Shown in pieces: positions 1-64,000 of a stretch of 64,000 nucleotides of DNA. A program made the position numbers and the translations under genes. Position 1 is the stretch's first letter. Each line of letters starts with the position of its first letter. A model generated the notes under the pieces. That model had not been told where the DNA came from and ran no database searches. It was given only the letters and a program-made list of their open reading frames with translations. This stretch comes from Corynebacterium aurimucosum (GTDB taxonomy: Bacteria; Actinomycetota; Actinomycetes; Mycobacteriales; Mycobacteriaceae), in NCBI RefSeq assembly GCF_030408555.1, contig NZ_CP047048.1, positions 2,294,001 through 2,358,000 on the forward strand, given 5' to 3'.

Positions 1-1317
1 GCGGTCATACTGCTCGGTGATGAAATCACGGGAGCACAGCGCCGGGGAGGCCACGAGCTTCTTCAGCGCCACGGTAAGGTCCTGCTTCTCGACGCCCTTG
101 AACTCCTGCAGCGCATCCTGCCACTCCGGGCGGGCGTAGGGGCGGTCGTAGACCGGGGCCTCGTCCGCGATGGTGCCGGCCGGGGCATCCACAACGACCT
201 CGCCTTGGTGGCGAATGATGAGGTGCTTACCGGTGGTGACCTCACCAATCTCAGCGCAGGTGACATCCCACCGCGCGCAGATCTCCTTGAACTTCTCCAC
301 GTTCTCCGGGGTCACCACAGCACACATGCGCTCCTGGGACTCGGAGGCGAGGATCTCTGCGGCGGTCATGTCCTTGGCACGCAGCGGGACGTTGTCCAGG
401 TTGATCTCCATGCCGCCATCACCGGCGGCGGCCAGCTCGGAGGTGGCGCACGCCAGGCCCGCGCCGCCCAAGTCCTGGATGCCCACGACGATGCCGGACT
501 TGTACAGCTCCAGGCAGCACTCGATGAGGACCTTCTCCGCGAACGGGTCGCCCACCTGAACGGCCGGCAGCTTGCGCTCCGCGCCGTCCTCGAAGGTGTC
601 AGAAGCCAACACGGACACGCCACCGATGCCATCGAGGCCGGTGCGCGAGCCGAAGAGCATGACCTTGTTTCCAGTACCGGAGGCGAAGGCCAATTTCAGG
701 TCCTCCACCTTCAGCGTTCCCACGCACAGCGCGTTAACCAGCGGGTTACCAGCATAAGACTCATCAAAAACGGTTTCGCCGCCAATGTTGGGCAGGCCCA
801 AGCAGTTGCCGTAGTGCGAAATACCGCCAACCACGCCAGGCAAAACGCGCTTGGTGTCGGGGGCATCCGCCGGGCCGAAGCGCAGCTGGTCCATCACGGC
901 AATCGGGCGAGCGCCCATGGCCATGATGTCGCGGACAATGCCGCCCACGCCGGTGGCCGCACCCTGGTGCGGCTCCACGTAGGAGGGGTGGTTGTGGCTT
1001 TCCACGCGGAAGGTCACCGCGTTGCCGTCTCCGATATCCACCACGCCGGCGTTCTCACCGATGCCGGCGAGAATCTTGGAGCCCATCTCCTCAGTCATGG
1101 TCTCACCGAAGTAGCGCAGGTGCGTCTTGGAGGACTTATAAGAACAGTGCTCCGACCACATCACCGAGTACATGGTCAGCTCGGCATCGGTCGGGCGGCG
1201 GCCCAGGATCTCGCGGATGTGCGCGTACTCGTCATCCTTCAGGCCCAACTCGCGGTAGGGCTGCTCCAGCTCAGGCTGCGCGGCTGCTTGCTCGACGGTG
1301 TCGTTGTGTACGGTCAT
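1..1317 (-). CDS. purL: Phosphoribosylformylglycinamidine synthase, large subunit PurL (3' part cut by window edge)
   Basis: This is the catalytic large subunit of FGAM synthase, which converts FGAR, ATP and glutamine-derived ammonia to FGAM in purine synthesis. The reading frame is open from the ATG at 1317 to base 1 (439 codons), so the C-terminal part lies outside the window. Visible motifs are an N-terminal region with [14 protein letters not shown], then [20 protein letters not shown] (nucleotide/metal binding) near residue 105, and the [11 protein letters not shown] segment further on. It is the small-type PurL that works with separate PurQ and PurS, both encoded just upstream. The start is supported by an AAGGAG ribosome site 5 bases before the ATG. 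Identification is secure. Confidence 0.97.
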
Positions 1318-1345
1318 TGTTTCTCCTTATAACCGTCGGCGCGGG

Positions 1346-2008
1346 TTAAGCGACGACCTTGAGGGCGGACACAAACAAACCCAGACCGTCGGTGGACGGG
1401 CCGGTAAGAAGATCGATGGCGTGCTCTGGGTGCGGCATCAGCCCCACCACGTTGCCGGCCTCATTGGTGATGCCGGCGATGCCGTTGATGGAGCCGTTGA
1501 AGTTATCGGTATAACGGAAGACCACGCGGCCCTCGCCCTCCAAGCGTTCCACGGTCTCCGCATCCGCCTGGAAGCGGCCCTCGCCGTGCTTCGCCGGAAT
1601 CAGGATTCGCTGGCCCTGCTCAAACTCACTGGTCCAGGAGGTCTGCGCGTTCTCCACCTCGAGGTAGGTATCCACACAGTGGAAGTGGAGTCCCTGGTTG
1701 CGAGTCAGGGCGCCAGGCAGCAAGCCAGCCTCCGTCAAAATCTGGAAGCCGTTGCAGATGCCGAGCACCGGCATGCCCTTATTCGCTGCTTCCACCACCG
1801 CGCGCATCACCGGGGCCAGCGCCGAAATAGCGCCGGAGCGCAGGTAGTCACCGTAGGAAAAGCCACCGGGGACAACGACGGCGTCCACTCCTCGCAGGTC
1901 TTCATCCGCATGCCACAGGGACACGACGTCGGCGCCGGCGGTGCGGGCGGCGCGGGCCGCGTCGACGTCGTCAAGCGTGCCGGGGAAGGTAATAACGCCG
2001 ATCTTCAT
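1346..2008 (-). CDS. purQ: FGAM synthase glutaminase subunit PurQ
   Basis: PurQ hydrolyses glutamine and channels ammonia to PurL. The 220-residue protein is a class I glutamine amidotransferase: the oxyanion/glycine loop [13 protein letters not shown] is near residues 48-60, the nucleophile Cys85 sits in GICNGFQ, and the His193/Glu195 pair is in MPHPEH. The length is normal for the stand-alone subunit. Its ATG overlaps the stop of purS by one base (TAATG), and purL starts 28 bases downstream, so the three subunits are probably translated from one mRNA in the order purS-purQ-purL. Confidence 0.97.
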
Positions 2009-2238
2009 TACTGGATGACCTCGTAATCCTCGATCACGGTGTTGGCCAGCAAGGTGGAAGCCACCTTCTCGAGTTCCTCGGCGCTGACCGAATCATCAAC
2101 TTCAATCTCAAAACGCTTGCCCTGGCGCACGTCGCTGACACCAGCAACCCCCAGGCGGCCCAGCGCGCGAACGACGGCCTGGCCTTGCGGGTCCAAAATC
2201 TCGGCCTTGGGCATGACATTGACAACTACACGAGCCAT
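2008..2238 (-). CDS. purS: FGAM synthase accessory subunit PurS
   Basis: PurS is the small third subunit that bridges PurQ and PurL in the bacterial FGAM synthase complex. The 76-residue product begins [20 protein letters not shown] and keeps the family pattern in which a beta strand is followed by DPQGxAVxxALxxLG and a C-terminal VIEDYEV. The length is typical. It is the first gene of the purS-purQ-purL unit, and the stop is fused to the purQ start (TAATG), implying translational coupling. A TATACT -10 element lies 25-30 bases upstream. Confidence 0.95.
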
Positions 2239-2262
2239 GAAAATTTTGCCTTACTGTGCGTG

Positions 2263-2268
2263 AGTATA
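2263..2268 (-). promoter_or_regulatory. -10 element of the purS-purQ-purL operon
   Basis: On the minus strand this reads TATACT, a full match to the actinobacterial TANNNT -10. It would give a leader of roughly 20 bases before the purS ATG at 2238. No good -35 is visible at 17 bases. Confidence 0.5.
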
Positions 2269-2298
2269 GGTGCCCCGCCAGTCTATCCCGCCGGCAAG

Positions 2299-2315
2299 AA
2301 AGATTCGGAATCTTT
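2299..2315. promoter_or_regulatory. Perfect 17-bp palindrome AAAGATTCGGAATCTTT
   Basis: The sequence is a perfect inverted repeat (8-bp arms around one G). It lies in the 229-bp divergent gap between purS and the nuclease gene, upstream of the purS -10. A second imperfect dyad, GAATTCAAACC...GGTTGAAGAATTC, follows at 2325-2352. Both look like protein-binding sites; the regulator is unknown. A hairpin role is possible but there is no U-run. Confidence 0.5.
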
Positions 2316-2467
2316 GGGGGTAGTGAATTCAAACCAAACGGTTGAAGAATTCTTGGGGAATCCCACCTTAACCCCCAGCTCGCCCTCTGCGCTCCGGTAT
2401 CACGTGCCCCGAAACCCAGGTAGAACGAGATGCGCTGCCCTTTTCTCACCTATCCAAGGAACCTCTC

Positions 2468-5400
2468 ATGCATTTCAAACGCATTGGCTCACTTGCCATC
2501 GCCGCCCTTGTCTCTACCTGCATTGTTGTCCCCCAGGCCAGCGCCTTTGTGGACGGCTCCAACGCCGTCATCTCTGAGGTCTACGGTGGCGGCGGCAACA
2601 AGGGTGCCGCGTTTAACCACGATTTCATCGAGCTTTATAACCCCACCTCGGCTGACCTCGACCTCACTGGCTGGTCCGTGGAGTACCTGTCCGCCTCCGG
2701 CAACTCTGGCGGAAAGCACGAGCTGTCCGGTTCCCTCCCGGCCGCGGGCCACTTCCTCATCCAGGAAGGTGGTGGCGGTACCGGTGAGCCGCTTCCTGCT
2801 CCTGATGCAGAGGGGAACCTGAATCTGTCCGGCTCCAAGGGCTCGGTGAAGCTTTACGACGCCTCCGGGGCCGAGGTAGACCTCGTGGGGTACGGGGAGG
2901 CGTCGCTCAGCGAGGGCTCCCCTGCCCAGGCCTTGAACAACTCCACCTCTGCGCAACGCGACGCCGAGGGCACCGACACCGACGACAACGTTGCTGACTT
3001 CAGCGCTACAGCGCCGACGCCGAAGTCTGCTGGCGGTGGCGCCACCGCGCCGGAGGACCCCACACCGGCCGAGCCGGGCGCATCCGTCACCATCCCGGAA
3101 ATCCAGGGCACCGGCGCGGAGTCCCCGCTCAACGGCCAGAACGTCACCACCCAAGGCGTGGTGACCGCGGTGTGGAAAGGTGAAAAGTCCCTCAACGGCT
3201 TCACCATCCAGACCCCGGGCACGGGCCAGACCGCACCGAAGAAAGCCTCGGAGGCCATCTTCGTCTACACCGGTGGCACCGGCTTCTACCCGGAGATTGG
3301 AGAATCCGTCGAGGTCACCGGCACCGTTGATGAGTACTACGGGCAGACCCAAATCGCCCTTGCCCAAGGCTCCGTCCTCGACACCGCACTCGATCTCGTC
3401 ACCCCGCTCGCCATCGATGCCCTACCCGAGGGAGATGAGGAGCGAGAGAAGCTCGAGTCCATGCTTCTCAAGCCTGGCGTGCACACCGTGACCGATAACT
3501 ATGGTCTCAACCGCTACGGCGAGCTCGGTCTAGCACCGGGCACCGAGGCGCTGCGCCAGCCCACCGATATTGTCTCCCCTGGCACCCAGGAGCAAAAGGA
3601 CATGGAGGCTGCTAACGCGGCGAAGTACGTCATCTTGGATGACGGCTCCACCCGTGACTTCACCCGCGATGGCGCGTCGACGAAGCTGCCGTACATCATG
3701 CACAACGGCTCGGAGGTCAAAACCATCCGCACCACCAACCAGGTGGAGTTTGCCGACTCTGGCGTCATCCTGGGTTACGGCCACGAGCAGTGGCGCTTCC
3801 AGCCCACCACGATGATTACGGGTGACTCCGCTACCGCAGATCTGCCAATTACGTGGGACCCGGCCCGTCCGGAGGCCCCGCAGGTGGCTGGCGATTACAC
3901 CGTGGCGGCGTTTAACGTGCTCAACTTCTTCATCAACCTGGGCGAAGACAACGGCGCGAAATCCTACAATGACCGCTTTGGCAACGGCGTGGGTTCTGAC
4001 AGCCCCACCTTCCGCGGCGCGTGGTCCGAGTCCGCGTTCAACGACCAGAAGGGCAAGATCCTCACCGCGCTGGAGGGACTCGACGCCGATGTTATCGGCC
4101 TGTCGGAGATTGAGAACGCCGCCAACACCGTGGGCGGTTCCTACGACGATGCTGTGAAGTACCTCGTGGGTGAGCTCAACTCCCGTGCGGGGTCTGAAAA
4201 GTGGGATTACGTCAAGGCCCCGGCGAACGCGTCAGCCGATACAGACGTCATCCGCACCGCGATCATCTACAAGAAGGACCGCGTCCAGCCAGTAGGTGAG
4301 GCCACCTTGCTGGAGGACGAGCGTTTCAAGGGTACCGCCCGCACCCCGCTCGCTGCGGAGTTCAAGCCGGTTGCTGATAAGTGCGCTCCTGAGGGCCCCG
4401 ATTCCTTCGTGGTGGTAACCAACCATTTCAAGTCCAAGGGCTCCGTGGCCAACGGTGACAAGGACACCGGCGATGGTCAGGGCAACAACCCGAACGTGCG
4501 CAATGCCCACGCCCAGGCAGTCCTGGATGGTTTGTCCAAGCAGCCGAAGTGGCAGAAGAAGGCCACCTTCGTCATGGGTGACTTAAACGCTTACTCCAAG
4601 GAAGACGCCATCTCCGTCTTCCGCAACGCTGGCTACACCATCCCGGTTGAGGAGCTCAACGCCCAAGAGGACTGGCAGGACGTGGCCTCCTACCAGTTCT
4701 CCGGCCGCCTCGGCTCCCTGGACCACATCCTGGCCAACGAGCACGTCGACGCCCAGGCCGCGCAGACGTGGAACATCAACTCCGACGAGCCGATTGCCAT
4801 GGAGTACTCCCGCCGCAACTACACCGGCGGCGATGTCTTTGAGGCCAATAACCCGTACCGTTCCTCCGACCACGACCCGGTCAAGGTGGGCTTCAACCTT
4901 GCGACGGTGAAGCGCTCTGCGGACGAGCTCGAGGGCTGCGGCTCTGCTGAGAATCCGGATCCAGCTCAAGACCAGGATCAGGCTGATGAGTCTCGCAGCA
5001 TCAAGTCTGTCACCGTCAACGACGAGGGCCACCTCATCATCACCTACACCGACGGCACCACCGAAGACGCCGGCAATGTTGTCGGTGCCGATGGCAAGGA
5101 TGGTACCGACGGCGAAGACGGCGCTGACGGCAAGCCAGGCAAAGACGGCCGTGGTATTGAGTCCGTGACCACCAACGACAGGGGCAAGGTCATCGTCGCC
5201 TACACCGACGGCACAACCGATAATCTCGGTCTCCTTGTCGGACCGAAGGGCGACCAGGGCTCACCGGGTAGCGACGGCAAAGACGGTAAGGACGGCGCCG
5301 ATGGTCAAGACGGCAAGGATGGCCGTGGCATCGAGTCCGTGACCACTGACGCTGCGGGCAACCTCGTTGTGAAGTACACCGATGGCACTTCCGAAACCAT

Positions 5401-5686
5401 CAAGGTAGACAGCAAGCCCGCCAGCCAAACCGGTTCTTCTACTGGCGAGCGCTGCCTGCCGACTGCCCTCGGTCTCGCCATCCCCGCAGCCCTTGCCATC
5501 CCGCTGGCCTTCCTTGGGTTTGCCAATACACAGTTCAACATCCCGGGCTTCGAGCCGGTCCGGAAGCAGATTGAGTCGATGGCCCGCAACATCCCGCGCG
5601 AAGCTCAGTACGCTGCCGGTGGTCTCGGCCTGCTGGCTGCGCTTGGCATCATCGGCGCGGCCTGCGTCCCGACCGGGTCTAAATAA
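2468..5686 (+). CDS. Surface-anchored extracellular nuclease with lamin-tail, EEP and collagen-like stalk
   Basis: This is a secreted ExeM/NucH-type DNase that would liberate phosphate and nucleosides from external DNA. The order is: signal peptide (1-26, cut near QASAF), lamin-tail domain about 28-185, an OB-fold-like segment about 205-310, then an endonuclease/exonuclease/phosphatase domain about 475-805. The last shows AAFNVLNFF, IGLSEIEN, VVTNHFKSKG, MGDLNAY, GSLDHILAN and SSDHDPV. After it come three copies of a beta unit ending in YTDGT (about 840-985), separated by Gly-X-Y collagen-like runs. Two hydrophobic stretches follow (about 997-1019 and 1048-1068) with an IPGFEPV motif between them, an anchor style I recall from corynebacterial surface proteins. 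AAGGAA precedes the ATG. The C. glutamicum counterpart sits at the same place. Confidence 0.9.
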   Translation: MHFKRIGSLAIAALVSTCIVVPQASAFVDGSNAVISEVYGGGGNKGAAFNHDFIELYNPTSADLDLTGWSVEYLSASGNSGGKHELSGSLPAAGHFLIQEGGGGTGEPLPAPDAEGNLNLSGSKGSVKLYDASGAEVDLVGYGEASLSEGSPAQALNNSTSAQRDAEGTDTDDNVADFSATAPTPKSAGGGATAPEDPTPAEPGASVTIPEIQGTGAESPLNGQNVTTQGVVTAVWKGEKSLNGFTIQTPGTGQTAPKKASEAIFVYTGGTGFYPEIGESVEVTGTVDEYYGQTQIALAQGSVLDTALDLVTPLAIDALPEGDEEREKLESMLLKPGVHTVTDNYGLNRYGELGLAPGTEALRQPTDIVSPGTQEQKDMEAANAAKYVILDDGSTRDFTRDGASTKLPYIMHNGSEVKTIRTTNQVEFADSGVILGYGHEQWRFQPTTMITGDSATADLPITWDPARPEAPQVAGDYTVAAFNVLNFFINLGEDNGAKSYNDRFGNGVGSDSPTFRGAWSESAFNDQKGKILTALEGLDADVIGLSEIENAANTVGGSYDDAVKYLVGELNSRAGSEKWDYVKAPANASADTDVIRTAIIYKKDRVQPVGEATLLEDERFKGTARTPLAAEFKPVADKCAPEGPDSFVVVTNHFKSKGSVANGDKDTGDGQGNNPNVRNAHAQAVLDGLSKQPKWQKKATFVMGDLNAYSKEDAISVFRNAGYTIPVEELNAQEDWQDVASYQFSGRLGSLDHILANEHVDAQAAQTWNINSDEPIAMEYSRRNYTGGDVFEANNPYRSSDHDPVKVGFNLATVKRSADELEGCGSAENPDPAQDQDQADESRSIKSVTVNDEGHLIITYTDGTTEDAGNVVGADGKDGTDGEDGADGKPGKDGRGIESVTTNDRGKVIVAYTDGTTDNLGLLVGPKGDQGSPGSDGKDGKDGADGQDGKDGRGIESVTTDAAGNLVVKYTDGTSETIKVDSKPASQTGSSTGERCLPTALGLAIPAALAIPLAFLGFANTQFNIPGFEPVRKQIESMARNIPREAQYAAGGLGLLAALGIIGAACVPTGSK

Positions 5687-5720
5687 AGCACTCTGCTGAG
5701 CGTATTTATTCAGTCTCGTT

Positions 5721-5744
5721 AAGCCCCTCATCTGAGGGGCTTTT
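5721..5744 (+). terminator. Rho-independent terminator after the nuclease gene
   Basis: AAGCCCCTCA and TGAGGGGCTT form a 10-bp stem with a minimal loop, followed by TTTT. It lies 34 bases after the nuclease stop and fits as its terminator. Confidence 0.85.
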
Positions 5745-5823
5745 CTCCTACCAGCCCGATTACCCCTCTAACCAGGAATTTTCTTCCTCCGGTTGCGGGG
5801 TTGCTAGTGCTGTTTTAGTCTCT

Positions 5824-6927
5824 GTGCTCATGGGGGATATCGAAACCTACCTCCGCCTACGCAACTCGGGGATTGCACTGGTGGAGCATGCACCTGGCAC
5901 ACCCGAAGAGCTCCGCGCGCTCGGCGCGGATGCCGCCGATGCCACCGAGCTTTCACAGCTGCACCAGGTTTACTTCGGTCCCACCCGCTTTACCGGTAAA
6001 CAAAAGAAAGCCCGTGCTGCAGCCCTTCAACAACGCCACAGCCTTGGCACCCTCACACTGATTGAAACCTACACCTCCAAGGTGAAAAAGACCCTGGATG
6101 CCTGGAACTTAAGAATCAAACTCGCTGCCACACCCGCACACCGCATCCCACATGTTGCCGCCGCACGGCTTAAAGAACTCCGTGCTAAAAGAACCGCCAA
6201 ACCAGGCGTACGCATCACCTACCGGGAACAAGGCCCCAACACACTCTCCATTACCGACGATGCCACCACGATTGCCAACATGCGCGCCGTCTTAGAATCC
6301 ACCAACACCACCGACCTCCTTCAAGCCGCCAATGACATCTTCTTCAAAGAAAGCACTGGATCCACACCCGCGGTGCGCACCCAAGTCATCATCACCCTGA
6401 ATGAGCTCGACCAAATCATTAACGGCGAGGGTGATGAAATCCAGCTCAACCTGACTAACGGCGCGCGCATGACAGGCGCAGAGTTTCTCACCCACAAGTT
6501 TGCCGAAATAGGCTACGCCACCATCGTCCACCCTCTTGACGGCCCCATCAACACCTGGCGCCTAGAACGTGGAGCAAACCTCAACCAACGCCTTAGCCTG
6601 CACGCGGAATTCCACACCTGCTCAAGACCAGGCTGCAACAAACCAGCCGATTACTGCCAAGTCCACCACCTCATCCCCTGGCAAGCAGGTGGCTTTACCA
6701 ACATTAAAAACCTGACCTTCCTGTGCGCCTACCACAACGGCATTAACGACGATGACCCACACAGGCCTACCGGACGCGGCTACATGTACCGACTCAACAC
6801 CGGAGTGTCCTTCATCCCACCCTGGGGTGCACCGATAACCGCAATGCCGGAATACCAAGAAGCACTCGCCAGACTCAACACCGAGAAAGCAGGACAGCCA
6901 CCAGAGGAACCACCCGACAGCAGCTAA
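5824..6927 (+). CDS. HNH endonuclease domain protein of the DUF222 type
   Basis: The 367-residue protein has a helical N-terminal region of the DUF222 kind and a C-terminal HNH nuclease domain (about 268-315) with CSRPGCNKP, the catalytic CQVHHLIPW and the metal-site FLCAYHNGIND. Such genes are multicopy in corynebacteria and mycobacteria. Their biological role is not settled, though mobile-element association is often suggested. The start is uncertain: GTG at 5824 and ATG at 5830 are available, there is no strong ribosome site, and the frame stays open upstream, so the N-terminus may be shortened. A terminator separates it from the nuclease gene, so it is probably expressed alone. Confidence 0.8.
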   Translation: MLMGDIETYLRLRNSGIALVEHAPGTPEELRALGADAADATELSQLHQVYFGPTRFTGKQKKARAAALQQRHSLGTLTLIETYTSKVKKTLDAWNLRIKLAATPAHRIPHVAAARLKELRAKRTAKPGVRITYREQGPNTLSITDDATTIANMRAVLESTNTTDLLQAANDIFFKESTGSTPAVRTQVIITLNELDQIINGEGDEIQLNLTNGARMTGAEFLTHKFAEIGYATIVHPLDGPINTWRLERGANLNQRLSLHAEFHTCSRPGCNKPADYCQVHHLIPWQAGGFTNIKNLTFLCAYHNGINDDDPHRPTGRGYMYRLNTGVSFIPPWGAPITAMPEYQEALARLNTEKAGQPPEEPPDSS

Positions 6928-7345
6928 CACCCCCAAGCAACCACACACAACAACGACTGAAAGGAAACGGCTTACCACCAGCACCAACACCGCTACCCGC
7001 CAACCGAGGGAAGGTTCGCGGGCACACCGGCGATCCTTCAGACAACACCACCCACAAACCACAACAAGGCACGCAGGAAAACCTGCGAGCCTTATGCCAG
7101 CGCCACCCATCATCCAAAGCCAGACTGACGGGCAATCCGGCGACCCCAAGTCCGGCTTCACGTGCTGCCGGAAGCAGCAAGAGCAACGGGATCCTTAAGC
7201 CCTTAAAGAGCGAAACCTGCCAACCGGATGAAGGTTTACGGGCACTCCGTCGTTCCTGGAAGACGCGTCTCCCTTTCTATACAGGCCAACGGACACCGGG
7301 ATATGCGGATGGTTTAACGTGTCGTGAGCATTCGAGTGGGCACGG
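6928..7345. repeat. Non-coding gap with degenerate repeats and hairpins
   Basis: No convincing gene is seen in these 418 bases. Three degenerate copies share the pattern GAAGGTTnnCGGGCACnCCGnCG (near 7010, 7128 and 7229). A strong hairpin, AAGGCaCGCAGG-AAAA-CCTGCGaGCCTT, spans 7066-7093, and a smaller one, TGCTGC-N5-GCAGCA, spans 7163-7179. The first could end HNH transcription. The gap lies between convergent genes. Confidence 0.4.
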
Positions 7346-8029
7346 CTAGCGCGGTGCGAAGGCCGTATAGTCAGCGGGACTGGCGCCTGCTCCAACGGCG
7401 CGCTCGGCGGCCTTAAGGAAATCGGACACTACCTTGCGGTCATCGAGGTTACGGCCGGAAATCGATAGGCGCACGGTGTTGCCGCGCTGCGCGGAGCGCT
7501 CGGCAGCGCGGATGATGTTGCGGCGCCACCACTTGGCCGAACCGAAACCCTCACCAAAGGACAAGTTGCGGGCTTGGTGGAGCTCGCCGGTGCGCAGGTC
7601 ATGGATGCCGCGGGTGGATGCAGCAAAGTCAAAATCAAACTCAGGAAGAACTTCTAGAGTTCCCTCCGACATACGCCAGCGCGGCGGCGCAAAGATAGTG
7701 GGCTCAAAGCCGATTCTGGCCATCTGCCGCGTCGCCCCCTTGAGGCGCAGACGCGCCTCGTGTGCATCCAGGTTTGCGAATTCCGCACGGCGGCCCTGAA
7801 CTGCTTGGTCGAAGCCGTTGAGAATGAGCACTCGGCCCGATTCGGCCTGCTCACGCAACCACGACTGTGTCGCCGAATCCTTAGCCAGGTGCCAATTGCC
7901 ATCGATGTGTGGCGCTACAAGCAAGGACACCGGGATATCCGCTTTATCGAACTGCTCCAGCAGGTCAGCGGCCTGCCTTCGGGTGTCGTCGAAGATACTG
8001 GAAATCGAAACCAAAAGGTGGCCATGCAT
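7346..8029 (-). CDS. DUF2334-type polysaccharide-deacetylase-like protein, active site probably lost
   Basis: The protein (227 residues from ATG 8029) starts MHGHLLVSISSIFDD and has the deacetylase-like pattern of a short strand with DD, then VSLLVAPHI, a helix, and LILNGFDQ where active family members carry a His-rich HGxxH motif. FAPPRWRMS and DFAASTRGIHDL follow. The metal-binding histidines seem absent, so a binding or degenerate enzyme role is likely; this is inference. An ORF extending to 8137 exists. However, GATAAT lies exactly 7 bases before the ATG at 8029, supporting this start and a leaderless transcript. Cytoplasmic by sequence. Confidence 0.7.
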   Translation of the reverse strand: MHGHLLVSISSIFDDTRRQAADLLEQFDKADIPVSLLVAPHIDGNWHLAKDSATQSWLREQAESGRVLILNGFDQAVQGRRAEFANLDAHEARLRLKGATRQMARIGFEPTIFAPPRWRMSEGTLEVLPEFDFDFAASTRGIHDLRTGELHQARNLSFGEGFGSAKWWRRNIIRAAERSAQRGNTVRLSISGRNLDDRKVVSDFLKAAERAVGAGASPADYTAFAPR

Positions 8030-8146
8030 AAGGAAAATTATCGCACAGCCACCGTCCCGGCGCGCGCCGAGGGGAAGCCTCACTCCCCCACATGGGCGGC
8101 CTAGGACGCTGTGCGGCTCATTAGCCACACAGCTCAAGCGGGGAGC

Positions 8147-10255
8147 CTAAGACTCAACCCCCGTGGCCTGGTTAATCAACCACGCATACTCGAATGCCGC
8201 CTGCCGCCACTTGGCATAGCGGCCAGACACACCACCATGGCCGGCGGCCATCTCAGTCTTGAGGAGGAACTCGCCACCGGTGGCGACGTCACGAAGCTTG
8301 GCCACCCACTTCGCCGGCTCCACGTAGAGCACGCGGGTGTCGTTAAGCGAGGTCAGCGCCAGGATATTGGGATACTTCTGCGGCGCAATGTTCTCATACG
8401 GTGAGTAAGAAGCCATGTAGTCATAGACCTCCGGGTCGTGGTACGGGTCGCCCCATTCTTCCCACTCCACCACCGTAAGCGGCAGCTCCGGCATGAGAAT
8501 CGAGGTCAGCGGATCCACGAAGGGCACGTTGGCCTCGATGGCCTTAAACCGATCTGGCGCCATGTTCGCCACCGCGCCCATGAGCAGACCACCGGCGGAG
8601 CCGCCCTCAGCCACCAAGGTGTCCGGCGTGGTCACCCGGCGCGCGATGAGGTCATCGGCCACCGCGATGAAGTCCGTAAACGTGTTCTTCTTAGCCAGCA
8701 TCTTGCCGTCGTCGTACCAGTTGCGGCCCATCTCACCACCACCGCGCACGTGCGCCATGGCAAAGATCATGCCGCGGTCCATGAGAGACAAACGGAAGAC
8801 CGAGAAATACGGGTCCATGTTCGCCTCATAGGAGCCGTAGCCATACAGCAGCGTCGGGTTCGGCTGCGTGCGGTCGAGGTCCGCGCGGTGCACGATGGAC
8901 ACCGGCACCTTCGTCCCGTCAGGCGCTTCAGACCAGACGCGGTAAGCCACGTACTCATCCTTGTCATAGCCGCCAGGGACTTCCTGTTCCTTCAGCAGCG
9001 TGTACTCGCCGGTGGCCACGCGGTAATCAAAGAGCTGGGCTGGCTGGATGAAGGAGGTATAGCTCACGCGCAGCACCGGCGCATCCCACTCCGGGTTGCC
9101 GGCCACGCCAACGGTGTAGAGCTCCTCGTTGAAGTTGAGCTCGTCGAAACGCGCCCACCCCTCCCGCACATCCATTACCGCGGCACGGCCAATGCCGCCG
9201 CGGCGGTAGCCCACGACGATCTGGTCGCGGTAACAATCCACGCCTTCAATGCGCACGGTGTCATCATGCGGCATGAGGACGGTGAGTTCGCGCAAGGCTG
9301 GAAGGTCATCGGAGACAGGACAGTAGCCTAAGGCAAAGTTGGGGCCGGTGGCATTGTGCGTGACAACCCAGTAGTCGGTGCCGTCCACCACCGCATGGTC
9401 GACGTCATAGTCCACGCCGGTCTCCCGCTCCCAGAGGCAGCGGAACTCCCCCTCGGGGTTGGACTGCTCGAGCACCCACGCCTCATTCGTCGTCTTCGAG
9501 CCGGACACAATCATGATGTACTTCTCGCTGCGGGTCGTCCCCACGCCAATGCCGAAACGCGAATCCTCCTCGCGCATGACCACGACGTCCTCTGACTGCG
9601 GGGTTCCCACACGGTGGCGCCACACGGTGTCCGGCCGCCAGGCATCATCGACGGTGGTGTAGAACATGAACTCCTCCCCGACCCACGTCGCGCCATAGAA
9701 GATGCCTTCTAGGCGGTCCTCCAACAGCTCTCCTGTGCGCAGGTCCTTGATGAAGAGCTCAAAGCGCTCGTCGCCGGCCACGTCCACGGAATAGGCCAGC
9801 AGGTCACCGGAATCGCTCACCGAAGAAGCACCCAGGGCGAAGAAGTCGTGGTCTTCGGCGAGCGCGTTGACGTCGAGAAGCACCTGCTCCCCTTCCGGCG
9901 CCCCCTCCTCCGGGATGGTCGGCGGAGTCCACGGATCAGAGCCTTCCGACACCGGGATGCGGCAGCTGTAGCCGTACTCCTGCCCCTCCTCGGTGCGCCC
10001 GTAGTACCAGTACTTACCGCGGCGCTGGGGCACGGACATGTCCGTCTGCTTAATGCGGGACTTGACCTCAGTGAAGATGTTCTCCGTCAAGGTGTCCAGG
10101 TGTGCGGTGCGCTCCTTGGTGTAGGCGTTTTCGGCCTCCAAGTATTCGCGGGTCTCCGGGGAGTCTTTCTCACGCAGCCACTCGTAGTTATCGATGAAGC
10201 TGCGGCCATGGAACTCACGGGTGACCGGGCGTTTCGCTGCGTGTGGTGCGTTCAT
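8147..10255 (-). CDS. ptrB: Oligopeptidase B (prolyl oligopeptidase family S9A)
   Basis: This serine peptidase cleaves short peptides after basic residues in the cytoplasm. The 702-residue protein has the N-terminal seven-bladed propeller region (about 70-400) and a C-terminal alpha/beta hydrolase. The nucleophile serine is in GGSAGGLLMG (about 540), and SLNDTRVLYVEPAKWVAKLR and AGHGGVSGR carry the expected Asp and His. The length matches the family. AAGGAGG precedes the ATG. The gene follows purC by 9 bases, so they are probably cotranscribed, as I recall for C. glutamicum. Confidence 0.95.
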   Translation of the reverse strand: MNAPHAAKRPVTREFHGRSFIDNYEWLREKDSPETREYLEAENAYTKERTAHLDTLTENIFTEVKSRIKQTDMSVPQRRGKYWYYGRTEEGQEYGYSCRIPVSEGSDPWTPPTIPEEGAPEGEQVLLDVNALAEDHDFFALGASSVSDSGDLLAYSVDVAGDERFELFIKDLRTGELLEDRLEGIFYGATWVGEEFMFYTTVDDAWRPDTVWRHRVGTPQSEDVVVMREEDSRFGIGVGTTRSEKYIMIVSGSKTTNEAWVLEQSNPEGEFRCLWERETGVDYDVDHAVVDGTDYWVVTHNATGPNFALGYCPVSDDLPALRELTVLMPHDDTVRIEGVDCYRDQIVVGYRRGGIGRAAVMDVREGWARFDELNFNEELYTVGVAGNPEWDAPVLRVSYTSFIQPAQLFDYRVATGEYTLLKEQEVPGGYDKDEYVAYRVWSEAPDGTKVPVSIVHRADLDRTQPNPTLLYGYGSYEANMDPYFSVFRLSLMDRGMIFAMAHVRGGGEMGRNWYDDGKMLAKKNTFTDFIAVADDLIARRVTTPDTLVAEGGSAGGLLMGAVANMAPDRFKAIEANVPFVDPLTSILMPELPLTVVEWEEWGDPYHDPEVYDYMASYSPYENIAPQKYPNILALTSLNDTRVLYVEPAKWVAKLRDVATGGEFLLKTEMAAGHGGVSGRYAKWRQAAFEYAWLINQATGVES

Positions 10256-10264
10256 TCAGCCTCC

Positions 10265-11122
10265 TTAAAAAGTGGTCCCGGACAGGCGTTCAAAGGCCTC
10301 AACATAACGCGCGCGGGTGGCCTGGACAACGTCATCCGGCAGGCGCGGCGGCGTGGACTCCTTGTCCCAGCCGGAGTCGGTGAGCCAATCGCGCACGTAC
10401 TGCTTATCAAAGGAAGGCTGGACCTTGCCTTCCTCGTAGGTATCGGCCGGCCAGTAGCGCGAGGAGTCCGGGGTGAGGACCTCATCAGCTAAGACCAAAG
10501 TGCCGTGCTTATCGACGCCAAACTCGAACTTCGTATCCGCCAAAATAATGCCCTTCTCCTCCGCCAGCGCGGCGGCCGTGGCATAAATGCGCAGGGTGGC
10601 TTCGCGCAGGTGCTCAGCTCGCTCGCGGCCTAGCTTCTCCACAACGACGTCGAAGGAGACGTTCTCATCGTGGTCGCCCTGCTCCGCCTTGGTGGCCGGG
10701 GTGAAAATGGGCTCGGGCAGGCGGGAGGCCTCGGTCAGCCCCTCCGGCAGCTCGACGCCGCACACGCTGCCGGATGCCTTGTATTCCTTCAGCCCGGAGC
10801 CGGTGAGGTAACCGCGGGCGACGCACTCGAAGGGCAGCATGTCGAGCTTCTGCACCACCATGGCGCGGCCGAGTACCTCTTCGGGGATGCGCTCATCATC
10901 GAGCGGGCCGGCGAGGTGGTTAGGGAAATCAATGACGTCGAAGAAGAACTTCGAGGTCGCCGTAAGCACACGGCCCTTGTCCGGAATGGCGGGCTCCAGG
11001 GCGTGGTCGTAGGCGGAAATGCGGTCGGAGACGACCATGAGCAGGGTATTGTCGTCGATTTCGTAGATATCGCGCACCTTGCCGGAGGCGATGTGGGCAT
11101 AGGAAGAAAGTTCTGGACGCAT
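10265..11122 (-). CDS. purC: SAICAR synthase PurC
   Basis: PurC joins CAIR and aspartate using ATP to give SAICAR. Visible motifs are [49 protein letters not shown] and [17 protein letters not shown], covering the ATP and substrate sites. An ATG at 11131 would add three residues. The ATG at 11122 is preferred because TAGGAT lies exactly 7 bases before it, indicating a leaderless mRNA; the product is 285 residues. It heads the purC-ptrB pair and is divergent from a secreted-protein gene at 11187. Confidence 0.95.
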
Positions 11123-11186
11123 GACATACATCCTAGACCCGTCTAGACTGCTTCAAGATACATCCCAAGCATGAGGAGTTAAGCCT

Positions 11187-11993
11187 GTGCACTCTCGCAT
11201 GATCTCCCTTTTGACCTCCGCTGCACTGGTGGGCGGTGCCCTGAGCGTGCCGGCGGCGCAGGCTGCCGATATCTCCGTGCGCGAATCTGACCACGGCCAA
11301 TGGCTGTGCACGATGTCGGCCTCGGCCACGGATCGCGAGCTAGCCCGGGACGTCCGCGCTGGATATATCGCGACGATTAAGGCGACTTCCGAGCAGATTC
11401 AAGCGCAGTTCCCGAAGCTGGATTTCTCCGCGTATACCTCGCGCGATATCAGCAAGGCTCCGGGCTATGCGGCGACGGTGGCCGCGCTGGCCAAGGCCGG
11501 CTACACGGGCGCGGATATGGTCATCATCATGGTCGGCGCAACCGCCCCAGAGGACGTGGTGGAGGATGAATCGGTGCTGCTGCCGCAGGACGCCGAGTAC
11601 TCCATCAATGCTGCTGCCGCCCGCGCAAAGAAGGGACCGGCGCCACTACTGTCGACGGGTAGCGATTTCAGCCCCAAGCTGCGCGCCGCTCTGGCAGAAA
11701 ACCAGGCACAGGAGAAAGAAGCCGTTGACGCCTTCAACGCAGCGCAGGTGCAGTCTTTCGCTGAGTGCGTCGAGGAACTGCGCAGCCGCGGTGCGCAAGA
11801 AGGCATCCAGCCGGTGCCGGAGCTGCCCATTCCGGGCAAGACGACGCAGCAGCAAACCTCGTCCACGGGTGCTGCGGTTCTCGGCATCATGGCGGTGCTC
11901 ACCGCGCTGATGCTCGGCGGCTACCTCGCCTCCAACGGGAAATCCCTCGGCGGCTTCGAGTTGCCGGTGCTCCGCATCCCCGGGATGGCCTAA
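11187..11993 (+). CDS. Exported protein of unknown function with C-terminal membrane anchor
   Basis: I do not recognise a family. The 268-residue product has a signal peptide ending AAQAAD (about 1-27), an Ala/Glu-rich helical exported domain with two cysteines (WLCTMSA near 41 and FAECVEEL near 193), and a C-terminal transmembrane segment (about 229-246, GIMAVLTALMLGGYLASNG). The end FELPVLRIPGMA resembles the IPG tail after the membrane region of the nuclease at 2468. The start is GTG with GAGGAG about 9 bases upstream. It stands alone between divergent purC and convergent purB. Confidence 0.75.
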   Translation: MHSRMISLLTSAALVGGALSVPAAQAADISVRESDHGQWLCTMSASATDRELARDVRAGYIATIKATSEQIQAQFPKLDFSAYTSRDISKAPGYAATVAALAKAGYTGADMVIIMVGATAPEDVVEDESVLLPQDAEYSINAAAARAKKGPAPLLSTGSDFSPKLRAALAENQAQEKEAVDAFNAAQVQSFAECVEELRSRGAQEGIQPVPELPIPGKTTQQQTSSTGAAVLGIMAVLTALMLGGYLASNGKSLGGFELPVLRIPGMA

Positions 11994-12031
11994 GAGCTGG
12001 TGACGGGTGGCCCGGGACGTCGATAGAAGGT

Positions 12032-12178
12032 CGTTTCGATCAAATAGGAGCAGAAACCCCCGGCGGGCAACCTTAATTGATCGAAACGTACCTGGACCGG
12101 GCCAGCGCGGTACGTTTTCGTAAATAGAGCCTCAAAAACTCACGTTTGAGAGGGCTTGTCTGCGAAAACGTACCGCGC
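12032..12178. repeat. Pair of adjacent perfect inverted repeats between convergent genes
   Basis: The first palindrome has arms CGTTTCGATCAA (12032-12043) and TTGATCGAAACG (12077-12088). The second has 16-bp arms GCGCGGTACGTTTTCG (12105-12120) and its exact complement (12163-12178). The 42-base loop of the second holds a smaller CTCAAA/TTTGAG hairpin. The inner flanks share CGAAA(A)CGTACC. It may be a bidirectional terminator or a palindromic repeat element; no coding content is seen in 11994-12217. Confidence 0.7.
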
Positions 12179-12217
12179 CGGGTCGTCCCTTCACAGGGGA
12201 TCCCCCGGCCGCGTGAG

Positions 12218-13657
12218 CTAGAGGATTTCGCCCGGGGTGTAGGCCGCGGCCTGCGGGTGCTGGTCAGCAATCGCCTTGATGCGGCCCAGAATCTGGCTCA
12301 CCTGCGACTCGGCAGCACCGATGAAGGCGTGCTTATCCGACAGCGCGGCCTCGAGAGCGGCGGCATCGAGCGGCAGGCGCTCGTCGGCAGCCAGGCGCTC
12401 AATCAGGTCCTGCTCCCCGCCATTCTCGCGCATGTTGAGTGCTACAGCGACGGCGTTTTCCTTGATGACCTCGTGCGCGGTCTCACGGCCCACGCCCGCG
12501 CGCACCGCCGCCATGAGGATGCGGGTGGTGGCGAGGAAGGGCAGGTAGCGCTCTAGCTCACGGTCGATCATCGCCGGGAAAGCACCGAATTCTGCCAGCA
12601 CGGTGAGGAAGGTTTCGAACATGCCGTCAATGGCAAAGAAAGCATCCGGCAAGGCAACGCGGCGCACCACCGAGCAGAAGACGTCGCCCTCGTTCCACTG
12701 CTGGCCGGACAGGTCCGCCACCATCGTCAGGTAGCCGCGCAGAATGACCTGGAAACCGCCGACGCGCTCGCAGGAGCGGGCATTCATCTTGTGCGGCATC
12801 GCAGAGGACCCAACCTGGCCCTCCTTGAAGCCTTCAGTCACGGTTTCGTTGCCGGCCATGAGGCGGATGGTCGTCGCCAGTGAGGAGGGCGCAGCACCAA
12901 GCTCCACCAGCGCGGAAACAGCATCGAAGTCGAGGGAGCGCGGGTAAACCTGGCCCACCGAGTTGAATACGCGAGAGAAGCCCAGGTGATCCGCAATGCG
13001 CGTTTCTAGCGCCGCGAGCTTGTCCTCGGATCCGCCCATGAGGTCAAGCATGTCCTGCGAGGTGCCCATCGGGCCCTTGATGCCGCGCAGCGGGTAACGG
13101 CTCAGCAGAGACTCCACGCGCTCGATGCCGAGCAGCAGTTCGTCGGCAGCCGAGGCGAAACGCTTGCCCAGGGTCGTCGCCTGGGCAGCGACGTTGTGGG
13201 AGCGGCCCGCCATCACCAGCGTCTGGTACTGCGCGGCGCGCTCACCGATGCGGGAGACCACCGCGATGGCTTTATCGCGGGTCAGCTCCAAAGAACGCAG
13301 AATCTGCAGCTGTTCCACGTTCTCCGTCAGATCACGCGAGGTCATGCCCTTGTGGATGTGCTCGCAGCCGGCCAGGGCGTTGAACTCCTCGATGCGAGCT
13401 TTAACGTCGTGGCGCGTGACGCGCTCACGCTCCGCGATGGAGGCGAGGTCGACGTTCTCAACCTGCGCCTCGTAAGCGGCGATAGCCGCAGCTGGGATGT
13501 CGACGCCGAGATCCTTCTGCGCCTTCATCACCGCAATCCACAGCTGGCGCTCCAGGATGATCTTGTGTTCTGGGGACCAGATTTCAGCCATCTCGGGGGA
13601 GGCGTATCGAGCGGACAGGACGTTGGAAATGTTCTTCTTTTCAGCCACGTCGCTCAT
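12218..13657 (-). CDS. purB: Adenylosuccinate lyase PurB
   Basis: PurB acts twice in purine synthesis, cleaving SAICAR to AICAR and adenylosuccinate to AMP with release of fumarate. The 479-residue protein shows the fumarase/aspartase superfamily signature GSSAMPHKMN (about 287-296), the upstream HKGMTSRDLTENVEQ and AGRSHNVAAQATTLGKR substrate loops, and the expected all-helical length. It starts at ATG 13657 (MSDVAEKKNISNVLS) and lies 39 bases downstream of purD on the same strand. The two are probably linked in a purD-purB transcript. Confidence 0.96.
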   Translation of the reverse strand: MSDVAEKKNISNVLSARYASPEMAEIWSPEHKIILERQLWIAVMKAQKDLGVDIPAAAIAAYEAQVENVDLASIAERERVTRHDVKARIEEFNALAGCEHIHKGMTSRDLTENVEQLQILRSLELTRDKAIAVVSRIGERAAQYQTLVMAGRSHNVAAQATTLGKRFASAADELLLGIERVESLLSRYPLRGIKGPMGTSQDMLDLMGGSEDKLAALETRIADHLGFSRVFNSVGQVYPRSLDFDAVSALVELGAAPSSLATTIRLMAGNETVTEGFKEGQVGSSAMPHKMNARSCERVGGFQVILRGYLTMVADLSGQQWNEGDVFCSVVRRVALPDAFFAIDGMFETFLTVLAEFGAFPAMIDRELERYLPFLATTRILMAAVRAGVGRETAHEVIKENAVAVALNMRENGGEQDLIERLAADERLPLDAAALEAALSDKHAFIGAAESQVSQILGRIKAIADQHPQAAAYTPGEIL

Positions 13658-13696
13658 TATTCCACGCCTCGCCCCAAAGGAGGCATTATCAGCGGA

Positions 13697-14971
13697 TTAG
13701 ATGCTGATCTGGCCCTTCTCCGCTGGGAGTGCGATGTCTGTGCGGAAGAAGCTGCCCTCCAGCTCGATGCCGCCGAGAATCTCGTAGGCGGCAGCACGGG
13801 CATCGGCGAGGGTGGCGCCGCGACCGAGGACGTTGAGGACGCGCCCACCGTTGGAGACGTAGCCGCCCTCCCCCGTAGTGGTGCCGGCATGGAGGATCCG
13901 GGTGGGGTCATCCAGGTCCGGCGAGGTAATCGGATCGCCCTTGCGCGGGGAGGCCGGGTAGCCCTCTGCGGCCAGCACCACGGTAACGGCGTAGCCCTCT
14001 TCCCACTCCAGCGGCGCAAGTTCCGCCAGCTGTCCAGTGGCGGTGGCATTCAAAACCTCACCCAGCGGAGACTTCAGCAAGGCAAGCACCGCCTGTGTCT
14101 CCGGGTCTCCGAAGCGGGCATTGAATTCCACCACGGCCGGGCCTTCCTTGCCCCATGCCAGGCCGGCGTAGAGCAAGCCAGAGTAGGGAGTGCCACGCTT
14201 GACCATTTCCTTGGCCACGGGAACGCAGACTTCGTCGACGATGCGCTGGACGCCGTCGGCAGGCAGCCACGGCAGCGGGGTGTAGGCACCCATGCCGCCG
14301 GTGTTGGGGCCTTCATCGTTGTCATAGGCGCGCTTATGGTCCTGTGCCGGGAGCAGCGGGACGACGGTTTCGCCATCCACGAGGCAGAACAGGGACACTT
14401 CGGGGCCGTCGAGGAAGGACTCGAGCAGCACTGGGTTACCCACGGCGTGAACCGCATCAACGTGCGCGCGGGCCGCGTCGCGGGACTCGGTCACCACGAC
14501 GCCCTTGCCGCCGGCCAAGCCGTCGTCCTTAACCACGAAGTGCGGGCCGAAACGATCGAGGGCGGCCTCGATGTCCGCATCGCTGGTGCCGGGGGCGAGC
14601 TGCTCCGCGCGGGCGGTGCGCACGCCGGCGGCCGCCATGACATCCTTGGCAAAGGCCTTGGAACCCTCGATCTGTGCCGCGCTTGCCGACGGCCCGAAGA
14701 CCGCAATGCCGCGCTCGCGCAGAGCATCCGCCACGCCTTTCACCAGCGGCACCTCCGGCCCAATGACGACCAGATCCGCGTCAATATCAACCGCCAGCTC
14801 CGTCATGCGCGCAGGATCGTCCACTTGGGAATACTCCGGGTGAATGGTGGCTTGCTTGGCATGTGCCGGGGAACCCGGTGCGATGTGCAAATCGGTAACA
14901 GAGGGATCAGATTTAAGGCCAGTGAGCAGGGCGTGTTCGCGGCCGCCCGAGCCAATAACGAGAATGCGCAT
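13697..14971 (-). CDS. purD: Phosphoribosylamine-glycine ligase PurD
   Basis: PurD makes GAR from phosphoribosylamine, glycine and ATP. The ATP-grasp protein starts [16 protein letters not shown] and shows [26 protein letters not shown] and [13 protein letters not shown] in order. An ORF start at 15031 would add 20 unrelated residues. The ATG at 14971 begins directly at the Rossmann strand, and TAAGAT sits exactly 7 bases before it, so the mRNA is probably leaderless; the product has 424 residues. Only 34 bases separate this start from the divergent HIT gene, so the two promoters must overlap. Confidence 0.96.
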
Positions 14972-14978
14972 ACCGTCT

Positions 14979-14998
14979 ATCTTAACTGGCGGTAGCCT
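14979..14998. promoter_or_regulatory. Overlapping divergent leaderless promoters of purD and the HIT gene
   Basis: On the minus strand TAAGAT (14979-14984) lies 7 bases before the purD ATG. On the plus strand TAGCCT (14993-14998) lies 7 bases before the HIT ATG at 15006. The two -10 boxes are 8 bases apart, so each -35 region overlaps the other promoter and the opposite transcribed region. Confidence 0.75.
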
Positions 14999-15005
14999 AG
15001 GGGCC

Positions 15006-15434
15006 ATGTCTTCCGTATTTACAAAGATCATCGAGGGCGAGCTGCCAGCTCGCTTTGTCTACCGCGACGAGAAATGCGTGGCATTTTTGTCCATCGAGCC
15101 GCTGCGTTATGGCCACACCTTGGTGGTGCCGATCGAGGAGGTCGATAAGTGGACTGACCTCGATTCTCAGACTTGGGCCCACCTCAACGAGATTGCTCTA
15201 GAGATCGGTGGCGCCATTAGGACGGCCTTTGATACCCCACGTACCGGCTACATCATCGCCGGCTTCGACGTGCCGCATACCCACATCCACCTCTTCCCCA
15301 CCGAGAAGATGGAAGACTACGACTTCGCCAAGGCCTTCGCTGCCGACGCCACCGACCCCGCCGCCATGGACGAGGCCGCCGCGCGCATCCGCCAGCACCT
15401 CGGCACGGATGAGGATGGCCGCCGCAGCAACTAG
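15006..15434 (+). CDS. HIT-family nucleotide hydrolase/transferase
   Basis: Histidine-triad proteins hydrolyse AMP-linked and dinucleotide substrates. The 142-residue product begins [21 protein letters not shown] and has the triad HTHIHLFP (about 97-104), with RYGHTLVVP upstream; the size is normal. The substrate cannot be told from sequence. A longer ORF start at 14844 is rejected because TAGCCT lies exactly 7 bases before the ATG at 15006 and homology begins there. The location next to purD is conserved in corynebacteria as I recall. Confidence 0.92.
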
Positions 15435-15437
15435 GCG

Positions 15438-16883
15438 CTAACTGCCGCTCGTCGGCGCCTTGGGGAGGCGGACGGTAAAGACCGATCCGCTGCCCAGCTC
15501 AGAGTCCACGGAGATTGAACCGCCGTGCTGCTCGACGAGTGATTTCACGATGGCCAAGCCCAAGCCCGAGCCACCCGTATCGCGGGTCCGTGAACTATCC
15601 GCACGGTAGAAGCGCTCAAAGATATGGGCTGCATCTTCGGGGGAGATGCCCTTGCCGTCATCGGCGACGTCGATAAGCACGTTCTCCTCATCATCCCGCA
15701 AAGTCAGCGTCACCGATGCCTCGTCACCACCGTGACGGATACCGTTAGATACCAAGTTGAGCAACACTTGGTGCAGGCGGTCCGCGTCACCGTTGACTAT
15801 CGGAATCTCGGAGGCTTCATTGTTGACGTTGATCGTGCGGCCAGAAAAGGCCGCGCGTGCCGAAGAGCCCACGGAAAGCACGAGCTCCAGCATGTCTACC
15901 TCGCGCATATCGAGGCGCGATCCCTCCGCACGCGTCAGGGCTAGCAAGTCCTCCACCAGCAACGACATGCGCTGCGACTCGGCATCGATCTTGCTGAAGA
16001 CAAATTCCGGATCTTTAGTCGCCCCCGAACGGTACAGCTCCGTGTAGCCGCGCAGGCTGGTCAGCGGCGTGCGCAGCTCGTGGGAGGCATCGCCGACGAA
16101 GCGGCGCATCTGCTGCTCCTTTTCCTGCGCATGGACGACGGAGTTCTGCAACTGTCCCAGCATGACGTTAAGCGCCGCGGCGAGCTGGCCTACCTCGGTA
16201 TGTAGCGGCCACTCTGGCACGCGCTTGTCCAGGTTGCCGGCCGCGATTTGGGAGGCCGTTTTCTCGACCACGCGCAGCGGCCGCAGCGCCCGGTGGATCA
16301 GCCACATACCCACGAGCGCGATAATGAGCATGACCAGCGCCGCGATGATGACCTGGACTATAGCGAGGCCTTTCAGAATGGAGTTTTCCGTCGTCATGTC
16401 TTTAGCGACGACCACCACGGAGCCATCCGTCTTGAGCTGCGCCACGGCACGCCATTCGGTTTCGCCTTGAATTGAGCGAACGGTGCTAGGTTCACCACCA
16501 ACGACCACCGAACGAGCATCCGGCAACGCCGCCGTCGGCCGCGTGGTTACCACGGAGCCATCGGGATAATACGCCAGTGCTACATAGTCCGTCGGGGGTC
16601 GGCGGCTCCCGTCCTGCGGCGTGTAGAAAGTCGCGTCGAGATTGCTGGCCCAAGAACTCAGGGCATCATTCAGCTCGGTGTCCACGCGGGTGTAGAGCAC
16701 GTTGCGCATGATCGACGAGACCGCCAAGGAGGACATAGCCAGGCCCAGGCCCGAAACCAGCACCATCAAGACGAGCAGCCACGTGCGCAAGGGCAGCGCT
16801 TTAGGTCGCTGCATGCGCCGGCGCAAGGCGCTATTGAGCACCGGCGTGGATCCGGAATCCGGGTTCGCGGTGGATTCGCTCAT
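15438..16883 (-). CDS. phoS: Sensor histidine kinase of a PhoP/PhoR-like two-component system (PhoS in corynebacterial naming)
   Basis: The 481-residue membrane sensor has a transmembrane segment about 33-57, an extracytoplasmic sensor region about 58-170 and a second transmembrane segment about 172-197. A HAMP linker and the HisKA domain follow, with the phosphorylated histidine in GDASHELRTPLTSLRG (about 267). The ATPase domain has NLVSNGIRHGG, DVADDGKGI and GGSGLGLAIV. It follows the regulator by 11 bases. In C. glutamicum the phosphate-starvation system PhoRS occupies this locus downstream of purD/HIT, which is the main basis for the name. A related function cannot be excluded from sequence alone. 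Confidence 0.8.
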   Translation of the reverse strand: MSESTANPDSGSTPVLNSALRRRMQRPKALPLRTWLLVLMVLVSGLGLAMSSLAVSSIMRNVLYTRVDTELNDALSSWASNLDATFYTPQDGSRRPPTDYVALAYYPDGSVVTTRPTAALPDARSVVVGGEPSTVRSIQGETEWRAVAQLKTDGSVVVVAKDMTTENSILKGLAIVQVIIAALVMLIIALVGMWLIHRALRPLRVVEKTASQIAAGNLDKRVPEWPLHTEVGQLAAALNVMLGQLQNSVVHAQEKEQQMRRFVGDASHELRTPLTSLRGYTELYRSGATKDPEFVFSKIDAESQRMSLLVEDLLALTRAEGSRLDMREVDMLELVLSVGSSARAAFSGRTINVNNEASEIPIVNGDADRLHQVLLNLVSNGIRHGGDEASVTLTLRDDEENVLIDVADDGKGISPEDAAHIFERFYRADSSRTRDTGGSGLGLAIVKSLVEQHGGSISVDSELGSGSVFTVRLPKAPTSGS

Positions 16884-16894
16884 AGTGAAAAAGC

Positions 16895-17599
16895 CTACGA
16901 GCGCGGTGTGCGCAGCACATAACCGACACCACGGACGGTGTGGATGAGCGGAGTATCGCCGGTATCAATCTTGCGGCGCAGATAAGAAATGTAGGACTCA
17001 ACCACGTTGCCATCGCCGCCAAAGTCGTAGTGCCAAACGTTATCCAGAATCTTGGACTTGGACAGCACCACCTCGCGGTTCTGCATGAGGTAGCGCAGCA
17101 GGTTGAACTCGGTGGGCGAAAGCTCCACGATCTCCCCTGCCTTGGTGACCTCGTGGGTGTCATCGTTGAGGGTGAGGTCGGCATAGGTCATGGTGGCGTC
17201 ACCGTTCTGGTCATCCACCGTGCTGCCGCGGCGCAGGATCACGCGCAGGCGGGTGATGACCTCTTCCAGGCTGAAGGGCTTGGTGACGTAATCATCCGCC
17301 CCAATGGTCAGGCCATGGATTCGCTGATCCACGCTGTCTTTGGCGGTGAGGTAGAGGACGGGGCCGTCGAGGCCTTCCGCGCGCAGCTTGCCCAGCAACT
17401 CAAAACCATCCATGCCCGGCATCATGACGTCCATGATGTAGGCATCAGGGTTGATCTCCCGCGCGATGCGCAGGGCTTCGTTGCCGGAGTTGGCGCTGTG
17501 TACATCGAAGCCCTGAAACTTCAGGGAAACAGTAAGTAGTTCAACGATATTGGGCTCGTCATCGACGACAAGTACCTTGACGTCCTTTGAATCATCCAT
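16895..17599 (-). CDS. phoR: OmpR-type response regulator of the phosphate two-component system (PhoR in corynebacterial naming)
   Basis: The 234-residue regulator has a receiver domain with VLVVDDEPNIVELL, the phospho-acceptor Asp in YIMDVMMPGMDGF (about 56) and LTAKDSV/DDYVTKPFSLEEV. The winged-helix DNA-binding domain has LSPTEFNLLRYLM, VVESYISYLRRKID and HTVRGVGYVLR. It closely resembles M. tuberculosis PhoP in these motifs. It is transcribed ahead of the kinase gene. AAAGGA lies about 15 bases upstream of ATG 17599, so spacing is loose. Corynebacterial literature calls the regulator PhoR and the kinase PhoS. The likely targets are phosphate-scavenging genes, perhaps including phoX at 60.4 kb; that is inference. 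Confidence 0.82.
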   Translation of the reverse strand: MDDSKDVKVLVVDDEPNIVELLTVSLKFQGFDVHSANSGNEALRIAREINPDAYIMDVMMPGMDGFELLGKLRAEGLDGPVLYLTAKDSVDQRIHGLTIGADDYVTKPFSLEEVITRLRVILRRGSTVDDQNGDATMTYADLTLNDDTHEVTKAGEIVELSPTEFNLLRYLMQNREVVLSKSKILDNVWHYDFGGDGNVVESYISYLRRKIDTGDTPLIHTVRGVGYVLRTPRS

Positions 17600-17730
17600 G
17601 GTCCCGCTCTGGTCCTTTCTCCGCTGTTCCTATGACTAGGTGGCGTGGGGGTTTCTCATTCAAAGTGAGAAGTATTGCACTACACCTTCCCAGGGTACTG
17701 AGCGGAGTCTGGACGTGCGCTGTGAACAAA

Positions 17731-18504
17731 TCAGTCCCACACGAGATTACCCAGATCCAGCCCTTCTGCCTGGGCTTGTGCTTCAATCAGCTGACGCAAG
17801 TAGCCGACATTACCGCGATAGGTCTCATCGAAGCGCGGATCCTCGCAGTACATGCGAGCCAAGATCACTTGCTTGGACCTCGACACTGGGTACCACTGAG
17901 CAATGAGGTCGCGGTGCTTGTCGACGATTTCCTTCGCCCCCTCGCTGCCCGGTTCAAGCCCTGCGTTCGCGGACTCCTCTAGCTCGGCCGCAAAGTTTTC
18001 ATGATCCACGGAGAATCCTTCCCAATCCTTCTTCCCCATCGATTCCGCAGCGGCCGCACTCGCCGCCCATTCTTTGCTGTCTCCCCACTTCTCGCGGGCT
18101 TCTTCCTGCAGTTGGGGCCATGCATCACCCAGATTGCGCACTTTTTGGCTGGGGCTTAGGTTCTTATCCATTTCGGTCTCCTCAATCAGTCTTTCCACTG
18201 CGTACAACATCGCATCGACGTCGGCTCGCCGCTTCTGTAAAGCCTCGTGTTGGCCTCGGAGGCGGGCCAGAGTGGCGGAGGAAGGGGCATCGAGAAGCAC
18301 TGCGATGTCCTTCAGCTCAATTCCCACGCTGCGATATATCAGGATGTCCATCCCGCGCTGCACGTCATCTTCGGTGTACAGGCGGTGATCACCCCCAGTG
18401 CGCCACTGTGGGCTGAGCAGCCCAATGTCATCCCAGTGCCGCAACGTGCGGGTGGTGACTTTGAGGATTTCGGCAACGTCGCCGATGCTGTAGTCATTAC
18501 GCAT
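17731..18504 (-). CDS. MerR-family regulator with TipAS-like C-terminal domain
   Basis: The N-terminal 70 residues are a MerR winged helix (YSIGDVAEILKVTTRTLRHWDDIGLL, GDHRLYTEDDVQR). A coiled coil (about 75-115) and a C-terminal TipAS-type ligand domain follow (WGDSKEW, EGSEGAKEIVDKHRDLIAQWYPVS, DPRFDETYRGNVGYLRQLI). TipA-like proteins sense thiopeptide-type drugs and activate their own promoters. The start at ATG 18504 replaces a 16-residue longer ORF, because TAGGCT lies exactly 7 bases before it. Between that -10 and a TTGCAC -35 is a 19-bp MerR-type spacer holding a dyad. The length of 257 residues fits TipAL. Confidence 0.88.
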   Translation of the reverse strand: MRNDYSIGDVAEILKVTTRTLRHWDDIGLLSPQWRTGGDHRLYTEDDVQRGMDILIYRSVGIELKDIAVLLDAPSSATLARLRGQHEALQKRRADVDAMLYAVERLIEETEMDKNLSPSQKVRNLGDAWPQLQEEAREKWGDSKEWAASAAAAESMGKKDWEGFSVDHENFAAELEESANAGLEPGSEGAKEIVDKHRDLIAQWYPVSRSKQVILARMYCEDPRFDETYRGNVGYLRQLIEAQAQAEGLDLGNLVWD

Positions 18505-18511
18505 GACGTTG

Positions 18512-18544
18512 AGCCTAAAAGTTGACGTCGCGTTAAGTGCAACT
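18512..18544 (-). promoter_or_regulatory. MerR-type autoregulated promoter with 19-bp spacer and dyad
   Basis: On the minus strand TTGCAC (18542-18537) and TAGGCT (18517-18512) are 19 bases apart, the long spacer typical of MerR-activated promoters. AGTTG-N15-CAACT arms at 18520-18544 flank the spacer. The start codon follows 7 bases after the -10. Confidence 0.65.
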
Positions 18545-18584
18545 CCTGCCACTCAGCACATATTTTTGCCTACGATAATGAAGC

Positions 18585-19874
18585 ATGACGCAAGCCTCGA
18601 AACGCACTGACCGCCTCACCGTGGCTGCTTGGGCCCTGTGGGACTGGGGTTCGGCTGCCTTCAACGCGGTTCTCGTGACGTTTATTTTCTCGGTCTATCT
18701 CACCGACTCGGTGGGCCAACACATTGACTCGCAGTTCACCCCGGCGCAGTGGTTGTCGTGGTCCATGACGGTGGCGGGTCTGGTGATTTTTGCGGTCACC
18801 CCCGTGATGGGTCAGCGTTCCGACCGGTTGGGCACGCGGCGGCGCGCGCTGGGCTTCTGGTCGCTGCTGACCTTCCTGGTCATGGCCAGCCTGTTTTTCA
18901 TCCGCAATGATGCGCCCGTGTATTTCTGGCTGGGGCTTGTCGGCTTGGCGGTAGGTTCGGTGACCATCCAATTCGCCGAAGTCAATTACTTTGCCCAGCT
19001 CAACCAGGTGGCCACCGAGGACAAGGTGGGCCGGGTATCTGGCCTGGGCTGGTCGGCGGGTTATTTCGGTGGCATCGTGCTGCTGCTCATCTGTTACTTC
19101 GGCTTCGTCTCCGGAGAGGGAGGCGGACTTGGGCTATCCACGGAGGGCGGCTGGAATATTCGGCTCGTGGCGCTGCTCGCCGCAGCGTGGTTTGGGCTAT
19201 CTGCCATTCCCGTGCTGCTGCGCGTGCCGGAGATTGCGCCGTCGGGTGAAGCAGCGGGCGGCGTTGCGGCGTCTTATCGCGAGCTGTGGCGCACGGTGCA
19301 CACGCTGTGGCGGGAAGATCGCAACGCCTTTGCCTTCCTTTTCGCTTCTGCCATCTTCCGTGATGGGCTCTCGGCCGTATTCAGCTTCGGGGCGGTGTTG
19401 GGCGTATCCGTCTATGGGCTTTCGCCTGGCGACGTCCTCATCTTCGGCGTTGCCGCCAACGTTGCGGCCGCACTGGGCGCGGTTGCGGGCGGGCTGATCG
19501 ACGACCACGTGGGCCCCAAAGCCATCATCCTCACCTGCCTGACAATTCTGACGTTGATGGCGGGCATCATGTTCTTCGCGCAAGGCCCGACGGCCTTCTG
19601 GATCTGCGGGCTCATCCTGTGCCTGTGCGTGGGACCAGCCCAGGCTTCCGCCCGCGGCTTCTTGGCGCGCGTTGCCCCGCCAGGACGTGAAGGCGAGATG
19701 TTTGGCCTCTACGCCACAACCGGGCGTGCCGTAGCGTGGTTGACGCCTTTCCTGTTCGGCGTCTTCGTCTTCCTGATGGGCCAAGGAGACCGGGGAGGCG
19801 TGCTCGCCATAGGGCTAGTCCTCCTCGTCGGAGCGCTCGTGCTCATCCCAGTCAAAGACCCCGCGAAAGCATAA
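18585..19874 (+). CDS. MFS transporter of the UMF1 (Atg22-like) family
   Basis: The 429-residue integral membrane protein has about 12 transmembrane helices. It begins with WALWDWGSAAFNAVLVTFIFSVY, the typical UMF1 first helix, followed by GQRSDRLGTRRRAL in the 2-3 loop and ASARGFLARVAPPGREGEMFGLYATTGRA near helix 10. The substrate is not known for bacterial members. It starts 80 bases from the divergent MerR/TipA-like gene, so it may be controlled by it, though the MerR promoter faces the other way. TACGAT lies 8 bases before the ATG, so the mRNA may be leaderless. Confidence 0.85.
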   Translation: MTQASKRTDRLTVAAWALWDWGSAAFNAVLVTFIFSVYLTDSVGQHIDSQFTPAQWLSWSMTVAGLVIFAVTPVMGQRSDRLGTRRRALGFWSLLTFLVMASLFFIRNDAPVYFWLGLVGLAVGSVTIQFAEVNYFAQLNQVATEDKVGRVSGLGWSAGYFGGIVLLLICYFGFVSGEGGGLGLSTEGGWNIRLVALLAAAWFGLSAIPVLLRVPEIAPSGEAAGGVAASYRELWRTVHTLWREDRNAFAFLFASAIFRDGLSAVFSFGAVLGVSVYGLSPGDVLIFGVAANVAAALGAVAGGLIDDHVGPKAIILTCLTILTLMAGIMFFAQGPTAFWICGLILCLCVGPAQASARGFLARVAPPGREGEMFGLYATTGRAVAWLTPFLFGVFVFLMGQGDRGGVLAIGLVLLVGALVLIPVKDPAKA

Positions 19875-19930
19875 CGCTGTCGCGGGGGTGGAGCCGCAGG
19901 GCGTGGGTTCCTTGTGGTGCGTGGGTCCCT

Positions 19931-19961
19931 TCTAGCGTGAGAGCGAAGCGCTCACGCTAGA
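19931..19961. terminator. Hairpin at the poxB stop codon, possible bidirectional terminator
   Basis: TCTAGCGTGAG and CTCACGCTAGA form a perfect 11-bp stem with a 9-base loop. One arm overlaps the poxB stop codon. There is no clear U-run on either strand, so termination is likely but not certain. Confidence 0.5.
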
Positions 19962-21702
19962 AGTCCTGTGGACGCGGAATGTTGCGCAGGTTGGACTTCG
20001 CCATGGAGAGCATCTGGCCCACGCCGCCACCGAAGACGGTGCGGGTTGCTGCCTTGGAGAAGCCGAGCAGCTGCTCGAAGGTGAGTGTCGGCGGCAGGGA
20101 GAGGGCGTTGGGGTCCGTGACGACGTCGATAAGCGCAGGGCCGTCGTAAGCCAAGGCCTCCTTGATAAGGCGCGGCGCGTCCTTCGGATCCTCGATGCGG
20201 AAGTGCTTGATGCCGGCACCTTCCGCGATCTGGGCGAAGTTGACGTGCTCGTGGTCGGTCTCATGCTCCGGCAGGCCTTGGACCAGCATCTCCAGCTTGA
20301 CCATGCCGAGGGAAGAGTTGTTAAACACGAACATCTTCACCGGCAGGTTGTGCAGCTTCACGGTGAGCAGCTCGCCCATGAGCATGGACAGCCCACCGTC
20401 GCCGGAGAAGGTGATGACCTGGCGTTCCGGGTGCGCCGCCTGCGCACCGATGGCCATCGGCAGTGCGTTGGCCATAGTTCCGTGGCGGAAGGAGCCAATC
20501 TGCTCGCGCTTGCCATTCGCAGTGATGTAGCGCGCGCCCCACACGTTGCACATGCCGGTATCGACGGTAAAGATGGCGTCTTCATCGGCCTGCTGGTCAA
20601 TGAGGTCTGCGATGTACTCCGGGTGGATCGGCGTGTGCTTCTCCACGCCAGAGGTGTAGGCCTCGACGACGTGGTGCAGCTTGTCGTAGTGCTTCTTGAG
20701 CATGTCGTCGAGGAAGGAGCGGTCCTTCTTTTCATCGACGTGCGGCAGGATGTTCTCAATGGTGGCGGCGACATCACCCGTCACCGGGTACTTAATGCGG
20801 GTGCGGCGGCCAATGTGGGAGCCATCGATATCGACCTGGGCCACGTTGGCATCCGGCAGGAAGTCGTTATAGGGGAAGTCCGTGCCCAGCAGGATAAGCA
20901 AGTCCGCCTCGTGGGTGGCCTCGTGTGCCGCGCCGTAGCCGAGCAATCCGGACATGCCGACGTCGAAGGGGTTGTCGTACTGGATGTACATCTTGCCGCC
21001 CAGGGCGTGACCGATGGGAGCCTTGATCTTCTCGGCCAACGCAAGAACCTGCTCGCGCGCATCCTTGACGCCGGCACCGACGAAGAGAGCGACGTTCTTA
21101 GCCTCATTAATGGCCTGGGTCAGCGCAGCGGCCTCTGCCGGGTCCGGGTAGACAACCGGGCGTCCGGAGGAAATAACGGAGGAGGTGAAGGTGTCCTCTT
21201 CCGCCTCTTGAGTGGAGACATCACCCGGAATGACGAGGACGGACACGCCCTTGCCGGCCATGGTGCTCTGGATGGCATGGTGCAGAACCACGCCTCCCTG
21301 CTCAGCAGAGTTGACCATCTCGCAGTAGCCGGAGCACTCCTGGAAGATGGCCTCCGGGTGGGTTTCCTGGAAGAACTTCGAGCCGATCTGGCGGGAAGGA
21401 ATGTGGCTAGCTAGGGCGAGGACCTTGGCGCCGTTGCGGTGGGCGTCGTAAAGCCCCTGAATAAGGTGCGTATTGCCCGGACCGCAGGAGGCGGCGCACA
21501 CGGCAAGGTTGCCAGTGGTGAGGGAATCGGCCTCAGCGGCGAAAGCCGCGGCCTCTTCGTTACGGACGTGAACCCACTCGATGGAGGATTGACGCACCGC
21601 ATCCACGATGGGATTGAGGGAATCACCAACGAGGCCATAGATGCGCTTGACCCCTTGGGCTTCCAGAGTTTCCACGAGCTGCGTGGCGTAATTGCGTGCC
21701 AT
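19957..21702 (-). CDS. poxB: Pyruvate:quinone oxidoreductase (pyruvate oxidase)
   Basis: This peripheral membrane flavoenzyme decarboxylates pyruvate to acetate and CO2 and passes electrons to menaquinone, using TPP and FAD. The 581-residue protein starts MARNYATQLVETLEAQGVKRIYGLVGDSLNPI. It has the glutamate-region FAAEADSLTTG, the central FAD domain (VGAGVKDAREQVLALAEKIKAPI), and the TPP motif GDGGLSMLMGELLTV...VFNNSSLGMV. The C-terminal tail SMAKSNLRNIPRP fits the lipid-binding region. GAGAGG precedes the ATG. The locus next to an MFS/TetR pair matches the C. glutamicum pqo locus as I recall. Confidence 0.94.
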   Translation of the reverse strand: MARNYATQLVETLEAQGVKRIYGLVGDSLNPIVDAVRQSSIEWVHVRNEEAAAFAAEADSLTTGNLAVCAASCGPGNTHLIQGLYDAHRNGAKVLALASHIPSRQIGSKFFQETHPEAIFQECSGYCEMVNSAEQGGVVLHHAIQSTMAGKGVSVLVIPGDVSTQEAEEDTFTSSVISSGRPVVYPDPAEAAALTQAINEAKNVALFVGAGVKDAREQVLALAEKIKAPIGHALGGKMYIQYDNPFDVGMSGLLGYGAAHEATHEADLLILLGTDFPYNDFLPDANVAQVDIDGSHIGRRTRIKYPVTGDVAATIENILPHVDEKKDRSFLDDMLKKHYDKLHHVVEAYTSGVEKHTPIHPEYIADLIDQQADEDAIFTVDTGMCNVWGARYITANGKREQIGSFRHGTMANALPMAIGAQAAHPERQVITFSGDGGLSMLMGELLTVKLHNLPVKMFVFNNSSLGMVKLEMLVQGLPEHETDHEHVNFAQIAEGAGIKHFRIEDPKDAPRLIKEALAYDGPALIDVVTDPNALSLPPTLTFEQLLGFSKAATRTVFGGGVGQMLSMAKSNLRNIPRPQDF

Positions 21703-21836
21703 GTTGTACCTCTCTAACTTTTATCGCTAACGGCCCCCAGTGTCCCCGCACCGGGCACATTTCGCCACCTTAAAGCTGCCTTCTCACGTAGTAGAGGCTT
21801 TGTGACTTCGACAACAAACACGCTTCTTGAGCTTTG

Positions 21837-21864
21837 AAACTGTAACGACCGTTCGCTATAGTTT
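21837..21864. promoter_or_regulatory. 28-bp dyad over the MFS -10, probable TetR operator
   Basis: The element runs from AAACTGTAACG to CGCTATAGTTT with 11 of 14 base pairs symmetric. It contains TATAGT, which lies 8 bases before the MFS start. The TetR-family gene of the same unit is the obvious candidate repressor. Confidence 0.65.
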
Positions 21865-21870
21865 CGCAGC

Positions 21871-23370
21871 ATGACAGATGCACGAACGGAAACCTCGGCA
21901 GAGATGCTTCGAACCTCAGCGACCCGCCGGTGGACCTTCTTTGGCGTGGTCTCTTTAGGCCTGCTCATGATCGGCTTGGATAACTCAATCCTCTACACAG
22001 CCCTTCCGGAGCTCTCCGAACAGCTCCACGCCACTTCGCTGCAGCAACTATGGATCATCAACGCCTATGCACTCATGCTTGCCGGTCTCCTGCTGGGCAC
22101 CGGAACTCTGGGCGATAAAATTGGCCACCGCCGCATGTTCGTCATCGGCCTGTGGATTTTCGGCATCGCGTCACTGACCGCAGCGCTAGCGCCCGGCGCG
22201 TGGGAGCTCGTCGCTGCCCGAGCCTTCTTGGGTCTCGGCGCCTCCATCATGATGCCCGCTACCCTGGCTCTGATTCGCCTGACCTTTGAAGATGAGATTG
22301 AGCGCAACACGGCCATCGGCATTTGGGGCTCCATTGCCGTCGTTGGCGCGGCCGCAGGACCCACGGTGGGCGGCTTTTTGCTTGAGCACTTCTGGTGGGG
22401 TTCGGTCTTTTTGGTCAACGTGCCCATCGTGATCATCGCCCTCATCCTCACTGCCTTCCTCGCCCCACCGAACGTGGCGAACCCAGCGAAGCATTGGGAT
22501 TTCTTGTCTTCCCTTTACGCACTGATCACGCTGGCCTCGCTGGTTCTCGTCATCAAGTCCGTAGCCAGCTCCCACCTCAACGCCATGCTTATTGGTGGCG
22601 CGCTGGCCGCCTGCCTCATAGGCGCTGTCCTCTTTACACGCCGCCAGCACACACTGGAAGAGCCGCTTCTCACCTTCGATATCTTCCGATCCCCCATCTT
22701 CAGTGGTGGTGTTTTGGCCGCAGCTGGCGCCATGTTTGGCATGGCCGGGCTGGAAATGACCACCACGCAGAAGCTGCAGTTGGTGGACCTCTACTCCCCA
22801 CTGCACGCTGGGCTCATCATTTCCCTCATCGCGCTGGCCGCGCTGCCGATGTCCGCGCTGGGCGGGGCTAACCTGCACCGCTGGGGCTTCCTTCCCATCA
22901 TCGCCGGCGGCTTCCTCGCTATGGCAGCGGGCATTGGCTGCGTGGTGTGGGGCGGCACGCACGACGTGTTCCCCGCATACCTGGTTGGCCTGTTCATCAC
23001 CGGCCTCGGCGCGGGGTTCGTGATGTCGGTATCCTCCACCGCCATCATCGGCGCCGCGCCTGCCTCGCGTTCCGGTATGGCCGCGGGTGTGGAGGAAGTT
23101 TCCTATGAATTCGGCACGCTGCTGTCCATTGCGGTCACCGGTTCGGTGCTGCCCATGCTCTATAAGAGCGGGCTGCCAGAGGACATCCGGGACCTAGGCA
23201 TGGATGCACTCCACGACCCCGCGCTCGCGGAGGCCGCCGGCCCCGCATACACCGATGCTTACTTGGCCACCGCCGCCGGACTTGGCGTAGTCATGCTCAT
23301 TTTTGCTGCGGTCACCGGCTGGTGCTTCCGCAGCAACCCAACCTCCGGAGGTGCCGATGCCACGCATTAG
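21871..23370 (+). CDS. DHA2-type MFS multidrug efflux transporter
   Basis: The 499-residue protein has about 14 predicted transmembrane helices. Helix 1 carries motif D1 (GLDNSILYTALPEL), the 2-3 loop is GDKIGHRRMFVIGLW, and motif C appears as GAAAGPTVGG in helix 5. These features place it with drug:H+ antiporters such as QacA or EmrB; the substrate is unknown. The downstream TetR gene overlaps its end by 14 bases, and a dyad covers the promoter, so drug-responsive repression is likely. Divergent poxB starts 168 bases upstream. Confidence 0.88.
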   Translation: MTDARTETSAEMLRTSATRRWTFFGVVSLGLLMIGLDNSILYTALPELSEQLHATSLQQLWIINAYALMLAGLLLGTGTLGDKIGHRRMFVIGLWIFGIASLTAALAPGAWELVAARAFLGLGASIMMPATLALIRLTFEDEIERNTAIGIWGSIAVVGAAAGPTVGGFLLEHFWWGSVFLVNVPIVIIALILTAFLAPPNVANPAKHWDFLSSLYALITLASLVLVIKSVASSHLNAMLIGGALAACLIGAVLFTRRQHTLEEPLLTFDIFRSPIFSGGVLAAAGAMFGMAGLEMTTTQKLQLVDLYSPLHAGLIISLIALAALPMSALGGANLHRWGFLPIIAGGFLAMAAGIGCVVWGGTHDVFPAYLVGLFITGLGAGFVMSVSSTAIIGAAPASRSGMAAGVEEVSYEFGTLLSIAVTGSVLPMLYKSGLPEDIRDLGMDALHDPALAEAAGPAYTDAYLATAAGLGVVMLIFAAVTGWCFRSNPTSGGADATH

Positions 23371-23884
23371 TAAAAAGGTTGAGGCGCTCGAAAAGGCGCT
23401 CGCCATCATCGAGAAGGATGGCGTTCACGCCCTCACCTACGATTCCCTGGCCACTGCCACGGGCATGAGTAAGTCGGGGCTCATCTACCACTTTCCTACC
23501 CGGCACGAGCTGCTCATTGATTGCCATAAGCTGTGCGCGGAGCGCTGGGAGGAAGAGCTCATCGGTCTCTCCGGTGGCAAAACGGCGGAGCAGTTGAGTC
23601 CTCGCCAGCGCTACCGCGCCACCTTGGAGTCGATGGGCAAGAATGACCCGCTCATTGAATTGCTCATGTCCATCCACTCGCAGTCCCATCCGGACTTCCA
23701 AAAGGTGTGGAGGGACGTCGATGGGCGCTGGCTGCCTGATCCTGCCGCGGAGGATGAATCCGTCGTGCTGGCATCAATCATCGCAGACGGCCTGTGGGTG
23801 CACGATCACCTCACCGACCGCCCCCTGCCGCCGCAGAGACGCCGCGCGCTTATCGACGTCGCCTTAGGCCACCTCGCCGAATAA
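23357..23884 (+). CDS. TetR-family repressor of the adjacent MFS pump
   Basis: The 175-residue product has an N-terminal TetR helix-turn-helix (ALAIIEKDGVHALTYDSLATATGMSKSGLIYHFPTRHELL, residues about 10-50) and a variable helical ligand domain. The start at ATG 23357 (MPRISKKVEALEKAL) is chosen over an upstream ORF start because GGAGGTG precedes it at good spacing and homology to TetR begins there. It overlaps the MFS gene by 14 bases, so the two are translated from one mRNA. The 28-bp dyad at 21837 is the likely operator. Confidence 0.88.
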   Translation: MPRISKKVEALEKALAIIEKDGVHALTYDSLATATGMSKSGLIYHFPTRHELLIDCHKLCAERWEEELIGLSGGKTAEQLSPRQRYRATLESMGKNDPLIELLMSIHSQSHPDFQKVWRDVDGRWLPDPAAEDESVVLASIIADGLWVHDHLTDRPLPPQRRRALIDVALGHLAE

Positions 23885-23897
23885 CCCCCAGAATGAA

Positions 23898-23922
23898 AAA
23901 AGGGCCTTGAAAAGGCCCTTTT
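23898..23922. terminator. Bidirectional terminator between TetR gene and tRNA-Thr
   Basis: AAAAGGGCCTT and AAGGCCCTTTT form a perfect 11-bp stem with a GAA loop, and the arms supply U-runs on both strands. It can end the MFS-TetR mRNA and the oppositely directed tRNA. Confidence 0.9.
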
Positions 23923-23923
23923 G

Positions 23924-23996
23924 AGCTGGAGACGAGACTTGAACTCGCAACCTACGCATTACAAGTGCGTTGCGCTACCAATTGCGCCACTCCAGC
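23924..23996 (-). tRNA. tRNA-Thr (anticodon TGT)
   Basis: On the minus strand the 73-base gene begins GCTGGAGTGGCGCAATTGG and has a 7-bp acceptor stem GCTGGAG/CTCCAGC. The anticodon loop is CTTGTAA with anticodon TGT, and the T loop is TTCAAGT. All arms pair, with one G-T pair in the T stem. CCA is not encoded. Confidence 0.93.
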
Positions 23997-24181
23997 ACCG
24001 CGGCTCATCCGCTAGGGGAATCGTACCTGAGCCCACCCCATACAGAGAAAGTCAGGGTGCTTGCGCTGCGAAAAAGTGAACGTAAAAGCCGCGAAAAGCA
24101 CTGGCAGGTGCATAAATCGACGGCAGTTACTAAAGTGCTGACTTACCGAACCCAGAAGTGTTGTTGAGGTCTATCTTTTCC

Positions 24182-25858
24182 GTGTCTGTTCTTTCTTCCT
24201 TGCGCCAGCGCCTGCTGTACCGTTCGGCCTCCGTCGCCACCATCGACGCTGCAAAGGCCGCACCACCGCCCTCCCCTCTAGCCCCTGTCGATCTCACCGA
24301 TCCGGCCCAGGTCACAGGCGTCATGGAAATCGCCGCATGCGTTGGTGAAATCCTCATTGCGGCGGGCTCAGCCAATACCGACGTGCAAGCGCAGATTCAC
24401 CTCGTCGCTTCCTCCTATGGTCTGCACTACTGCCACGTGTCGATTCTGATGAACACCATCACCATCCACACCTCCATCGGCACCGGACCGGAGCGGCACA
24501 ACCTCCATGTCTTCCGCGTGGCACCGAGCATCGCCGTGGACTTCACTAAACTCTCCGCCGTCGACCGGCTCATCCGCTCCATCCACTCCGGTGCTACCCC
24601 GCCGGCAATGGCGGAGAAAATCCTGGATGACATCGACGCGATGAAGAACCCTTATTCCAAGACCACCATCGTCAGCGCGTGGGGTGCCATGGGTGGATTC
24701 ATCGCCGTGATGCTGGGCGGCGACCTTCTCGTCGGGGTTGTCACCTTCCTCATTTCGGCACTCATTATGGGCACGAACATGTTCCTGGCGGACTATCGCT
24801 TGCCGCCCTTTTATCAGAACCTCGTCGGCGGCCTACTCGCCGTTGTCCCCGCGGCCATCCTCTACAACATCTTCGCGGGATTTGGCATCCAGATGCTACC
24901 TTCCCAAATCATCGGTTCCGGAATCATCATCCTGGTGGCGGGCCTGACCTTGGTGCAGTGTTTGGTGGACGGGATCACCCGCGCGCCCGTGACCTCATCC
25001 GCCAAGTTCTTTGAGGCGCTCATGTCCACCGGCGCCATCATCGCCGGCGTCGGTCTAGGTATCCAGGTGGCTTCGTGGTTGGGCTTCAGCCTGCCGCCAC
25101 TGGCGACACTCGCCCCGCCCGTCTATCACCAGATCCCCCTTCTGGTGCTGTGCGGTGGAATCGGTTCTGCCGCCTTCGCACTAGCGCTGGGAGCGTCGTG
25201 GTCCGAGGTCACCATCTCCGGGCTCACCGCAGCCGCCGGTATGATTTTCTACTATTTCCTCGTCGTCTTATTAGGCGTTGGAGCTGTCGTCGCCTCTGGC
25301 ATTTCGGCCGTGGCGGTCGGCCTCGCCGGTGGTCTCCTCTCCCGCCGCTACATGATGCCGCCGCTCATCACCATGATCGTGGGCTATACCCCCATGCTGC
25401 CGGGTCTGACTTTGTACCGCGGCATGTACGCCATGCTCAACGAACAGCTCATTACCGGCCTGACCAACCTGGCCAGCGCCCTCGCCATTTCCGGTGCACT
25501 AGCCGCTGGCGTGGTCTTCGGCGAGCGAGTGGCCCGCCGCCTGCGCCGCCCGCAATACTTCCGGCCTTATAACTCGATCAAGCGCTTGGGCACGTTCTCC
25601 TTCTCGCGTGCCACCCGCTTGGCCCAGCGCGCCCGCATTCCGCGCGTTCCCCTATCGCCCTTCGCTCCGCGTCACAACCTGCCAGCCCCACCGCCGCAGT
25701 TCGGCCCCAAACCGCCGACGCCTGCACAGCAGGCGCGCTTCCAGCAGGGCGATGCCGTCACGGACATGTGGCCCGTCACCACGCAATTTCCAGCGCAGCG
25801 CCCCACCTACACAGTGCCCGGCAAAGATGACCCGAGCGCCCCAACGGACTCGCAATAG
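24182..25858 (+). CDS. thrE: Threonine/serine exporter ThrE
   Basis: ThrE exports threonine and serine by proton exchange. The protein begins with a hydrophilic N-terminal domain containing VDAAKAAPPPSPLAP-like sequence (here IDAAKAAPPPSPLAPVDLTD), nearly identical to what I recall for C. glutamicum ThrE. AVDRLIRSIHSGATPP, about 10 transmembrane segments and the conserved LVQCLVDGITRAPVTSSAKFFE and PPLITMIVGYTPMLPGLTLYRGMYA follow. The C-terminus is a Pro-rich cytoplasmic tail of about 80 residues. GTG at 24182 is preferred; GTG at 24158 is possible and neither has a strong ribosome site. It is followed by the histone-like gene and otsA. Confidence 0.93.
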   Translation: MSVLSSLRQRLLYRSASVATIDAAKAAPPPSPLAPVDLTDPAQVTGVMEIAACVGEILIAAGSANTDVQAQIHLVASSYGLHYCHVSILMNTITIHTSIGTGPERHNLHVFRVAPSIAVDFTKLSAVDRLIRSIHSGATPPAMAEKILDDIDAMKNPYSKTTIVSAWGAMGGFIAVMLGGDLLVGVVTFLISALIMGTNMFLADYRLPPFYQNLVGGLLAVVPAAILYNIFAGFGIQMLPSQIIGSGIIILVAGLTLVQCLVDGITRAPVTSSAKFFEALMSTGAIIAGVGLGIQVASWLGFSLPPLATLAPPVYHQIPLLVLCGGIGSAAFALALGASWSEVTISGLTAAAGMIFYYFLVVLLGVGAVVASGISAVAVGLAGGLLSRRYMMPPLITMIVGYTPMLPGLTLYRGMYAMLNEQLITGLTNLASALAISGALAAGVVFGERVARRLRRPQYFRPYNSIKRLGTFSFSRATRLAQRARIPRVPLSPFAPRHNLPAPPPQFGPKPPTPAQQARFQQGDAVTDMWPVTTQFPAQRPTYTVPGKDDPSAPTDSQ

Positions 25859-25908
25859 CGTAGAATAGCCGGTCTGAAAGCTTTCACACTTCATCCCAGG
25901 AGGACTCC

Positions 25909-26268
25909 GTGCCACCAAAGGTCACAGATACTCAGCCCGCCGCTGATCAGACTCATGCAGTAGAGGAAGAGACCGCCCGCGCCGCGCGTCGCGTCGTCGC
26001 CACCTATGCGGAGGATTTCCTCGACGGCGTGACCCTCATGTCGATGCTGGGCGTCGAACCAGAAGGCTTAGTCCACCGCAAGGTTTTGGCTGAGCAAGCC
26101 GATGCCGCTCCGAAGAAGAGCAGCAAGAAGGCAACCAAGAAGGCCTCCAAGAAGTCCACCAAGAAGACGACAAAGAAGGCTACGAAGAAAGCCACCAAGA
26201 AGGCCACTAAGAAGTCGAGCAAAAAAGCTACCAAGAAGGCAACTAAAAAGGCCACGAAGAAGGCCTAG
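25909..26268 (+). CDS. Small protein with lysine-rich histone-H1-like tail
   Basis: I do not recognise the N-terminal domain (about 1-65, acidic then amphipathic, TARAARRVVATYAEDFLDGVTLMSMLGVE). Residues 69-119 are 13 tandem KKxx units, mostly KKAT, KKSS or KKST, the same kind of tail as in bacterial H1-like proteins and mycobacterial HU. Binding to DNA, RNA or polyphosphate is therefore inferred. AGGAGG stands 5 bases before the GTG start, so expression is probably strong. It sits 50 bases after thrE and 2 bases before otsA, suggesting cotranscription. The 12-base repeat in DNA could vary in length between strains. Confidence 0.75.
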   Translation: MPPKVTDTQPAADQTHAVEEETARAARRVVATYAEDFLDGVTLMSMLGVEPEGLVHRKVLAEQADAAPKKSSKKATKKASKKSTKKTTKKATKKATKKATKKSSKKATKKATKKATKKA

Positions 26269-26270
26269 TT

Positions 26271-27692
26271 ATGTCCGGGCGCAGCAATAGCTTCGTAGTC
26301 GTGGCCAACCGGCTGCCGGTGGACCTCGAAACCGCCGCCGACGGCACCCGTGAGTGGAAGGCCTCCCCGGGCGGCCTCGTCACCGCGCTCTCCCCTGTCC
26401 TAGAAGAGCACCAGGGCTGCTGGGTGGGCTGGCCGGGCGTGGCCGACGAAGCCCCCGAGCCTTTCACCACCGACAACGGCGTTCTGCTTCACCCGGTACG
26501 CCTCACGAATGAGGATTTTGAGGCCTTTTACGAGGGTTTTTCCAACGCCACCCTGTGGCCGCTCTATCACGATCTCATCGTCACCCCCATCTATAACCGC
26601 GATTGGTGGGACACCTACCGCGAGGTCAACCTGCGCTTTGCCAACGAGGTAGCGGCCGTCGCTGCGGAGAATGCCACGGTATGGGTGCAGGACTATCAGC
26701 TACAGCTGGTGCCTGGCATCCTGCGCCAACTGCGCCCCGATCTCACTATCGGTTTCTTCCTCCACATCCCCTTCCCTTCCCCGGATCTCTTCCGCCAGTT
26801 GCCGTGGCGTGAAGAGTTGGTGCGGGGGCTTCTCGACGCCAACCTGATCGGCTTCCACCTCGAATCCAACGCCCGCAACTTCGTGGAGCTGGCTCGCACC
26901 CAGGGCCTCACAGTAGAAGGTGAGGTCAGCACCCGCGAGGTGACCGCCCGCATCGTGACGAATAGCGGTCATTCCGTCGGGGTCGGCGCCTTTCCCATCT
27001 CCATTGCAGCGAGTGAGTTCGCTGAGGGTGGCGATGCAGAGGACGTCGCCCAGCTCCGCGCTGAGTTGGGCAACCCCGCACACGTCATTTTGGGGGTCGA
27101 CCGCTTGGATTACACGAAGGGCATCCTGCAGCGCCTCACTGCCTTCGAGGAACTCCTCGAGACCGGGGCGCTGGACCCGGACGAGGTGACCTTCGTCCAA
27201 CTAGCTACTCCCTCGCGCGAGCGCATCGATCACTACCGCGCCACGCGCTCGAAGGTGGAGGAAGCCGTGGGCCGCATCAATGGACGCTTTGGGCGCTTAG
27301 GAGCACCCGTGGTGCATTACCAGCACAGCTCAGTCCCGAAAGACGTACTACGGCGCTACTACCGGCTCGCAGACATCATGCTGGTCACACCATTCAAGGA
27401 CGGTATGAATCTGGTGGCCAAGGAATACGTGGCTTCCCACAGCGATGGCTCCGGCGCGCTCGTGCTCTCCGAATTCGCGGGCGCTGCAGCAGAGCTTACC
27501 CAAGCCAACCTGTGCAATCCCTTCGACATCGAGTCCATCAAACGCGCTCTACTCTCCGCGGTCAAGGCACTGGAGGAATCTCCTGATACCATGCGCGAGC
27601 GCATGATTGCGATGAACGAGCAGGTGCGTCAGCACGATATCGCACTGTGGTCGCAGTCCTTCCTCGGCGCACTGAACCAGGAGGAAGCATGA
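26271..27692 (+). CDS. otsA: Trehalose-6-phosphate synthase OtsA
   Basis: OtsA makes trehalose 6-phosphate from a nucleotide-glucose and glucose 6-phosphate. The 473-residue GT20 glycosyltransferase has VVANRLPVD, SPGGLVTAL, WVQDYQLQLVPGILR, FFLHIPFPSPDLFRQLPWR, VDRLDYTKGI and TPFKDGMNLVAKEY in the expected order, and no fused phosphatase. In corynebacteria trehalose also supplies the mycolate carrier. It follows the lysine-rich gene by 2 bases and overlaps the next lipoprotein gene by 4 bases (ATGA), so otsA, the lipoprotein and possibly otsB form one unit. Confidence 0.96.
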   Translation: MSGRSNSFVVVANRLPVDLETAADGTREWKASPGGLVTALSPVLEEHQGCWVGWPGVADEAPEPFTTDNGVLLHPVRLTNEDFEAFYEGFSNATLWPLYHDLIVTPIYNRDWWDTYREVNLRFANEVAAVAAENATVWVQDYQLQLVPGILRQLRPDLTIGFFLHIPFPSPDLFRQLPWREELVRGLLDANLIGFHLESNARNFVELARTQGLTVEGEVSTREVTARIVTNSGHSVGVGAFPISIAASEFAEGGDAEDVAQLRAELGNPAHVILGVDRLDYTKGILQRLTAFEELLETGALDPDEVTFVQLATPSRERIDHYRATRSKVEEAVGRINGRFGRLGAPVVHYQHSSVPKDVLRRYYRLADIMLVTPFKDGMNLVAKEYVASHSDGSGALVLSEFAGAAAELTQANLCNPFDIESIKRALLSAVKALEESPDTMRERMIAMNEQVRQHDIALWSQSFLGALNQEEA

Positions 27693-28213
27693 TGCGGCGC
27701 CGGCCCGCCGCAGCGCTCACCGCTGTGCTCGGCACGGCGCTGCTCACGCTTGGTCTGAGCGGGTGTGGCTCCGCCGAGGAGGAGCCTGCGCCGCGCGGCG
27801 ATGAGCGCATCCTGGACAAGGATTGGCAGGTCATTAACCTCTATACATCTCCGGATGCTCCTTCCTCCCTGCCCGCCGATACTGCACACGTGCCGCACAT
27901 GAGCTTCGGTGAACACACCGCTGTGGGCTCGACCGGCTGTGTTTCCTTCACTGCCGAGGTTTCCTTCCACAAGGATGACAAGGCCTCCACCATCTGGGAG
28001 GGCGACGTGATGCGGGTGGAGAAAGCCACTTATGAGAGCCCGCCGCGCAGTGCTGACTGCGAGGGCTCGATACAGTGGGCCGATTCACTCATGCGCAACC
28101 TCATTGCTGAGGGCCATGAATTCGATTTCGGGCTTAACCCGAACAACCAGCTGGTGTTGACGCTGCGCACTGACAAGGTGGACTCACCGATCATCCGGAT
28201 GGCCTCGCTGTAG
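27689..28213 (+). CDS. Small lipoprotein between otsA and otsB
   Basis: The 174-residue product has a lipoprotein signal ending LGLSGCGS (lipobox cysteine about residue 26) and an exported domain with two further cysteines (STGCVSF and SADCEGS) that could form a disulfide. I do not recognise a family. It starts inside the otsA stop (ATGA overlap) with AGGAGG just upstream, so it is coupled to otsA translation. A gene at this position between otsA and otsB is recalled for C. glutamicum, which suggests a conserved but unknown envelope role. Confidence 0.8.
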   Translation: MMRRRPAAALTAVLGTALLTLGLSGCGSAEEEPAPRGDERILDKDWQVINLYTSPDAPSSLPADTAHVPHMSFGEHTAVGSTGCVSFTAEVSFHKDDKASTIWEGDVMRVEKATYESPPRSADCEGSIQWADSLMRNLIAEGHEFDFGLNPNNQLVLTLRTDKVDSPIIRMASL

Positions 28214-28244
28214 CCTTGAAGTTTTCGGCGCTAGGGTGGGAAGC

Positions 28245-28988
28245 ATGATTGATGCTCTCGCCTCCGCAGAACACCTCGCGGTTGTTTCCGATTTTGATGG
28301 CACCTTAGCGGGCTTCGCACGCAACGCGTATGATGTAAAGCCGGAGCAGCGCTCGCTCGACGCCCTGGCCACCTTAGCGGAGCTCCCGAACACCACCGCC
28401 GCGGTGCTCTCCGGCCGGCACCTCGAGGGCCTAAAACAGGTATGCCCGCTGCGCGAACCGGTACTTTTGGGCGGTTCGCATGGCGCCGAGTCCTCGTGGG
28501 AGGATTCCGCCCTCACTCCGGAGATGGAAGCTCACCTGGCGAAGAAAGAAGCAGAGCTCAGAGAAATCATCGCGCGCCACCCCGGCGCGGAACTGGAGGT
28601 CAAACCCTTCCAGCGCGTGCTGCACCTGCGGACACTAGAATTGCAGGATCCTGACGCGGCGGCCGCGGCGTATGCAGAAGGCGAGGCTCTCAGCGCCGAT
28701 GGTTTCCCCAAGACAGCGGGCAAGTGCGTCGTCGAGTTTTCTGCTACACAGGCCACGAAAGGCACGTGGCTTGAGAAGCTTCGCCAGCGCGTCGGCGCCA
28801 CGGCAGTGGTCTTCTTGGGGGATGACACCACCGATGAAGACGGCTTCGCCCTGCTCAACCAACCGCCGGACCTCGGCGTCAAGGTCGGTGAGGGCGCAAC
28901 GCAAGCGGCGCTGCGCGTGCCCGATATCGCGGCGGTGACGGAGTTCCTCGAAGAACTCGCCGCCGCCCGCGCGCAGCACAGCGCTTAA
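28245..28988 (+). CDS. otsB: Trehalose-6-phosphate phosphatase OtsB
   Basis: OtsB dephosphorylates trehalose 6-phosphate to trehalose. The HAD-family protein (247 residues from ATG 28245) has motif I SDFDGTLA near residue 18, motif II AVLSGR, the cap region and motif IV FLGDDTTDEDGF. The upstream ORF start adds only three residues. TAGGGT lies exactly 7 bases before ATG 28245, so the gene has its own leaderless promoter despite following otsA and the lipoprotein. Its end overlaps the convergent LacI-type gene by 4 bases. Confidence 0.94.
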   Translation: MIDALASAEHLAVVSDFDGTLAGFARNAYDVKPEQRSLDALATLAELPNTTAAVLSGRHLEGLKQVCPLREPVLLGGSHGAESSWEDSALTPEMEAHLAKKEAELREIIARHPGAELEVKPFQRVLHLRTLELQDPDAAAAAYAEGEALSADGFPKTAGKCVVEFSATQATKGTWLEKLRQRVGATAVVFLGDDTTDEDGFALLNQPPDLGVKVGEGATQAALRVPDIAAVTEFLEELAAARAQHSA

Positions 28989-30070
28989 GCCCCAGCCGGG
29001 GCCACGGTCCGCCCGGGATGGAAGGTGGTCTCCAACAACGCGCGCGGCACCTCTCCGCGCCCATCGATGAGGCTGGCCAGCATGCGCCCCGCCGCCGCCC
29101 CCTTTTCCTTGTTCGGCTGCACGACGGTGCTCAGGCCCAGCGCCAAGGCGGGCGCAATGCCGTCGAAGCCGGTAACAGAAAGCTGCTCGGGAACCGCGAT
29201 TCCATGATCGCGTGCATAAGCGATTACGCCAAGCGCCATCGAGTCCGTCGTACACAACACCGCGGTGAGATCCGGGTGCCTAGTCAGCAATTCCTCTGCG
29301 GCCGCATAAGCGGTGCGTGGATCATTGATGTGGCGCGTCACCACGGGGATGCCTGCAGGATCGAGTCCCGCGTCTGCAAAGACATCGAGCGCACCCAATA
29401 CACGTGAGCGTTGCACGTGCATATCCGCCGCAGCTAGCTGCGCAGCCGTCACTTCACCATCGAGGCGCTCGCGGTATAGGCGGATGGCAAGGATGCCGAT
29501 GCGGGTATGGGAGGCGTCGACAAGCGCCTGCGCCGCCGGGGCAATCGCGGCGCGGTCATCGATGCCCACGAAGGGCAAGCCCGAATCCGTGGGCTGGTCA
29601 CACACCACCACCGGCAAGCCGCGGCGTTGCACGGCTTCAAGGTAAGCATCACCCGCCGCCACGGAATAGACCACAAATCCATCAACCGCCGCCGACCCTA
29701 CGAGCTGCGCTGCCTGGGCGTCATTGGGAGCACCGACGGTATCTGGACCGGCCGGGATGAGAGTCAACGTCGTGCTCGCCCCTGCCGAGGCCTCCGCCAT
29801 GCCGGCGAGGAAATCTACCGAGGCCATGTCCTCGAAGGCATAGGACAGGTGCTCAGTAAGCAGGACGCCCAGCGACCCCTGGCGGCGTGTGCGCAGGCTG
29901 CGCGCGGTGGGATCCGGGCCTGTGTAGCCACGCTCAGCCGCCGCGGTGAGGATGCGCTCCCGGGTGGCGGGGGCCAGCTGGTCTGGGCGGTTATACGCGT
30001 TGGACACCGTGGTGGGCGAAACCCCGAGTTCGGCTGCCAGGGAGGCCAGCGTCGTGCTGCGTTTGGACAT
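28985..30070 (-). CDS. ipsA: LacI-family regulator, likely IpsA
   Basis: The 361-residue repressor has a LacI helix-turn-helix (TTLASLAAELGVSPTTVSNAYNRPDQL, residues about 6-32) and a periplasmic-binding-protein-like ligand domain (VDGFVVYSVAAGD, GIDDRAAIAPAAQ, VLCTTDSMALG, LSVTGFDGIAPA). In C. glutamicum the gene next to otsB at this position is ipsA, the inositol-responsive regulator of inositol phosphate synthase; the name rests on that synteny. ATG 30070 is chosen over a longer ORF because TAACCT is exactly 7 bases upstream. It is divergent from the zinc transporter operon. Confidence 0.8.
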   Translation of the reverse strand: MSKRSTTLASLAAELGVSPTTVSNAYNRPDQLAPATRERILTAAAERGYTGPDPTARSLRTRRQGSLGVLLTEHLSYAFEDMASVDFLAGMAEASAGASTTLTLIPAGPDTVGAPNDAQAAQLVGSAAVDGFVVYSVAAGDAYLEAVQRRGLPVVVCDQPTDSGLPFVGIDDRAAIAPAAQALVDASHTRIGILAIRLYRERLDGEVTAAQLAAADMHVQRSRVLGALDVFADAGLDPAGIPVVTRHINDPRTAYAAAEELLTRHPDLTAVLCTTDSMALGVIAYARDHGIAVPEQLSVTGFDGIAPALALGLSTVVQPNKEKGAAAGRMLASLIDGRGEVPRALLETTFHPGRTVAPAGA

Positions 30071-30090
30071 GACGGTAAGGTTACCCGTTT

Positions 30091-30109
30091 TCAACTCATT
30101 ATCATTTGA
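30091..30109. promoter_or_regulatory. Candidate Zur-type operator upstream of the metal ABC operon
   Basis: TCAACTCATTATCATTTGA is a 19-base dyad with 7 of 9 pairs symmetric and an AT-rich TGATAATGA core, like Fur/Zur family sites. It lies 34 bases before znuA and 21 bases before ipsA. The C. glutamicum homologous operon is known to be zinc-regulated, as I recall. Confidence 0.5.
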
Positions 30110-30142
30110 CAACAATTTTCACTAAAGCGTAGAAATAGGGAC

Positions 30143-31240
30143 ATGACCACTACCCTCCCACGCCGCGCTTTCCGACGTCCCACCGCCCTCCTCTTCGCTG
30201 CCACGCTGGGCGCCGCCTCGCTGAGCGCCTGTTCTTCCAGCGGCGATAACGCCGATGGCGGCTCGGATGCCGGTTCCGATAAGGAGACCATTCAGGTCGT
30301 CGCCTCAACCTCCATCTGGGCTGATGTGGCCCAGGCGGTCGTCAACACCGCGCAGACCGACGTCAATATCGACGTCCACGCCATCGTGAGCGGCAACAGC
30401 GTGGACCCACACCACTTCGAGCCCACCGCCGCGGATATCGCCCGCGCCGACGAGGCCGACGTCATCATCGCCGGTGGCGGCGGCTACGACGCCTGGCTTT
30501 ACCAGGCCGTCAAGAACCAGGACCAGATCATTCACGCCCTGCCGCTTACTGCGCATGACCATGGCGATCACGATCATGGAGAACATGAGCATGGCGAGGA
30601 ACACGACCACGCGCATGATGAGCATGGTCATGACCACCATGACCATGGAGAAGGTCATGACCATGACCACGCTCACGAAGGCGAGACCGTGACCATGGAC
30701 GAGGCCAAGAAGATTGCCGCCGAGCACCCCGAGCAGGTCACCAACATCGATGGCAACGAGCACGTGTGGTACGACTCCGCCGCCATCGAGAAGGTGGCGA
30801 CGGAGGTCGCCACCCTCGTTAACGAGGCCAACCCAGAAGCCAAGGCGACCGCCGACCCACTCGTGGAACGTATGGAAGGACTGAAGGCACGCATCGAGAA
30901 GCTCCCGCAGCGCAACTACGCGCAGACCGAGCCCATCGCGGACTACATCTTCAAGTACACCGATAGCACCGACGCCACCCCGGAGGGCTACCGCAAGGCC
31001 ACCGTCGCTGAGGGCGAGCCCACCGCCGCCGACCTGGCCCGCTTCCTCGAGGACATCAAGCAGGACAAGATCGACCTGCTCATCTTCAACCCGCAGACCG
31101 AAACTGACATGACCAAGCGCATCCGCGCCGCCGCCGAGGATAAGAACATCCCGGTGGTAGAGATTGGTGAAACCCCACCAGAAGACACCAACTTCCTTGA
31201 CTACTACGAGGAAGTCGTCAACGCACTCGAGGCTGTGTAA
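30143..31240 (+). CDS. znuA: Zinc/manganese ABC transporter substrate-binding lipoprotein
   Basis: This exported lipoprotein (365 residues, lipobox SLSACSS, cysteine about 30) captures Zn or Mn for import. It has the cluster A-1 pattern: VVASTSIWADVAQAV, GNSVDPHHFEPT, IIAGGGGYDAWL, then a long His/Asp/Glu/Gly loop (about 136-178) with more than 15 histidines. EHVWYDSAAIEKVA, the C-lobe and PEDTNFLDYYEEVVNAL complete it. The His loop favours zinc. It is the first gene of znuA-znuC-znuB, and the next gene starts directly after its stop. Confidence 0.92.
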   Translation: MTTTLPRRAFRRPTALLFAATLGAASLSACSSSGDNADGGSDAGSDKETIQVVASTSIWADVAQAVVNTAQTDVNIDVHAIVSGNSVDPHHFEPTAADIARADEADVIIAGGGGYDAWLYQAVKNQDQIIHALPLTAHDHGDHDHGEHEHGEEHDHAHDEHGHDHHDHGEGHDHDHAHEGETVTMDEAKKIAAEHPEQVTNIDGNEHVWYDSAAIEKVATEVATLVNEANPEAKATADPLVERMEGLKARIEKLPQRNYAQTEPIADYIFKYTDSTDATPEGYRKATVAEGEPTAADLARFLEDIKQDKIDLLIFNPQTETDMTKRIRAAAEDKNIPVVEIGETPPEDTNFLDYYEEVVNALEAV

Positions 31241-31942
31241 GTGCTCATTTCTTTCAAGAATGCCGCAGTAGAACCACTGTGGTCGGACATGAACCTCGCC
31301 GTAGACCGCGGCGAGTTCATCGCCGTTTTGGGCCCCAACGGCGTGGGCAAGTCCACGCTGCTGGGAACAATCTTGGGTACCCGCCAGCTCACCGCGGGCA
31401 GCGTCGACGTCAACTGCCGCGTGGGCTTTATCCCACAGCAAAGAATGTTCCCCCAGGACCTGCCCCTGCGCGCCCGGGATCTCGTGTCACTGTCCCTCGC
31501 CCATGGCGTGCTCCGGAAGCGAAAGCCGGCGCGGGGGCGTATCGACGAACTCCTCGCCGAAGTTGGCGCCACCGGCATCGCTGACCGCCGCGTGGGCCAG
31601 CTCTCCGGTGGACAGCAACAGCTCATCCGCCAAGCCCAGGCCCTAGCCAACGATCCAGAGCTCATCCTCGCGGACGAGCCGCTGTTGTCTTTGGATCCAG
31701 CGCGGCAGCAGGCGACCGTCGAGAAGCTCAATGCGTGGCGCCACGAGCGCGGCACCTCCGTACTCTTCGTTACCCATGGCATAAACCCGGTGCTGGGCGT
31801 GGTGGATAAAGTGCTCTACCTCGCGCCCAATGGCCACACGTTCGGTTCAGTCGATGAGGTCATGCGCTCCGAGGTCCTCTCGGAACTGTATGGCTCCTCC
31901 GTGACTGTTCTCAACGTCGATGGGAGGCTCATCGTTGTCTAA
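31241..31942 (+). CDS. znuC: Zinc/manganese ABC transporter ATP-binding protein
   Basis: The 233-residue ATPase has Walker A GPNGVGKST (about 31-39), Q-loop IPQQRMF, signature LSGGQQQLIRQAQAL and Walker B ELILADEPLLSLD, and an H-loop FVTHGIN. Length and motifs fit metal-importer ATPases. The start is GTG directly after the znuA stop, so translation is probably coupled. The membrane subunit gene overlaps its end by a few bases. Confidence 0.92.
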   Translation: MLISFKNAAVEPLWSDMNLAVDRGEFIAVLGPNGVGKSTLLGTILGTRQLTAGSVDVNCRVGFIPQQRMFPQDLPLRARDLVSLSLAHGVLRKRKPARGRIDELLAEVGATGIADRRVGQLSGGQQQLIRQAQALANDPELILADEPLLSLDPARQQATVEKLNAWRHERGTSVLFVTHGINPVLGVVDKVLYLAPNGHTFGSVDEVMRSEVLSELYGSSVTVLNVDGRLIVV

Positions 31943-32882
31943 ATTCATCGAAGATACCCAGTACCTGCTGGGCGTTGATTTTGTGCAATCCTCGCTCATC
32001 GCCTGCGCGCTGCTCGGAATCCTTTCCGGAGTGATGACCTCACTTATCGTCCTGCGCCACATGTCCTTCTCTGTGCACGCCACCTCTGAGCTCGCGCTCA
32101 TGGGCGCGGCCGCAGCGTTGCTGTTCGGTCTCAACATCGGCTTCGGTGCGATTGCCGGTGCTATCGTGGCCGCCATCATCCTGGCGGTGCTGGGACTGAA
32201 AGGCCAACAAGACAGCGCTATCGGCGTGGTCATGAGTTTCGGCCTGGGTCTCTCGGTGCTTTTCTTACACCTCTACCCCGGCAACGCCAAGACCGCAATG
32301 ACGCTGCTGACGGGACAGATCGTCGGTGTCTCCTCCGCGTCGGTGTGGCTGCTCGCCGCAACCACCGCCATCATCGTCGCCGTGGTGGCGCTCTTCTGGC
32401 GCCCCCTGCTTTTCGCTTCCGCGGACCCGGTCATGGCCCAAGCCGCCGGCGTGCCGGTGAAGTCTCTAGCGGTGTGTTTCGCCATCCTCGTGGGCCTGAC
32501 GGCCGCGCAATCCGTACAGATCGTCGGTTCCCTGCTCGTCATGGCGCTGCTCATCACCCCAGGCGCAGCGGCGGTACAGATTACCTCCTCCCCGCTGCGC
32601 GCGGTGATGTGGTCCACCATCTTCGCGGAGGTCTCCGCCGTGGGCGGCCTGGTCCTCTCCCTGGCGCCGGGCCTGCCCGTCTCGGTCTTCGTCACGAGCA
32701 TCTCTTTTGTTATTTACCTGGTCTGCCGCGGCATCGGCTGGGCTCGCAGCCGCAAGGCCGTCCGCGACGACGTCGCCGCCCGCCGCGCCTCCCAGGAACA
32801 CTTCCGCGCCGCCACCGATCGCGCCGACGCCGAGACACACCACACCTCGACGCACGATGAGCACTGCGCGCATCAGGATTAG
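31935..32882 (+). CDS. znuB: Zinc/manganese ABC transporter permease
   Basis: The permease has about 8-9 transmembrane helices, with VLRHMSFSVHATSELALMGAAAALLFG and QIVGSLLVMALLITPGAAAVQITSSPL matching the ZnuB/MntB family, and a His-containing cytoplasmic C-terminus (HHTSTHDEHCAHQD). The start is uncertain. TTG at 31935 is preferred because GGGAGG lies 7 bases upstream; ATG at 31920 would add five residues. It overlaps znuC by 8 bases and completes the importer. Confidence 0.9.
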   Translation: MSKFIEDTQYLLGVDFVQSSLIACALLGILSGVMTSLIVLRHMSFSVHATSELALMGAAAALLFGLNIGFGAIAGAIVAAIILAVLGLKGQQDSAIGVVMSFGLGLSVLFLHLYPGNAKTAMTLLTGQIVGVSSASVWLLAATTAIIVAVVALFWRPLLFASADPVMAQAAGVPVKSLAVCFAILVGLTAAQSVQIVGSLLVMALLITPGAAAVQITSSPLRAVMWSTIFAEVSAVGGLVLSLAPGLPVSVFVTSISFVIYLVCRGIGWARSRKAVRDDVAARRASQEHFRAATDRADAETHHTSTHDEHCAHQD

Positions 32883-32891
32883 GCTAGATGC

Positions 32892-33731
32892 GTGACTTTG
32901 GAACGCCGTAGCCTCGAATTACAAGACCGCACCCGCACGTACCTCGTGTACCGCCCGAATGATGACGTCGAGCGCCAGAGAGACCTCCTCCTGTTCTTCC
33001 ACGGCTCCCTGCAATCCGCGAACGTCATCCGCCGCTTCACTAACGGCACGTTCGATGACCTCGCCACCCGCCACGGCATGCTTGCGGTCTACCCCACCGG
33101 CGTGGAACAGCACTTTAACGATGCCCGCGCCACCCTGCCCGTCGCCGCGCGCGAGCTGGGCATCGATGACGTCGCCTTCACGCGCGCCATCCTCGACGAG
33201 CTGCGCGCGGAGCAGGAGATTGGCCGCGTGTTCCTCTGCGGCTTCTCCAACGGCGGGCAGATGGTTATCCGCTTGCTCTTCGACGCCCCCGGGCTTGCCG
33301 ATGCCGCCTGCGTCTTCGCCTCCACTCTCGGCGCCGGCGCCAACCATGCGCCCACCAATCCGGACTCGGCGTACCAACCCACCCCGGTCATGTTCGTCCA
33401 CGGCACGGGCGACCAGCTCGCGCCCTATACGGGCGGAACGGCGGGCATTGACCCGAAGCGCACCCGCGGTGCCGTCACCGGCGCGCAGGAGAACGCCGCA
33501 CGCTTCGCGGAGCTCAACCATGCCGCCGGCCCAGAGCGCACCCACCTTTTCCCCGACACCGTTGTCGACCGCTGGGAGCCGGCAGACGCCACCGGCGCGC
33601 CGGTCGAGCTCGTGAGCGTCGAGGGCATGGGCCACGTCATCCCGTCGGGCAACGAGCTGGACCCACGCCTGGGTAAAAACACGGATTCCTTCATCGCTGC
33701 CGAGCTCGTGGAGGAATTCTTCGGGCTCTAG
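32892..33731 (+). CDS. PHB-depolymerase-like esterase (LpqC type), cytoplasmic form
   Basis: This is a 279-residue alpha/beta hydrolase with the oxyanion region LLLFFHGSLQ, nucleophile Ser in LCGFSNGGQM (about 118), an acid near VMFVHGTGDQLAPYTGG and His in GMGHVIPSG. These fit the polyhydroxybutyrate depolymerase/feruloyl esterase-like family. There is no signal peptide, so the substrate is probably an intracellular ester. TAGGCT lies 6 bases before the GTG start. It follows znuB by 9 bases and may be read from the same mRNA; no functional link is obvious. Confidence 0.8.
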   Translation: MTLERRSLELQDRTRTYLVYRPNDDVERQRDLLLFFHGSLQSANVIRRFTNGTFDDLATRHGMLAVYPTGVEQHFNDARATLPVAARELGIDDVAFTRAILDELRAEQEIGRVFLCGFSNGGQMVIRLLFDAPGLADAACVFASTLGAGANHAPTNPDSAYQPTPVMFVHGTGDQLAPYTGGTAGIDPKRTRGAVTGAQENAARFAELNHAAGPERTHLFPDTVVDRWEPADATGAPVELVSVEGMGHVIPSGNELDPRLGKNTDSFIAAELVEEFFGL

Positions 33732-33764
33732 ACTGCACGTGCGCCCCATCGTGTCTCACTCCAC

Positions 33765-34046
33765 TCAGCCCCAACCTCGGGTCGAGGCCGTTCGTAGGTG
33801 AGCGTCGAGAAGCAATAATTGTGGATTACCGACCAGTGCTTTGGCGATTCCTAGACGCTGTTTCATACCGAGCGAAGCATGCTCGCAGGAAACACTGTGG
33901 TGCAATGAAAGGCCTACAAGGGATAAAAGATCCTTCAGTTCATCATTCAGTGAACCTTGTTGTAGTGGTCGGCAATGTCGTTGACGATCGCGTAGAGGTC
34001 GCGTTCCATCGCGTAGGTTTTCTTTTCTCGCGTACTGACTAATCAC
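33765..34046 (-). pseudogene. Remnant of a BcrA-type antibiotic/peptide ABC transporter ATPase
   Basis: The minus strand encodes the ABC signature and Walker B region SLGMKQRLGIAKALVGNP followed by QLLLLD, highly typical of lantibiotic/bacitracin exporters. The frame then breaks. The expected next residues PTNGLDPR are encoded at 33775-33798 in another frame. No Walker A is present upstream. It is thus a truncated and frameshifted fragment. The surrounding stretch 33732-34351 is visibly richer in A+T than the flanks and has no other supported gene. Confidence 0.8.
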
Positions 34047-34351
34047 ACTTGCGACCCGTTGTTATCTAGAGAATTATTACGTCCCAGCGTGATGTTGCAC
34101 ACGTCTGTGCATGTATGTACTCTCGATGTCACGGTTTGCTGGCGAAGATTCTTCAAGTTACCCGCAGCTGAATCTGTACAAGGTGAAAACGGCAGGGAAA
34201 GGACCGAGTCGTCCTCGTCTCTAAGCCGTGGAACCCCAATCCTCCAGAACCTTGTATTCGGCACACGCACGCAATCTGAATGTTCAAGATGTGAAGTACT
34301 GGCCAGCAACCAAGAAGTAAAGATCGCCATCCAGCTTTCTCGGCCCTGAAT
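34047..34351. other. AT-richer non-coding stretch
   Basis: No gene is supported. It holds one short palindrome TGCACA-CGTC-TGTGCA (about 34093-34108). Open frames here on both strands are random in composition. It looks like decayed transferred DNA next to the ABC remnant. Confidence 0.45.
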
Positions 34352-35002
34352 CTAGCATCCGGAGGCGTAGAGAAACTCACGCAACGACTGAAACGCCAGC
34401 GTCTGTGTCACGTCGCGCAGCTCAAGGAAGAACCCATCTTCTGTAATTTCAACAATCCGCGCACCGGGGATGGCTGCCACAATCGGCGAGTGCGTCACCA
34501 CGATGAACTGCGCACCCGCCTCCGCGGCGCGATGGATTTCCGCCATGAGCGTCATCTGCCGCACGAGCGAAAGCCCAGATTCCGGCTCGTCGAGGATGTA
34601 GAGCCCGCGCCCATCAAAGGAACGCTGCACGACGTCCATGACGGACTCGCCATGCGACATCGCGGTCGAACCAACGTTGTAGTGCGCCTCCGCTCGCAGG
34701 AAGTAGCCGTCCTTGGGCGCGGTACCTAGCCGCAGGCTCGCCCACCTCCGGAGGGGATTGATGGGACCGGCGGAGCGCTGCACACCCCATATCCCACCGC
34801 GCTCAGGAAAGCCGTACTCGAAGGCAATGCCCTCGGCGAGCGTCGACTTTCCTACCCCGTTGTCCCCGGTCAGCACGGTCACCGGCGCACGCAGGTCCAG
34901 TCCTTGGCGTCGCAGCGCCACGAAACCAGGAACGGAGGACACCCACTCAGGTCCGTGGCCGCCGTCCAGCGCGGCATAGGCGTCGACATAGAAGTCTCTC
35001 AT
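34352..35002 (-). CDS. AAA/ABC-type ATPase, second of a tandem paralogous pair
   Basis: The 216-residue protein is a stand-alone ATPase. Walker A is TGDNGVGKSTL (about 46-56), signature-like AMSHGESVMDVV, Walker B GLYILDEPESGLS and switch FIVVTHSPIV follow. This is the RecF/AAA_21-like arrangement seen in single-domain predicted ATPases of unknown role. It overlaps the upstream paralogue by 4 bases (ATGA), so the two are cotranslated and could form a heterodimer. No membrane partner is next to it, so transport is unlikely. Function is unknown. Confidence 0.8.
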   Translation of the reverse strand: MRDFYVDAYAALDGGHGPEWVSSVPGFVALRRQGLDLRAPVTVLTGDNGVGKSTLAEGIAFEYGFPERGGIWGVQRSAGPINPLRRWASLRLGTAPKDGYFLRAEAHYNVGSTAMSHGESVMDVVQRSFDGRGLYILDEPESGLSLVRQMTLMAEIHRAAEAGAQFIVVTHSPIVAAIPGARIVEITEDGFFLELRDVTQTLAFQSLREFLYASGC

Positions 35003-35733
35003 TCGCCCTCCCCAATAAGAAACGCGGCGGTCCCCAATGGATCGGCAAGGAACTCGCGCGCGGCGTGGACAGCTTCCGTCGCTTCGGGAGCGACGGGCGC
35101 AATCCCCTTGTCGCCGAACGCGTAGACGGTCGCGCCTTGCATGCTGAGGAAGACTGGCGAGTGCGTCGCGAGGATGACCTGCGCGCCCTGGGCGGCGAGG
35201 CGCTCGAGCTGCGTGACAACCTCGACCTGCCGGGGATAGGACAAGCCGTCTTCCGGCTCGTCGAGAATGATCATTCCGTCAGAATGGAAGCGTCTCTCGA
35301 CGAGGGCGAGCAGACCCTGGCCGTGGCTGAGAAACGGCAGGTCACTGAGCGGATCGGGATTCTCCGGGCTGTGGATCTGGTGGTGATACTCGCTCAAGTT
35401 GAGGAAGGTCTCGCCGCGCAAGAAGTACACGTCGCGCGGGTTGTGCGCCCGCGAGCAGATGAGCCACTCGGGATAGTCCTCGTCGCCGGTGGCAAACCGG
35501 GCGTGGCGCGAGCCGCCCTCGGGATTGACGCCAAGCCCCACGGCGATGGCCTCGAGCAGCGTGGATTTTCCGGCGCCGTTATCCCCCACGACGACGGTCA
35601 CGGGCGTAGGCAAACGCAAGGCGCCGCCGGGCAGCGCTGCGATGAGCACGCCCAGGCGGCGCATGTGTTCCGGCACGCCGGGCAGTCCCTCCCCAATAAG
35701 CTCCGGGGCGGGACGCACACTCGTGAGGAACAT
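34999..35733 (-). CDS. AAA/ABC-type ATPase, first of a tandem paralogous pair
   Basis: The 244-residue protein parallels its neighbour: Walker A VGDNGAGKSTLLEAI (about 48-62), FLSHGQGLLALVERRF, Walker B MIILDEPEDGLSYPRQ and ILATHSPVFL. The two share the same order and the DEPExGLS motif but are diverged elsewhere, indicating an old duplication. The ATG at 35733 lacks a clear ribosome site. It lies 18 bases downstream of rlmB on the same strand. Function is unknown; similar proteins occur in many bacteria. Confidence 0.8.
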   Translation of the reverse strand: MFLTSVRPAPELIGEGLPGVPEHMRRLGVLIAALPGGALRLPTPVTVVVGDNGAGKSTLLEAIAVGLGVNPEGGSRHARFATGDEDYPEWLICSRAHNPRDVYFLRGETFLNLSEYHHQIHSPENPDPLSDLPFLSHGQGLLALVERRFHSDGMIILDEPEDGLSYPRQVEVVTQLERLAAQGAQVILATHSPVFLSMQGATVYAFGDKGIAPVAPEATEAVHAAREFLADPLGTAAFLIGEGE

Positions 35734-35751
35734 GGCGACGAAAGCGTGAGC

Positions 35752-36702
35752 CTACTTCTGGGCCGCGCGACGCTGGCGGGCGAACTCGGAAAGCACCGCA
35801 CCTGCCGCCACGGAGGCGTTGAGGGATTCAACCCAGTCGGTCATGGGGATGGACATGATGGCATCGCAGTTCTCGCGGACGAGGCGCGAAATGCCTTTGC
35901 CCTCAGAGCCGATGACGATGACAACGGGGTCGGTGCCACCGTTGTAAGTATCGAGGGTGTGCTCGCCTCCCGCATCCAGGCCAACAACCTGGTAGCCGGC
36001 CTTCTGGAAGTCCTGGACCGTGCGGGTCACGTTGGTCACGCGAGCCACCGGCAAGCGCGCGGCGGTGCCGGCGGAGGTACGCCAGGCCACCGCGGTGACG
36101 GAGGCGGAGCGACGCTCTGGGATGATGACACCATGGCCGCCGAAGGCCGCGACGGAGCGGATGACTGCGCCGAGATTGCGCGGGTCGGTGATGTTATCGA
36201 GGATGACGAACATACCCGGTTCCTGAGCATCGCGGGCCCGATCCATCAGGTCATGAACGTCGGCATACTTGTACGGCGGAATCTGCAGGCCAATGCCCTG
36301 GTGCATGCCGTTGCCGGTCATGCGATCCATCTCGTGGCGCTGGACCTCAAGAATCGGGATGTTGCGGGTATTGCACATGGCCACTGCCTCCGACAGGCGG
36401 GCATCATTACGCGTGCCCTGCACGATGTAGAGGGAGGTAGCAGGCACCTTGGCGTGCAGGCACTCGATGACCGGGTTGCGGCCAACGACCATCTCCGCGG
36501 TCTCCTTCTGGTGGCGGCCCGAATTGCGGCGCTCGCGTTCCAGCTTCGCCTTGTGCTTGGCGTGGTAGACGCGGTCCTCCGCCTTGGGCGTAGGGCCCTT
36601 GCCGGCCAGGCCCTTGCGACGCTGACCACCAGAGCCCTTCGTAGCCCCCTTCTTATTGGACTTGCGGGCGCCCGCGCCGCCGCGGCCATGGGTACGTGCC
36701 AT
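35752..36702 (-). CDS. rlmB: 23S rRNA 2'-O-methyltransferase RlmB (SpoU/TrmH family)
   Basis: The enzyme methylates a ribose in 23S rRNA using SAM. The 316-residue protein has a very basic Gly/Lys N-terminal extension of about 60 residues. The substrate-binding domain ([13 protein letters not shown]) and the SpoU domain follow, with motif 1 [21 protein letters not shown], motif 2 [13 protein letters not shown] and motif 3 [26 protein letters not shown] 36702 has AAGGAG 8 bases upstream; the longer ORF start is rejected. It follows cysS, as in mycobacteria and corynebacteria. Confidence 0.93.
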
Positions 36703-36761
36703 AATTCTTCTCCTTTGTTGTCCTCGACTTCTGTGCTGTCCTTGGCCTTTGCCAAGGACGG

Positions 36762-38168
36762 TTAATCCGCCAAGGACCAGGTGGGGCCGTCGGCGGTGTC
36801 GGTGATGGTAATACCCGCGGCTGCAAGGCGGTCGCGCACGGCGTCCGCAGTAGCCCAATCCTTTTCTGCGCGGGCGGTGGTGCGACGCTCCAGTTCGGCA
36901 CGGACGAGCACGTCCAGGGCCGCATCAGCGCCGCTTTCTTCGCCACTATCTTTCCACTGTTCATCGAGTGGATCAAAGCCAAGAACCGCGGCCATGGCGC
37001 GCACCGCCCCAGCGAGGCGCTCGGCCTCTTCACGGTTGCCTTCACTGAGCGCCTTATTGCCCGCGCGCACGGTGGTGTGAATTTCCGCCAGCGCCTTCGG
37101 CACAGCGATGTCATCATTCATCGCCTCTTCGAAGGCCGGAGTCCACTCGCCCTTCTCTACGTTTTCGAACTTGCCCACGAAGTCCTCGATGCGGCGGTAG
37201 CCAGCCGCAGCTTCGGTCAGCGCTGCCTCGGAGTATTCGAGGACCGAACGGTAATGCGCAGAGCCCAGGTAGTAGCGCAGCTCCACCGGGCGGACGATCT
37301 CCAGCATGTTGGCAATGGAGAGCACGTTACCCAAGGACTTCGACATCTTCTCACCGGCCATGGTGACCCAGTGGTTGTGCATCCAGTAGTTGGCAAACTT
37401 ATCGCCCGCCGCATGGGATTGTGCGATCTCATTTTCGTGGTGCGGGAACTGCAGATCCAAGCCACCGCAGTGGATATCGAATTCGCCGCCTAGGTAGTAG
37501 GTGGACATGGCCGAGCACTCCAAGTGCCAGCCCGGCCGGCCACGGCCCCACGGGGTGGGCCAGGACGGCTCACCTGGTTTAGCCGCCTTCCACAGCGCGA
37601 AGTCCTGGGGACTGCGCTTGCCAGCGTTGTCTGTTTCGCCCTGTTCCATCTCCTCGACACGGTTGCCAGACAACGCTCCGTAGTCCGAGCCTTCCGTGGC
37701 ATTCCACGCCGCGACGTCGAAGTAAACAGAACCGGAATCACCTTCGCCAGGCACGGCATAAGCAAAGCCGGCGTCGATAAGCCGCTGCATGTACTCCACC
37801 ATCTGGGTGACAAAGCCCGTCGCGCGCGGCTCCACGGAAGGCGGCAGAACGCCCAGGGTGTTATAGGCCTTGGTGAACTCACGCTCGTAGGTGGATACCC
37901 ACTCCCACCAGGGGCGGTTATTCTCAGCGGCCTTGGTGAGGATCTTGTCATCGATATCAGTCACGTTGCGCACGAGTGCCACGTCATAGCCTTGTGCGAT
38001 AAGCCAGCGGCGCAGAATGTCGAAGGCCACGCCGGAGCGCAGGTGGCCGATGTGTGGCTGGGACTGCGGGGTGGCACCACACAGGTAGATCGACGCGTGG
38101 CCGGGACGAACCGGCTCGAACTCACGTTGGCTGCGGGTGGCGGTATCAAAAATGCGCAAAGTACTCAC
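36762..38168 (-). CDS. cysS: Cysteinyl-tRNA synthetase
   Basis: This class I synthetase of 468 residues charges tRNA-Cys. It shows the zinc and HIGH region [29 protein letters not shown], the zinc-site [24 protein letters not shown] segment and KMSKSLGN. The C-terminal anticodon-binding helical domain distinguishes it from the shorter mycothiol ligase MshC. The GTG start at 38168 is supported by TAGACT exactly 7 bases upstream, so it has its own leaderless promoter within the ispD-ispF-cysS-rlmB series. Confidence 0.95.
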
Positions 38169-38214
38169 CTGGCCTAGTCTAATTGACTCATCCAGCCGGC
38201 AAGTTCAGGACTCC

Positions 38215-38697
38215 TTAGGCGCGCCAGACTACGGCAGTCGCCACGGCAGCGCGGCCCTCCTTGCGGCCGGTGAAGCCAAGGTGATCCGTCGTCGTGGCCG
38301 AAACGGATACTGGGGCGCCGAGGATGTCGCTCAGCACGGCCTCGGCTTCCTTCCTCCGCGGGCCCATCTTGGGGCTCTGGCCAACCAATTGTGCGGCAGC
38401 GTTGCCGATGATGAAGCCTTCCTTTTCTAGCAGCTCGCGGCACTCGCGCAGCAACTGGGCGCCGGAAACCCCGTCGTACTCCGGCCGGCCTACGCCAACG
38501 AAAGAGCCCAAATCGCCGAGGTTGGAGGCGGAGAGCAAAGCGTCGACAAGCGCGTGGCTCACCACGTCCCCATCGGAATGGCCCTCGCAGCCATCGACGC
38601 CTTCAAAAAGCAGACCTGCGATCCAGCAGGGTTTTCCGGGCTCGATCTGGTGGGCATCGGTAGCGATTCCCACGCGGGGGATGATGGGGTTAGTCAC
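38215..38697 (-). CDS. ispF: 2-C-methyl-D-erythritol 2,4-cyclodiphosphate synthase IspF
   Basis: IspF catalyses ring closure to the cyclodiphosphate in the MEP isoprenoid pathway. The 160-residue protein has the metal site GIATDAHQI, the [16 protein letters not shown] helix and the C-terminal [15 protein letters not shown] substrate loop; the length is normal. GTG at 38697 is chosen because homology begins at [14 protein letters not shown]. This start overlaps the ispD end by 8 bases, implying translational coupling. Confidence 0.95.
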
Positions 38698-39451
38698 TAG
38701 GCACCTCGAAGATGGTCGGTTCGACCTCATCCGTCACGGCTTTCGCCAGGACGAGGTCGATGGGGGTGGTGATTTTAAACGCGAAGGTATCTCCCTGCAC
38801 GGTCTCCACGCGCTCACCATGCCATTCCATGAGGCTGGCGTCGTCCGTGGCGACGAAGTCGGGGTCCTGCGCCCAATAGTCTAGGTTGGCGCGGCGCAGC
38901 GCAGCCAGGCTAAAACCCTGCGGCGTCTGCACAGCGCGCAGACGGGAACGGTCCGGCGTAGACAGCACCGCGGTCCCTTCGACTTCTTTGATAGTGTCCG
39001 CCACGGGAAGGACCGGGATAACTGCGGTGGCACCGTCGAGCACGCGCTTGGCGACGCGCGCGATCATCCCCGGCGGCGTCAATGCTCGGGCGGCGTCGTG
39101 GATCAGCACCACGGCATCTTCATCCGGGATGGCCTGCAGGCCCGCCCAGACAGAATCGGCGCGCTCACCCCCACCGTGGACGATACGTACGGGAACATCA
39201 GAATCGATGCGGTCGAGGATACTGGCGGCGTAGCCCTCCATCGCGGGACTGACCAGAACGATGATCTCATCGACGAATTCTGAGGTGATCATGGCGCGGA
39301 CAGAACGCTCCAGCAAGGTGCGCCCGCGCAGCTCCACGTAGGCCTTCGGGACTTCGGCCCCGAGGCGCGTTCCCTGACCGGCAGCCGCGACGAGAGCAAT
39401 GACGCGGGCGGTGGAGCGTTGATTAGTCTTCGTCGTCGAAGGAGAGGTCAT
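38690..39451 (-). CDS. ispD: MEP cytidylyltransferase IspD
   Basis: IspD transfers CMP to methylerythritol phosphate. The nucleotidyltransferase shows [52 protein letters not shown] and TDDASLME in order. Start choice is weak: ATG 39451 and ATGs at 39466 and 39472 are in frame. All lie inside the carD 3' end, so ispD must be coupled to carD. The N-terminal extension before the glycine-rich loop is 20 residues or more, longer than usual. Confidence 0.93.
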
Positions 39452-40007
39452 CGAGATCGACGTCATTGTCAATGTCGGTGGTAATGGACTTGTCCTCCAC
39501 CAGGCCAGCGGCGCGGTGGCGCTCGATGGTGGCGTTAATCTCCTCCATCATGGTGTCAGCCTTCTTCTCATCAACCGGCTTAGCCAGGGAAAGCTCGCCC
39601 ACCAAGATCTGACGGGCCTTAGCCAGCATGCGCTTCTCACCAGCGGACAGGCCGCGGTCCTGATCGCGGCGCCACAAGTCACGCACGACCTCTGCCACCT
39701 TGTTGATATCACCGGAGGCGAGGCGCTCCTGGTTCGCCTTGTAGCGGCGGGACCAGTTGCCGGCTTCCTCGACGTCTACTTCGCGCAGGACGGAGAAAAC
39801 CTTCTCGAGTCCTTCCTTGCCCACAACGTCGCGCACGCCCACCATCTCAACGTTCTTGGAAGGGACACGCACCACCAGGTCGGACTGGTTGATTTGGAGA
39901 ACGAGGTATTCGAGCTCCTCGCCGCCCATCTCCCGCGTTTCAATCGCCGTAATCTTGGCGGCGCCGTGGTGGGGGTAGACGACGACCTCTCCGACCTTAA
40001 ATTCCAT
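39423..40007 (-). CDS. carD: RNA polymerase-binding transcription factor CarD
   Basis: CarD binds the beta subunit and stabilises open complexes, mainly at rRNA promoters. The 194-residue protein begins [19 protein letters not shown] (RNAP-interaction domain) and has the helical DNA-binding half with [29 protein letters not shown] and an acidic tail [12 protein letters not shown] 40007 has AAGGAG 7 bases upstream; the longer ORF is rejected. It is the first gene of carD-ispD-ispF and is divergent from lpqE, as in M. tuberculosis. Confidence 0.95.
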
Positions 40008-40241
40008 TGCCACTCCTTGTGAAGCCTTTGAGACGATGCCCATCGTGTGCGCTCGGCGTGCTCTCGGTGGGCCGCATATACAGGGAGTCTATTCTAGCAC
40101 GCTGCTTTCTACCCCTGCTGCCCCGCCCGGGCGCTGCGCACTGGCTGCACTACACCACTATGGCGGCTGATATAAAGCCCGGCTACCCCCGGTCTACCCA
40201 AGGGGTTTAGCGGAAACTGTGTGCTTTCCCCCCGGAGGTAC

Positions 40242-40247
40242 TAGGCT
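40242..40247 (+). promoter_or_regulatory. -10 element of the lpqE-like gene
   Basis: TAGGCT stands about 49 bases before the GTG start, giving a leader that contains the GGAGG ribosome site at 40282-40286. The rest of the 288-base carD/lpqE gap holds the carD promoter region (TAGAAT on the minus strand near 40093-40098). Confidence 0.5.
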
Positions 40248-40295
40248 AAAGCGTTGATAAGCTTTGTGATCGCAATTCAATGGAGGACACTCACA

Positions 40296-40871
40296 GTGCA
40301 GTCCCTGAAGTCCGCCGCTCGCTGCGGTGCCATCATGTCAGTTACCGCCCTCTCCGCGCTGGCCTTGGCGTCCTGCTCGGCCGGTCATGTTGCGCAGACC
40401 GCGGAAAAGGTGATTGCTGTCGACGGTGCATCCGCAAGCTCCGAAGATGGCAAGGTGGCCGTACGTGACGTCACCATTCAGGTTGAGCCGGACACCGGTG
40501 AGACCTCCCTGAAGTTCGTTGCCGTGAACCAGGGCTACAAGGTCGATGACGTTACCCTCGAGTCCGTCAGCGTTGACGGCCAGGATGTGCCCCTGGAGGG
40601 CGTCGAGCCGCTTCCGCGCGATCATGCTCTCTACGCCGATTCCCAGGAGAACCTGGACCGCCTCCCCAAGGACGGCAAGGATGAGAAGATCACCTACGTG
40701 ACCACCTCCCTGGAGAATGAGGACTACGCCTTTGGTGGCTCCCGCCCGGTGACCTTCACCTTCAACACCGGTACCATCGAGGTTGATGCCACCGTGTCTG
40801 CCTCCCCGCTGCAGTCCGGTAACTATGACCGCGACCCGCAGTCCACCGAGGGCTACGCCGAGAACAAATAA
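40296..40871 (+). CDS. lpqE: LpqE-like secreted lipoprotein
   Basis: The 191-residue product has a lipoprotein signal ending ALASCSAG (cysteine about 27) and an Ig-like exported beta domain (VRDVTIQVEPDTGETSLKFVAVNQGYKVDDVTLESVSVDG). Position divergent from carD and upstream of radA matches the mycobacterial lpqE gene. The role is unknown, though proteins of this kind resemble copper/redox-associated domains. The GTG at 40296 has GGAGG 9 bases upstream; an ORF start at 40254 is rejected. Confidence 0.8.
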   Translation: MQSLKSAARCGAIMSVTALSALALASCSAGHVAQTAEKVIAVDGASASSEDGKVAVRDVTIQVEPDTGETSLKFVAVNQGYKVDDVTLESVSVDGQDVPLEGVEPLPRDHALYADSQENLDRLPKDGKDEKITYVTTSLENEDYAFGGSRPVTFTFNTGTIEVDATVSASPLQSGNYDRDPQSTEGYAENK

Positions 40872-40991
40872 GCCTTTTCTTCATAGATAAACCGCCCCAG
40901 CTGCCAAAGTTGTAGCCCGTGATTTAAAGATTCGGGAAAACTTCGTCAGTTGGGGCAGCTGCGTTTCGTATTAGTGTTTTCGCACATACAC

Positions 40992-41028
40992 AAAGGCCAC
41001 CGCATGAGATACCACGCGGTGGCCTTTT
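40992..41028. terminator. Terminator between lpqE and the small exported protein genes
   Basis: AAAGGCCACCGC and GCGGTGGCCTTT form a 12-bp stem with a 12-base loop, followed by further T residues on the plus strand. It lies between convergent genes and can serve both. A weaker dyad with CAGCTGCC/GGCAGCTG arms spans 40895-40970. Confidence 0.85.
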
Positions 41029-41049
41029 TCTACGGTGCCGGCGAGGCGC

Positions 41050-41286
41050 TTAGGCCTGAGAAGAGCCTGCGAGCGCGAGGACAACAATAGAGTTCACGAT
41101 GCCCAGGGAGGACAGAGCAGCCGGAACCAGAAGAAGGTTCGGTGCCTGCGGGCCGCCGTACTTAACCATCTGATCCATAACCTGGTTCAACGGCTCCGGG
41201 TAGGTAGCTGCGGAAGCAGCCGGGGCGCCAGCAAATGCGACAGAGGTAGCAGCGGCCAGAGCAACGAGGGTGCGACGAATCTTCAT
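41050..41286 (-). CDS. Small exported protein, tandem paralogue 1
   Basis: The 78-residue precursor has signal peptide MKIRRTLVALAAATSVAFAG...AASAA (cut about 27) and a mature part of about 50 residues ending in a hydrophobic segment LLLVPAALSSLGIVNSIVVLALAG. It closely resembles the neighbour at 41326 (same MKIRRTLVA start and shared LVPAALSSLG). GGAGAC precedes the ATG. Small size and a hydrophobic mature end suggest membrane or outer-envelope insertion, but I do not recognise the family. Confidence 0.75.
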   Translation of the reverse strand: MKIRRTLVALAAATSVAFAGAPAASAATYPEPLNQVMDQMVKYGGPQAPNLLLVPAALSSLGIVNSIVVLALAGSSQA

Positions 41287-41325
41287 TATGTCTCCTTGAA
41301 AAATCTGATGAACGTGTGGGGCGGA

Positions 41326-41538
41326 TTAGTTGAACAGCAGGTTGGACAGGAAGCCCAAGGAGGACAAAGCTGCCGGAACAAGAATAACGTTCTGAGCCTC
41401 GTAGCCAGCAGTGTTGGCGATCTGGGTCAGAACGGAGGCCAGCGGCTCCGGAGCCTGTGCAGCGGAAGCGGCGGGGGTACCAGCAGTTGCAACGGCTACG
41501 GCAGCACCAACGGCGACAAGAGTACGACGGATCTTCAT
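41326..41538 (-). CDS. Small exported protein, tandem paralogue 2
   Basis: The 70-residue precursor starts MKIRRTLVAVGAAVAVATAG, is cut near AASAAQA, and ends VILVPAALSSLGFLSNLLFN. It is a clear paralogue of the product at 41050-41286, with 39 bases between them, so they arose by tandem duplication and are probably cotranscribed. A much longer ORF reaching 42138 on this strand is antisense to radA and is rejected; ATG 41538 starts a proper signal peptide. Confidence 0.75.
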   Translation of the reverse strand: MKIRRTLVAVGAAVAVATAGTPAASAAQAPEPLASVLTQIANTAGYEAQNVILVPAALSSLGFLSNLLFN

Positions 41539-41746
41539 GAAAACACCTTCGCGGGTCGGGAGAGTATAGGACCGGAGACACACAAACTTGGGACTGTGTT
41601 GTATGCCCCTCGCCGCGTAGTTTACCCCATCACTAGTGGGACGCCTCTCGTAGGCTAGATTTTCTCCACTCGGGGGTAACGCTTGTTTCTGCTGATGGAG
41701 CAACACAAACACGTGCCTGTCCACGCGGCTTACTAGAGTGTGAGAC

Positions 41747-43129
41747 ATGGCAAAAAAGGTTCGTCCCGTCCACACCTGCTCTGAGTGTGGCTTCGTCTCC
41801 CCCAAGTGGCTTGGCCGCTGCCCTGAGTGCGGCTCGTGGGGGACGCTGCAGGAAACCGCGGCAGCCCAAAGCAGTACCGCCGCCCAAGCCGCCATGTCTG
41901 GGCGGCGCCCCACCGGTTTGACTCCGACGAGCCCAGCGGTGCCGATAACGAAGGTCGGTGCGTCAGCGACGAAGGCCATCAATACCGGAATTGGGGAGCT
42001 TGACCGAGTCTTGGGCCGCGGCATCGTCCCCGGGTCGGTGGTGCTCATGGCGGGTGAACCGGGAGTCGGCAAATCCACTCTCCTGCTCGAGGTTGCTTCC
42101 CGCTGGGCGCAGCTAGGGCGCACTGCGCTGTATGCCACCGCGGAGGAATCCGCCGGTCAGGTCCGCGCCCGCGCTGAGCGCACCGGGGCTTTGCACGAAA
42201 CGCTCTACCTTGCGGCTGAGTCGAATCTCGACGTCGTCTTTGGGCACGTGGAACAGCTCAAACCCAGCCTGCTCATCGTGGACTCCGTCCAAACCATGCA
42301 CGCCGCCGGAGTCGAAGGCGTGGCTGGCGGCGTGGCCCAGTCGCGCGCGGTGACCGCTGCCCTGACCACGCTGGCCAAAACCACCGGCATCCCCATCCTC
42401 CTCGTCGGGCACGTAACCAAAGACGGCAACGTTGCCGGACCGCGCGTGCTTGAGCACCTCGTGGACGTCGTCCTGAATTTTGAAGGTGACCGTCAATCCT
42501 CTCTGCGCCTTCTCCGGGGCCTGAAGAACCGTTTCGGCGCCACCGATGAGATGGGGTGCTTCGAGCAGACAGCGTCCGGAATCCGGGAGGTCGCGGATCC
42601 TTCTGGCCTCTTCCTCTCCCACCGCGGCAGCACCCCGGATGGCTCGGCGGTGACCGTCGCTATGGATGGTGTGCGCCCCATTCTGGCTGAGGTCCAGGCA
42701 CTCACCGTGGATCCTGTGGCGAAGAACCCGCGGCGCGTGGTGACGGGGCTCGACTCAAACCGTGTCCCCATGGTGCTCGCAGTGCTCCAGGCCCGCGCGG
42801 GCGAACGCACCAACGACAAGGATGCCTATGTGGCCACGGTGGGAGGAATGAAAATTCAGGAGCCGGCAACGGACCTTGCCGTAGCCCTTGCCACGTGGTC
42901 CTCCTTGCACGAGCAACCGCTACCGGCGAAGACCGTTGTCATCGGGGAGGTTGGCCTCGCCGGAGAGGTGCGCCGCGTGCCCAACCTAGACCGTCGCTTG
43001 GCGGAAGCCGCCCGCTTGGGTTACCGCCATGCCCTAGTCCCGCCCGGAAAGGTGGAGGTCAGCGGCAGCATGCAGGTGCGTCAAGCAGCAACGCTAAGCG
43101 AAGCAATTGCTGCTCTTAAAGCAGATTAA
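41747..43129 (+). CDS. radA: DNA repair protein RadA (Sms)
   Basis: RadA is a RecA-like ATPase that promotes branch migration in recombination. The 460-residue protein has a four-cysteine zinc finger (C11, C14, C25, C28), Walker A GEPGVGKSTLL (about 104), the RadA signature GLKNRFGATDEMGCFE and a C-terminal Lon-like domain (VGLAGEVRRVPNLDRRLAEAARLG). TAGAGT lies exactly 7 bases before the ATG, so the mRNA is probably leaderless. Its end overlaps the convergent gene at 43116 by 14 bases. Confidence 0.96.
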   Translation: MAKKVRPVHTCSECGFVSPKWLGRCPECGSWGTLQETAAAQSSTAAQAAMSGRRPTGLTPTSPAVPITKVGASATKAINTGIGELDRVLGRGIVPGSVVLMAGEPGVGKSTLLLEVASRWAQLGRTALYATAEESAGQVRARAERTGALHETLYLAAESNLDVVFGHVEQLKPSLLIVDSVQTMHAAGVEGVAGGVAQSRAVTAALTTLAKTTGIPILLVGHVTKDGNVAGPRVLEHLVDVVLNFEGDRQSSLRLLRGLKNRFGATDEMGCFEQTASGIREVADPSGLFLSHRGSTPDGSAVTVAMDGVRPILAEVQALTVDPVAKNPRRVVTGLDSNRVPMVLAVLQARAGERTNDKDAYVATVGGMKIQEPATDLAVALATWSSLHEQPLPAKTVVIGEVGLAGEVRRVPNLDRRLAEAARLGYRHALVPPGKVEVSGSMQVRQAATLSEAIAALKAD

Positions 43130-43856
43130 ACGGGAGCGCTGGGGAGTAATTCTCACCGATGACGGAGTGTAGGAAGTAAGCACCCGGCTCGGCTTCCTCG
43201 CGGTCGGTGCACTTGCCCGGCTCGGAGCGCTTACGGGACCAATCCGCCTGGAAGTAGCGAGTCTCACCGGATTTGAAGGTCTGCTTGCCGGTTTCCACCG
43301 AGGCATAGCAATCGGTATCGGCCCACACGCGCTCGTTAGAGCCCATCTTGTAGACCTCGAAGCGCAGCTGTTCCTCATCCAGATCTATGGAGCAATCTGC
43401 CGTTGTCGGGTTAAAGACCTCCAAGTAGAAGGTCGGCATCTTATCGGCCGGAACACTGTCCTCGTTGGTCTTGGCCAGCACCTTGAGGTCTTGGAGGGAA
43501 CACGTCGTCTTGGTGGGATCAACGGTCAACTCGTCGGGCTTCGCCTCAGAGGATGGCGCTTCCTTGTCCTGCTCACCTTCCTTCGGCTCAGCCGATTCCG
43601 AGGCTTCAGCGGAGCCCTCGGCCGCAGTGGACTCGGTTGTCTCCACCGCCGAGGTTGCTTCCTCCGACGGGGCCAAGGTATCCGAAGCCGCTGCTTGCTG
43701 TGATTCCGCTCCCGGTTCCTCCGAACCGCTAAAGAGCGCGGTGGCAGCCCAAATAAGAACAATCACGAGTACCAAGATCGCCACGAGCGCAGCAACGCGA
43801 CGGCGAACATAGATCTCTCGCGGCAGCTGCTTCGGGGTACGGGATGGCTCAGTCAC
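43116..43856 (-). CDS. Membrane-anchored exported protein (Rv3587c-like by position)
   Basis: The 246-residue product has a short basic cytoplasmic N-terminus, one transmembrane helix (about 22-43), a Ser/Glu/Ala-rich linker (about 45-105) and an exported beta-rich domain. That domain holds four cysteines (TTCSLQDL, ADCSIDL, DTDCYASV, GKCTDRE) that could form two disulfides. Position between radA and canB matches mycobacterial Rv3587c; the function is unknown. The GTG at 43856 is chosen over the longer ORF because TAAACT stands exactly 7 bases upstream. Confidence 0.75.
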   Translation of the reverse strand: MTEPSRTPKQLPREIYVRRRVAALVAILVLVIVLIWAATALFSGSEEPGAESQQAAASDTLAPSEEATSAVETTESTAAEGSAEASESAEPKEGEQDKEAPSSEAKPDELTVDPTKTTCSLQDLKVLAKTNEDSVPADKMPTFYLEVFNPTTADCSIDLDEEQLRFEVYKMGSNERVWADTDCYASVETGKQTFKSGETRYFQADWSRKRSEPGKCTDREEAEPGAYFLHSVIGENYSPALPFNLL

Positions 43857-43963
43857 AGCTCTTAGTTTAAGGGGACTAGAGCCCAACCCGGGCCAGCCCG
43901 GAGCCGCGTGTCTTGAGCAGCGGCTTCTATGTGCTCACCCGAGGAACCGGCTGAGCACACGGG

Positions 43964-44587
43964 TTATTCAACGCCGTGTAGGACGACGGTCTCCACGCTG
44001 GAATCCTCTAGGAGATAGCGCAGGCCGACGATGCCGAGCGTTCCGGCGTCGAGAAGCTGGCGCGCAGCCGGCACGTCAGAAATGATCTGGGACACCGTCT
44101 GTGCGGTATTCTCGCGTTCGAAATCGGCCCGCTCCTCACGGCCATCGCGCTTGGCCACCATCGAGGCCGCGGCAACTTGCTCGATGATCGGGCGTTGCAG
44201 GCCCGTCGGCAGATCGCCGCCCGCCAGGAAGTCTGAGGCTGCACCCACCGCGCCGCAGGACTGATGGCCCATGACCACGAGCAGGTTGGCCTTGAGGTTT
44301 TCCAGGGCGTAGTCCAGCGAGGCCATCACCGCGCTGTCCAGGATGTGACCGGCGGTGCGGATGACGAAGGCATCGCCGAAACCAATGTTGAACACGTGCT
44401 CAATGGGCGCGCGGGAATCGGAACAGGCCAGCACGATCACGCGCGGGTCCTGGCCTTGGGTCAGGCCAGCGCGCAGCTTCGCGTCTTGATTTACGTCGAT
44501 GAGGTTACCCGTCACCAGTCGGTGGTTACCTTCCTGGAGGGCTTCCCACACCTTCTGCGGGTCTTGAGGGACATCTACTAAAGGCAT
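43964..44587 (-). CDS. canB: Beta-class carbonic anhydrase
   Basis: The enzyme interconverts CO2 and bicarbonate and supplies carboxylases. The 207-residue protein has zinc ligands in ACSDSRAP (Cys, Asp/Arg dyad) and GHQSCGAV (His and Cys), the complete beta-class set. The locus between radA and mutY is the conserved actinobacterial canB site. TAGACT lies exactly 7 bases before the ATG, suggesting a leaderless transcript. It is divergent from mutY. Confidence 0.95.
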   Translation of the reverse strand: MPLVDVPQDPQKVWEALQEGNHRLVTGNLIDVNQDAKLRAGLTQGQDPRVIVLACSDSRAPIEHVFNIGFGDAFVIRTAGHILDSAVMASLDYALENLKANLLVVMGHQSCGAVGAASDFLAGGDLPTGLQRPIIEQVAAASMVAKRDGREERADFERENTAQTVSQIISDVPAARQLLDAGTLGIVGLRYLLEDSSVETVVLHGVE

Positions 44588-44628
44588 GTTTCTTAGTCTA
44601 GACCCCGCCGCCCTACACTGAGGTGCCT

Positions 44629-45489
44629 ATGGATACCCAAGCTGTCGTGGAATGGTTCGATGCCCATGAGCGCCCCCTACCGTGGCGCGAGCCAGGGACC
44701 TCGGCGTGGGGTGTGCTCTTAAGCGAGGTCATGAGCCAGCAAACACCCGTCGCGCGCGTCGCCCCGCAGTGGAAGGAGTGGATGCGCCGCTGGCCTACCC
44801 CACAGGACCTTGCGGCGGCCTCCAAGGCGGATGTCCTGCGCGCGTGGGGCAAGCTGGGCTACCCGCGCCGCGCACTGCGCTTATGGGAGTGCGCGAAGAA
44901 GATTGGTGAGGGGGAGGTCCCGGGGGACGTCGACAAGCTTTTGGCGTTACCGGGGATTGGTGAGTACACCGCCCGTGCTGTGGCCTGTTTCCATTTTGGC
45001 CACAACGTTCCGGTGGTGGATACCAACGTCCGCCGCGTGTATGCCCGCGCCGAGGAGGGGCGCTTCTTCGCCCCGACGCCCGCGAAACGCGAATTAGCAC
45101 AGGTAGAAGCTTTGCTTCCGGAAGAGAACGGCCCGCGTTTTTCGGCCGCACTCATGGAACTCGGTGCCTTGGTGTGCACGGCCAAGAACCCGGACTGTGC
45201 CGCCTGCCCCATTAAGGCCTCGTGCGCCTGGCAGCTCGCGGGCTGCCCAGAACCTAGTGCGGAGGAGACCGCGCGGGCTAGGAAACGCGTGCAAAAGTTC
45301 ACCGGCACGGACCGGCAGGTGCGGGGGCTGCTTCTCGACGTCCTCCGAGGCTCGCCCCACCCAGTTGCCCAAGCCGACCTGGATGCGGTATGGCCAGACG
45401 CGGCACAGCGCTCGCGCGCACAAGCCTCACTGCTCGAGGACGGGTTGATGGATGTCAACGACGAGGGTTTGTTCCATCTGCCGCACTAG
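44629..45489 (+). CDS. mutY: A/G-specific adenine glycosylase MutY
   Basis: MutY removes adenine mispaired with 8-oxoguanine. The 286-residue protein has the catalytic Glu in LLSEVMSQQT, the helix-hairpin-helix LPGIGEYTARAV, catalytic Asp in VVDTNVRR and the [4Fe-4S] ligands C-x6-C-x2-C-x5-C (CTAKNPDCAACPIKASC). The C-terminal recognition domain is shorter than in E. coli. ATG 44629 is preferred to GTG 44623; the -10 TACACT is close by. It overlaps the convergent gene by 35 bases. Confidence 0.93.
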   Translation: MDTQAVVEWFDAHERPLPWREPGTSAWGVLLSEVMSQQTPVARVAPQWKEWMRRWPTPQDLAAASKADVLRAWGKLGYPRRALRLWECAKKIGEGEVPGDVDKLLALPGIGEYTARAVACFHFGHNVPVVDTNVRRVYARAEEGRFFAPTPAKRELAQVEALLPEENGPRFSAALMELGALVCTAKNPDCAACPIKASCAWQLAGCPEPSAEETARARKRVQKFTGTDRQVRGLLLDVLRGSPHPVAQADLDAVWPDAAQRSRAQASLLEDGLMDVNDEGLFHLPH

Positions 45490-46771
45490 GCACGTGTGAG
45501 AAGTCGATGAGGTGGCCGAAGGTCCAATCGCGGTCGGTCAACAAGCGGGCGAGGATAAGCCCGCAACCGATGGCCGCCACGGCCATCGAGGCGGTGGCGA
45601 AGTTGCTCAACGCTTGGTCCATGTTGCCCACGTTGAGGTGATAGACGGTGCGGAACATGGAGGTGCCCGGGATCATGATGACGGACGCCGGCACCGTCGT
45701 GGTGATGCGCGGCAGGTGTGCGCGTGTGGAGGCCACCGCGCCCAAGAGCCCGACGATGAGACCGCCGGCGAAAGCGCCGACGTAGACCGTGGCCCCGACC
45801 GCGATGAGGAGCAGGCGTACGAGGTTGGCCACCGTTCCCACCGCGGCCGCCACGAGCACCATCCGGCGCGAGGAGTTAAAAAGGAACGCGAATCCGGAAA
45901 TGCCCAGGAAGCTGGCCGCCGCGGCGGCGAGGTACCACACGGGCGCATAGTCCGGGATTCCCGGTTCCGGGGTCAGCTCCGTGGTCCAGCTGATCAACGC
46001 CACGGTAAAGGTGGCGGCGGTGATCACTGTCAGTGCGTAGGTTAGTCGGGATAGCCCAGCCTCGAAGTCGAAGCGCGCGAGGTCAATGAGCGCGGAGAAC
46101 AACGGGAAGCCGGGAATGAGGAAAAGTACGGCGGCCACATAGCCCGAGGAAAACTCTGACGGGTCCGCCACCCCGGCGGCGGCTACGGCCTCGGTGGTGA
46201 AGAAGTACACGAGGCTAGCCACCGTTCCGGCCGCCACGATGCAGCCCAGCTGATGAACGTGCTTGCCGTGTAGGACCGCGCGGGTGAGCTGACCACAAAA
46301 AGCGGCGAGGGCCACCAGCAGAATCGCAAGCGGTGTGAAGAAGTTCAGGACCGCAAAAGAGGCGCACGCAATGGACGCCGCCGCGGCTAGGAGCCAGCGG
46401 TTCCACCGCTTGACCACCGTCGACTCGATGGAATCAAGCATCTCTGTAAGATCTTCGGCCGTAATGCCCGCGTACAGCTTGTGGTGGGTAAGGTCCTCCA
46501 GCGCCTCAATGCGGGAGGCGTCAACTGCCGGCGAATGCTGCTGGGCCACCACGGTGCGAAACTCGCGGCCGCGGTGAAACGTGCACGTTATCTGGGTGAC
46601 GCCAACGTTGGCGTCGAGCCGATCAAAGCCGAGCGCGCGGGCGGCACGTTTCATGCCGCGCAGCACGCGGTAGCCGGACGTTCCCGCGCCCATGAGCATC
46701 ATGCCTAGGCGCAGGACGACGTCCGCCTCGTACCCCATGCGGACATAGTCGCTGTTGGGGTGAGAAGTCAT
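45455..46771 (-). CDS. ThrE-family (threonine/serine exporter-like) membrane protein
   Basis: The 438-residue protein joins an N-terminal cytoplasmic domain (VLRLGMMLMGAGTSGYRVLRGMKRAARALG, GVTQITCTF) with about 10 transmembrane helices (VLFLIPGFPLFSALIDLARFDFEAGLSR, VIMIPGTSMFRTVYHL). This is the ThrE/YjjP-YjjB architecture, so amino-acid or dicarboxylate export is plausible but the substrate is unknown. It is distinct from thrE at 24.2 kb. ATG 46771 shares one base with the stop of the DUF4236 gene (TAATG), so the two are translationally coupled; the upstream longer start is rejected. Confidence 0.85.
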   Translation of the reverse strand: MTSHPNSDYVRMGYEADVVLRLGMMLMGAGTSGYRVLRGMKRAARALGFDRLDANVGVTQITCTFHRGREFRTVVAQQHSPAVDASRIEALEDLTHHKLYAGITAEDLTEMLDSIESTVVKRWNRWLLAAAASIACASFAVLNFFTPLAILLVALAAFCGQLTRAVLHGKHVHQLGCIVAAGTVASLVYFFTTEAVAAAGVADPSEFSSGYVAAVLFLIPGFPLFSALIDLARFDFEAGLSRLTYALTVITAATFTVALISWTTELTPEPGIPDYAPVWYLAAAAASFLGISGFAFLFNSSRRMVLVAAAVGTVANLVRLLLIAVGATVYVGAFAGGLIVGLLGAVASTRAHLPRITTTVPASVIMIPGTSMFRTVYHLNVGNMDQALSNFATASMAVAAIGCGLILARLLTDRDWTFGHLIDFSHVPSAADGTNPRR

Positions 46772-46941
46772 TAGCGCCAGCGTCCCCGGAAATTCAGTCC
46801 GCCGGGCAGGTTGACCCACATGCCGCCGCGGGAGTTAAAGGTCACGGGGCCGACCTTCGTCGACATCGACGCACCGGAACCGGAAACGTTAATCCAGCTA
46901 TTCTTTCCGGTCTTCTTGCGCTTGCGAAAATAGATTCCCAT
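46771..46941 (-). CDS. Small DUF4236 protein
   Basis: The 56-residue protein starts MGIYFRKRKKTGKNSWINVS, and GSGASMSTKVGPVTFNSRG follows, the recognisable DUF4236 pattern of basic start and Gly/Ser beta repeats. Its function is unknown. TAAGCT lies exactly 7 bases before ATG 46941, so the mRNA is leaderless and a longer ORF start at 47028 is rejected. The stop overlaps the ThrE-like start, so it leads a two-gene operon. Confidence 0.8.
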   Translation of the reverse strand: MGIYFRKRKKTGKNSWINVSGSGASMSTKVGPVTFNSRGGMWVNLPGGLNFRGRWR

Positions 46942-47030
46942 GCGCGCTAGCTTAGCGCAGCGAAGCCGCTGCGCACCGGCGACAGAGCGATTACCCTTAC
47001 GGCACGAATCTGATCTCTCCTCGCGCACTC

Positions 47031-47111
47031 GTGGCGGCCCTCGCGCTCGCGGCTACCGCACTGGCACCCGCAGTGGCATCGGCGGCGCCCACCAACTGCC
47101 AGGCTCCCTAA
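47031..47111 (+). pseudogene. Orphan signal-peptide remnant
   Basis: The plus strand encodes ALVAALALAATALAPAVASA, then APTNCQAP and a TAA stop, that is a clean Sec signal peptide followed by only about ten residues. Only a GTG at 47031 could start it, and no ribosome site or -10 is obvious. It looks like the 5' end of a truncated secreted-protein gene, though a tiny exported peptide is possible. Confidence 0.4.
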
Positions 47112-47114
47112 GCC

Positions 47115-47948
47115 CTAGTGCAGACCGTCCAGGGATGAAAATGGCTCCTCTGCCTCGATGTCATGCAGGGGCACGCGTACCCAAGGCGAATCACTGTGTG
47201 CGAGCAACTCGGTGAGCCGTTGCGATTGATCCTTCATCGCAGCGGCGACGTCGGGCTCACCGTCACTTGCCCAGATCATTCGACCCCACCAGAAGCTTGC
47301 GGCTACGTCAGCCCACGACACGAAGTAGCGCTGCAGGGCCGCCACGGCCTTATCTGAAATCTGAAGGAACTCTTCTGGAGAGATCCAACCCAGCTCCGTT
47401 GCCGGACCACCAACGTTGTGAATTCGGATTATGTCCCATGCGCGAGTCGTGGCGGGCAATGCCGGAGCTGCTGCTTTGGCAAAGCCCTCCGAACGCAACA
47501 TCCTTACGAGGTAGCGGAACTTATGTTCTCCACGACGCGGATCCGCGCCTTGGGCAACAAAGAAGTCTTTAAGGAACTCGACCTTTTCCTCCACTTCCGC
47601 ATCTAGCTCGCGCTCGGGGACGTCCTTCACGGCGTATGCGAGCGGTAAAATAAAGTCATTTTCCACGTGCTGACTGCCTTCGAGCAACACGTCAATAGCC
47701 TGGTGCGCTTCCTGTGCACCAGTGACCCCCCAGTTTTGCTCGAGAGATGCTTTGTAGTACTTGGCCGTCCTTGCATTGATGTCCTCAACCCCTAGCGGAG
47801 TCGCAAACGCCTTATTGCTCTTGTATATCATTCCCCAAGAGTGGCGGCGCACTTCATCTTTGCTCGGCGCCGGTTCCGGCCACGGGAACTTTGTAAGGCG
47901 GTAGATCCAAGTATCATCAAACTTTGCTGGCGTGAACGTTGAGCTCAT
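47115..47948 (-). CDS. DUF1266 domain protein
   Basis: The 277-residue cytoplasmic protein has a C-terminal DUF1266 domain (about 160-245): TRAWDIIRIHNVGGPATELGWISPEEFLQI and AVAALQRYFVSWADVAASFWWGRMIWASDG. These match the family pattern of WDxxR, a GW(I)SxEE helix and SWxDxxxSFxxGRxxW. The function is unknown. ATG 47948 is preferred because TACTTT lies 8 bases upstream. It is divergent from the two-gene unit at 48082, which may be functionally linked. Confidence 0.75.
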   Translation of the reverse strand: MSSTFTPAKFDDTWIYRLTKFPWPEPAPSKDEVRRHSWGMIYKSNKAFATPLGVEDINARTAKYYKASLEQNWGVTGAQEAHQAIDVLLEGSQHVENDFILPLAYAVKDVPERELDAEVEEKVEFLKDFFVAQGADPRRGEHKFRYLVRMLRSEGFAKAAAPALPATTRAWDIIRIHNVGGPATELGWISPEEFLQISDKAVAALQRYFVSWADVAASFWWGRMIWASDGEPDVAAAMKDQSQRLTELLAHSDSPWVRVPLHDIEAEEPFSSLDGLH

Positions 47949-48081
47949 ATCTTCACAAAGTACCGAGGTTCCCAACGTGGATCCGTGGCGCCCCCTCCGT
48001 CACCCCTATGTTGGGGAGTGACGGACGCCATATCGCAGCACACACAGTCATCATTTTTGATGTGTTGTTAGTCTCGTGTGC

Positions 48082-48642
48082 ATGACAGGACCCCAAATTG
48101 CATTGACAGACCGGCCAGATCTCGGCGCCGCGCTTAAACGTGCTGGTGATTCCGAGATTGTGCACACTGCCGCCGCAGCCGTTGTGGAAGGCCTTGGTGT
48201 CGACGAGATTGTCTTGGAAGCCGCCCCCACGAAAGCAAGCGGGGTGGATGGTGCCGCGTTTGTCACCAACCGTAGGATCCTCGTGACCGCCGATAAGAAG
48301 GATCCATCTCATTTTGAGTTCCTTGAACTGGACAGCCTCGGCAACGTCACAGTTCTGCCCTACAAGGGTGGCTGGACCGTCGTGGCTCAGCTCTACAGCA
48401 CCTACAAAGTGTGGAGCGGGTTCACGGAGAAGGCCGCGCGTCGCGTGCAGTTTGCCGCCCAGTGGGCCCTGACCGCAGGCCGGGAGGCACGAACGGAGGC
48501 CTCGCGCGCGGTGTCTTCGGAAGAACTTTTTAAGCGATGGAAAGAAAACAAGCACCGTCTCAATCGCAACAGCGTGGAAGAGCGCGTTGCGTCGATGCAC
48601 TCCCTGTATTCCGACATTGATTCACGGTGGTGGACTGAATAA
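48082..48642 (+). CDS. Unknown cytoplasmic protein, PH-like fold suspected
   Basis: I do not recognise a named family. The 186-residue protein has a beta-rich N-terminal half resembling bacterial PH-like domains (DEIVLEAAPTK, GAAFVTNRRILVTADKK, FEFLELDSLGNVTVLPYKGG). A helical basic C-terminal half (RRVQFAAQWALTAGREARTEASRAVSSEELFKRW) follows. ATG 48082 has TAGTCT exactly 7 bases upstream. Its stop overlaps the next start by one base (TAATG), so it is coupled to the membrane protein that follows. Confidence 0.65.
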   Translation: MTGPQIALTDRPDLGAALKRAGDSEIVHTAAAAVVEGLGVDEIVLEAAPTKASGVDGAAFVTNRRILVTADKKDPSHFEFLELDSLGNVTVLPYKGGWTVVAQLYSTYKVWSGFTEKAARRVQFAAQWALTAGREARTEASRAVSSEELFKRWKENKHRLNRNSVEERVASMHSLYSDIDSRWWTE

Positions 48643-49505
48643 TGAGCAGACTTGCATACCCGGGTTCGCCCGACCACTTTAACGGGGCAGAAGACACCTC
48701 ACACATCGAAGAAGGCCAGATAATTGCGGATAATGGCTATCGCCATTTCATCAAGCACGGCTCACCACTAGACGCCGGCACGTCTCCGAAGAGCGCCTCG
48801 GGCACCGCCTCACCCTCGTCGAACCCCACCGCGGGAACCACAGGCACCCACTCCAATGACTCAAAGCAGGGTCTCAGCGTTAAGAAGCAGCTGTTGCTCC
48901 TCCCGCTCGTGATCGCGGTCATCGTGGTGGTAGCGATTGGCTACGTTGCACTTAAAGACGCGCTCTTTGGTGATAAATCAGAGGATTCGGCTGCTCCCGA
49001 ACAACCGGCCGCTGAGGCACCTGCCGATTCTGGGGCTTCCAACGGTGGCGCTACCGGCGCGACCGGTGGAGCAACCACTGGCGACACTCAAAGTGGCCTC
49101 ACCCCTGCTGACCAAGCACCCGAGCCGATTACTGACTTCGTGGAGGCTTGCACGGATTATGAAGTGGTGTTCAGCTACTACGGCGCGGATAACTCCCCTG
49201 CCCCAGAAGCAATGGGCACCAACTGCTCCGTGGATACGACGAAAGCACCTGAGGTTGGTTACGTGGTCTTCACCGATGACCCTGCCGCCACCGCCGCCGT
49301 TCGTGACGGCAAGCCCGTCCTAGACGGCATTGAGATTCCGGCAGAATCAACGCGTGGCTCCACATTCAAAGCACAGCGAGTCGAGTCCCTCATCACTGTT
49401 CAGGAAATCCTCCCAGATGATAAGGGAATCGTTGAGTACATGATCAAAAATAATGACCCTGAGGTGGCAAAGAAAGCTCTGGTAGACCTCGGCGTGGCCA
49501 AGTAG
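48642..49505 (+). CDS. Single-pass membrane protein of unknown function
   Basis: The 287-residue protein has a hydrophilic cytoplasmic N-terminus (1-80, Ser/Thr/Gly-rich), one transmembrane helix (about 83-105, LLLLPLVIAVIVVVAIGYVAL), a Pro/Ala/Gly-rich linker and an exported domain (about 160-287). That domain has two cysteines (FVEACTDYE and MGTNCSVD) that may pair. No family is recognised. It is translationally coupled to the upstream PH-like gene, suggesting a two-protein envelope complex. Confidence 0.65.
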   Translation: MSRLAYPGSPDHFNGAEDTSHIEEGQIIADNGYRHFIKHGSPLDAGTSPKSASGTASPSSNPTAGTTGTHSNDSKQGLSVKKQLLLLPLVIAVIVVVAIGYVALKDALFGDKSEDSAAPEQPAAEAPADSGASNGGATGATGGATTGDTQSGLTPADQAPEPITDFVEACTDYEVVFSYYGADNSPAPEAMGTNCSVDTTKAPEVGYVVFTDDPAATAAVRDGKPVLDGIEIPAESTRGSTFKAQRVESLITVQEILPDDKGIVEYMIKNNDPEVAKKALVDLGVAK

Positions 49506-49547
49506 AGCTAGAACGCGCACTTCTACCCGCCGCCTTCTGTTTTCATT

Positions 49548-49579
49548 TTATTGTCAATAAGAGTCGGTGGTGATAAGCT
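49548..49579 (+). promoter_or_regulatory. Promoter of the CDF exporter with palindromic operator
   Basis: TTGTCA (49551-49556) and TAAGCT (49574-49579) form -35 and -10 boxes with a 17-base spacer. The perfect 13-bp palindrome TTATTGTCAATAA (49548-49560) covers the -35. The start codon follows 6 bases after the -10. This suggests repression by a metal sensor. Confidence 0.65.
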
Positions 49580-49585
49580 GAGTGC

Positions 49586-50476
49586 ATGGCACACGAGCAC
49601 CACGACCACGATCACTCCGGCACACCGCTACGCGCACTCCTCATAGCGCTGAGCATTACCGGCACCGTCTTCTTCGCGGAGCTGATCGGCGGCTGGTTGG
49701 CGGGCTCAATGGCGCTGATGGCCGATGCGATGCACATGCTTTCCGACGCCGCCGGGCTCATCATTGCGGTGATTGCGGTGTTGATTGGGCGTCGACAAGC
49801 ATCAGCCCAGGCCACATACGGCTACCGGCGAGTGGAGGTGCTTGCGGCGCTGGCAAATGCGGTGATGGTGCTGGCGATCTCGGTGTGGATTGTCGTCGAA
49901 GCGGTGCGCCGCCTACAGAACCCGGCCGAGGTGCAGGGCGAGGCAATGCTGATCATCGCGGGCATCGGTCTCGTGGCGAATGCACTGTCGGCGTGGGTGC
50001 TCCACCGGCACCGCGAATCCTCAATTAACGTGGAGGGCGCGTTCTTGCACGTGCTGGTGGATTTGCTCGGCTCGGTCGCCGTGATTGTGGCGGGCATCGT
50101 GGTGCTGACCACGGGGTTTGTGGCGGCGGACGTGATCGCCTCCCTCGTGATCGCGGCGATGGTGCTGCCGCGCGCCTGGCAGCTCATGCGGTTGTCGGCG
50201 AGCGTGCTGCTCGAGCAGGTTCCGGCGGGCTTCGACGCCAGCGTGATCGAGCCCGCGCTGCGGCAGGTCGAGGGCGTTGCCGATATCCATGACCTGCACC
50301 TGTGGAGCCTGGATGGTGTAAACGTGCTCACGACCGTGCACATCGTGCGCGACGGCACCGTCGACACCGGCCCACTGTTGGATGCCGCCCAGCAGGCTCT
50401 GCGTGAACACGGCATCGAGCACTCCACCATCCAGATCGAACACCCGGAGCACGAATCCCACGAGACCGTGTGCTGA
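49586..50476 (+). CDS. CDF-family zinc/divalent metal exporter (CzcD type)
   Basis: The 296-residue protein begins with a His-rich metal-binding start (MAHEHHDHDHSG) and has six transmembrane helices. The transport-site pairs are in LMADAMHMLSDAAGL (helix 2) and HVLVDLLGSVAV (helix 5), and a cytoplasmic C-terminal domain follows with DIHDLHLWSLDGVNVLTTVHI. These define the CDF family; HxxxD favours Zn2+. It is preceded by a palindromic operator and followed by a terminator, so it is transcribed alone. Confidence 0.92.
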   Translation: MAHEHHDHDHSGTPLRALLIALSITGTVFFAELIGGWLAGSMALMADAMHMLSDAAGLIIAVIAVLIGRRQASAQATYGYRRVEVLAALANAVMVLAISVWIVVEAVRRLQNPAEVQGEAMLIIAGIGLVANALSAWVLHRHRESSINVEGAFLHVLVDLLGSVAVIVAGIVVLTTGFVAADVIASLVIAAMVLPRAWQLMRLSASVLLEQVPAGFDASVIEPALRQVEGVADIHDLHLWSLDGVNVLTTVHIVRDGTVDTGPLLDAAQQALREHGIEHSTIQIEHPEHESHETVC

Positions 50477-50526
50477 TTCCTTTTTATTAGTCGGTGGGAT
50501 AGCCCACCCACCGGTCACACAAAGAA

Positions 50527-50565
50527 AGCCCCGATCCGCACGAAGTTCACATGCGGTTCGGGGCT
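50527..50565. terminator. Terminator between the CDF exporter and clpC
   Basis: AGCCCCGATCCGCA and TGCGGTTCGGGGCT form a 14-bp stem with one mismatch and an 11-base loop. It lies between convergent genes and can end both. There is no long U-run. Confidence 0.75.
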
Positions 50566-50602
50566 ATTCCTTATGGACCCAGTGTGGGTCCCGAGTCAGT
50601 GC

Positions 50603-53380
50603 TTAGAGCGGCTGGCCAGCACCGGCACCTGCCGGCGGCGGGTTGCCGTCATCACCATCATCGTTGTGGGATTCCTCAGCGGAGTCGCTACCTGACTCGT
50701 CGAGGACGTCCGGGGTGACAGTGTCGGGGCCATCGGAGTCTGGGCCGTGAGTTTCGGCGTCGATTTCGGTGGCCAGTTCCTCATCGGCCTCACGCACGGC
50801 GGTCTCCTCGAGATCCTTGTCGAAGGTGTCCTCCGGCAGTGGGCGCGGACGCGGGGTGAAGGTGAAGGTGGCAGAAGAGTTGTCCTTGGACTCGCCGTCC
50901 CAGCCTTCAACGTCCACGGTGATGATTTCGCCCGCACCGATTTCGCCGAAGAGGATCTTCTCGGAGAGCTGATCCTCAATCTCGCGCTGGATGGTGCGGC
51001 GCAGCGGACGAGCACCCAAGACCGGGTCGAAGCCGCGCTGAGCCAGCAGATCCTTGGCCTTCTGGGTGAGCTCAATGCCCATGTCACGCTCGGAAAGCTG
51101 CTTCTCCACGCGGGCGATGAGCAGCTCCACCATCTCGACGATCTGCTCCTGCGTGAGCTGGTGGAAGACCACAATCTCATCAATACGGTTCAGGAACTCA
51201 GGGCGGAAGTGCTTCTTCAGCTCGTCGTTGACCTTGTTCTTCATGCGCTCGTACTGCGCATCGGCGTCATTCTCCGAAGAGCCGGTAAAGCCCAGTCCCA
51301 CGGCCTTCGAGATGTCCTGGGTACCCAGGTTGGAGGTGAAAATGAGCACCGTGTTCTTGAAGTCCACCACGCGGCCCTGACCATCGGTCAGGCGGCCATC
51401 CTCCAACACCTGCAGAAGGGTGTTGTAGATCTCCTTGTGGGCCTTCTCGATCTCATCGAAGAGCACCACGGAGAAAGGCTTACGGCGAACCTTCTCGGTC
51501 AGCTGGCCGCCCTCTTCGTAACCAACGTAACCCGGAGGGGCACCGAAGAGGCGGGACGCGGTGAAGCGATCGTGGAACTCACCCATATCGATCTGGATGA
51601 GGTCATCATCCGAACCGAAGAGGAAGTTAGCCAAGGACTTCGACAGCTCCGTCTTACCCACACCGGACGGGCCAGCGAAGATGAAGGAACCAGAAGGACG
51701 ACGCGGGTCCTTCAGGCCAGCACGGGTGCGGCGGATGGCGCGGGAGACGGCCTTGACGGCATCGTCCTGGCCAATGATGCGCTTGTGCAGCTCCTCTTCC
51801 ATGTTGAGGAGGCGGTTGGATTCCTTCTCAGTAAGCTTGAGAACCGGAATACCGGTCCAGTGAGCGAGGACCTCTGCGATCTGCTCCTCACCAACCTCGG
51901 CGATTTCCTCCAAGTCACCGGAGCGCCACTGCTTCTCCTTCTCCGCACGCTCTTCACCGAGCTTGCGCTCCTTATCGCGCAAACCAGCGGCCTTTTCAAA
52001 GTCCTGCGCGTCAATCGCCGCTTCCTTTTCCTTGCGGACCTCGGCGATGCGGTCATCGACTTCACGCAGACCTTCCGGAGCGGTCATACGCTTAATACGC
52101 ATGCGGGCACCGGCCTCATCGAGGAGGTCGACAGCCTTATCCGGCAGGAAGCGGTCATTGATGTAGCGGTCAGACAGGGAGGCCGCTGCCTTCAGCGCCT
52201 CATCGGTGTAGGAGACACGGTGATGTGCCTCGTACTTATCGCGCAGACCCTTGAGGATGAGGATGGTGTCATCGAGGGAAGGCTCTTCCACCTTGACCGG
52301 CTGGAAGCGGCGCTCGAGAGCGGCATCCTTCTCAATGTGCTTGCGGTACTCATCCAGGGTGGTGGCACCGATGGTTTGCAGTTCGCCGCGAGCCAGCTTC
52401 GGCTTCAACAGCGAAGCGGCATCGATAGCGCCCTCGGCGGCACCGGCGCCGACCAGGGTGTGGATCTCATCGATGAAGAGGATGATGTCACCGCGCTGGT
52501 TAATCTCCTTGAGCACCTTCTTCAGGCGTTCCTCGAAGTCACCGCGGTAGCGCGAACCGGCCACCAGGGAGCCCAGGTCCAGCGAGTAGAGCTGCTTATC
52601 CTTAAGGGTCTCCGGGACCTTGCCGTTAACGATATCGAGGGCCAGACCTTCGACCACGGCGGTCTTACCCACGCCGGGCTCACCGATGAGCACCGGGTTA
52701 TTCTTCGTGCGGCGGGACAGCACCTGCATAATGCGCTCGATCTCAGAATCGCGGCCCACTACCGGGTCCAGCTTGCCATCACGCGCCGCCTGGGTGAGGT
52801 TGCGGCCGAACTGGTCCAGCACCAGGGAGTTGGAACGCTCACCGGAGCCGCCTGGGCCGCCACGTCCACCCTGGCCAGCGCCGGCACCGGCGCCCACCGG
52901 ACCTGCACCACCCTGGGACTGGTTGCCCTCTCCCTCGTTGCCCTCATAGCCGGAGAGCAGCTGGATAACCTGCTGGCGAACACGCGGCAAGTCAGCGCCC
53001 AACTTCGTCAGCACCTGGGCTGCTACGCCATCGCCCTCGCGGATGAGGCCAAGCAGTAGGAATTCGGTGCCGATGTACTTGTGGCCCATCTGAAGGCCCT
53101 CACGCAGGGAGAGCTCGAGGACCTTCTTGGCGCGCGGGGTGAAGGGGATGTGGCCGGTGTGCGGCTGAGAACCTTGACCAATAATCTCTTCCACCTCACG
53201 GCGGACATCCTCCAGCGAGATGCCCATGGACTCCAAGGCCTTGGCTGCTACACCTTCACCTTCGTGGATAAGTCCCAGGAGGATGTGCTCGGTGCCGATG
53301 TAATTGTGGTTGAGCATGCGTGCTTCCTCCTGCGCCAAAACGATGACGCGGCGAGCACGGTCAGTAAACCTCTCGAACAT
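50603..53380 (-). CDS. clpC: ATP-dependent Clp protease ATPase subunit ClpC
   Basis: ClpC unfolds substrates for the ClpP1P2 protease. The 925-residue protein has the double Clp N-domain (1-145), AAA1 with [10 protein letters not shown] and [10 protein letters not shown], a UVR-type coiled region (about 420-470), AAA2 with [10 protein letters not shown] and [12 protein letters not shown]. The ClpP-docking loop GLGFTG and a disordered acidic C-terminus follow. The starting sequence [36 protein letters not shown] is classical. A ClgR-like site lies about 120 bases upstream. Confidence 0.97.
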
Positions 53381-53496
53381 TACCTCTTACCTTTCGCTCT
53401 AAATGTGTCATCCACTCTAACGCGCGGGGAGGACACTCCATCCACGATTTCTCTCCCCCTCTTCCACTAAACCTACATTTCCGCAGGTAAAGGCAC

Positions 53497-53515
53497 TGTA
53501 CGCCGGTAGCGAACA
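53497..53515. promoter_or_regulatory. ClgR-like operator upstream of clpC
   Basis: TGTACGCCGGTAGCGAACA contains CGC-N5-GCG with TGT/ACA outer arms. It resembles the ClgR site that I recall as WNNWCGCYNANRGCGWWS, with one mismatch. ClgR activates clp genes in corynebacteria. The 250-base gap 53381-53630 also must hold the promoter of the divergent gene. Confidence 0.55.
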
Positions 53516-53630
53516 GGTCATGATGAAGCCGCTTTTCGCACTAACCTGCCACAGAGGCTTCGCCACCTTAGAATGAAGAGGATTCTATATATCTCATCAT
53601 CGACCCCTCCACGAAGGATTTCCTCTCATC

Positions 53631-54908
53631 GTGACTATGCTCCCAGAATTTTTCACCACCCAGCACCAGCTGCGCCAAAAGGCAGTCTTGGACCAAGGAG
53701 CGGACTCCACGCTCTTCCTCGTGGAAGATCCTTCACATGACGAGCTGCTCGTGGAGATATACAACCCAGAGGACCGTGGTGTGCTCCGCCAGTCCGGCGT
53801 CGTGGGGCAACTACAGCACAGCGCCATCGCCCCCATCGTAGGCACGGGAACGATGAACAACGGTCAAGAATTCTTCGTGCGCCGCAGCCTGCCAGGTGAG
53901 CAGCTGTCGAATTTCACTTCCTCTGGCATCGGCGCGCAGCACCTTTCCCGGGAGGAGGCCATCGCTGTCTTCGCCCCTTTGGCTGACGCCACCGATTTCC
54001 TGCTCCAGAAGGGCCGCAATAATTTCGCTCTCCGCGCGCTCAATCCGCGCCGCATCATCCTGACCAATAACCGCTCGAACGCCTTCTTCGCAGCAGTCGG
54101 CCCAGCTACGGGCTCCGAGGCCCCCACTGCAACAGCGAAGGAGGCAATCGACCGCCTGGCACAACTCCTCGCCGCCGCCTATCCTTCCTTCCGCGCAGCA
54201 GGCGCTTATACCTCGGCGGCCGCCGTTGTTGATTCTCTCCGAAATGCTGGAGCAGGGATGGCCAGCGCCAGCGCGGCAAGCGCAGGTGCCACCACCACGC
54301 CTAGCGCCGACGCCGCCGCGGGTACGCCACAGTGGCAACCGGAACAGCATTACGCTGCTGCCCAGCAAGGAGAATGGGGAACGCAGCCGCAAGCGCCGGT
54401 TCCCGCTTCCACCCCTGCAGAAGACTCCGCTCAGCGCGGGTCGACCTCGAAGAGCAAGGTCTTTGCTGGCCTTGGTGTGGGCCTTGTCCTTTTAGCCCTC
54501 ATCGGCGGCCTGCTGTGGTTCTTCTTGGGCCGTCCGGCGTGGTCTGAGGAGGAGCAAGCGCTGGTCGACGACCACCCAGGACTCATCAGCTCCCGTCCCG
54601 GTGGGGAGGGCTTCGACGGTGCCACCTGCGAGTCCCGCGAGCCGGAGGATGGTCAGGACGCGAAGATTACCTGCGTTGGCGACGGTGTGGGCTACTCGGT
54701 GGCGAGGTACGGGGACGTCGCCAAGCGCGACGCAGCTGCCCCAACACAGGATGCGCAGGAACTGTCCAACGGCCAGTGCACCGTACGCAGCTATGACGTT
54801 TCTGATTCCGAGCCAGTCTTCTACATGAGCACCGAGGACTCCGCGGACGCCGTCCTCGTGTGGGGTGAGGACGCCGAAGAACTTCGCCTGAACATGCCGC
54901 TGTGCTAA
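53631..54908 (+). CDS. Membrane protein with degenerate kinase-like N-terminal domain
   Basis: The 425-residue protein has an N-terminal domain (about 18-200) whose order of elements recalls a Ser/Thr kinase: DSTLFLVEDPSHDELLVEIY, a segment like the LxHPNIV strand (LQHSAIAPIVGTG), a helix, and ALNPRRIILT where kinases have HRDLKPxNIL. The Lys, HRD and DFG residues are absent, so activity is unlikely. A Gly/Ala/Pro-rich linker, one transmembrane helix (about 279-300) and an exported domain with three cysteines follow. The pseudokinase idea is an inference. GTG 53631 is the start used; the ribosome site is weak. Confidence 0.6.
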   Translation: MTMLPEFFTTQHQLRQKAVLDQGADSTLFLVEDPSHDELLVEIYNPEDRGVLRQSGVVGQLQHSAIAPIVGTGTMNNGQEFFVRRSLPGEQLSNFTSSGIGAQHLSREEAIAVFAPLADATDFLLQKGRNNFALRALNPRRIILTNNRSNAFFAAVGPATGSEAPTATAKEAIDRLAQLLAAAYPSFRAAGAYTSAAAVVDSLRNAGAGMASASAASAGATTTPSADAAAGTPQWQPEQHYAAAQQGEWGTQPQAPVPASTPAEDSAQRGSTSKSKVFAGLGVGLVLLALIGGLLWFFLGRPAWSEEEQALVDDHPGLISSRPGGEGFDGATCESREPEDGQDAKITCVGDGVGYSVARYGDVAKRDAAAPTQDAQELSNGQCTVRSYDVSDSEPVFYMSTEDSADAVLVWGEDAEELRLNMPLC

Positions 54909-54922
54909 GCCGCACGCTCACT

Positions 54923-54943
54923 CGGCGCAGCTAGTCTGCGCCG
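54923..54943. terminator. Hairpin between convergent genes
   Basis: CGGCGCAG and CTGCGCCG form a perfect 8-bp stem with a CTAGT loop between the kinase-like gene and the MFS gene. No U-run is seen; it may act as a bidirectional terminator. Confidence 0.55.
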
Positions 54944-56344
54944 TTAGTCCACACGCTTAAGCAGCGGTGCAATCACCGCAATGGCGATACCGGCCACGCC
55001 GGCAAAGAGGAAAGCCCAATGCGTTCCCTGTGCCGTCGCTGCGGCGGGCCCCATCCCCGCGGCGGCGCCAGCCTGGGTGCCGCGTGTGAGGAAGACTACG
55101 AGCAAAGCCGTTCCCGTCGCGCCAGCCAACTGCTGGAAGGTGTTCATGATGGCCGAACCGTGCGAGTAAAGCTTCTCCGGAAGCGAGGACAGCGCTGTGG
55201 TCATCAGCGGCGTCATCATCAAGCACATGCCGAGGGAGAAGATCACGTGCATGCCCACGACCATCCACAGGGCTGAGTTCTCACCCAAGATGACCATAAG
55301 CCACAGGCTGGCCACCATGAACAGTGAGCCCGGAATCATGAGTGGACGCGGGCCATAGGAATCGAAGAGCCGGCCCACGATCGGGGAAAGGAAAGCCTGG
55401 AGGATGCCGCCGGGCATCACCGCCAATCCCGTGGCAAAGGCGGTGACGCCCAAGGTCGTTTGCAGGTAGATGGGCAAGACCGTGACCATTCCCAGCATGA
55501 GCCCAAAGGACAGGAGGAGGATGATCACCGCGAGAGTGAAATTGCGGACGCGGAAAGGACGCAGGTCCATCAGTGCGCGGTCCTCCAGTGCCAAGCGCTG
55601 CTGGCGACGGATAAATACAATGAGCGCGATGACGCCGACCACGGTAACGGCGATATCCACCCAGGCGCCGCCCTCCAGCATCTTTTCCATCGAGGACAGA
55701 CCATAAATCAGCCCGCCAAACGCGAAGGCGGAAAGGACGACGGAGAGGCCATCGAGCGGAGTATCGCGGTTCTCACCCACATTGCTCAATCGCCAGAGCC
55801 CAAAGGTGAGAATAAGGGCGACGAGCGGCGCCATGGCCCAGAAGATGACGTGCCAGGTGAAGCGGTTCAGAATCGCCCCGCCGACTGTGGGGCCAAGCGC
55901 CGGGGCAACGGAGATAACCACAGAGATGATGCCCATTACCGTGCCGCGGCGCTGCGCTGGGACCAGCGTCATGGCCACGGTCATCAGCGTAGGAATCATC
56001 AGCGCGGTTCCGCCGGCTTGCAAGATGCGGCCCAGGAGCAGAATGACGAAGCTCGGGGCGAGGGCCGCCACCACGGTGCCAACCAGGAAGAGTCCTGCGG
56101 AGGCGGTGAAAATCTGCCGCGTGCTAAGCCTCTCCAGCAAGAAGCCGGTGGTCGGAATGACGACGGCCATGGTGAGCATGAATCCCGTCAACAGCCATTG
56201 GGCGCTCGTAGCAGGAATGGAGAAGTCCGCCATAATGGCTGGTAGCGCAACGGAGAGCGAGGTCTCATTGAGAATCATGACCATCGCCCCCAGCACCAGG
56301 ATGCTGAGGTTAATTATCACCTTCGAGGGAATCTCAGCGGACAT
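54944..56344 (-). CDS. DHA2 (EmrB/QacA) MFS multidrug transporter
   Basis: The 466-residue protein has about 14 transmembrane helices. It starts MSAEIPSKVIINLSILVLGAMVM, has motif D1-like LNETSLSVALPAIM, the 2-3 loop LLERLSTRQIF and motif C-like VAPALGPTVGGAIL. These place it with LmrB/EmrB drug pumps; the substrate is unknown. ATG 56344 is chosen because AAAGGTG is upstream and homology begins there, so the longer ORF to 56416 is rejected. No regulator gene is adjacent. Confidence 0.87.
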   Translation of the reverse strand: MSAEIPSKVIINLSILVLGAMVMILNETSLSVALPAIMADFSIPATSAQWLLTGFMLTMAVVIPTTGFLLERLSTRQIFTASAGLFLVGTVVAALAPSFVILLLGRILQAGGTALMIPTLMTVAMTLVPAQRRGTVMGIISVVISVAPALGPTVGGAILNRFTWHVIFWAMAPLVALILTFGLWRLSNVGENRDTPLDGLSVVLSAFAFGGLIYGLSSMEKMLEGGAWVDIAVTVVGVIALIVFIRRQQRLALEDRALMDLRPFRVRNFTLAVIILLLSFGLMLGMVTVLPIYLQTTLGVTAFATGLAVMPGGILQAFLSPIVGRLFDSYGPRPLMIPGSLFMVASLWLMVILGENSALWMVVGMHVIFSLGMCLMMTPLMTTALSSLPEKLYSHGSAIMNTFQQLAGATGTALLVVFLTRGTQAGAAAGMGPAAATAQGTHWAFLFAGVAGIAIAVIAPLLKRVD

Positions 56345-56459
56345 GCGGCCAGCCACACCTTTCTGTTTCTCTGCTCTGGGGATATTCGCGCCAACGCTTC
56401 CGCAGTCTGCGCGCAAGGAGTTTAGAGTACTCGCAAGGTAGCCGGGGATGCCACATGAG

Positions 56460-56489
56460 CCGGGGCAGCGAAGTTTCCTCGCTCCCCGG
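56460..56489 (-). terminator. Hairpin after lipoprotein paralogue 1
   Basis: CCGGGG-c-AGCGA pairs with TCGCT-CCCCGG around a 7-base loop, leaving one bulged base. It lies 15 bases after the lipoprotein stop on the minus strand. There is no U-run. Confidence 0.55.
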
Positions 56490-56503
56490 CAGTTGGTGGG
56501 GCT

Positions 56504-57448
56504 TTAAGGGATCGTTTCCATGTTGCGGGACGTGATGACCACGACGCTGCCACCGCTGTCCAAGCTGCAGCCCAACAAACGGTTTTCTGGGGTATCCTCC
56601 CACAGTTTCGGCGCACCGTAAGCACAGTGCCCCAGGTCCGTGGTGAGGTGGCCACGGTTTCCGCCCTCGCCAGCCTGCCAGTCATGGTTAGCGTATTCAT
56701 CCAGCAATTCCATGGCGTCATTGCAATTCGTGCCGTCCTCTTGCACGTAGACCAAACCGGTGTCTTCACCACGCGTACCGCTTTCACCGCACACCGTTCC
56801 GGTGTTGGCGATGCCATTCGCATCTGGCTTCGCTGGGAAGGTATCGGAGTAGTACTGGCCATCGTCCTTGACGGTGAAGTGGTGCCCGTTCGCCTTGACC
56901 ACAAACTCGTTGCCACTGAGTGCTTCAAAGGTTCCACCGTCAAAGCTCACGGTCTCGCCCTCGTTGAGCGTTGCAACTTCGGTCGGTGTATAGAACTCAA
57001 TGGCCCACACCGGGAAGAAGCCGCGGTCGCCGAGGTAGCTCACCGCGTTTGACCTCCAGCTCTGCATGACCGGCCCCGGATAAATTGGCGGATCGGCAAA
57101 TTCGACCTTGCAGTTCGGGGCATCGGCCTCTTCGTGGATGAGGCAGAGGACGCGCCCATCCGGGCTCTTGACCGCTGGGATGGGGTTCGGAATCGTCGCT
57201 AGGTTGCCACCCGCCATAAAGTCCTGCGGATCGCGTTCCTTCAGGCCGCCGGGTTTGTCTTTATCGGGCTTGGCGCTGCTCGACGCCGCGGCCTCGGTAG
57301 AGCTACTGGAGGCAGATTCAGAACTGGCGGAGCTGGCTGAGTTCTGTTGAAACTGTGGCTCATCGCCCGCCGGCTCGCTCGTCGAAGAACACGAAGCCGC
57401 GGCGCAGGCCATGAGGGAGGCAGAAAGGATAGAGAGAAGCTTCTTCAT
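56504..57448 (-). CDS. Lipoprotein, tandem paralogue 1
   Basis: The 314-residue product has a lipoprotein signal MKKLLSILSASLMACAAASC (cysteine 20), a Ser/Ala/Glu-rich linker and an exported domain. That domain has SPDGRVLCLIHE, PPIYPG, GxGFFP and FTVKDDGQYYSDTFPAKPD, then GTVCGE, DGTNCNDAMELLDEYANHDW and a late cysteine pair. The same order is seen in the gene upstream at 57483, so they are duplicates. No family name is recognised; similar secreted proteins occur in corynebacteria. ATG 57448 aligns with the ATG of the paralogue. Confidence 0.75.
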   Translation of the reverse strand: MKKLLSILSASLMACAAASCSSTSEPAGDEPQFQQNSASSASSESASSSSTEAAASSSAKPDKDKPGGLKERDPQDFMAGGNLATIPNPIPAVKSPDGRVLCLIHEEADAPNCKVEFADPPIYPGPVMQSWRSNAVSYLGDRGFFPVWAIEFYTPTEVATLNEGETVSFDGGTFEALSGNEFVVKANGHHFTVKDDGQYYSDTFPAKPDANGIANTGTVCGESGTRGEDTGLVYVQEDGTNCNDAMELLDEYANHDWQAGEGGNRGHLTTDLGHCAYGAPKLWEDTPENRLLGCSLDSGGSVVVITSRNMETIP

Positions 57449-57482
57449 AACAATCATCGTCCCACGAAATAGTGTTATGCCA

Positions 57483-58441
57483 CTAGTTTTCCGAGTGTTT
57501 CGGGTCTTCGGGGTGTGCAGCGTCAAGAAGAATAACGCGACCGATACCGGATAAATCTTCGCAATGAATCCGACGTGCATACGGATTAGGTGTCTCAACG
57601 AATTCCGGTTCTCTGTGAGAGCACTTCCAGCCGTCAAGCTCCAGGATTCCCCGGGTGTTCACTTCTTTTATGTCCCACTCGTAGTTGACGTACTTGTCCA
57701 CGATCTCCATTGCAGTCGTGCAATTCGTACCGTCTGTCTGCACAAAGACTTTCTGGCGTCCAAAATTGGTGTCGGTCTCGCCGCAGACAGTACCCACGGG
57801 CGCATAGCCATTGGTGTCCGGCTTCAGCGGATAAGTATCCGCCGAAAACTGGCCGCCGTCCTTCACTGTGAAATGGTGGTCTTGGACCTGAACCGTGAAT
57901 TCATCCGCACTGGGGGCTTCAAAAATCACGCCGTTGATATCGACTTTCTCGCCTTCCTCCAGCTGCTGTGAAGGAACCTGGTCCCCGGCATCCACCACGC
58001 CCTTGGGGAAGAAACCGGCACCTTCTATATAGCTGACCATGTTTGCTTCCCATTGCGGGTTCTCGGGGTCAGGCAGGATGGGCGGGTTTTCAAAGCCAAC
58101 GAAGCACCACGGCCCTTGAGAGCCCTCATGCAGAGAACACGACACCCTGCCGTCCGGGCTCCTCACTCCCCAGGCCACCGTGGTCTCATACCTGAACCCA
58201 GTGGCGCGGAAGTCCTCGGCATCGCGTTCTTTGAGGCCCGAAGGTTGAGAGCCAAACCCCGGCTCGCGATCTGTGGAATCGCTTTCTTCGGCGCTATCAG
58301 AGCTTTGCGCACTGCTTTGAGAACCCGAGGACTCCACAACTTCGAATCGATGAGTTTCCTGGGTTCCTTCATCAGAAGAACACGCAACCAAGCCAGCCGT
58401 TACAAGCGGCAGTGTGAGAAGAGAGAGAGTAGCTTTTTCAT
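57483..58441 (-). pseudogene. Lipoprotein, tandem paralogue 2, start out of frame across a (CT)5 tract
   Basis: The body encodes a lipoprotein with TLPLVTAGLVACSSD (lipobox) and an exported domain matching the next gene: SPDGRVSCSLHE, PPILPD, GAGFFP, FTVKDGGQFSADTYPLKPD, GTVCGE and DGTNCTTAMEIVDKY. The natural start ATG at 58441 encodes MKKLLSL as in the paralogue, but that frame runs off within a (CT)5 tract at 58420-58429. Removing one CT unit restores MKKLLSLLTLPLVTAGLVAC. The body frame has no good start of its own; an ORF start at 58532 gives a non-signal extension. It is either phase-variable (off), recently broken or a sequencing error. Confidence 0.75.
58420..58429 (-). repeat. (CT)5 dinucleotide tract inside the lipoprotein signal sequence
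   Basis: On the minus strand the tract reads CTCTCTCTCT, beginning 12 bases after the ATG at 58441. Four units would put the MKKLL start in frame with the lipoprotein; the five units present do not. The length is modest for slippage, but the position is exactly that of a contingency repeat. Confidence 0.8.
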
Positions 58442-58523
58442 GCTTTGTATTGTTCCACGCAGGCAGGCCTCTCGCTGAGTGATGTGTGCTGCGGCGACAA
58501 ACTGAAAGCACCGCCAAAACACG

Positions 58524-58569
58524 GCAACGCACAAGCCTTCGGCTGCGGGGCCGGTGGCTTGTGCGTTGC
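58524..58569 (-). terminator. Terminator after lysS
   Basis: GCAACGCACAAGCC and GGCTTGTGCGTTGC form a perfect 14-bp stem with an 18-base loop. On the minus strand, TTTT follows within a few bases. It lies 48 bases after the lysS stop. Confidence 0.8.
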
Positions 58570-58616
58570 GCGCGGAATGTGCCGCGGGATGAACTGTGCT
58601 CGAGTTGGCTTAGGGC

Positions 58617-60191
58617 CTACTTCTCCGGCTTCACGATTGGGAAGAGCACGGTCTCACGGATTCCTAGGCCGGTCAGAGCCATAAGCAGGCGGTCCATGCC
58701 CATACCAGCGCCCGCTGTCGGCGGCATGCCCTGCTCCATGGCGGCGAGGAAGTCCTCATCCAAAACCATGGCTTCTTCATCGCCGCCAGCAGCCAAGCGG
58801 GCCTGGTCCTCGAAGCGCTCACGCTGGATTACGGGATCCACCAGCTCCGAGTAGCCGGTGGCCAGCTCGAAGCCGCGCACGTAAAGGTCCCACTTCTCCG
58901 TCACGCCTGGCTGCGAGCGGTGCTGACGGGTCAGCGGGGAGGTCTCAACCGGGAAGTTCTTCACAAAGATTGGGCCCTCAAGCTGGTCCTCGCAGAGCAC
59001 CTCCCAGATCTCCTCCACCAGTTTGCCGTGGCCCCAGCCGCCGTTCTTCGGGACGTCGAGCCCGATGACGTCAGCAATCGCCTTGAGCTCCTCGACGGTG
59101 GAGTCGATGGTGACCTCCGGCTGGCCGGGGAACTTGCGCTGCAGAGCCTCGTTGAGGGAGGGGTACATTTCAATCTCCGGCCACTCTTCGCCACCGAAGT
59201 CATACTCAGTACCATCAGCCAAGGTGACGGTGGTGGAACCGAAGACCGCGCGGGCCACAGACTGGATGGACTCGCGGATAGTGCGGGCACAGTCGTTGTA
59301 GTCACCCCACGCCTCGTAGGTCTCCAGCATGGCAAACTCCGGGGAGTGGGAGCGGTCAACGCCCTCGTTACGGAAGTTGCGGTTGATCTCAAAGACGCGG
59401 TCGATGCCGCCGACCACAGCGCGCTTCAGGAAGAGCTCCGGAGCGATGCGCAGGTAGAGGTCAATGTCCAGGGCATTGGAGTGGGTCACGAACGGGCGGG
59501 CCGCCGCACCACCGTGGAGGGTCTGCAACATCGGGGTTTCGATCTCCACGAAGCCCTCATCTTCCAGGTAGTTGCGCAGCGCACGCATGACCTTCACGCG
59601 GGTCATGGCATTCTTGCGGGCCTCCTCGCGCACGATGAGGTCGTTGTAGCGCTGGCGCACGCGAGTTTCCTCGTTCATGTCCGCGAAGGAAACCGGAAGC
59701 GGGCGCAGGGACTTCGCCGCCATGGTCCACGTGGAGGCCATAACGGAGAGCTCGCCACGGCGCGAGGAAATGACGCGACCCCGCACGGAGATGAAATCAC
59801 CCAGGTCAACGTCAGACTTCCACGCGGCGAGGCGCTCCTCCCCTACCTCTGCCAGCGACAGCATGGCCTGCACTTGGGTGCCATCGCCATCTTGCAAGGT
59901 GGCAAAGCAAAGCTTGCCGGTATTGCGCATGAAGATAAGGCGGCCGGCGATGGCTACCTCGACGTCAGTCTCCTCACCCGCGCTGAGGTAGGTGACGCCC
60001 TCTTCCGCGGCCGGCTCTTCGCCCTCGGCAACGACCTGGAACTGCTGGCGGAGATCCCGCAAGGAGATCGTGCGGTCTACGGTCACCGGATAGGGCTCGG
60101 TGCCGGACTCCAACAGTCGGGCGCGCTTCTCGCGGCGAATGCGCAGCTGCTCGGGGACGTCAGTAACTTCAGTATTCTTCTTCTCGCTCAC
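58617..60191 (-). CDS. lysS: Lysyl-tRNA synthetase (class II)
   Basis: This class II synthetase of 524 residues charges tRNA-Lys. It has an N-terminal OB-fold anticodon domain ([26 protein letters not shown], about 78-105), motif 2 [26 protein letters not shown] and motif 3 [13 protein letters not shown]. There is no fused membrane domain, so it is the ordinary enzyme. The start is GTG 60191 with TACCCT 8 bases upstream, consistent with a leaderless mRNA. The gene is divergent from phoX. Confidence 0.95.
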
Positions 60192-60234
60192 GGTTGTCTA
60201 GGGTAGTCGATCCCTATACGCTGGCGCGATCCCG

Positions 60235-60267
60235 GTTCACAGAGTGTTCATCTAGCGGTTAGACAGG
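60235..60267. promoter_or_regulatory. PHO-box-like direct repeats upstream of phoX
   Basis: GTTCACAGAGT (60235-60245), GTTCATCTAGC (60246-60256) and GGTTAGACAGG (60257-60267) are three head-to-tail 11-base units with the GTTCA/GGTTA start. This is the arrangement of actinobacterial PhoP boxes. It lies 112 bases before the phoX start and about 45 bases before the lysS start on the other strand. Confidence 0.6.
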
Positions 60268-60378
60268 ATCAACCGCGCGGTCATCTCAACCGTATTAACT
60301 CATGACGTCCGTTGCGACACTTCGTTGCGACATCCCCTTGCGCAACCAACGATTTTCGATTTTTGGAGCATAACTTTC

Positions 60379-62478
60379 ATGGCACTCAACGGCCGTAATC
60401 TCTTGGCTAACATGTTCACCTCGTCTCGTTCTTCTCTTACCTGCACCTACAAGTGCGGTAATGCCTGTTTCGGCGAATGCGAGAACACCTCCGATAACCC
60501 TTACTTCGGCGACCAGTTCTCCCGCCGTACCGCCTTGCGTGCCGGTGGCTTGGCCGTCGTCGCCGTTGGTGGTTCCTCCGCCCTGGCTGCGTGTGCCGCA
60601 CCAGACGAAAAGGATGCTGCAGCTGGCGGCGGCTCCTCCGACAAGACCAGCGAGGTCAAGGGCTCTGACATCGAGCTCACCTCCGCCGAGGGCATGCACT
60701 TTGAAGCCGTAGAGGCCAATACCAAGGATGAGGTCGTCATCCCGAAGGGCTATGAGCAGTCCGTTCTGATTGCCTGGGGTGACCCGGTCATCGAGGGCGC
60801 ACCGGAATTCGACGTCAACAACCAGACCGCCGCGGATGCGGAGAAGCAGTTCGGCTTCAACAATGACTTCGCCGGCCTCATCGAGCACCCGGATGACAAG
60901 AACCGCATGATCTACATGTGCTCGCATGAGTACACCACCGAGCCGATGATGTTCCCGGACTACGACCCGGAGAACCCCACCGAGGAGCAGGTAAAGATCG
61001 GCTGGGCCGGCCACGGCCACACCATCCTCGAGGTCTCCAAGGTGAAGGGCTCCGGCGAACTCAAGCGCGAATTCGGCCCGCTCAACCGCCGCATTACCGC
61101 CACCACCCCGTTCACTCTGGTGGGCCCCGCTAAGGGCACCGACCTGGTGAAGACCTCCGCCGACCCGAAGGGTGAGAAGGTCCTGGGTACCCTCAACAAC
61201 TGCTCCGGTGGCGTGACCCCGTGGAACACCATGCTCTCCGGCGAAGAGAACTTCGACCAGTACTTCGCAGGCGGTGACGTCAAGGACGACAAGGCCGCTG
61301 AGTCTCTCAAGCGCTTCGGCATCAAGGAGGGCCCGTCCGACCGTAAGTGGGAGAAGTACGATGACCGCTTCGATGTAACCAAGGAGCCGAACGAGCCGAG
61401 CCGCTTTGGCTGGCTCGTGGAGATCAACCCGCTAGATCCGAACTCCACCCCGGTCAAGCACACCGCTGTGGGCCGCTACAAGCACGAGGCCGGCAACATC
61501 CACATCACCAAGGATGGCACCGTGGTCTGCTACTCCGGCGATGACTCCCGCTTCGAGTACGTCTACAAGTTCGTCTCCTCCAAGAAGTACAAGGAAGGCG
61601 ACCTGGAGCACAACATGACCATCCTGGACCACGGCACCCTGTACGTGGCCAAGATGGAAGGAAACTCCCCGGAGAAGGAGATCGACGGCTCCGGTGTCCT
61701 GCCGGAGGACGGTGCTTTCGACGGCAGCGGCGAGTGGGTCAAGCTGCTGACCTCCGATACGGAGAACAACAAGTTCGAGTCCCACGTAGACGGTATGTCC
61801 GCCGAAGAGGTAGCCATCTTCACCCGTGAGGCCGCCGATAAGGTGGGCGCCACCAAGATGGACCGCCCAGAGGACGTTGAGGTTCACCCGGAGACCGAGA
61901 AGATATACATCGCGCTGACCAACAACAAGTACCGCGGCGCCACCGGTGAGAACGCTAAGAAGAACAAGGAAGACGCCAAGGAATGGGCTCCGGTCAAGGA
62001 GAACAAGAACGGCCTGGTCATGGAGCTCGAGGATGACCACGCTGGCGAGAAGTTCACCTGGAACCTGTTCCTGGTCTGCGGTGACCCGCGTGAGGCCAGC
62101 ACCTACTTCGGCGGCTTCGACAAGGAGAAGGTCTCCCCGATTTCCTGCCCGGATAACCTGGCCTTCGACAACCACGGCAACCTGTGGATCTCCACTGACG
62201 GCAACGCACTGGACTCCAACGACGGCCTTTACGCCGTGACCACCGAGGGCGAAACCCGCGGTGAGCTCAAGTGCTTCCTTACCGTTCCGGCGGGTGCGGA
62301 GACCTGTGGCCCTATCGTCGACGATGACCGCGTCATGGTCAACGTCCAGCACCCGGGCGAGGCTGACGACGCCACCTTTGAGAACGCCACCTCCCACTGG
62401 CCTGACGGCGGCAAGTCCACCCCGCGTCCGGCCGTGGTTGTGGTGTGGAAGAAGGACGGCAAGATCGGTTCTAAGTAA
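60379..62478 (+). CDS. phoX: PhoX-family alkaline phosphatase, Tat-exported lipoprotein
   Basis: PhoX is a Ca/Fe-dependent phosphatase that releases phosphate from organic esters outside the cell. The 699-residue protein (from ATG 60379) has a twin-arginine signal SRRTALRAGGLAVVAVGG (about 48-65) ending with a lipobox ALAACAAP. The beta-propeller DUF839 domain follows, with IEHPDDKNRMIYMCSHEYTTEP, WGTLNNCSGG-like GTLNNCSGGVTPWNT, EINPLDP, GRYKHEAGNI and DNLAFDNHGNLWISTDG. An ORF start at 60325 is rejected. GGAG lies 10 bases upstream. The direct repeats nearby suggest control by the PhoSR system. Confidence 0.92.
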   Translation: MALNGRNLLANMFTSSRSSLTCTYKCGNACFGECENTSDNPYFGDQFSRRTALRAGGLAVVAVGGSSALAACAAPDEKDAAAGGGSSDKTSEVKGSDIELTSAEGMHFEAVEANTKDEVVIPKGYEQSVLIAWGDPVIEGAPEFDVNNQTAADAEKQFGFNNDFAGLIEHPDDKNRMIYMCSHEYTTEPMMFPDYDPENPTEEQVKIGWAGHGHTILEVSKVKGSGELKREFGPLNRRITATTPFTLVGPAKGTDLVKTSADPKGEKVLGTLNNCSGGVTPWNTMLSGEENFDQYFAGGDVKDDKAAESLKRFGIKEGPSDRKWEKYDDRFDVTKEPNEPSRFGWLVEINPLDPNSTPVKHTAVGRYKHEAGNIHITKDGTVVCYSGDDSRFEYVYKFVSSKKYKEGDLEHNMTILDHGTLYVAKMEGNSPEKEIDGSGVLPEDGAFDGSGEWVKLLTSDTENNKFESHVDGMSAEEVAIFTREAADKVGATKMDRPEDVEVHPETEKIYIALTNNKYRGATGENAKKNKEDAKEWAPVKENKNGLVMELEDDHAGEKFTWNLFLVCGDPREASTYFGGFDKEKVSPISCPDNLAFDNHGNLWISTDGNALDSNDGLYAVTTEGETRGELKCFLTVPAGAETCGPIVDDDRVMVNVQHPGEADDATFENATSHWPDGGKSTPRPAVVVVWKKDGKIGSK

Positions 62479-62489
62479 AGAACCTCCTC

Positions 62490-62518
62490 GGTGAGTAACG
62501 CCACCCACGCTACTCACC
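62490..62518. terminator. Terminator between phoX and the panE-like gene
   Basis: GGTGAGTAaCG and CGcTACTCACC form a 10-bp stem with a 7-base loop and a bulged base each side. It lies between convergent genes; no U-run is seen. Confidence 0.65.
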
Positions 62519-62526
62519 TGCTCGTC

Positions 62527-63474
62527 TTAGGACGAGCGCAGCTGGGCTTCGAGCACATCCTGCGCGAAGTCCCACAACGGGGTCTTTACCCCAGCTTTGG
62601 CGCCCATGCGTCGGATAGCTCCGACCTGGGCGTCAAGTTCGTTTGGTAGACCTTCTTTGATGTCGCGCTGCATGGAGGACGTGTTATCCGGGTGCTGCTG
62701 GCGGGCAAACTCCATGGTTTGCTCGACCACATTGTCAGGCAGGTCCACGCCAAGTGCACGTCCAACAGACTCGACTTCCCGCATGAAGGCCTCAAGCTGG
62801 CCGGGGATTTCCTGGCAAAGGTAGCCAATCGGTTTATCCACCAAGGCGCCCAGAGTGCCGGTAGGGGTAACGAACATGGCTTTCGACCAGACGTCGACAA
62901 GCGCTGCGTCGTGGAACTTGCTGGAGGCACCCGCCTCTTTCAGCGCGGCCGCCAGATCCTCACCTGTACGGCGCAGTGACTCCGGCGCATCAGCACTCAA
63001 CGGACCAAAAGCCAAAGCCAAAGGCCCCGGATTGCGCTTGATCTGCGCCGGGCCCAGACGGGTGGCATAAACACGGGCAACCCCAGCAAGGATGTTTTCC
63101 TCCCCGAATTCCTCGGCCGCAAGGTACGGAATCTCGACCGAGTTGTGCGTGGTCACCACCGGGATACCCTGCAGGACCTCGCGGTCCTCCGCGCTGCCAA
63201 AGGTCTCATTGCCCGGCAGCGCCTTCGACGCGATAATCGCCACGTCCAGCCCACCCAAGAGCTCCTTGACCTCAGCAAAGGATTGCGCAGCCGGGACCTT
63301 AATAACCTCGGTGGTGGTGGGTTCCGCGTGGGCGTCGATCAGCGTCACGCCCGTCTCCCCCAGCACCCGCAAGGTCTCACCACGGGCGACGAAGGCGACG
63401 TCGTGACCCGCTGCTTTCAGTTTTCCGCCAAAGTATCCGCCGATGGCGCCTGCTCCCAGAATTCCAATCTTCAT
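62527..63474 (-). CDS. panE: 2-dehydropantoate 2-reductase-like protein (ApbA/PanE family)
   Basis: The 315-residue NADPH-binding protein begins MKIGILGAGAIGGYFGGKL (Rossmann glycine motif) and has VVTTHNSVEIPYL, the ketopantoate-reductase lysine region DVWSKAMFVTPTGTLGAL (about 210) and the helical C-terminal domain with TSSMQRDIKEGLPNELDAQVG. That pattern fits reduction of ketopantoate to pantoate for coenzyme A. Some family members use other keto acids, so substrate is inferred, supported by the nearby panC. TAGGTT lies 6 bases and GGAGAC just before the ATG. Confidence 0.85.
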   Translation of the reverse strand: MKIGILGAGAIGGYFGGKLKAAGHDVAFVARGETLRVLGETGVTLIDAHAEPTTTEVIKVPAAQSFAEVKELLGGLDVAIIASKALPGNETFGSAEDREVLQGIPVVTTHNSVEIPYLAAEEFGEENILAGVARVYATRLGPAQIKRNPGPLALAFGPLSADAPESLRRTGEDLAAALKEAGASSKFHDAALVDVWSKAMFVTPTGTLGALVDKPIGYLCQEIPGQLEAFMREVESVGRALGVDLPDNVVEQTMEFARQQHPDNTSSMQRDIKEGLPNELDAQVGAIRRMGAKAGVKTPLWDFAQDVLEAQLRSS

Positions 63475-63513
63475 GTCTCCAACCTAACTGGTGGAGACCT
63501 GCGCCACAGACTT

Positions 63514-64000
63514 TTATCCGCACTGTTCTAAGTTTCGGAAGCCAATTCCCAACGGCACGCCCGCGTTATCGATGAGCCGCACCCCACCAATGGTGGCCGC
63601 GATAAAGAGGCGGGCATCGCCCTCTGCGGGTGGCTCCCCAAGGTCGCGCCCGCGCAGCTCCACGTATTCCGGCTCGACGCCCGCGGCAGTGAGCACCTCA
63701 CGTGCCACACGGACGACTTCCTCGGCCCCGGACTCCGCCGCGTACGCGCCGGCGGTAAGTGCCGCTGACAATGCGCTGGCTTGCTCGCGTGCTTCAGGTG
63801 CCACGTCGGCATTGCGCAGGCTCATCACCACACCATCGGGCATGCGCACCGAGGGCACACCCTGCACACGCGCCCCGATGTGAAGGTCCGTAAAAGCTTG
63901 TTGGGTAGCCACGAGCAGCTCGTAGTCTTTCTCCCCCATGAACACATCACTGGGGCCAAGCGCACAGGTCAGCGCCACTATGCGGGTCAACTCCGCACAG
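63514..64000 (-). CDS. panC: Pantothenate synthetase PanC (5' end beyond the window)
   Basis: PanC joins pantoate and beta-alanine using ATP. The visible 161 codons are the C-terminal part, open to the window edge. They include FMGEKDYELLVATQQAF, the pantoate/ATP loop PDGVVMSLRN (SSRN in most homologues, here SLRN) and the C-terminal dimer domain with EYVELRGRDLG and LFIAATIGGVRLIDN. It lies 39 bases upstream of the panE-like gene on the same strand, so they are probably cotranscribed. The first ~120 residues are not in this window. Confidence 0.88.
   Translation of the reverse strand, partial: CAELTRIVALTCALGPSDVFMGEKDYELLVATQQAFTDLHIGARVQGVPSVRMPDGVVMSLRNADVAPEAREQASALSAALTAGAYAAESGAEEVVRVAREVLTAAGVEPEYVELRGRDLGEPPAEGDARLFIAATIGGVRLIDNAGVPLGIGFRNLEQCG

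What the first reader, a model, noticed from the sequence alone, without database searches (positions are those of the whole stretch)
58405..58445. Lipoprotein start out of frame by one CT unit: candidate phase-variable surface antigen
The ATG at 58441 encodes MKKLLSL and aligns base for base with the start region of the tandem paralogue at 57448 (shared CGTGGnAC upstream and CTCTCT after the start). A (CT)5 tract at 58420-58429 then puts the signal peptide out of frame with an otherwise intact lipoprotein. Four CT units would give MKKLLSLLTLPLVTAGLVAC, a perfect lipoprotein signal. This is the layout of a slipped-strand contingency locus, rarely reported in corynebacteria. A recent null mutation or read error would look the same.
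Basis: seen in the sequence. Interest (0 to 1): 0.75.

Follow-up and report, generated by a model that had tools for sequence, protein, structure and literature searches.

The report
Lipoprotein gene frameshifted by repeat slippage
A small surface-protein gene in a Corynebacterium genome is out of frame because a short CT repeat in its secretion signal has one unit more than in its nearest named relative; this looks like an ordinary slippage mutation, and a reversible on/off switch is possible but not supported.

Summary
On the minus strand the ATG at 58441 reads 13 codons and stops at 58400. A (CT)5 tract (58420-58429) separates it from an intact 299-residue body frame starting at the lipobox cysteine (58382). 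Relatives use the homologous start in frame: P0001 (2 differences in 299 residues), C. aurimucosum DE0410 (four CT units) and 17 further family genes (1-4 units). The window allele is thus a derived frameshift, most simply by slippage; no alternative start looks good.
Phase variation is only partly supported. Five dinucleotide units lie below published cut-offs (at least 8, or 6 for detection, PMC5953494); relatives keep no long tract; Leu-Ser signal-peptide codons explain it, and other (CT)5 tracts in the genus fall in such segments too. In favour: it is the genome's only CTCTCTCTCT, a near-identical in-frame protein exists, and the genome has NucS, reported not to repair small indels, and no MutS match. 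Most likely: a recent null allele that rarely reverts. Reads and other strains could not be examined. A much stronger repeat, (CT)12, was met in a prophage of a related genome.

The parts
58400..58441 (-). Short ORF from the family's conserved ATG: 13 codons, then TAA
   Evidence: homologous start in frame in 18 of 18 other family genes read
58420..58429 (-). (CT)5 tract inside the signal-peptide coding region
   Evidence: only copy of CTCTCTCTCT in the genome; four units in C. aurimucosum DE0410 (L004/L034)
57483..58382 (-). Intact lipoprotein body frame (299 aa from the lipobox Cys, plus stop), 2 residues different from P0001
   Evidence: dN 0.074 / dS 0.385 against L034
56504..57448 (-). 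Tandem paralogue, intact 314-aa lipoprotein of the same family
   Evidence: 41% identical to P0001
58524..58569 (-). Strong hairpin after lysS (possible terminator); GTG 58532, the first start of the body frame's long ORF, lies inside it
   Evidence: fold of the stretch 58576-58507, -41.1 kcal/mol
58617..60191 (-). lysS (lysyl-tRNA synthetase), upstream co-directional gene; name recalled from its sequence, no call gave it
   Evidence: ORF of 524 aa

Best explanation
The gene is a member of a Corynebacterium family of lipoproteins of unknown function. In this isolate replication slippage in a short CT run, which exists because the signal peptide is written with Leu-Ser codons (CTC TCT), added one unit. 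Translation from the true ATG now ends after 13 codons, so neither signal peptide nor lipoprotein is made: a recent null (OFF) allele. Shown: frame break, tract, intact body, in-frame relatives. Inferred: that slippage made it, that it is real in the strain, and that reversal, though possible in principle, is rare because the tract is short.
For: Frame and tract. In-frame homologous start in 18 of 18 other family genes read at DNA level, with 1-4 CT units, and in 32 of 35 database proteins. P0001 differs from the window body at 2 of 299 residues, so the break is young. Purifying selection on the body against L034, dN/dS about 0.19. The genome has 14 (CT)4 tracts besides this one, so a single (CT)5 is no outlier. 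(CT)5 occurs in other N-terminal segments by codon choice (at least L069, L084, L085 among 47 tracts read in the genus), and in L069's orthologues the tract is not kept (0 of 5 others). MutS_V profile without a match and NucS_C present in the genome; NucS is reported unable to correct indels (PMC8228993 and PMC11551767, passages).
Against: An in-frame near-identical protein and an out-of-frame allele together are also what phase variation predicts. The (CT)5 is the only one in the genome and sits exactly where a switch would. PMC8228993 also credits DnaE proofreading with possibly removing nearly all short indels, so slippage need not be frequent in such genomes. No reads were seen, so the extra unit could be an assembly error. 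P0001's source is hidden and its DNA was not seen, so its species and tract are inferred.
Confidence: 0.66

Rival explanations
1. True phase-variable lipoprotein: unit gain and loss in the CT tract switches synthesis on and off in a population.
For: Tract position directly after the start, one unit from frame; near-identical in-frame protein P0001; only (CT)5 of the genome; no MutS match and reported NucS inability on indels. PMC5953494 notes that dinucleotide tracts do switch genes in several Gram-negative organisms. Two database proteins from contigs of 5.5-5.8 kb begin at an internal Met (P0007, P0019), which could be further broken alleles or contig-edge effects.
Against: Five units against a cut-off of at least 8 in PMC5953494, whose authors saw no length change in the dinucleotide tracts of Neisseria. 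Relatives keep no long tract (1-4 units). Listings of four paper searches on corynebacterial phase variation (7 of 7, 4 of 4, 15 of 54 and 20 of 145 papers listed), judged by title and abstract start, showed no such case; the rest was not seen.
Confidence: 0.13
2. Sequencing or assembly error: the isolate has an in-frame tract and an ordinary functional gene.
For: P0001 and the 18 relatives read are in frame; a repeat tract is where indel errors fall. The plasmid of this genome appears under two species labels (FDAARGOS_1109 and FDAARGOS_1111), so sample handling may not have been flawless.
Against: A whole-unit two-base gain in a ten-base tract is an unusual error type (general knowledge); the genome is held in two contigs at 100% completeness and the rest of the gene is open.
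Confidence: 0.15
3. The gene is expressed from another start in the body frame (GTG 58532, TTG 58517 or GTG 58511), giving a lipoprotein with a long N-terminal extension.
For: The frame is open upstream to GTG 58532.
Against: GTG 58532 lies inside the post-lysS hairpin; the upstream stretch differs by indels between the window, L034 and L033, so it is not a conserved coding sequence; none of 35 family proteins has this extension (two, P0032 and P0033, have a different one of 16 residues, and four have 3 extra residues).
Confidence: 0.04

Closest known systems
Translational phase variation by simple sequence repeats (contingency loci), e.g. AG-repeat mod gene of Mycoplasma mycoides (PMC3498834, passages)
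   Same: Dinucleotide run in the coding region, out of frame, stop soon after the tract
   Different: 12 and 10 units there against 5 here; there two clones of different state were found, here one assembly; its authors too call phase variation not yet fully demonstrated
Cutibacterium acnes adhesin genes PPA2127 and PPA1880 (PMC3224659, passages)
   Same: Skin actinobacterium, exported proteins, repeat tract at the 5' end (PPA2127) or in the promoter (PPA1880)
   Different: Homopolymers; tract lengths were compared between strains there (11, 13 and 15 nt for PPA1880)
Homopolymer-tract phase variants of Mycobacterium tuberculosis (e.g. PMC6667613, PMC11898584; listing and abstract starts only)
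   Same: Actinobacteria, indels in tracts
   Different: Homopolymers; described there as common or frequently arising variants

Membership tests
SSR-mediated translational phase variation | Repeat tract in the 5' coding region with a unit that is not a multiple of 3 | tested here: met
SSR-mediated translational phase variation | Tract length in the hypermutable range (dinucleotide at least 8 units, or 6 for detection, PMC5953494) | tested here: not met
   five units; cut-offs, set for Neisseria, not for actinobacteria
SSR-mediated translational phase variation | Long tract retained in orthologues | tested here: not met
   1-4 units in 18 other family genes
SSR-mediated translational phase variation | Unit number differs between isolates of the species | tested here: inconclusive
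   P0001 (99%, in frame, 2 of 299 body residues different) implies an in-frame allele, but its DNA and species were not seen
SSR-mediated translational phase variation | Reversible switching within a clone | not testable with these tools
   needs reads or colonies
Bacterial lipoprotein | N-terminal signal peptide ending in a lipobox Cys in frame with the start | tested here: not met
   not in frame in the window; in frame in 18 of 18 relatives read at DNA level. The gene is thus a broken member of a lipoprotein family; lipidation itself was not tested
A named Pfam or NCBIfam family | Profile match above the curated cut-off | tested here: not met
   no match for the window body in either library up to E 1. 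For the paralogue two NCBIfam matches below their cut-offs (13.6 against 24 and 11.1 against 100 bits). Among the 16 members of A1, P0001 none; New_glue in 8 of 16 (best E 0.0019) and Big_3 in 1, cut-offs not printed

The most novel reading that the evidence does not exclude
A slipped-strand on/off switch of a corynebacterial surface lipoprotein that works with an unusually short dinucleotide tract, because actinobacteria of this kind lack MutS and their NucS is reported not to correct small indels, so that tracts far below the thresholds used for Gram-negative bacteria are already variable.
Probability: 0.12. Interest if true: 0.62.

Novelty: new member of a known kind. Interest (0 to 1): 0.24.

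Why it matters
If real and reversible it would be a repeat-switched surface protein in Corynebacterium, for which the listings of four searches showed no case (the last two listed 15 of 54 and 20 of 145 papers), and it would lower the repeat length thought sufficient for switching in genomes without MutS. If not, it is one strain-level null allele of a lipoprotein of unknown function, useful mainly as a warning that signal-peptide Leu-Ser codons create CT tracts by themselves.

Tried and rejected

Rows dropped: of 49 distinct tracts of (CT)5 or more, the window's own and one at a contig end (G154) were not fetched, so 47 were examined; three of the 47 (L064, L065, L071) show the same sequence around the tract. 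The ORFs there were called mechanically. The script lists only genes whose start is in frame; against I checked by eye that all 17 other matches with E up to 1.8e-42 are among its 18 rows (the 18th is the distant L022). Weaker matches (L017-L021, L023-L032 and those without a locus) were not counted: low identity, and most begin inside the protein.

Full report
What is there. The finding lies on the minus strand. The ATG at 58441 opens 13 codons and ends at TAA 58402-58400; ten bases of the signal-peptide code, 58420-58429, are (CT)5; the frame that carries the lipobox and the body is a different one and is open from 58382 to 57486, 299 residues. Downstream, the tandem paralogue (56504-57448) is intact and its start region aligns base for base. 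Upstream lies an ORF that I recognise as lysS, followed by a strong hairpin (58569-58524; the surrounding 70 bases fold at -41.1 kcal/mol).

Is the frame break real against relatives? A protein search with the body frame found 28 proteins and a profile search 34, 35 distinct in all. 32 of 35 carry the family's start with the signal peptide (six of them have 3 or 16 residues before it, and P0028 lacks the C-terminal part); three begin inside (P0007, P0019, P0031; the last comes from a 924-base contig). The closest, P0001, differs at 2 of 299 body residues and starts in frame. Its cluster stands for 45 sequences; its source is not shown, so its species is inferred from similarity. At DNA level, a search of 242 genus genomes gave 38 with a match. 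I read the start of 18 other family genes, the window's own paralogue included: 17 are all the other matches with E up to 1.8e-42, one is distant. 18 of 18 are in frame (17 ATG, one GTG), with longest CT runs of 1 to 4 units against 5 in the window. The nearest relative with a name, C. aurimucosum DE0410 (L004/L034, 87% at protein level), differs at five of the 60 bases before the start, and from the start to the cysteine only by having one CT unit fewer. The body is under purifying selection between the species (dN 0.074, dS 0.385).

Is the tract unusual? The genome holds CTCTCTCTCT once, at this place, and 14 further (CT)4 tracts. In the genus 44 of 242 genomes have at least one (CT)5. I read 47 of the 48 other tracts: by mechanical ORF calls, at least three fall in frame in hydrophobic N-terminal segments (L069, L084, L085), one lies about 25 bases before the start of a lipoprotein-like ORF (L075), and the others mostly lie deeper in ORFs, opposite ORFs or between them. 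In L069, which I recognise as a PhnD-like lipoprotein (no call names it), 0 of 5 orthologues keep the tract although they keep most of the residues. So such tracts arise from Leu-Ser codon choice and come and go.

Mechanism. The genome has no match to the MutS_V profile, which rings in 11 of 14 control genomes, and carries NucS_C. NucS is reported not to correct short indels, from mutation accumulation in M. smegmatis (PMC8228993, passages) and a recombineering test in the same species (PMC11551767, passages). The first review also suggests that DnaE proofreading removes nearly all short indels, which speaks against general hypermutability. Slippage by one unit is the natural origin of the allele. 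Whether it reverts often enough to be a switch is not shown. PMC5953494 (passages) takes at least 8 dinucleotide units as indicative of phase variability (6 for detection) and saw no change in the dinucleotide tracts of Neisseria, while noting that such tracts do switch genes in other Gram-negative organisms; five units is short. A dinucleotide case that I read about has 12 and 10 AG units (M. mycoides, PMC3498834, passages).

Alternatives. Translation from an upstream start in the body frame is unlikely: GTG 58532 is inside the hairpin, TTG 58517 and GTG 58511 follow it, the upstream DNA differs by indels from L034 and L033, and none of the 35 proteins has this extension. An assembly error cannot be excluded. 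The plasmid of this genome matches NZ_CP068167.1 (C. aurimucosum FDAARGOS_1109) and also NZ_CP068163.1, labelled C. glucuronolyticum FDAARGOS_1111.

The protein. No Pfam or NCBIfam match for the window body. Seven cysteines are invariant in the 32-sequence alignment, the lipobox one included. The model has pLDDT 76.8, with a low-confidence stretch of about 45 residues after the lipobox and a mainly beta body; the best structural matches, TolB, are too weak to use. Function is open; an envelope binding protein is a guess.

Verdict. Observation confirmed; interpretation partly supported: a slippage frameshift, most likely a young null allele, with phase variation possible at about one in eight.

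Noticed in passing
L041:2516-2539 (G115:C1:2268015-2268038) and L089:1474-1483: A related genome (G115) has a (CT)12 tract in a prophage gene between a tail-fibre gene (phrog_18185) and an endolysin (phrog_880), and a C10 run near the end of a similar gene elsewhere in the same genome. Both exceed the cut-offs of PMC5953494 and are better phase-variation candidates than the finding. An IMG/VR record identical over 5,001 bases also has 12 units.
   Followed up: partly
G000:C2 (20,681-bp plasmid): The same plasmid is deposited under two species names, C. aurimucosum FDAARGOS_1109 and C. glucuronolyticum FDAARGOS_1111: mislabel, shared plasmid or sample mix-up.
   Followed up: no
P0007 and P0019 (database proteins): Two family proteins from contigs of 5.8 and 5.6 kb begin at an internal Met; could be further broken alleles or contig-edge calls.
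   Followed up: partly
G074:C19:35230-36215 (L096, L101): The PhnD-like lipoprotein gene (name recalled) appears as two overlapping pieces in different frames, so it looks frameshifted in this genome.
   Followed up: no
L069:1998-2007 (G155): (CT)5 in frame inside the signal peptide of a PhnD-like lipoprotein; not kept in any of 5 orthologues.
   Followed up: yes
window 26113-26265: 12-base tandem repeat, 12.8 copies at 74% matches, that could code Lys-Lys-Ala-Thr repeats; frame not checked.
   Followed up: no
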